A program made the translations under genes and the position numbers. A model generated the notes under the pieces. That model did not search any database, was not told the origin of the DNA, and worked only from the letters and a program-made list of their open reading frames with translations. DNA of 23,282 nt from the IMG/VR virus record IMGVR_UViG_3300009497_000046, positions 1 to 23,282 of that record; one strand, given 5' to 3'. This document shows positions 1 through 23,282 of the stretch, in pieces (within the stretch, counting starts at the first letter, position 1; each line of letters begins with the position of its first letter). The DNA is from a virus.

Positions 1-1338
1 GGAGCTTATAACGATGCTAAATGGTCTTTCAGAATATCTGAAGCTGTTTCTAGAACACAATCACAAAAAGGTAAAATGTATGAAAGTTTAGTAACTGACT
101 TAGAAGGTTTACTAACAGAATCATCTGATACTATTAAATCTAAGTTTTCTGCAATTGCTGCAAAGAACCCATGGTCAATGGATTGTAAAGCTATTCTAAA
201 TGAAATGAAGGCAGATGATAACAAAGCTACTGCAAATGGAGGTGGAACAATTTCTACTATCCTTTCACCGGTTTTAGAATCTGAAAATGGATTAACATTC
301 CACTTACATGGAAAAAACTATAACTTTAATGGAAAGACAATTACTGAAACTGAAGTTAAAGATTCAAGATTCTTTGATGTATTGGAAGGTCTAGGAATGT
401 TTAAAAACATGAACGGTACTTTGGTTACTTTCGGAGAAGGTAATAATAAAACGTTAGAATACAATTTATCTGAAGGTACATTAAAATTAGGAAATACTGA
501 TTTATCAAATGTAAGCATCATTGAATTAAAAGAATCTTTAATGGCTCTTAATTTCTTTGGTTACAGAAATCAATGGAAAATTGATAATGTATGTAAGTTT
601 TTTGAATCTATTGATCTTCTTGCCGAAATGGATAATTTTACAAACATTACCTCAACTGAGTTTACTAATCTATTTTTAACTATGATAGGGGTTCAGGAAG
701 GTATCTATGTAAATAAAGTTAATTCAGGAATGCATGTTAATGAAATGGTATTTGTACCTTCTGCAACTGAGGCTGTAAAATTAGTAAAAGAATTTATTAA
801 TTATGATGCTACTCCAATTCTTTCAGAAAGATTAATTGCTGAAAATGATGAAGCTGCTAAAATTGAAAAATCACGATCTGACATTTCAGATAAAATATCA
901 TTCTTAGAAGAAAAGAAAGCAAAAGTAAAAGATGCTATTGATAAGCTTGGTGAAACTGAAGAACTCACAGAAGCAATGAATTTACTAGAAGAAGAAATTT
1001 CTAAATTTGAAAAATCATTACAAGAAACTTATGACAGAGTTGTATTAGGTGGAAATAAAGGTGATAAATCTAAAACTCATGACGGTGAAGATTTTGAAGA
1101 TGATGATGAAAAGGATGAATCAGTAACAGAAAAAAAAAGTCGTAACGATTATTTAAACGACGGTTTTGTAGAAGCTGAAATTAACAAGAACGGTAATGGT
1201 CTTAAAAAAGGTATGGAAGTTATGGTAAGTGCTGAAGATTATACTTCATTAGGCGATAAAGATCAATTAGAATGTATTGATCCTAAAACTGGAAAAACTA
1301 CTATCTGTCCAAAAAGCCAACTCAACGTTAAGATTTAA
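1..1338 (+). CDS. Unidentified coiled-coil phage protein (5' end outside window)
   Basis: The frame is open from base 1 to the stop at 1336-1338, so the gene probably begins upstream; the first in-frame ATG in the window is at 76, but the preceding codons also read as ordinary protein. Counting from that ATG there are 420 residues: a mixed globular part, a charged coiled coil at about residues 256-322 (alternating Glu/Lys with Leu/Ile heptad positions), a very acidic linker (DGEDFEDDDEKDES), and a short Gly/Lys-rich C-terminal domain. I recognise no family. It ends at a strong terminator and precedes the late-gene block, so a virion or head-core protein is plausible. It has several tripeptides resembling phage prohead-protease sites (LTE|S near the visible N-terminus, VLE|S, LKE|S), which is suggestive only. 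Coding status is secure; function is open. Confidence 0.85.
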   Translation, partial: GAYNDAKWSFRISEAVSRTQSQKGKMYESLVTDLEGLLTESSDTIKSKFSAIAAKNPWSMDCKAILNEMKADDNKATANGGGTISTILSPVLESENGLTFHLHGKNYNFNGKTITETEVKDSRFFDVLEGLGMFKNMNGTLVTFGEGNNKTLEYNLSEGTLKLGNTDLSNVSIIELKESLMALNFFGYRNQWKIDNVCKFFESIDLLAEMDNFTNITSTEFTNLFLTMIGVQEGIYVNKVNSGMHVNEMVFVPSATEAVKLVKEFINYDATPILSERLIAENDEAAKIEKSRSDISDKISFLEEKKAKVKDAIDKLGETEELTEAMNLLEEEISKFEKSLQETYDRVVLGGNKGDKSKTHDGEDFEDDDEKDESVTEKKSRNDYLNDGFVEAEINKNGNGLKKGMEVMVSAEDYTSLGDKDQLECIDPKTGKTTICPKSQLNVKI

Positions 1339-1359
1339 TAACACCCACTATATAGAAAA

Positions 1360-1392
1360 GCCGGTAGTAATAATAAACTATCGGCTTTTTTT
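1360..1392 (+). terminator. Rho-independent terminator
   Basis: An 8-bp stem GCCGGTAG/CTATCGGC (one G-T pair) encloses a 10-base A/T loop and is followed by seven T. The A run before the stem can extend pairing into the T tract. It lies 21 bases after the stop of the coiled-coil gene and separates it from the sigma-factor block. Confidence 0.9.
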
Positions 1393-1393
1393 G

Positions 1394-1410
1394 TATATAA
1401 TAATAAATAA
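1394..1410 (+). promoter_or_regulatory. Possible late-type promoter before gp55-like gene
   Basis: TATATAATAATAAATAA lies directly after the terminator and 11 bases before the ATG at 1422. It is a looser relative of the AATATATAAA element found before other blocks. A promoter is expected here because the preceding terminator would stop readthrough, but the exact element is uncertain. Confidence 0.4.
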
Positions 1411-1421
1411 AACATTTATAA

Positions 1422-1787
1422 ATGGCAAGAAAAAGAAATTATCTAAATAATAGAGATCTTTTAGAACAAATAATATTATCCAAAGAACAAGATGAGCTCA
1501 CCCCAAAGGCATTAGAATTTTTAATGTTATTAGCAGACAAATGTTCTAGGAAATTATCATACGCAAATCCAGACGATAGACAAGACTGTATAGCATCTGC
1601 TTATATGGACTTATTTAAATATTGGAGAAACTTTAATCCAGAAAAATCAACTAATGCCTTCGCTTATTTTACTGAAATATGTAAAAGAGGATTTGCAAAA
1701 GGTTGGAATAAATTACATCCTAGGAAATACGCTGGTACTGTATCAATTAATGGTAGCGCTGATAGCGACGGTATTTATACAATATAA
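1422..1787 (+). CDS. 55: T4 gp55-like late sigma factor
   Basis: This 121-residue protein resembles T4 gp55, the sigma-family protein that directs host RNA polymerase to late promoters. The N-terminus NYLNNRDLLEQI parallels NYVNNKELLQAI of T4 gp55 as I recall it. Residues about 52-98 (DDRQDCIASAYMDLFKYW, then FNPEKSTNAFAYFTEICKRG) follow the sigma region 2 pattern, with the aromatic, basic helix that contacts the -10 element. T4 gp55 is 185 residues; the part after region 2 is largely absent, and the C-terminus (DSDGIYTI) does not clearly show the hydrophobic/acidic sliding-clamp tail of T4 gp55. It is followed after 7 bases by the gp4-like gene. It should drive the TATATAAA elements listed in this window. 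Assignment is by motif memory, not alignment. Confidence 0.75.
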   Translation: MARKRNYLNNRDLLEQIILSKEQDELTPKALEFLMLLADKCSRKLSYANPDDRQDCIASAYMDLFKYWRNFNPEKSTNAFAYFTEICKRGFAKGWNKLHPRKYAGTVSINGSADSDGIYTI

Positions 1788-1794
1788 ATTTTAA

Positions 1795-2274
1795 ATGAGC
1801 ATTAAAAAGGTAAAACCTACTTCTAAGTCAGGATTTAAACAAGGTTATTATAATCCTGTTAATCCACAAAAGTATATAGGAGAACATCCTATCATATACA
1901 GAAGTAGCTGGGAAAGAAAGTTTTGCCATTGGTGTGATCATAATGATGAAGTATTAAAATGGGCATCTGAACCATTCTCAGTAAAATACTTTAATATGTT
2001 AGATAAAAAGTTTCATAATTATTACCCAGACTTTTATATGAAGATGAATAAAGGCGAAGGTATAATTGAAGAATTTGTAGTAGAGATAAAACCTAAGGCA
2101 CAATTACAAAAACCAAAGGCCCCAAAAAGAAAAACACCAAAGGCACTAAAGAATTTTAAACATGGATATGAAACTTATGTTAGGAACCTTTGTAAAACTG
2201 AAGCATTAAATAAAATGGCTAAATTAAGAAATTTTAAAGTTATGCTATTAACCGAAGACTCAAAATTGTTTTAA
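1795..2274 (+). CDS. 4: T4 gp4-like head completion protein, nuclease fold
   Basis: This 159-residue protein matches T4 head completion protein gp4 in size and motifs. YRSSWERKF (residues 35-43), a spaced Asp in YYPDF (D79) and VVEIKP (E97, K99) form the PD-(D/E)xK pattern of TnsA/restriction-type nucleases: E40, D79, E97-x-K99. In T4 the protein acts after DNA packaging to finish the head before tail joining. A basic Lys/Pro segment follows the catalytic part (residues 100-120) and could bind DNA. Its stop overlaps the start of the next gene by one base (TAATG), which implies translational coupling. Family assignment is confident from motifs; enzymatic activity is inferred. Confidence 0.8.
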   Translation: MSIKKVKPTSKSGFKQGYYNPVNPQKYIGEHPIIYRSSWERKFCHWCDHNDEVLKWASEPFSVKYFNMLDKKFHNYYPDFYMKMNKGEGIIEEFVVEIKPKAQLQKPKAPKRKTPKALKNFKHGYETYVRNLCKTEALNKMAKLRNFKVMLLTEDSKLF

Positions 2275-2849
2275 TGGCTATAGTAGGATCATTTCAAATA
2301 GATTTAGATATTTATCTTAAAGAAAATAAAGGTAGATCAGGGGCATCTAAGCAATCGGATTCTTCATTATCTACGATTGGTGATAAAGCTAGAGGTGATC
2401 TTGAAAATGGTAAGATGTATTCTTTTGAATATTTTACACCTGAAGAAACTTTTTATGATACCTATCCTATAGTATTAGGTTTAGGTAAAAGTATAGATAA
2501 TCATCAGCTAGGATTAAATCTTCACTATATTCCATATGAAGCAAGAATACCTTTTTTATCTGATGTATATAGATCATTTAAAGATACTATACTAAGAGAG
2601 ACAAACACCGCACCTGGAAATCCTAATAGACAATCTAGGTTAAATGAATTTACATATGATAATTTAAAACAATCATTAGGTAGAAAATACAATATAACAT
2701 ATGCCATTAGGCAATATAGAATAGATAGAATAAGAAAACCCAGAGTGATGAGTTATGCTGATTGGTACATAGGTGCTGTAAATAACGAAAATCATTTCTT
2801 TGGTGGAAATATTAATGATGCACAAGCATTATATTATAAGAATATATAA
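2274..2849 (+). CDS. Putative gp2-like DNA end protector / virion protein
   Basis: This 191-residue protein has the pattern MYSFEYFTP, then YDTYPIVLGLG, then LGLNLHYIP (residues about 48-87), followed by a basic helical part. A similar core (Y-x-F-x-Y, PYYDxxPL, GLNLHYLP) occurs in proteins of T4-type phages that I associate with gp2, the DNA-end protector, or other virion components. Adjacency to the gp4-like gene supports this because genes 2 and 4 are neighbours in T4. Translation is probably coupled to gp4 through the TAATG overlap. I am unsure of the gp2 label; coding status is strong. The late-type element for the portal gene overlaps the stop codon of this gene. Confidence 0.75.
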   Translation: MAIVGSFQIDLDIYLKENKGRSGASKQSDSSLSTIGDKARGDLENGKMYSFEYFTPEETFYDTYPIVLGLGKSIDNHQLGLNLHYIPYEARIPFLSDVYRSFKDTILRETNTAPGNPNRQSRLNEFTYDNLKQSLGRKYNITYAIRQYRIDRIRKPRVMSYADWYIGAVNNENHFFGGNINDAQALYYKNI

Positions 2850-2850
2850 A
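2841..2850 (+). promoter_or_regulatory. Late-type promoter element before portal gene
   Basis: Exact AATATATAAA, 19 bases before the portal ATG and overlapping the previous stop codon. The core reads TATAAACA, close to the T4 late promoter TATAAATA. It is one of five exact copies seen in the window, all shortly upstream of a start codon. Confidence 0.6.
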
Positions 2851-2869
2851 CAATAAAAGATAAAACAAT

Positions 2870-4519
2870 ATGGCAGGTTTTACTGATAGAAGAGGACCCT
2901 TAAGTACAGGTAATCCAGTAAGGAAGATTTTAAAGGATCTTTCTAATTTAGGCATGGCTTACGATGATATGATCATTCGTAATTCTCGTGCTGTAGGTTT
3001 TACAGAAAACCAAATGGGTTATACGTTTAATCCAATGGGATCTGATTCCGATGATATGTATAGCGCCTTTGCTGCATTATCATTAACTGATACTACCATG
3101 AAAAAGAATATCTCTATCTTTGATAGGGATTATGAAAGAAAAAGAGATCAGCTTAGAGAATATGCAGTACAAGATGAAATAGAAGATATCTTAGATGTAA
3201 TTACTGATGAAGCGATTGTATTTGATGAATCTAATTATATGGCTTATGCAGATTTTAATGGTCATATAGCATCATCAATAGAAGATGAAATTGGAGATGT
3301 GTATAATAACTTATATAATTATTTTGGATTTAATGATTCTATTTCTCCGTGGAATTATTTTAGAAAATGGTTAGTAGATGGGTTTTTGGCATTTGAAATA
3401 GTTTATAATGATAAGCAAACTGAAATTATTGGATTTAAAGAATTGGATCCTATTTCATTAATGCCTGGTCTTGATACAGATACAGGTAAAAAACAATGGG
3501 TGCAATATCAAGGCCAAGGTGCAAAAGAGAGAAAGCTATGGGATTCTCAAATTATTTACTTATCATATTCTTCAATTAATTCTCCTATGAGAATATCTTA
3601 TGTGGAGCGATTAATAAGATCGTTTAATCTTTTAAGAATTATGGAAACAACCAGAATCATCTGGGCTGTTTCTAATGCTTCATTTAAAACTCAATTTATT
3701 ATACCTGTAGGTGGTAAATCTAAAACCAGAGCAAAGCAGTCTCTGGCGCAATTAATGAATTCATATAGAGAAGTTGTTGATTTTAATCAAGAGAGCGGTG
3801 AAATTGTAACCAACGGAAAATCAATGATGCCTTTCAATAAGGAATATTGGTTACCATCAAAAGACGGTGAATCCCCAGAGATTAGTACAATCGGTGGAGA
3901 TGGACCAGATCTTGGTGATACAGAATCTCTTAAGTATTTTGCTGATAGACTAAAAATGGCTTCTAAGATTCCTTTTTCGCGATTTGATAAAGAAGGCGGT
4001 AATACTTATGATATGGATGCTAGTGGAATGTTAAGAGATGAAATTAAATTTTCTAAATTTATTGACCGTCTTAGATCTATATTCCAAGAAGTACTTGTAA
4101 AACCGATGTATCTTCAAATGTGTCTTAATCACCCTGAATTAAAAAATGATGTTTCATTTAAATCTGGTTTAGGACTTAAATTTGTTAAAGATAATGTGTT
4201 TGAGGAAATGAAAGAAATGGAGTTACAAACAAAAAGAGTAGACTTCATTGGAAATCTTAAAACACAGTTAAGTACAATGACTGCAGAAATGGAGGAAATT
4301 CCATACTTCGATTTAGGATTCCTTGTTAAGAGGTACGGTGGCTTTACACGAGAAGATTTAAAAGCTAATCAGAGGGCTAAGGAAAGAACCGATTTAGAAA
4401 AGGAGGGGTATAAGGAAGAAGATATTGAAAAGATCCTTTTAGGTGCTGATAAGGCAGATTTTGAACCGGAAAAGAATAGTAATGGAATTGATGATGATCC
4501 ATTAGCAGACCTAGGATAA
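2870..4519 (+). CDS. 20: Portal vertex protein (gp20-like)
   Basis: At 549 residues this is close to T4 gp20 (524). It has hallmarks of the T4-type portal: DEIEDILDVITDEAIV (near residues 102-117), then WLVDGFLAFEIVYND, the segment with PFNKEYWLPS and the acidic motif after it, and KMASKIPFSRF (near residues 361-371), ending in a helical, acidic C-terminus. The portal is the dodecameric ring at the unique head vertex through which terminase pumps DNA and to which the neck attaches. The start is an ATG after an A-rich leader without a Shine-Dalgarno sequence. The protease-scaffold gene and the capsid gene follow, which is the T4 head order 20-21-22-23. Confidence 0.92.
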   Translation: MAGFTDRRGPLSTGNPVRKILKDLSNLGMAYDDMIIRNSRAVGFTENQMGYTFNPMGSDSDDMYSAFAALSLTDTTMKKNISIFDRDYERKRDQLREYAVQDEIEDILDVITDEAIVFDESNYMAYADFNGHIASSIEDEIGDVYNNLYNYFGFNDSISPWNYFRKWLVDGFLAFEIVYNDKQTEIIGFKELDPISLMPGLDTDTGKKQWVQYQGQGAKERKLWDSQIIYLSYSSINSPMRISYVERLIRSFNLLRIMETTRIIWAVSNASFKTQFIIPVGGKSKTRAKQSLAQLMNSYREVVDFNQESGEIVTNGKSMMPFNKEYWLPSKDGESPEISTIGGDGPDLGDTESLKYFADRLKMASKIPFSRFDKEGGNTYDMDASGMLRDEIKFSKFIDRLRSIFQEVLVKPMYLQMCLNHPELKNDVSFKSGLGLKFVKDNVFEEMKEMELQTKRVDFIGNLKTQLSTMTAEMEEIPYFDLGFLVKRYGGFTREDLKANQRAKERTDLEKEGYKEEDIEKILLGADKADFEPEKNSNGIDDDPLADLG

Positions 4520-4537
4520 AAAGTTTGCAAACATTGT

Positions 4538-4547
4538 AATATATAAA
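4538..4547 (+). promoter_or_regulatory. Late-type promoter element before protease-scaffold gene
   Basis: Exact AATATATAAA, 18 bases before the ATG at 4566. The core TATAAATC differs from T4 TATAAATA at one base. A perfect 10-base palindrome, GTTTGCAAAC, lies just upstream at 4523-4532. Confidence 0.6.
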
Positions 4548-4565
4548 TCAAATAACTAATAGAAA

Positions 4566-6368
4566 ATGTCAGGAAAAAAATTATTGATTCTTGAAAGACA
4601 GAAATCAAATTTAGATATAACCACCGGTGAAGACGGTTCAGTTGTATTAGAAGGTGTATTTACCGAGTTTGATGTTAAGAACAAGAACAACAGGATTTAC
4701 GAGGAAAAAGAAGTAATGCCTCATATCAATGAATTACAAGAAAAGGTTAAAACCAATAAACTTCTAGGTGAATTAGATCACCCTAAAGATTTTGATGTTA
4801 GTTTGGCTAATGTCTCTCATGTTGTTGAATCATTAGATTATGATAAGACTAAAAAACAAGTTATTGGAAAAATCAGATTACTAAATACCTCTAAAGGTAA
4901 AGAAGCACAAGCTCTTATTAAAGATGGTATTCCTTTACATATTTCAAGTAGAGCTGCTGGTACAGTAGATGAAAATGGTAAAGTTAAAATTAAAAAGTTT
5001 TTTACTTATGACTTGGTTGCAGATCCTGGCTTTGAAAATGCCGAGTTATCAAGAGTAAACGAATCTTTTGGTTTAAGTAATGATGATGGTATATTAATCT
5101 ATGAAATGGAAGAAACTGAAAATAACGATAATAAAAAAGATCTAACGATGGAAAATAATAATTTTGTAACTGTTGAAGATTTTCAAAAGTATACTGAATA
5201 TGTATCTGGTGTTTTAAGTAATGTTAAAGAATCTACTAATTCTAATAATGATGAGGTAATGGAAAAACTTATTAAATACACTGAGCATATTGCAGAGAAA
5301 GTAAATCAGGTTACTGATTATGCTGAATACTTATCAGAGAATCTTGATAAAAATATTTCATACTCTGACTATTTAGCAGAGAATGTAAATTCAATTAAAG
5401 ATTATGCTAGTTATTTAGCTGAAGAGCTTGATGGTAGTATTCAATATGCTGAGCATGTTGCTGAGATGGCTGACAAAGGAATTGCATATTCTAATTATGT
5501 TGCTGAAAACTTAGAGAAGAGTATTGATTATTCTGAATATGTAGCCGAGAAGGTTGATCAGAATATTGCTTATTCTGAATATCTTGGTGAAAATGTAGAT
5601 AAGAGTATTAAATATACTGAATACGTTGCAGAAAATGTAAATTCTACTAACGGTGAAAGTATTAATGAAGATACTGTTAATGAATACGGTATGAAAGAAA
5701 GTTCTATGCCAACAATAGAAGAAGTTTCAAAATGTATGGATGAAGGAATGACTTATGAGCAAGTTTGTGAAAAGTATCCTGATGCAGACAAAGCGAAATT
5801 AAAAGAAATGTGTGAATCGTGTGGAAAGACTCATGAGGCTGAAGATTACAAAGAATCTATTGAGGAGAAATTAAATAAACTTATTTCTGCTGCTGAAACT
5901 AAAAATGTATCTGAAATGCATTTTATGAATTTCTTAGGAGAATCAAAAAAGAATCAGTTTAATGCTTTACCTGAAAGTAAGCAAGCTATGATTGTAGAAT
6001 CAATGAATTCACAACCTATTATGTCAACTATACAAGCTGAAAATATTTGGGAATCTAATTTCATTGAAAAGAAAAGAGAAATAAATGTAATTGATGATAT
6101 GCCAGAAAGATTCCGTGGAAAATGGAATAACCTTTCTGAATCAAGACAACAACAAATTATATCTGAATCAAGATTCCACCCAGTTGGTAATCAATACGGA
6201 ATTAATAATTTCTGGGCAACAAGAGATCTAAGAGATACTCAAATTGCTACTGAATCTATTAATGAAAGTAAAACTGCTGCTGAGGCTGCTAATAAAAAAG
6301 AACCATTAGTTAATGAATCTTTTGCTGCTGACCTTATTAGTAAAGTTAAGTTTAATTTAGGTAAATAA
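4566..6368 (+). CDS. 21: Prohead protease (gp21-like) fused to repeat-rich scaffold
   Basis: The product is 600 residues; T4 gp21 is 212. Residues 1-170 carry the T4-type prohead protease core: an N-terminal strand with GVFTEFDVKNKNNRIY, GELDHP with the presumed catalytic His72, and ISSRAAG with the presumed nucleophile Ser127 or Ser128, followed by YDLVADPGF. After a linker (about 171-230), residues 237-362 form nine tandem 14-residue repeats (YxEYVAENVDKSI type), predicted to be a long coiled coil. The rest is helical and Glu/Ser-rich, with many (L/I/V)-x-E|S tripeptides that could be self-processing sites. It occupies the place of T4 genes 21 and 22, so I read it as a protease-scaffold fusion. 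An internal ATG at 5148 (Met195) could yield scaffold alone. The protease call is strong; the scaffold role is inferred from position and composition. Confidence 0.88.
   Translation: MSGKKLLILERQKSNLDITTGEDGSVVLEGVFTEFDVKNKNNRIYEEKEVMPHINELQEKVKTNKLLGELDHPKDFDVSLANVSHVVESLDYDKTKKQVIGKIRLLNTSKGKEAQALIKDGIPLHISSRAAGTVDENGKVKIKKFFTYDLVADPGFENAELSRVNESFGLSNDDGILIYEMEETENNDNKKDLTMENNNFVTVEDFQKYTEYVSGVLSNVKESTNSNNDEVMEKLIKYTEHIAEKVNQVTDYAEYLSENLDKNISYSDYLAENVNSIKDYASYLAEELDGSIQYAEHVAEMADKGIAYSNYVAENLEKSIDYSEYVAEKVDQNIAYSEYLGENVDKSIKYTEYVAENVNSTNGESINEDTVNEYGMKESSMPTIEEVSKCMDEGMTYEQVCEKYPDADKAKLKEMCESCGKTHEAEDYKESIEEKLNKLISAAETKNVSEMHFMNFLGESKKNQFNALPESKQAMIVESMNSQPIMSTIQAENIWESNFIEKKREINVIDDMPERFRGKWNNLSESRQQQIISESRFHPVGNQYGINNFWATRDLRDTQIATESINESKTAAEAANKKEPLVNESFAADLISKVKFNLGK
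5274..5651 (+). repeat. Nine tandem 42-bp (14-residue) repeats in scaffold region
   Basis: Nine in-frame units with Tyr at residues 238, 252, 266, 280, 294, 308, 322, 336 and 350. The unit consensus is Y-(S/T/A)-(E/D)-Y-(V/L)-A-E-(N/K)-(V/L)-(D/N)-x-x-I-x. Fourteen residues equal two heptads, so the array should extend a continuous coiled coil. DNA copies have diverged more than protein copies, so the protein pattern appears to be maintained by selection. Confidence 0.92.
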
Positions 6369-6394
6369 ATAAAGAAACAAATAATATTAATCGA

Positions 6395-6472
6395 ATGGTC
6401 AAGAAGAAAAGGACCGAGGCGATTAAAAACCGGAATTTTATAATTCCAAAAAATGCGAAAAATAATTTTTAA
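6395..6472 (+). CDS. Possible 25-residue basic leader peptide before capsid gene
   Basis: An ATG ORF of 25 codons ends 3 bases before the capsid ATG. The product has 8 Lys/Arg, beginning MVKKKRTEA and ending NAKNNF. It fills the only sizeable gap (107 bases) in the head module and contains a 6-bp hairpin. It could be a real small gene, a leader controlling capsid translation, or chance. Support is position and spacing only. Confidence 0.25.
   Translation: MVKKKRTEAIKNRNFIIPKNAKNNF
6432..6447 (+). promoter_or_regulatory. Hairpin in capsid-gene leader
   Basis: GGAATT-TTAT-AATTCC is a perfect 6-bp stem with a 4-base loop, 28 bases before the capsid ATG at 6476. It has no T tract, so it is not a terminator. 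It may affect stability or translation of the capsid mRNA. Confidence 0.35.
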
Positions 6473-6475
6473 AAA

Positions 6476-8212
6476 ATGTACGCAAATCAATTAATCAACG
6501 AGTCCGAGGTTCAAAAGACCTGGGGACCTATCATTGAGGAAGCTACTGGTATCACTGAAAAGTCTAAGTTATCTTGGATGTCTAAGTACTGCCATTATCA
6601 CAACCTTAATGAAAGTGTATATAATACTGTACACTTAAATCCAAATATGAATGTACCAGGTATGGATGCGGTAACTTTACCAGGCAACCCTACTACAATG
6701 AATGCATTCTCTGGACAAACTGCTGGATCTGGTGACAGACCTTTTTCTTTGCTTCCACTTGCAATGCAAGTTGCTGCTCAGACTGTAGGTTTAGACTTAG
6801 TACCTGTAGTACCAATGCAAGGCCCAATGGGAATTCTTACTTACCTAGACTTTGTCTATGGTGGTGGTTTAACTAACCAAGCAGGTGGTGTAGATGGAAA
6901 TTCTGCTCCATTATTAATTAAAGTACCTGTAACATTAGGTTCTGGTATTGCTGCTTTAGCAGTAAACGATGTAAACTATGTTGGTACTGGTACTAATGGT
7001 TCTTATGAACTTACTTTCGTAGGTGCATCAAGAATTGACGGATATCCAATCTTCCGTGTAAGAGGTAAATCTACTGACGCAGTAGAAGGTACTGATCCTT
7101 ACAGACAAGGTGAAGAAGGTTACGAACCAATTTATACTGCTATCGTAGGTGGTGGTGCTCCAACAGATTTATATTCTAATGATACATTAGCTGCATCTAT
7201 TGGTACTTTTGGTGGAAGCCCTGAATATGTAAAAGCTTTAGAAGACCATATTACTGGTTTCTCAGGTAACGCATTTGAGGCTAACAACCCTGCTACCGGT
7301 GCACCTGCATTTGGTTCAGAAGATATCAATGGTGTAGATCCATACCAAAGAGGTGTTGGAGAATCAACTCCAGATAACCTTTTAGGTCTTTCATTGTTCA
7401 ATAAATCAGTTGCTGCTAAAACTTATCAAGTTGCTGCCGCTGTAACAAGAGAACAAGTTCAGGATTTAAAACAATTCGGAATCGACGCAGTTGCTCAAGT
7501 AGAAGCTGTATTGGTAAATGAGTTAACTCAATCTATCAACAAATACATCTTGGATAGAATCTTCAGAAATGGAGCTACTAACGCAAATAATGTATTTAGT
7601 GTGGACGCATTAAACTTATCTGCTTCGTTTGTTACTGCTGCTCCTGGTGTTACTGCAATCTCTTTAGGTGCTGGTAATTCTAGTAACGCAAACATCTCGT
7701 TAAACACTGCTGATACTGTAGTTGGTTCAGGTGGTGAAACACAAGGATCATTACAACGTAGGTTGTATACTAAAGTTCTTGCTGCTTCTAACTTGATCGC
7801 AACGAGAGGAAGAAGAGGACCTGCAACGTTTGCAGTATGTTCTGGGGAAATTGCTACGGCACTACAGGATATCGCAGGTTTCGTACCTTACCCACTATCA
7901 AATACAATCAACCAAGCTGGTGGATCTTTATATCCAATCGGTTCTTTGGCTGGTGTAACTATTTATGTTGATCCAAACATGGCTTGGACTGACTATAGAG
8001 TTGCTGTAGGTAGAAAAGGTGATGGTAATTCTCCTGGTTTAGTATTCATGCCTTACTTAATGGCTGAATCTGTTGAAACAATCGCAGAAGGAACTATGGC
8101 TCCTAAAATCGCGGTTAAATCTAGATTCGCTTTAGTAGATGCTGGATTCCACCCAGAAACTATGTACTACACATTAGGGTTTAACTTTGGTACTGGTGTA
8201 TCAATTATCTAA
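6476..8212 (+). CDS. 23: Major capsid protein (gp23-like)
   Basis: This 578-residue protein (T4 gp23 is 521) follows the protease-scaffold gene and is followed by a strong terminator. The N-terminus (VQKTWGPIIEEATGI) parallels the start of T4 gp23. The next part has the T4-type passage PLAMQVAAQTVGLDLVPVVP, then GPMGILTYLDFVYGG, as expected for the HK97-fold N-arm. A removable N-terminal delta domain is likely: candidate protease sites are IEE|A at 22|23, ITE|K at 29|30 and LNE|S at 46|47, the last just before the conserved body. It favours C-ending codons (AAC, TTC, ATC) more than its neighbours, which suits very high expression. Folding in T4 needs gp31 with GroEL, and a GroES-like gene lies at 17752. 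Confidence 0.93.
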   Translation: MYANQLINESEVQKTWGPIIEEATGITEKSKLSWMSKYCHYHNLNESVYNTVHLNPNMNVPGMDAVTLPGNPTTMNAFSGQTAGSGDRPFSLLPLAMQVAAQTVGLDLVPVVPMQGPMGILTYLDFVYGGGLTNQAGGVDGNSAPLLIKVPVTLGSGIAALAVNDVNYVGTGTNGSYELTFVGASRIDGYPIFRVRGKSTDAVEGTDPYRQGEEGYEPIYTAIVGGGAPTDLYSNDTLAASIGTFGGSPEYVKALEDHITGFSGNAFEANNPATGAPAFGSEDINGVDPYQRGVGESTPDNLLGLSLFNKSVAAKTYQVAAAVTREQVQDLKQFGIDAVAQVEAVLVNELTQSINKYILDRIFRNGATNANNVFSVDALNLSASFVTAAPGVTAISLGAGNSSNANISLNTADTVVGSGGETQGSLQRRLYTKVLAASNLIATRGRRGPATFAVCSGEIATALQDIAGFVPYPLSNTINQAGGSLYPIGSLAGVTIYVDPNMAWTDYRVAVGRKGDGNSPGLVFMPYLMAESVETIAEGTMAPKIAVKSRFALVDAGFHPETMYYTLGFNFGTGVSII

Positions 8213-8238
8213 TCCTATTTAGGTATATGACTTTAAGA

Positions 8239-8266
8239 AAGGTTCGTCGAAAGGCGGACCTTTTTT
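8239..8266 (+). terminator. Strong terminator after capsid gene
   Basis: A 10-bp stem AAGGTTCGTC/GGCGGACCTT (two G-T pairs) is closed by a GAAA tetraloop and followed by a T tract. It lies 26 bases past the capsid stop. It would set a discrete, stable end for the capsid transcript. Confidence 0.92.
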
Positions 8267-8281
8267 GTTTTGTATAAGTCT

Positions 8282-8291
8282 AATATATAAA
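8282..8291 (+). promoter_or_regulatory. Late-type promoter element before internal-protein gene
   Basis: Exact AATATATAAA between the capsid terminator and the ATG at 8307, with 15 bases to the start. The core is TATAAAAA. Being downstream of a terminator, it is well placed to restart transcription. Confidence 0.65.
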
Positions 8292-8306
8292 AAAATAAAA
8301 CTAATT

Positions 8307-9281
8307 ATGAAAAGAGTATTATCATATAATGAATTCGTTAATGAATCTAAAAATATTAAGGAAGGTATTACAGATATCAAAGGGATTATGAGTAATCCTA
8401 TTAAATATAAAAAGATTAAGAATAATGCTAAAGTTTATCAAAAGACTAAAGTACAACAAGCATTAAATAACTTAGATTACGAAAAGAAGAAAGCTGCTAG
8501 TAAAGGTGACGGTAATTCAAACGTTCTTAAAGTTGCTAACGCTACAAAAAATGCTGCACTTAAAAATCAGTCAACTGCAATAGCGGCAAGAATGAACGAT
8601 CTTGCTACAACAGATCCTCTTAAGAAGGTAGTTACTCTTGCAACAAGTAAAGCTAATTTAGCAGCAGCAGAAACGGCACTTAAAGCTGCTGATGCTGAAG
8701 AATCAAAAGCACTTAAGATTAGAATTAAAAGATTAGCAGGACAAGCGGCCGATGCACAAAAAGCACTTAAAGATTATGAATCTGATTCAAAAAAGGATAC
8801 TGCAGATAATGAAACACCGTCTGCTGAAGATAATCAAAAGGCTGCCACTGCAGAGAAAGCTAAATTAGATAAAGAAAAGGCTGAAAGGGAAAAGGAAGCA
8901 GCTAAAGCAAACAAAAAAGCAGATACAAAAGATGAACCAAAAGTAGATGATAAAGCCGAAGCTAAGATTGCTCAACTAGAAAATAGTATTAAGTCACAAG
9001 ATAAAATACAAGCTGATGCAACTAAGAATATAGAAAAATTAAAGGGTGAATTAAAAATAGCACAAGATAATAAAAATACAGGTAAATCATCACAAGCTGA
9101 AGTGGATGCTATCTCAGCTAAAATACAACAAGAAACTGAAGATAAGAAGGCTGCTAAAGCTGAAGAAGATAAACTTAAAAAACAATTAAAACCAATAGCA
9201 GATAAACAATATGGAGAATCTCATACTCCTTTAGAAGAATCTGTTGCTGATAAGTTTAGAAGATTATCAGGAAAACTGTAA
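8307..9281 (+). CDS. Putative internal head / core protein with capsid-targeting leader
   Basis: I place the start at ATG 8307 (324 residues) rather than at 8265, because the longer frame would begin inside the terminator tail and run through the promoter element. The N-terminus MKRVLSYNEFVNE|S closely resembles the T4 capsid-targeting sequence of internal proteins (MKTYQEFIAE|A), which directs them into the prohead and is cut by gp21. The body is highly charged and Lys/Ala/Glu/Asp-rich, with long predicted helices and coiled coils (about residues 90-300), and contains IKE|G near the start and LEE|S near the end as other candidate cuts. This suits a prohead core or DNA-associated internal protein. 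It follows the capsid gene after its own promoter. The function is inferred from the leader, composition and position; no enzyme motif is visible. Confidence 0.8.
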   Translation: MKRVLSYNEFVNESKNIKEGITDIKGIMSNPIKYKKIKNNAKVYQKTKVQQALNNLDYEKKKAASKGDGNSNVLKVANATKNAALKNQSTAIAARMNDLATTDPLKKVVTLATSKANLAAAETALKAADAEESKALKIRIKRLAGQAADAQKALKDYESDSKKDTADNETPSAEDNQKAATAEKAKLDKEKAEREKEAAKANKKADTKDEPKVDDKAEAKIAQLENSIKSQDKIQADATKNIEKLKGELKIAQDNKNTGKSSQAEVDAISAKIQQETEDKKAAKAEEDKLKKQLKPIADKQYGESHTPLEESVADKFRRLSGKL

Positions 9282-9294
9282 AAAACTATTAACT

Positions 9295-9360
9295 ATGAAA
9301 TGTAATTGTAAAACCTGTGGTTGCGGTAAATCATGTGATTGTACCTGTTGTAACTGCTAA
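9295..9360 (+). CDS. 21-residue Cys-rich, metallothionein-like peptide
   Basis: A 21-codon ORF starts 13 bases after the internal-protein stop and ends 11 bases before the next ATG. Nine of 21 residues are Cys, at positions 3, 5, 8, 10, 14, 16, 18, 19 and 21. They form C-x-C pairs, C-x-x-C, a C-C pair and a terminal Cys, with only Lys, Asn, Gly, Asp, Ser and Thr between and no hydrophobic residue after Met1. That is the composition of a soft-metal (Zn, Cd, Cu) thiolate ligand and is very unlikely by chance in such AT-rich DNA. The leader is A-rich, like other starts here. I know no exact homologue; metal binding is inferred. Confidence 0.65.
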   Translation: MKCNCKTCGCGKSCDCTCCNC

Positions 9361-9371
9361 AATAAATCATT

Positions 9372-9863
9372 ATGTATAAAGTTCGTAAAATAAACTTTGG
9401 TTGGTATAAAAGGAGGCATGGTATTCTATTAGAAAATCTGCCTCCTTTAAAGCAAAAACTTTTATTGGAACATAATCATATGAAATGGTTAGATTCTGAT
9501 ATACAAGCCTTTGAGATTATATTTAAAGTTGAGGATATGAATGAGCATGAAAAGAATCCTAATCGTATACTTTGGAATCCTTTTAGAGAAACGTTTACAA
9601 ACATTAAAGAATTAGAAAAAGACTCGGATCTCGTTGACTGGAATTGTGGAATATGTAAAGCTGGAATTAAATCAAGAATGGATTCTAGGAAGGTTGAAAA
9701 TTTTGTTTGTAGTAAATGCGTGGAGTCTCATAACTCACGGAACAGCAGAGTTGTCCAAAGAATAATAGATTCCTCTGTTAAATTTATGAAGCACTGTAAA
9801 TCCTTACTAAAAGGTGAACAGAGGGAGTTTATGACTTACATAAGAAGATCATCAAAAGCGTAA
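9372..9863 (+). CDS. Unknown zinc-ribbon protein
   Basis: This 163-residue basic protein has one CxxC-17-CxxC pair set (C92-GI-C95 and C113-SK-C116), the layout of a zinc ribbon. It has an aromatic/basic N-terminus (KINFGWYKRRHG) and a helical, basic C-terminus. I do not recognise the family; nucleic-acid binding or a small late regulator is possible but not shown. A 10-bp inverted repeat lies within codons 13-26. Its 3' end overlaps the end of the convergent minus-strand gene by 12 bases. It probably shares a transcript with the internal-protein and Cys-rich peptide genes. Confidence 0.75.
   Translation: MYKVRKINFGWYKRRHGILLENLPPLKQKLLLEHNHMKWLDSDIQAFEIIFKVEDMNEHEKNPNRILWNPFRETFTNIKELEKDSDLVDWNCGICKAGIKSRMDSRKVENFVCSKCVESHNSRNSRVVQRIIDSSVKFMKHCKSLLKGEQREFMTYIRRSSKA
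9409..9448 (+). repeat. 10-bp perfect inverted repeat inside zinc-ribbon gene
   Basis: Arms AAAGGAGGCA (9409-9418) and TGCCTCCTTT (9439-9448) are exact reverse complements separated by 20 bases. The left arm contains a perfect Shine-Dalgarno-like GGAGG, so the hairpin would mask it. Unusually GC-rich for this genome. Confidence 0.6.
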
Positions 9864-10640
9864 AGCTTCTTCTATAGTTATTTTTTTAAATGCATTTAAA
9901 TTACTAGATGGGCATGCATTTAAAATTTCTATTCCACTTCCATTAAGATCACGTTTAAGCAAATCAAACGCAGGTATAAATTGATCTTTATAAATATTAA
10001 CACCTGTAGTATTTACTGGATAGCCATCGTGGAAGTGACTTTCCTTTCCTACATTACCCATATCATATCCTAATAAGATAATTCTTTTAGCACCTAAATG
10101 AATTGCTAAATTAATTGCAGCATAACCACTATTTCCACCGTGTGCTATTTCATCTTTTTGTTTTGACAATCCATTCTTACTTCCTCTTTTTAAAAGTTTA
10201 ATACTTTCGTTATGATCTTTATTAGGTGTAATAGTATACTTCAAACCACTATAAGACATTATTTCTTTTCTAAGCCATCTGAATACTCTAGAATCTGTCC
10301 AATATAAAGCTGTTGGGTTATTATAATATTTTATAGCTTTATTAATAGCTATAGTTTTTTTATTAGATAATAAATTCCACTTAAATCCTTTTAGTGAAGG
10401 GCCTCCACCAATAATGTAAACAGTTTCCCCAGCCCACAATGGTGTAATAGTATGATATTTTAAATCTTTCTTTAGTGGTGTCTTTAGTCTAACTGGATTA
10501 GGATTTACTTTAGTAGGTACTTTATGGTGAGAATTAGTGTTTATAATTTTACCTCTCTTTACATTAGTCTTAATGTTCTTAGAAGATTCAGCTGGTACGG
10601 ATATATTTACCACCTTTCTAATTCGTCGGCCCTTTCTCAT
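9852..10640 (-). CDS. Rossmann-fold DUF115/MptE- or GT42 sialyltransferase-like protein
   Basis: This is the only minus-strand gene: 262 residues. A basic N-terminal extension (1-60) precedes YIIGGGPSLKGF (75-86), a nucleotide-binding turn seen in DUF115/MptE-like proteins and GT42 sialyltransferases. It continues with TIAINKAI, TALYWTD (110-116), and GNSGYAAINLAIHLGAKRIILLGYDM (written here in two parts: residues 169-182 and 183-194), typical of the same superfamily. The C-terminal ACPSSNLNAFKKI resembles the C-P-x-S ending of GT42 enzymes. It may modify a host surface glycan or a virion sugar, or be a moron gene. No TATATAAA element precedes it, so it may be expressed at a different time from its neighbours. 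Fold call is fair; substrate is unknown. Confidence 0.85.
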   Translation of the reverse strand: MRKGRRIRKVVNISVPAESSKNIKTNVKRGKIINTNSHHKVPTKVNPNPVRLKTPLKKDLKYHTITPLWAGETVYIIGGGPSLKGFKWNLLSNKKTIAINKAIKYYNNPTALYWTDSRVFRWLRKEIMSYSGLKYTITPNKDHNESIKLLKRGSKNGLSKQKDEIAHGGNSGYAAINLAIHLGAKRIILLGYDMGNVGKESHFHDGYPVNTTGVNIYKDQFIPAFDLLKRDLNGSGIEILNACPSSNLNAFKKITIEEALRF

Positions 10641-10688
10641 TGGTAGATTTTTTTTATTTATTTACATTAAAACAAATGTCTTTTTATC

Positions 10689-10698
10689 CATATAAAAA
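10689..10698 (+). promoter_or_regulatory. Late-type-like promoter element before gp44-like gene
   Basis: CATATAAAAA, 17 bases before the ATG at 10716, in the 75-base divergent gap. It shares the TATAAAAA core with other elements. A replication gene might be expected to use an early promoter, so its class is uncertain. Confidence 0.4.
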
Positions 10699-10715
10699 TA
10701 AATCTAACTCATTAT

Positions 10716-11678
10716 ATGAAGAATATCCAAAACATACTATTAACAGAGAAGTACAGGCCACAATCCTTAGATGATTTGATTACACCACAGAGAGTTGGTG
10801 AGAAATTAAGTAAAGGAGTTTATCAACATTTACTATTACATGGCAGTCCAGGTACCGGTAAAACTTCTGCTGCTAAGGCTTTAGTGAAACATTTTAAGCA
10901 TCCTTATTTATACATTAATGCATCAACCGATACATCAGTAGATGTTGTAAGAAATAGAATTACTGACTTTTGTGCTAATCGTTCTATAATGGATGAACCA
11001 GGAAAAATGAAGGTAATTATACTTGATGAGATTGATGGTGTATCTGATCAATTCTTTAAAGCGTTAAGGGCTACAATGGATCAGTTTGCTGTTAATGCAA
11101 GATTCGTTGCAACATGTAATTATATCAATAAAGTACCAGATCCAATTCAATCTAGGTTTGAAATGATTGATTTTGATTTTTCTAAAGAAGAAGAAACTGA
11201 AATAATGAAAAGTTACATTATGAGGATTTTTCAAATCTGTAAAGAAGAAGGTATTGGTATCGATAAACATGCAGCTGTTGAATTAGTAAAAAGAAAATTT
11301 CCTGATTTAAGAAACATGTTAAATCAATTACAAGGATTTAAATCACAAGGCGTAGAAACTATAACTGTTGAAAACATTAAACAATTTAGTTCTGTGTATA
11401 GAGATATTTACGACCTCGTAATCGATGGAGAAGATCCTGTAAAAAATTATCAATACATGTTATCTAATTATGCAAATAGAACTGATGATGTTTTATCTTC
11501 ATTAGGTGCGGAGTTTATAGATTTTATAAAACAAGATAGGCAATCATACACTCAATTTATTCCACAGATAATTGTAACAGTTGCAAAATATCAAGCACAA
11601 AGACAACAAGTAATAGATCCTGCAGTATCAATGCTTGCTTGTATTTATGAACTGCAAACAATAGTTAATGGGGCATGA
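10716..11678 (+). CDS. 44: Sliding-clamp loader ATPase (gp44-like)
   Basis: At 320 residues this equals T4 gp44 in length (319). AAA+ features are complete: N-terminal EKYRPQSLDDLI, Walker A GSPGTGKT (43-50), Walker B VIILDEID (100-107), sensor 1 VATCNYINK (131-139) and QSRFEM (145-150), where clamp loaders usually have the SRC motif; here Cys is Phe. The C-terminal helical collar domain follows. It would load the gp45-type clamp onto DNA for the phage polymerase and, in T4, to enable late transcription with gp55. The next ORF overlaps its stop as ATGA, implying coupled translation. Confidence 0.95.
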   Translation: MKNIQNILLTEKYRPQSLDDLITPQRVGEKLSKGVYQHLLLHGSPGTGKTSAAKALVKHFKHPYLYINASTDTSVDVVRNRITDFCANRSIMDEPGKMKVIILDEIDGVSDQFFKALRATMDQFAVNARFVATCNYINKVPDPIQSRFEMIDFDFSKEEETEIMKSYIMRIFQICKEEGIGIDKHAAVELVKRKFPDLRNMLNQLQGFKSQGVETITVENIKQFSSVYRDIYDLVIDGEDPVKNYQYMLSNYANRTDDVLSSLGAEFIDFIKQDRQSYTQFIPQIIVTVAKYQAQRQQVIDPAVSMLACIYELQTIVNGA

Positions 11679-11830
11679 GATCACAATTCTTAGAAAAATT
11701 AATAAAGAAGTTTCCTAATCACATGGAGTTAGGTGGAGCAGTAGCAAGATATTACGACTTAAGACAATCAAAGTTAAGCAAGGAAGAGTGCGAAGAAATT
11801 GTATTGAATTCTTCTTTCAGATTTAATTGA
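11675..11830 (+). CDS. 51-residue ORF coupled to gp44-like gene
   Basis: The ATG overlaps the gp44-like stop (ATGA), the arrangement of T4 genes 44 and 62, and the ORF runs 51 codons to a TGA at 11828. The peptide is helical and charged (MRSQFLEKLIKKFPNHMELG, then a segment with KLSKEECEEI). It fills the gap up to the next gene, which supports real coding. T4 gp62 is 187 residues, so if this is the small clamp-loader subunit it is extremely reduced; the gene at 13127 is a better gp62 candidate. Function is unknown. Confidence 0.6.
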   Translation: MRSQFLEKLIKKFPNHMELGGAVARYYDLRQSKLSKEECEEIVLNSSFRFN

Positions 11831-11836
11831 TACTTG

Positions 11837-11847
11837 TTATATTTAAA
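11837..11847 (+). promoter_or_regulatory. Weak promoter-like element before RNase H gene
   Basis: TTATATTTAAA sits 16 bases before the ATG at 11864. It only partly matches the AATATATAAA element, and transcription may simply continue from the gp44 promoter. Confidence 0.25.
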
Positions 11848-11863
11848 ATAAATAATACACAAT

Positions 11864-13087
11864 ATGAAAAAAACAGGCAGACATACATTTGTTATAGATG
11901 GTAATTATTTTCTGTTTAGAACATTATATGTAATTCCTAGCAGATCAAAAAAGGCAGGTCTATTAGGAACAGAAGAAGACGTACAAGCTTTTGTCAAAAA
12001 ATTGGCAACTGACTTTGCATATCAAATCAGATTATTCGAAGGTCTTATCGACAAGGTTGTTTGGACGGTAGATTCAAGATCATGGAGAAAAGACTTTTAC
12101 CCAGATGCAGAATATAAAGGTAATCGTAAACAGAATGATGCCCTCAACTGGGAAAACTTTTCAAAGGCAACAGCTGACTTTATTTCTATCTTATCTAAGC
12201 AAGGTGTTATTATTTCTAAAATAGACGGTGCTGAAGGTGATGATTTAATGTATGCATGGAATACTGAATGTCTTGCAAATGACAAATCAGTTATTATGTT
12301 TACTGGTGACAGGGACTTAGTTCAATTAGTAGATAAGAGTACAAATAACAATACACATACTATTCTATTCTCACCTGCTCATAAAAAATTATATACTTAT
12401 CAAGGTTTTTCTGAATGGATGGATTCACAAACAGAAGAAGAACAATCTGATGATATATTTGATGTACTAAAAACTTCTGTATCACCAGAGAATCAGGCTA
12501 AAAAATTACTTAAAGCTTTGGTTGCAAAGAAAAAGGTTTCTATTATAGAAGTTGACCCTGAAGACTTCCGTTTTCGTAAAGTACTTACTGGAGATTCAGG
12601 AGACAATGTACCACCTGCATATTACTATCAAAAAGGCAACAGACGATATGGCATCAGCGAGAAAAAGGCAACTGCTATTATTGCAGAGTTCAAAGAAAAG
12701 CATGGCCACTTATCTCATATGTATCTTTACAACGATGAGTATATTACTGATCTTGCAAATATGACCGTAAGAGTTATGAATGCAAAACATATGAGCAGAG
12801 AACAGATTATTTCTAATCTAAAATCCAATGTTAATCTTATGGTACTTGCTGCTGAATCTATACCAGAAGGTATCCTAGACGAAATGTTTAAATCTGTCGA
12901 ATCTAAAATGAATGTAAAAGGTTTACAATTAAAGACAATTTCTACAATGAAATCTATTTTGGAAAATACTGAATATGCAAAAGAAACTGATAGTTCATTT
13001 AAATCTTCTTTCTTTAAAGATGATGATACTGATTCAAGTGACATGTCTTTTATAAAAGGTAGCAAATCACAGGATAAGATTTTTTAA
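11864..13087 (+). CDS. rnh: 5'-3' exonuclease / RNase H, FEN family (T4 Rnh-like)
   Basis: The 407-residue protein has the FEN/PIN fold of T4 RNase H (305 residues), which removes RNA primers from lagging strands. Metal-binding acidic positions are visible: D12 in FVIDGNYFLFR, D70 in VWTVDSR, the EGDD cluster at 124-127, D149 and D151 in TGDRDLVQL, and D244 and D247 in TGDSGDNVP, the helix-three-turn-helix entry. EYKGNRK (83-89) fits the helical arch. It is longer than T4 Rnh through an acidic insert at about 185-225 and a C-terminal tail of about 60 residues ending in QDKIF, which resembles the Q-x-x-(L/I)-F clamp-binding pentapeptide. It belongs to the replication island with gp44. Catalytic call is strong; clamp binding is inferred. 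Confidence 0.92.
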   Translation: MKKTGRHTFVIDGNYFLFRTLYVIPSRSKKAGLLGTEEDVQAFVKKLATDFAYQIRLFEGLIDKVVWTVDSRSWRKDFYPDAEYKGNRKQNDALNWENFSKATADFISILSKQGVIISKIDGAEGDDLMYAWNTECLANDKSVIMFTGDRDLVQLVDKSTNNNTHTILFSPAHKKLYTYQGFSEWMDSQTEEEQSDDIFDVLKTSVSPENQAKKLLKALVAKKKVSIIEVDPEDFRFRKVLTGDSGDNVPPAYYYQKGNRRYGISEKKATAIIAEFKEKHGHLSHMYLYNDEYITDLANMTVRVMNAKHMSREQIISNLKSNVNLMVLAAESIPEGILDEMFKSVESKMNVKGLQLKTISTMKSILENTEYAKETDSSFKSSFFKDDDTDSSDMSFIKGSKSQDKIF

Positions 13088-13104
13088 ACTTTTTTCTTTT
13101 TCTT

Positions 13105-13114
13105 CATATAAATA
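13105..13114 (+). promoter_or_regulatory. Late-type promoter element with exact TATAAATA core
   Basis: CATATAAATA includes the exact T4 late-promoter octamer TATAAATA (13107-13114), 12 bases before the ATG at 13127. Confidence 0.5.
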
Positions 13115-13126
13115 TAAAATATCTCA

Positions 13127-13543
13127 ATGAAATTATTTGATTATATAAAAGTTCTTTTTGGTAAGGATGCACACTGGGAAAATGTAAGTGGTTATGATAA
13201 GTCTAAAAATTCTTTTATGACTAATCGATTCATGAGTATTAAATTTCCAATACAGGCAAATCTCTTTAATACTCTTAAAATTGATCCAATTGGTCAAGCA
13301 GAGGCATGGAGATTAGTTTCGTCTAAATTTAATAGAGTACCTGGTTTTATTTACACAAAGGTAAAAAAATCAGCAAAGCAAAAAGCAAAAGAATGGTCGC
13401 CTAACCCTAAGGCTTTAGAATTGTATATGAAATTTAACGAAATAGGAGAAAGAGAATATAAAGAAGCATTAAAAATTAACCCATCACAAGTACAGTCCTC
13501 GATAGATATATTAGAAAAACAGATGGGAAATGATGTTAATTGA
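13127..13543 (+). CDS. Putative clamp-loader small subunit (gp62-like)
   Basis: This 138-residue protein has a layout I associate with gp62-type subunits of marine T4-like phages: a short N-terminal helix (LFDYIKVLFGKD), a W, then NSFMTNRFMSIKFPIQANLF (29-48), which parallels the conserved (Y)-x-V-N-R-x-L-S-x-x-x-(D)-x-x-x-x-A-N pattern, and a basic segment (FIYTKVKKSAKQKAKEW). Position close to the gp44-like gene supports the idea. The C-terminal helix ends by overlapping the next gene by 14 bases. I have no alignment, so the gp62 label is tentative; the gene itself is secure. Confidence 0.75.
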   Translation: MKLFDYIKVLFGKDAHWENVSGYDKSKNSFMTNRFMSIKFPIQANLFNTLKIDPIGQAEAWRLVSSKFNRVPGFIYTKVKKSAKQKAKEWSPNPKALELYMKFNEIGEREYKEALKINPSQVQSSIDILEKQMGNDVN

Positions 13544-14198
13544 TAATACCTTTGAATTAGGAATACCTACACATATACAGTTTACTTTATTTAAATATGA
13601 TTACTTTGATAGTATCATAATTACTAGAGTAAAAAAAGAGTGCAAAAACATATCTAAAGTTAACGGCGAATTTACTGTTACTAAGTCATCTTTCTTAAAT
13701 GCTATAAAAACTAGTAAAAGAATTAAAGCTGAGATTGAAAAGGCAGAAGATTTTGGATACATACCAATCCCTTCAATAAAACCTAACTCTGTTTACTTTT
13801 TAACTTCTATTTTTAGCAGATTACCTAATCTTAACACATTAACATTTAAGATTAATAATGATAAGAAATATACTCGTTTAATTAAAAATACAGCAGGTCA
13901 TGATATAATAAGTTTTCATTTTAATATCATTGAAGGTATATTTGATTTAACTAAGGTAATGGATAGAAAAGAATTAGATATTTTTAATAAAACTCTTATA
14001 GAATTTAAAATATTAGAAAATAAGTATTTAAGTAGGAAACCATACTTTTATATGAAAGCTACTGCTATTATAGATATTTTAACTGTCATGGAAGCTGAAG
14101 GTAAATTAAGTACATTTAATATCTTGGATCACATAGATGATAAGTTAGAAGAAGATGATCCTATACTAATTGTAAAGACTGATTATACCCCTTTTTAA
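13530..14198 (+). CDS. Unknown phage protein in replication island
   Basis: This 222-residue protein has no family I recognise. It is rich in Ile, Lys and Asn, with a mixed alpha/beta N-terminal half (VNGEFTVTKSSFLNAIKTSK) and a helical C-terminal half ending in an acidic segment (DDKLEEDDPILIV). No Cys or obvious nucleotide-binding motif is seen. The start is one of two overlapping ATGs at 13530 and 13533, inside the end of the preceding gene, and its stop is one base before the next start, so it belongs to a tight operon with the gp62-like and methyltransferase-like genes. Its length is near that of T4 gp59 (helicase loader, 217), but I see no motif that supports that. Confidence 0.75.
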   Translation: MMLIDNTFELGIPTHIQFTLFKYDYFDSIIITRVKKECKNISKVNGEFTVTKSSFLNAIKTSKRIKAEIEKAEDFGYIPIPSIKPNSVYFLTSIFSRLPNLNTLTFKINNDKKYTRLIKNTAGHDIISFHFNIIEGIFDLTKVMDRKELDIFNKTLIEFKILENKYLSRKPYFYMKATAIIDILTVMEAEGKLSTFNILDHIDDKLEEDDPILIVKTDYTPF

Positions 14199-14199
14199 T

Positions 14200-14715
14200 A
14201 TGATAAGAAGAGAAATGTATCAATTCAAAGGTAATGATCTATTGCCTTGTAAAAGTTGGGAAATATATTTCTTGATGTCAGAAGAAGGTCAATATTATGA
14301 AATACTTTGGAACAGTTCAAATAATGAATTGTTAATGTCAGATACTGAATATGAAAAGAAAGGTCACAAGCCTTTAACTGATGCATTAGCAAAATATAAA
14401 AACCCTGCTGTATTATCTATAGGTTATGGAATCGGTCTTATTAACAATTTAATTAAACTGTGCGATGGTTCTTTAACCGTCATAGAGATTAATCCTGATA
14501 TTATAAAATTAGAAACTCGTGACATTAAAGATTTAGATATTATCATTGATGATGCATTTATTTGCAATTATGATAATCTTTTTGCTGATAAAAAGTTTGA
14601 TATAATTTGGTGGGATCCTTCTGGTGGAAATAATAAAAATAAAACATTTCCAAAAGAAAGACTTAAAAATCTTTTAACAGAAAATGGCCAATTAATAAAC
14701 TGGCACCATCTTTAA
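14200..14715 (+). CDS. Compact methyltransferase / spermidine-synthase-like fold protein
   Basis: At 171 residues it contains the core of a class I SAM-type fold. Motif I is VLSIGYGIGL (71-80), the acidic strand-2 end is VIEINPD (94-100, E96), followed by D117 or D118 in IIDDAF and FDIIWWDP (133-140). The order and the VEIN-type acidic motif look most like spermidine-synthase-related proteins, but the usual catalytic Asp region and tetramerisation segment are missing, so it is a short relative. It may methylate a small molecule or protein, or be inactive. It directly follows the unknown gene at 13530. Fold call is moderate; substrate is unknown. Confidence 0.75.
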   Translation: MIRREMYQFKGNDLLPCKSWEIYFLMSEEGQYYEILWNSSNNELLMSDTEYEKKGHKPLTDALAKYKNPAVLSIGYGIGLINNLIKLCDGSLTVIEINPDIIKLETRDIKDLDIIIDDAFICNYDNLFADKKFDIIWWDPSGGNNKNKTFPKERLKNLLTENGQLINWHHL

Positions 14716-14724
14716 TCGCTTAGG

Positions 14725-14734
14725 AATATATAAA
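14725..14734 (+). promoter_or_regulatory. Late-type promoter element before membrane-protein gene
   Basis: Exact AATATATAAA, 16 bases before the ATG at 14751, with core TATAAACA. It begins the block that leads into the large virion protein. Confidence 0.6.
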
Positions 14735-14750
14735 CAAATAATGTTTGTAT

Positions 14751-15176
14751 ATGAAATCCTTACTTAAGCGCTGTTGTGAATCGAAGCGTGAGTGTATTAC
14801 TTACTTAGTAGTCTTTTTATGGGTAGCTGTTGGTATTACTGCTACATATTTTGATACTAACTTTACTCAATTGGCTGGTTATTTTATCTCGTTAACAGGT
14901 TTTGTTGCATCATATGTGTTCGGTGAAAGCATGAGACCTAGCAATAATAGTTCTATTTTTATGAAAGGTAAAAACAGCAAGAGAGAAAATCTTATGTATA
15001 TTACAATTGCACTTTGGACTATTATAGGAGTTTGGGTAATTGTTAAAAATGCTGATCTTATGGGTGCAGCTGCTTACTTTGCTGCATTAACACCATTTGT
15101 AGGCTCTTATATAATTGGAGAAACTTTTAAAAAGGAGGGTGATTCAAAAGATTCATACGAACAAATAAATTCTTAA
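14751..15176 (+). CDS. Internally duplicated four-helix membrane protein
   Basis: I choose ATG 14751 (141 residues) over an upstream TTG at 14745. Residues 14-59 and 79-124 align without gaps at an offset of 65: Y18/Y83, LW at 23-24/88-89, G28/G93, YF at 44-45/109-110, LT at 48-49/113-114, FV at 51-52/116-117, SY at 54-55/119-120 and GE at 58-59/123-124. Each unit holds two hydrophobic helices, giving four in all, with a basic N-terminus (KSLLKRCCESKRE), a basic central loop and an acidic C-terminus. No signal peptide or enzyme motif is visible. A holin, a superinfection-exclusion protein or another inner-membrane factor are options; I cannot choose. Only 3 bases separate it from the next gene. 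Confidence 0.8.
   Translation: MKSLLKRCCESKRECITYLVVFLWVAVGITATYFDTNFTQLAGYFISLTGFVASYVFGESMRPSNNSSIFMKGKNSKRENLMYITIALWTIIGVWVIVKNADLMGAAAYFAALTPFVGSYIIGETFKKEGDSKDSYEQINS
14790..15122 (+). repeat. Internal gene duplication, two units of 46 codons
   Basis: Unit 1 is 14790-14927 and unit 2 is 14985-15122, in frame, each coding two membrane helices. The units are recognisable as protein repeats, while DNA identity is weak, so the duplication is old. Confidence 0.8.
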
Positions 15177-15179
15177 TCA

Positions 15180-17141
15180 ATGGCAGTTAATGGAAGAACA
15201 ACAGATGCTAATGGTGATGCTATATTAATTAGCCTTCAAGAACCATATTTAAACGTAGTTGAAGTACTAGGATACACTGATGTAACCAAAGGTGAGTCAA
15301 CAGGTCTTTATTATAATAAACAATTTAGATGGGGAACTGACGGTGTAACATATTCTGATTATATTAATCTTACCAATGCAAATTTAGAAGCTTTATTATT
15401 AAATCCAGATAAACCTTTTTGGATACAGTATCGTTATGAGCAAGTAGGAGATGGTACATTGGAGTTTGAATCAATTGCGTTAGAATTAGTGACTGACGGT
15501 GGTGTAATTTGTAGAATTCCACAGATAGAATGTGGAGCTGAAGGCTGTGTTGGGTTTCCTAATTTAGTTGTAGACTGTTGTGGAGATACGTGGAATCCTT
15601 ATGATTTATCTAGAGCATCATCTATGTATAATCAATTATCGGCAATAACATCAAATATGTTTGGGTTCTGTGTAGATTATTTTAAAACAAAAGCAGATCA
15701 GCGAAGCAGGGATGTAATCCTTAAAGAATATTCTTTATTTGATGTAATGCAAGAAGCTGAGGTAAAAATATTAATTCCAGATAATGAACTTCCTACTAGG
15801 GAAATTCAATTTAATCCAATGATGATGGATTTTCCAGTACAGTTTGAAATTCATATTGTAAAATCTGCATTTGAGGCAGTATTCGGAATAGGTGCAAAAC
15901 CTGAAATGAGAGATTACCTGTACTTTAAAGATTATATGAATCGTATGTATGAAGTGGATGCAATTGCAGAGGCGGATGATTTTCTTTATACTGGTTCTTA
16001 CTGGAGGGTTAGTCTTGTTCCTTATCAACAAAGAACTGCTGTAGGATATGAAAACACAACAGCAGGTATAAAAGCTGAAACGGATACAAAGGCTTTAGTA
16101 TCAAATGTAGAAGATAAATTCAGAGTAGAGAGAGAAAATGAATTCAGAGATGTTAGAAAAGATAATCAATATAACACAATAGGTACTCAATGTAATGATT
16201 ATGTTAGAAGATCCTTAGATAAGAGATTAATTATCAGTGAAGAAAATGTTTATAATCAATGGACTATTATTTCTAAATATCATTATAAATTAGGTACTAT
16301 TAAAAATGGTAATGAATCAATAAAATATCAATATGAAGGTGGCTGGGGTAGTGAAGAAGATCGTGCATTTACATTTTGGGCAAGGCCTCAGTTTTTAAAA
16401 CCTATAGGAAATAATGTACTCATATTATCTATTGTAGATAAGAATGGTAAGGTGCAATTAAATACTGGAAAACTACCTGATTTTGGTAATTCTTTAAATG
16501 TTGGAGACTGGGTTAATATAAAAGGTACCCAATCATACAATGGTATTGCAAAAATTATTGAGATAGTTGGCGATTCTATTGTTATTGATGAATCATATAT
16601 AGATGATGTACTTGCTACAGGATCTCCTACATTTAATAAAGAAGAAAGTAATAATTTTATGATTTATGAAAATGATTTATTACCTCCTACGCAATATGTA
16701 TCATTGACTTATACTATTAATTGGTTTATTATGAAAATAAATAACACCTACTTTAAGTGGAAGATAAATAAACCTTTTGTAAAAAATAAATGGTATGCAT
16801 TTGTTATTAATTTAAATTCAACTGCTCGCCAACTAGGATTATTTTTATATGATACAATAGAAAACTCAACCGCAATTAATCCAGCAATAACATCAGATCT
16901 TAATTTGCTATTTAATGAAACTAAAGCATATGATCCTGTAGATGTAATAGAAGGCAAAGATTGGAAATTGTTAGGATGTAATACAGATTTAACTAATATA
17001 AGAATTTGGAAGAAGCCTATAGAGGAAGAGTTACAATCATTGATTCTTAGTCAATATGTTGTAAAAGATACTCATTTAACATTATTATTGGATAACGCAT
17101 CACCACAGTTAATGTTGCAAGATGTAACGGATGCCAGATAA
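15180..17141 (+). CDS. Large virion (neck-region?) protein with ConA-like C-terminal part
   Basis: This 653-residue protein precedes the terminase genes, where T4 has neck genes 13-15, so a neck or adaptor role is plausible but unproven. The N-terminal 100 residues look like a beta-sandwich. A Cys cluster follows (C111, C118, C123, C133, C134, C164). Residues about 165-300 (ending in a YWRVSLVPYQQRTAVGY segment) look like a conserved virion domain. The C-terminal 280 residues have the strand pattern of a concanavalin/LamG-like fold: FTFWARP (about 397), WYAFVINLNS, and NIRIWKKPIEEELQSL (about 606) followed by a terminal strand THLTLLLDN. An SH3/KOW-like insert, LNVGDWVNIKG, sits inside it. 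Glycan binding is possible. No hallmark of gp13 or gp14 is certain. Confidence 0.85.
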   Translation: MAVNGRTTDANGDAILISLQEPYLNVVEVLGYTDVTKGESTGLYYNKQFRWGTDGVTYSDYINLTNANLEALLLNPDKPFWIQYRYEQVGDGTLEFESIALELVTDGGVICRIPQIECGAEGCVGFPNLVVDCCGDTWNPYDLSRASSMYNQLSAITSNMFGFCVDYFKTKADQRSRDVILKEYSLFDVMQEAEVKILIPDNELPTREIQFNPMMMDFPVQFEIHIVKSAFEAVFGIGAKPEMRDYLYFKDYMNRMYEVDAIAEADDFLYTGSYWRVSLVPYQQRTAVGYENTTAGIKAETDTKALVSNVEDKFRVERENEFRDVRKDNQYNTIGTQCNDYVRRSLDKRLIISEENVYNQWTIISKYHYKLGTIKNGNESIKYQYEGGWGSEEDRAFTFWARPQFLKPIGNNVLILSIVDKNGKVQLNTGKLPDFGNSLNVGDWVNIKGTQSYNGIAKIIEIVGDSIVIDESYIDDVLATGSPTFNKEESNNFMIYENDLLPPTQYVSLTYTINWFIMKINNTYFKWKINKPFVKNKWYAFVINLNSTARQLGLFLYDTIENSTAINPAITSDLNLLFNETKAYDPVDVIEGKDWKLLGCNTDLTNIRIWKKPIEEELQSLILSQYVVKDTHLTLLLDNASPQLMLQDVTDAR

Positions 17142-17146
17142 CCTGG

Positions 17147-17156
17147 AATATATATT
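17147..17156 (+). promoter_or_regulatory. Variant promoter element before small terminase gene
   Basis: AATATATATT, 15 bases before the ATG at 17172, matches the first seven bases of the recurrent element but not the AAA end. Lower confidence than the exact copies. Confidence 0.4.
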
Positions 17157-17171
17157 ACAAATAACTTATTA

Positions 17172-17780
17172 ATGGAAGATAACTCAAAAGATAAATTTAG
17201 AGATAGTATCGGAGACTTACTTAGTGAATTACCTGATGAGGTTCCTGGATTAGATAATACTCCAGAATTACCTAAAGTAAGATTAGAAAGTACACAAGCA
17301 GTTGCTCTAACGAAGGCAAAAGGTAAAGCTAAAAAAGTAATGTCTAGTTTGCTTAAGTTTTACTTAAGTGAAGAAATCATCGCAGAGCATGAATATATTC
17401 AAGCAAAATCTAATTTAGATGAATATGCATTAGGTATGCTCATTCGCCAAATGGAAAACAGTGAGGTTGCTATTTCACAATTAATGGATATTATAAATGA
17501 AGGTGATGTATCCCCAAGAATGTTTGAAGTACTTAGCGATTTACAAAGAACTCTATTAGATATTATTAAAAGCCAAACAATGTATATGGTTGCTATTGAA
17601 GAAAATGCAAAAAAGACTTCTAGGGATATTGATGTTTATCATGGCAATTCAGAGAGCAGCGGTAACAAAAAACAGAGCGGTGTTAAGTCAAGAGGTACTA
17701 AAGATTTAATGAGAGCATTACAAGAAACAATTAACGAAGAAGATATACAAGATGTCGATAGCGATGAAAATGAAGAATGA
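17172..17780 (+). CDS. 16: Small terminase subunit (gp16-like)
   Basis: The 202-residue, mostly helical protein lies two genes before the large terminase, as gp16 does relative to gp17 in T4 (gp16 is 164 residues). It has an acidic N-terminus, a central pair of long helices (residues about 50-140, with YALGMLIRQMENSEVAISQL and the SDLQRTLLDIIKSQTMYMVA helix) that suit the oligomerising coiled coil of gp16, and a polar, acidic C-terminus. It would recognise or regulate DNA for packaging and stimulate the large subunit ATPase. The next ORF overlaps its end. The call relies on position, helical pattern and size. Confidence 0.75.
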   Translation: MEDNSKDKFRDSIGDLLSELPDEVPGLDNTPELPKVRLESTQAVALTKAKGKAKKVMSSLLKFYLSEEIIAEHEYIQAKSNLDEYALGMLIRQMENSEVAISQLMDIINEGDVSPRMFEVLSDLQRTLLDIIKSQTMYMVAIEENAKKTSRDIDVYHGNSESSGNKKQSGVKSRGTKDLMRALQETINEEDIQDVDSDENEE

Positions 17781-18039
17781 TTACATTCTTACACAGGAAA
17801 TAAAACAAACAGAAAGAAAAACTGAAGGTGGTTTAATTATTCCTGGTGAAAAGTATAATAGGCAAGCTTTAGTAGTTGAAGTAGCAAATGACCTTGAAAT
17901 AAAGAAAGGTGATAAAATTATAAAAACAATAGGCAAGGGTACTGAATATACTTTTGAAGGTAATAAGTTTGAAATCCTTCACATAAATCATATTCTTGCT
18001 GTTATAGAAGAAAATGGCACAGAAACCACAAGCACCTAG
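17752..18039 (+). CDS. GroES-type co-chaperonin (gp31 role)
   Basis: The protein is up to 95 residues with three possible in-frame starts: ATG 17752, 17764 and 17770. The last gives MKNDYILTQEI, the most GroES-like beginning. The body follows the Cpn10 pattern: a first strand, TEGGLIIPGE at the mobile loop, ALVVEVAND, IKKGDKIIK, a YTFEGNKFEILH strand and the ending HILAVIEE, like the ILAVVE of GroES. T4 gp31 (111 residues) replaces GroES so that GroEL can fold gp23, and a gp23 gene is in this window. It overlaps both neighbours (gp16-like upstream, gp17-like downstream by 26 bases), so it is embedded in the packaging operon. The fold call is good; specific capsid service is inferred. Confidence 0.78.
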   Translation: MSIAMKMKNDYILTQEIKQTERKTEGGLIIPGEKYNRQALVVEVANDLEIKKGDKIIKTIGKGTEYTFEGNKFEILHINHILAVIEENGTETTST

Positions 18040-19831
18040 CGCAGGATTTGATTTTAATGTTGGCAAAGCCAAGCAAGCATTTTCTTGGTCAAGTGAAAGT
18101 GTAGAACAGTTAATGTTTGCAATAGAAGAAGGTTATAAACCTGCGTCTACGCCATTCTATGAAGGTAATCCTAATTTACGAAAAGGTAATATTGTTTTTA
18201 ATTATACTTCAAATGAAATAAAAGAAATTAAAAAGTGTGCAAAAGACATTGTATACTTTGCAAATACATATTGCACTGTAATGACCGATCATGGTTTACA
18301 GACAATTAATTTAAGACCTTACCAAGAAGAGATGTTAAGGCAATTCCAAGCTGAAAGGTTTAATGTATGTTTAGCAAGTAGGCAAGTAGGTAAAACTATT
18401 TGTTCATCTATTTTTATTGCTTGGTATTCATTATTTAATTTTGATAAGAATTCTTTAATACTTTCAAATAAAGGGGCAACCACAAGAGAAATCATTGATA
18501 AAGGTAAAACTATATTAGAGCATCTACCTTTCTTTTTAAAACCCGGCACTCTTAAATGGGATGTATTTAATTCTAAGTTTGATAACGGTTGTAGAATAAT
18601 TGGTCAAACTACTACCAAGAAAGCAGCAATTGGTTTTACTATTCATTTATTATTTATGGATGAGTTTGCGCATATACCTGCAAACTTTGTTGATACTTTT
18701 TATGAAAACGTATATCCTACAGTATCTGCATCAACTAACTCAAAGGTAATAATAACCAGCACCCCAAATGGCTTTAATAAATTCTATGACATATATACTG
18801 CTGCCGATAAAGGATTAAGTGAATATACGCCCTTTAGAGTTGATTGGTGGGACGTACCAGGAAGAGATGATGCATGGATGAAACAGGAAGTTGCAAACTT
18901 AGGAAGTGATGAAGCTTTTAATAGACAATATGGAAATCAATTTATAGCAGGATCATCATTACTACTAGGCCCTGATAGTCTTAAGAAATTAAAATCAAAT
19001 GAAACAGAATTTGTTCATCGTGAAATGGTTGAGTTTGAAGACGAGCAAGTAGAATATTCTGGTTTACTGTGGGACCCTGAATTTAATTTGGATGATACAG
19101 AAGAGGATGAAAATTACTGGTGTTTTTCTGTGGATATAGCTGAAGGTACTGGTGGAGATTATTCTATCATAAATATCTTTAAGATAGAACTTATGGATGA
19201 AGCAGATTGGAAAAAGGTTACATCCCCAGGTAGCTTTATCGATTTTTATAGAATTAGACAAGTAGGAAGATTTAGAAGCAATGATCACACTATTGAAGAA
19301 TTTGCAAAAGCTCTTTATATTTTAGCTTATGATGTTTTTTACTCTGAAAACGTAAAACTAATTATTGAGTGGAATTTATTTGGGGGTGAATTAATAAAAA
19401 GAATGGAAACTGTATTTCCACAAAGAAATGATTTTGATGAAGAATCTGTTGTAAAGTTTAAACATCGAATAGATGCCAGAACTAAACAGTTTGGATTAAA
19501 AGTCAAAAAAGATAATAAACCTATATTTTGTCAAAATTTTAAAAAATACATTACTCAGAATAAAATATTAATAAAAGATAAGCATACTGTCCATGAAGCT
19601 GCAACCTTCGGTAAACTACCAAATGGTTCGTATGCTGGGCAATTAGGTCATGATGATTTAATAATGACATGTATTAATAGTTCTGAATTCTTTTTTACAT
19701 TAGACTTTTCAGATTTTGCTGAAGAGATCCATGATGGGGCTGAAAAGCATGTTCAAGATAAAATTGATGCTATCTTAGAGCAAGATGCTAAAGGGGGACA
19801 ACTTAACTTCGACATATACGACTTGGTATAA
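18014..19831 (+). CDS. 17: Terminase large subunit (gp17-like)
   Basis: The 605-residue packaging motor matches T4 gp17 in length (610). ATPase: Walker A ASRQVGKT (121-128), Walker B LLFMDE (212-217) and coupling motif TSTPNG (249-253 region). An adenine/Q-type motif is likely at LRPYQEEML (100-108). Nuclease: VDIAEGTGGDYS with D374, IIEWN with E452, and GHDDLI with D547/D548, which correspond to the T4 catalytic triad D401/E458/D542. All key residues are present, so it should be active. It acts on the portal to translocate DNA and cut concatemers. The start overlaps the co-chaperonin gene by 26 bases. Confidence 0.96.
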   Translation: MAQKPQAPSAGFDFNVGKAKQAFSWSSESVEQLMFAIEEGYKPASTPFYEGNPNLRKGNIVFNYTSNEIKEIKKCAKDIVYFANTYCTVMTDHGLQTINLRPYQEEMLRQFQAERFNVCLASRQVGKTICSSIFIAWYSLFNFDKNSLILSNKGATTREIIDKGKTILEHLPFFLKPGTLKWDVFNSKFDNGCRIIGQTTTKKAAIGFTIHLLFMDEFAHIPANFVDTFYENVYPTVSASTNSKVIITSTPNGFNKFYDIYTAADKGLSEYTPFRVDWWDVPGRDDAWMKQEVANLGSDEAFNRQYGNQFIAGSSLLLGPDSLKKLKSNETEFVHREMVEFEDEQVEYSGLLWDPEFNLDDTEEDENYWCFSVDIAEGTGGDYSIINIFKIELMDEADWKKVTSPGSFIDFYRIRQVGRFRSNDHTIEEFAKALYILAYDVFYSENVKLIIEWNLFGGELIKRMETVFPQRNDFDEESVVKFKHRIDARTKQFGLKVKKDNKPIFCQNFKKYITQNKILIKDKHTVHEAATFGKLPNGSYAGQLGHDDLIMTCINSSEFFFTLDFSDFAEEIHDGAEKHVQDKIDAILEQDAKGGQLNFDIYDLV

Positions 19832-19848
19832 AAAGTTATAGGTTGTTG

Positions 19849-19858
19849 GATATATAAA
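19849..19858 (+). promoter_or_regulatory. Late-type promoter element before tail sheath gene
   Basis: GATATATAAA with core TATAAAAA, 27 bases before the ATG at 19886. It is one base from the exact element, and the spacing to the start is the longest of the set. Confidence 0.55.
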
Positions 19859-19885
19859 AAAAGCAAATAAAAAAAATAATATAAG

Positions 19886-22800
19886 ATGGCACTAGATCCG
19901 AAAATCGCTTCGATTAAAGCAGCAGGGACATACCGATTTGAGTTTGACAAATCTCAAGTAGTTAGTATTCCTGCTAATCAGACAAGGTTAATTGTCGGTT
20001 TCTCTAAAACAGGACCTTTTAATACTCCGGTATTCATTCCTGACACCGCATTCTTCAAACAAGTATATGGTGATATTGACAGAAACTTAGAAAGAAAGGA
20101 TTCATTTTTCCATAGAAGCTGTTTAGCAGCATTGGAAAGAGGACCGATTCTTGCACTTAACTTATTAAACTTAACTGCTACCGATAAGGTAGAGTATATT
20201 AAATTTGGTGCGGCCTCCACACCAGAAGGTGGTACATACCAAGATAATGCAGGTGCATTAGGTGAATACCAAAAATTCTATAACAGAGATAAATTCTTTT
20301 ATCCTGACTCAGATTCATTCTTAAGTAATGTAAATGCTGACACGCAGAATTTTAATTCAGGTACTACCAATGATTTATTAGATATGGTAAACTTAGGACA
20401 AAATCCGTTATCAGTCATAGTAAGAAAAGCATCAGCTGCTAATTCTACTGGATTCAACGTAACTGTTGAAGAATGGTATGGAGCTGCAAATGTACCAGGA
20501 TTCTTAAATAAAGATAGTTTAGTATCTGACTTCTTGGTAGATGTATTTGTAATCAATGGAAACTTTGGTGGAGACTTTGGTTCTGCAACGCCTTATGAAA
20601 GATTTGCGGCAGATCCAATATTCCAAACATATTTTGATAAAACACAAGGTTTAAAAAGAAGAGTATTTGATGCTGATTCAACAGATACAAAAATCGCTGA
20701 ATTTTTTAATGAATCAGAAGTTCAGGTAATTGCAACTTATACTGCTTCACTTATTCCTAACTTTACTGACTTATTAGGTAATAACCTTTTCGTAGAAAAA
20801 GTTATAAATGCTGATACTGCATCTACTGGATTATTTGTCGCTGTGAATGAAGATCTTTTTGATGGTGATACATTAATTGATGGTGTTGCAGGTGGTATTG
20901 ATATGATAGGTCATAACCTTGAATATACTCAATCTACATCATTACAAGATGATGTTAATTTCTTATCATACAGTAGTTCTATTGTATCTGATTTAAGTTA
21001 TGCAGGTAATGGCATTACACCAACATCAGTTGATAAAAGTACAAGTGATCTTCTTTCTGTTACGGATTTAACTTCTGGTGATGTTCAAATACAGATACAA
21101 GGTTCTGTAGGATCTGCATTATTTGATGGATTCTCAAGTATGACCGCAAACACTGCTACTGTTGTAGGTAGTTATATTGAAGCTATTGATCTTAATGGCG
21201 ATACAGTATATGTACCTGTAATATCTCACCAAGTAGTTGGTAATACAGTAACTGTTGTTTTATCTGGCTCTAATGCTACTATTGATTCAACTTGTTTCGG
21301 TACAAGCTTTGATTACATAAATGAAACTGACTTTGGTTTTGTAACCGATGAGGCCCCATTAACTAATCCGAATAATTCTAATATTATAGGTTCTTATGGT
21401 TCATCATTATATAGTCAATTCTCAAATGGAACTTTAACTGATGGTGATGAAGCAGTATTTTTAGATGGTGGAACTCAATATCAATCGTTCTTAGTATTCA
21501 ATGCTGTTGATTATGGATTTATTCATACTGCATCACCAACTACTACTGCAACAACAATTGCAATTTCAGATTTAGATTATGCTCTACCATCTGTTCAAGT
21601 AACTCCTTATCAGGAAGATGCATTTAATAATATTACACCACATGCTGAATTTACTTTAGGTAGTGCAACTGGTACATTTTTAAATTCTGACGCTGTTGCA
21701 TATCCTATAGGTACATTAGGTATCCAAACATTAAAAGGTGCAAATAATGTTTCTATAGATATTATATCAGATTCTGTTACTGAACCTGGATTAAAGCCTA
21801 ACCAAGTATTAATCGCATCTGATAATCCTGATGCTGCCGATGTTATCGTTGGTAATTATTTAGTACATTTTGAAGGTGATGCAACAACTCCACATTCAAG
21901 GTTAACGAGAATGAATGTTGTACAAGGTGGATTAACCAATGCTGAGTTTAGTACTATTCCTGCAGGAAAAACTGCATTATTAGTAACATGCCAAAGCGAA
22001 ATTGCAACATCAACCGCAGCAGGTGTAGTTAAAGTAGAATTATATTATCCTATTGATGCATGGGTAGATTACTTAAATGTATTTACATTGGATGGATTTA
22101 AATTAACTGCTAGTCATGTACCTAACGGAACAAACGATAGACAAAATGAAATCTTAAACGGTACTTTAAATGGAACTAATTTATTTAAGGCATTAACTGA
22201 CAGAGATGTAATTAACTTTAGATATATTGTAGATACATTCGGAAACGGTATTGAAAGTGGATCTAAATCAATCTATACAGTATTAGCTTCTACAAGGAAA
22301 AACGCGTTTGCAATATTAAATGCACCATCTGCTAAGGACTTCAAAAATAATTCCGATCCTTCGTTTAAAGATCTAACTGGAAGCTTATCATCTAGATTTA
22401 TTTCTACTGGTGGTGATCTTTCAAAGAATCCTACGGTAAGATACTCATTACCATCTCAAACACAAGGTGCAAGTTGGGGAGCATTCTATTATCCGTTTAT
22501 TACTGTTAGGGATTTAGGTAGAAATATAAATGTTGTACCAGCTGCATATGTTTCAAACAACTTTATTGCAAAATATGAAAACGCTTTACCGTGGTCATTA
22601 GTTGCAGGAGTTCGTAGAGGTGTTGTCGGTGGAACTGGCGTTGTAGGATTAGAAATCAATCTTGGAAAAGAGGACAGAGAATACTTAGAACCATTTGGAT
22701 TAAATCCAATTGTATTCCAAAGTGGAACTGGGCCAACAATCTTTGCAAATAAAACTGCACAGCAGACTACAAAATCTGCATTAAGTTCTATTAACAGTAG

Positions 22801-23110
22801 AGAGGTTGTAATTTATATCCAAGATGGAATTGAAGCAATACTTAAAAACTATTTGTTTGAATTTAATACAGCTCAAACTAGATTGGAAATTAAAACACTT
22901 GCTGATAACTTCTTATCAACGGTTCAAAATGATGATGGTGTTTACGATTATAAAAACGTAATGGACGAAACTAATAATACACCAGAAGTTATTGATCAAA
23001 ATGTTGGTATCTTAGATACATACATTGAACCAGTAAGAGGAATGGAAATTCTCGTACAGAGAACAACAATTCTTAAGACAGGAGCTATTAGTTCAGGAAA
23101 CTTCCAATAA
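19886..23110 (+). CDS. 18: Contractile tail sheath protein (gp18-like), enlarged
   Basis: At 1074 residues it is about 415 longer than T4 gp18 (659). The N-terminus MALDPKIASIKAAGTYRFEF, then GFSKTGPFNTPVFI and the VYGDID region fit the sheath N-terminal domain. The C-terminus, with EYLEPFGLNPIVFQSGTGP, VVIYIQDGIEAILKNYLFE, then TRLEIKTLADNFL and the MEILVQRTTIL strand, fits the conserved sheath core that interlocks subunits. The extra mass lies between about residues 270 and 720 and is beta-rich, Gly/Thr/Ser/Asp-rich and low in Cys, likely surface-exposed domains on the sheath. It is followed by the tail-tube gene, as in T4 (18-19). It has C-ending codon preferences similar to the capsid gene, fitting high expression. 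Confidence 0.92.
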   Translation: MALDPKIASIKAAGTYRFEFDKSQVVSIPANQTRLIVGFSKTGPFNTPVFIPDTAFFKQVYGDIDRNLERKDSFFHRSCLAALERGPILALNLLNLTATDKVEYIKFGAASTPEGGTYQDNAGALGEYQKFYNRDKFFYPDSDSFLSNVNADTQNFNSGTTNDLLDMVNLGQNPLSVIVRKASAANSTGFNVTVEEWYGAANVPGFLNKDSLVSDFLVDVFVINGNFGGDFGSATPYERFAADPIFQTYFDKTQGLKRRVFDADSTDTKIAEFFNESEVQVIATYTASLIPNFTDLLGNNLFVEKVINADTASTGLFVAVNEDLFDGDTLIDGVAGGIDMIGHNLEYTQSTSLQDDVNFLSYSSSIVSDLSYAGNGITPTSVDKSTSDLLSVTDLTSGDVQIQIQGSVGSALFDGFSSMTANTATVVGSYIEAIDLNGDTVYVPVISHQVVGNTVTVVLSGSNATIDSTCFGTSFDYINETDFGFVTDEAPLTNPNNSNIIGSYGSSLYSQFSNGTLTDGDEAVFLDGGTQYQSFLVFNAVDYGFIHTASPTTTATTIAISDLDYALPSVQVTPYQEDAFNNITPHAEFTLGSATGTFLNSDAVAYPIGTLGIQTLKGANNVSIDIISDSVTEPGLKPNQVLIASDNPDAADVIVGNYLVHFEGDATTPHSRLTRMNVVQGGLTNAEFSTIPAGKTALLVTCQSEIATSTAAGVVKVELYYPIDAWVDYLNVFTLDGFKLTASHVPNGTNDRQNEILNGTLNGTNLFKALTDRDVINFRYIVDTFGNGIESGSKSIYTVLASTRKNAFAILNAPSAKDFKNNSDPSFKDLTGSLSSRFISTGGDLSKNPTVRYSLPSQTQGASWGAFYYPFITVRDLGRNINVVPAAYVSNNFIAKYENALPWSLVAGVRRGVVGGTGVVGLEINLGKEDREYLEPFGLNPIVFQSGTGPTIFANKTAQQTTKSALSSINSREVVIYIQDGIEAILKNYLFEFNTAQTRLEIKTLADNFLSTVQNDDGVYDYKNVMDETNNTPEVIDQNVGILDTYIEPVRGMEILVQRTTILKTGAISSGNFQ

Positions 23111-23126
23111 GAAGAAACTAAATAAG

Positions 23127-23136
23127 AATATATAAA
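23127..23136 (+). promoter_or_regulatory. Late-type promoter element before tail tube gene
   Basis: Exact AATATATAAA, 14 bases before the ATG at 23151, with core TATAAAAA. Tail tube protein is needed in high copy, so a promoter of its own is reasonable. Confidence 0.6.
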
Positions 23137-23150
23137 AAAAATAAATTAAT

Positions 23151-23282
23151 ATGCCACTACCACATTATACCCAGTCAAGGGCCAGTAGCCAAAGGTACGA
23201 ACCTATTCAGCCTAACCTATTTGAGGTGACTGTATTTTCACCACTAGGGGATGATACGGGTTTAATCTTAGAGCAAGTTAAA
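23151..23282 (+). CDS. 19: Tail tube protein (gp19-like), 3' end outside window
   Basis: The first 44 codons are visible and the gene runs off the window. The N-terminus MPLPHYTQSRASSQRYEPIQ, then PNLFEVTVFSP, matches the usual start of gp19-type tube proteins, in which an N-terminal arm precedes the first strand of the tube fold. It follows the sheath gene with its own promoter element, the T4 order 18-19. Nothing can be said about the C-terminus. Confidence 0.85.
   Translation, partial: MPLPHYTQSRASSQRYEPIQPNLFEVTVFSPLGDDTGLILEQVK

Follow-up and report, generated by a model that had tools for sequence, protein, structure and literature searches.

The locus raises two questions: whether an open reading frame (ORF) of only 21 codons, nine of them for cysteine, is a gene, and what its product would do for a phage. 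The window, that is, the whole stretch of DNA analysed here, is a 23.3-kb virus record from IMG/VR. Translation of the ORF at 9295-9360 gave MKCNCKTCGCGKSCDCTCCNC (21 aa, 43% Cys), which contains no His and carries Cys at positions 3, 5, 8, 10, 14, 16, 18, 19 and 21, exactly as the sequence-only reading had listed them. The gene-like spacing that had been described on both sides was also found, with 13 nt separating the ORF from the stop codon of the upstream ORF (8307-9281) and 11 nt from the next start (9372). The features around the ORF are as follows:

6476 to 8212, + strand: major capsid protein gene (PHROG 138/28442), an unbiased anchor for finding relatives
8307 to 9281, + strand: Ala/Lys-rich ORF after the capsid gene and upstream of the peptide (cluster c2), without family match
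9282 to 9294, + strand: start region, A-rich, without Shine-Dalgarno (SD) sequence; A at -3, -12 and -13, T at -6
9295 to 9360, + strand: nine-Cys peptide gene, putatively metallothionein-like; ATG at 9295, TAA at 9358-9360, 21 aa
9372 to 9863, + strand: 163-aa ORF downstream of the peptide with two CxxC pairs, zinc-ribbon-like by eye and by a sub-threshold Pfam match

The label 'head internal protein', previously attached to the upstream ORF, found no family match behind it. The description of the downstream neighbour as a zinc-ribbon protein held in part, since the two CxxC pairs and the sub-threshold Pfam match speak for it but no significant match was obtained. At 9852-10640, on the minus strand, a glycosyltransferase-like gene (PHROG 4603, alpha-2,3-sialyltransferase) opposes the otherwise plus-strand structural/replication cluster. 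The nearest relatives of the window capsid come from the Prevotella Lak phages, from an uncultured 462-kb phage and from phages of Tenacibaculum, Sphingomonas (PAU) and Chryseobacterium, and these relatives point to a Bacteroidota host. Based on the same relatives and on IMG sample numbers, the carriers of the peptide are presumably mostly marine. When the window was shuffled 300 times with its dinucleotides preserved, the maximum was six Cys in any ORF of 15-30 aa, and an ORF with at least seven Cys at 30% appeared in 0 of the 300 shuffles.

Relatives of the locus were collected with anchors that are neutral and independent of the peptide, namely the genes for the capsid protein and for the 163-aa product downstream. 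The same short ORF was recovered in related phages, at the same place and in the same frame, through either gene alone. With the downstream gene as anchor, 80 loci including the window were testable, of which 35 carried an intact nine-Cys peptide, one carried eight Cys plus a His and 44 had no peptide. A FAD-oxidoreductase anchor, which belongs to another phage group, gave 70 loci, with 14 intact peptides, none with six to eight Cys and 56 without the peptide. Both anchors combined thus yielded 49 nine-Cys copies, one with eight Cys plus a His and not a single decayed copy. These results show that the presence of the peptide at neighbour-found loci is all-or-none, and the frame disruption that would have spoken against the gene was never seen among them. 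In the two neighbour-found sets, pN/pS was 0.014 and 0.0 at Cys codons, as against 0.85 and 0.52 at non-Cys codons. Synonymous divergence was high while the Cys codons were kept, with pS at Cys codons of 0.79-0.92 and frequent exchange of TGT and TGC. The combination of low pN/pS and high pS at these codons indicates selection for the Cys residue and not for the DNA or the RNA. The sole Cys change in the neighbour-found sets converts Cys16 to His (TGY to CAC, two base changes) in the peptide MKCDCKECNCGTTCEHTCCNC of contig L619, and the same change was seen in a second contig. His at this position is another metal ligand, so the replacement may be read as an indirect sign of metal binding. With an ORF at the same place, synonymous divergence with the Cys kept and an intact frame, the core of the sequence-only reading, a real gene of metal-thiolate design, was borne out.

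A pattern scan of IMG/VR phage contigs recovered at least about 120 distinct cores with identical nine-Cys spacing. Because the plain nine-TGY pattern also matches poly-Cys low-complexity DNA, such matches were removed by requiring exactly nine Cys and a stop codon just after them. Scans with half of the pattern, which did not demand the Cys of the other half, still found peptides that keep those Cys, with few exceptions. Together with the neighbour-anchored set, the half-pattern set avoids ascertainment by the Cys pattern, both sets being finite. F, W and Y are absent from the tallied cores and His is nearly so; these cores prefer Gly11 and Ser13 and share a fixed 19-residue Cys frame, within peptides of 20-22 aa. 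Besides the Cys16-to-His form and a longer relative (L684, described below), the exceptions were a 20-aa version with a shorter loop (L418), an eight-Cys version with Tyr at Cys18 (L749) and a truncated version with seven Cys (L672), and the latter two show that nine Cys are not absolute. The record IMGVR_UViG_3300030102_006951 (L149) carries, on the minus strand upstream of 854, an extended version of 36 aa and 13 Cys, MRNRQNCNCENCKCQKACNCMKCNCSKSCDCACCDC, in which an additional CxCxxCxC module lies N-terminal to the 21-aa unit. This extension resembles the way in which known metallothioneins accrete modules. A longer, related-looking peptide of 29 aa with nine Cys and one His, MCNNEHCNCENCTCGTSCKCTEETPCGCE, was noticed in a 6.4-kb contig (L684). 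Whole-record pattern scans found no copy in nine phage records (PTm1, pT24, PAU, MA9V-1, immuto 3-5A, Mel-JY01, Lak-A1 and two uncultured megaphages). With the peptide as query, tblastn gave zero matches in annotated phage records, a result that does not count as evidence of absence because the low-complexity filter probably masks the query. Taken together, these data indicate that the 21-aa ORF is a genuine gene, widespread in viruses of presumably marine Bacteroidota, that has been overlooked because its length falls under the usual gene-calling limits.

The region before the start codon was then compared across the family. In Flavobacterium johnsoniae, adenine at -3, -6, -12 and -13 promotes initiation (PMC6847099). 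Among 100 distinct copies of the peptide gene, A was found at these positions in 87%, 76%, 88% and 83%, respectively, compared with 31-39% at the same positions of other ATGs in the window, and an SD-like start region was present in one copy only. Three of these four adenines are present in the window copy. These start regions provide strong indirect evidence that the peptide would be translated efficiently in Bacteroidota.

The peptide gene was found in at least four neighbourhoods, unrelated to one another:

Context A (window): capsid, Lys/Ala-rich ORF, peptide, CxxC protein
Context B: peptide, FAD-dependent oxidoreductase, ORF, thymidylate kinase
Context C: ORF, short uncalled ORF, peptide, DnaG primase (66% identical to its counterpart in Flavobacterium phage immuto)
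Context D: structural genes, with tail sheath nearby

In some contigs the peptide is the final gene before a convergent gene, and the capsid and terminase of several carriers are only distantly related to those of the window. The 21 matched contigs have one copy each, and contigs that are empty at the usual place have none elsewhere. In the tree of the downstream neighbour, presence of the peptide switches at least eight times, and well supported branches force at least four of these switches. Where the gene is absent, the site is precisely empty: the stop codon of the upstream ORF runs straight into the stretch that otherwise comes after the peptide (L630). Varied neighbours, a single copy per contig, presence toggling at one site and precise empty sites together show that the peptide is encoded by a self-contained accessory (cargo) gene and is not the partner of its neighbour. 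The suggestion of a metal store for the zinc-ribbon neighbour consequently had to be abandoned, since this neighbour occurs without the peptide at 44 of the 80 loci and elsewhere the peptide adjoins other genes. Neither a metal transporter nor a metal regulator was seen next to the peptide gene.

Three further observations concern these neighbourhoods. In context C loci (L327, L357, L374, L369 and others), the uncalled ORF (FELVWHRD...ETYHR.IKGTG.LKVKIY) lies at about 260 bases upstream of the peptide, with GTG as a possible start codon at some loci; it is cupin-like by eye, without a Pfam match, and the overlap of its end with the ATG of the peptide suggests translational coupling. In one phage group (cluster c15), a holin-like protein (Pfam GTA_holin_3TM; L337, 7540-7935, minus strand) is encoded immediately upstream of the peptide. 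In L620, L625, L626 and L642, an additional ORF of some 130-335 aa lies between the peptide and the CxxC neighbour, which are there separated by about 1 kb.

The gene is not restricted to phages, as shown by copies on flavobacterial chromosomes. A metagenome-assembled genome of Cryomorphaceae (L315) encodes MDCNCKSCDCTKSCDCTCCNC amid ordinary chromosomal genes, and a further genome from its GTDB family (L723) encodes MDCNCSQCSCNKTCNCNCCDC at the same place, between a 119/122-aa ORF and a pirin-like gene, with the next gene roughly 300-500 nt away. Both copies have diverged in sequence and kept all nine Cys. A third genome (L722) has its copy at a contig end, immediately behind a tRNA-like sequence. 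Carriers amount to three of the 301 genomes of this GTDB family, and among 398 genomes searched from the host order the known carrier was the sole match, which makes the gene rare in cells. We conclude that the gene is exchanged between, or common to, phages and hosts. With patchy presence, varied neighbourhoods and cellular homologues, it has the attributes of a phage auxiliary (accessory) gene.

No family in Pfam, NCBIfam or PHROGs recognises the peptide. It gave no significant profile match to the named metallothionein families of Pfam and NCBIfam, in searches where the HMMER bias correction penalises Cys-rich peptides, and the low-complexity and bias filters of BLAST and HMMER weaken every negative database result for it. 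The only echoes in profile searches came from plant metallothioneins and were insignificant (wheat Ec, E 8.1; Metallothio_2, best E 0.54, 6 of 40 members). The likeness to wheat Ec-1 and other plant metallothioneins (PDB 2kak, Pfam Metallothio_2) consists of CxCG..CxC..CxC segments, but the plant proteins have 50-80 residues. The metallothionein label thus relies on design and not on homology. Under the functional definition of the metallothionein superfamily, the peptide is small, very rich in Cys arranged in CxC, CxxC and CC motifs, and conserved at its Cys while the intervening polar residues drift, with few or no aromatics.

The closest comparisons in design come from eukaryotes. The mammalian beta-domain (Zn3Cys9) has about 30 residues and is part of a two-domain protein. 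Like the phage peptide it has nine Cys, CxC and CxxC spacings and no aromatics, although homology between the two sequences was undetectable here. Its nine Cys hold three divalent metals (PMC10243857). A Zn3Cys9 cluster is likewise built from nine Cys in the MSL2 CXC domain and in pre-SET domains (PMC3447885), but these are larger structural domains within eukaryotic nuclear proteins. The copper metallothioneins of Neurospora crassa and Agaricus bisporus, with 26 aa, were called the shortest reported at the time (PMC4755600). They are similarly very short, single-domain and Cys-rich, and differ in having seven Cys instead of nine, in being Cu-specific and eukaryotic, and in being longer than the phage peptide (20-22 aa). 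The bacterial SmtA/BmtA proteins and PflQ2MT are small, thiolate-rich Zn binders, as the phage peptide is predicted to be, but exceed it in length, use His ligands and adopt a GATA-like zinc-finger fold (PMC10612145). The window peptide falls outside the SmtA/BmtA group, having 21 aa against about 50-60 aa, no His and no profile match. We found no description of a phage or viral metallothionein in the open-access literature.

Altogether, 43% Cys, CxC and CC motifs, the lack of F, W and Y in the tallied cores, drifting polar residues and His as a tolerated replacement define a metal-thiolate cluster design. We consider it probable that the peptide is the product of a metallothionein-like accessory gene of tailed phages of marine Bacteroidota and a few host relatives, and that it buffers metal. 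From these sequence patterns we infer metal binding, translation, an M3Cys9 stoichiometry and the buffering role. The peptide would be translated in the infected cell as a single-domain metallothionein-like protein, and in the reducing cytoplasm its nine thiolates would enclose a small metal cluster. M3Cys9 would be the natural stoichiometry, with three Zn or Cd as in the mammalian nine-Cys beta-domain, or else a Cu(I) cluster would form. Made in quantity during infection, the peptide could buffer free metal (Zn, or Cd/Cu) while the phage builds its Zn-dependent proteins and the host proteome is dismantled, with detoxification or metal supply as other possible benefits.

An anti-host effector would have the identical metal-thiolate design, with the apo-peptide stripping zinc or copper from host enzymes (e.g. 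Zn-dependent transcription or defence proteins) instead of protecting the cell, and accessory cargo in many phage neighbourhoods would suit it. However, flavobacterial homologues at a conserved chromosomal place argue for a tolerated, housekeeping-like activity and no antitoxin-like partner was seen, which leaves this explanation unlikely. The fixed 19-residue Cys frame could also serve other thiol chemistry, and a metal-free peptide whose Cys form a reducing or cross-linking reserve, for instance in the virion or in lysis, is an equally improbable alternative. Its high thiol density, the position of the window group among head genes and the holin-like gene in cluster c15 favour such a role, but CxC/CC spacing fixed over at least about 120 sequences and the Cys-to-His swap better fit metal ligands, and neighbours that vary widely and include replication genes show no consistent link to virion or lysis. 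We also considered, and rejected, a leader peptide acting as an attenuator or cysteine-supply sensor for the downstream gene. A short ORF rich in codons of a single family and lying just a few bases ahead of the following gene has that appearance, but a leader needs Cys codons and not fixed spacing, a Gly11/Ser13 preference or a Cys-to-His swap. Furthermore, downstream genes differ among groups, the peptide sometimes comes last before a convergent gene and host copies lie roughly 300-500 nt from the next gene, so that this explanation is very improbable. Finally, a functionless chance ORF, compatible with a length of 21 aa below gene-calling limits, is refuted by the shuffles, the pN/pS contrast and more than 100 conserved copies, and its likelihood is negligible.

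Beyond the window, we give about even chances to the broader proposal that metallothionein-like peptides of 20-22 residues form an unrecognised family of single-cluster metallothioneins, the smallest gene-encoded kind, present in many phages of marine Bacteroidota and in some hosts, with which phages would regulate the metal pool of infected cells, a strategy undescribed for phages. If this reading is right, the peptide is also a minimal M3Cys9-type example from nature that is easily synthesised and tested. At the level of annotation, gene callers miss a whole, strongly selected phage gene family because its members have fewer than 30 codons. If the proposal is true, ocean phages carry the smallest genetically encoded metallothioneins, and control of metal would join the contest between phage and host.
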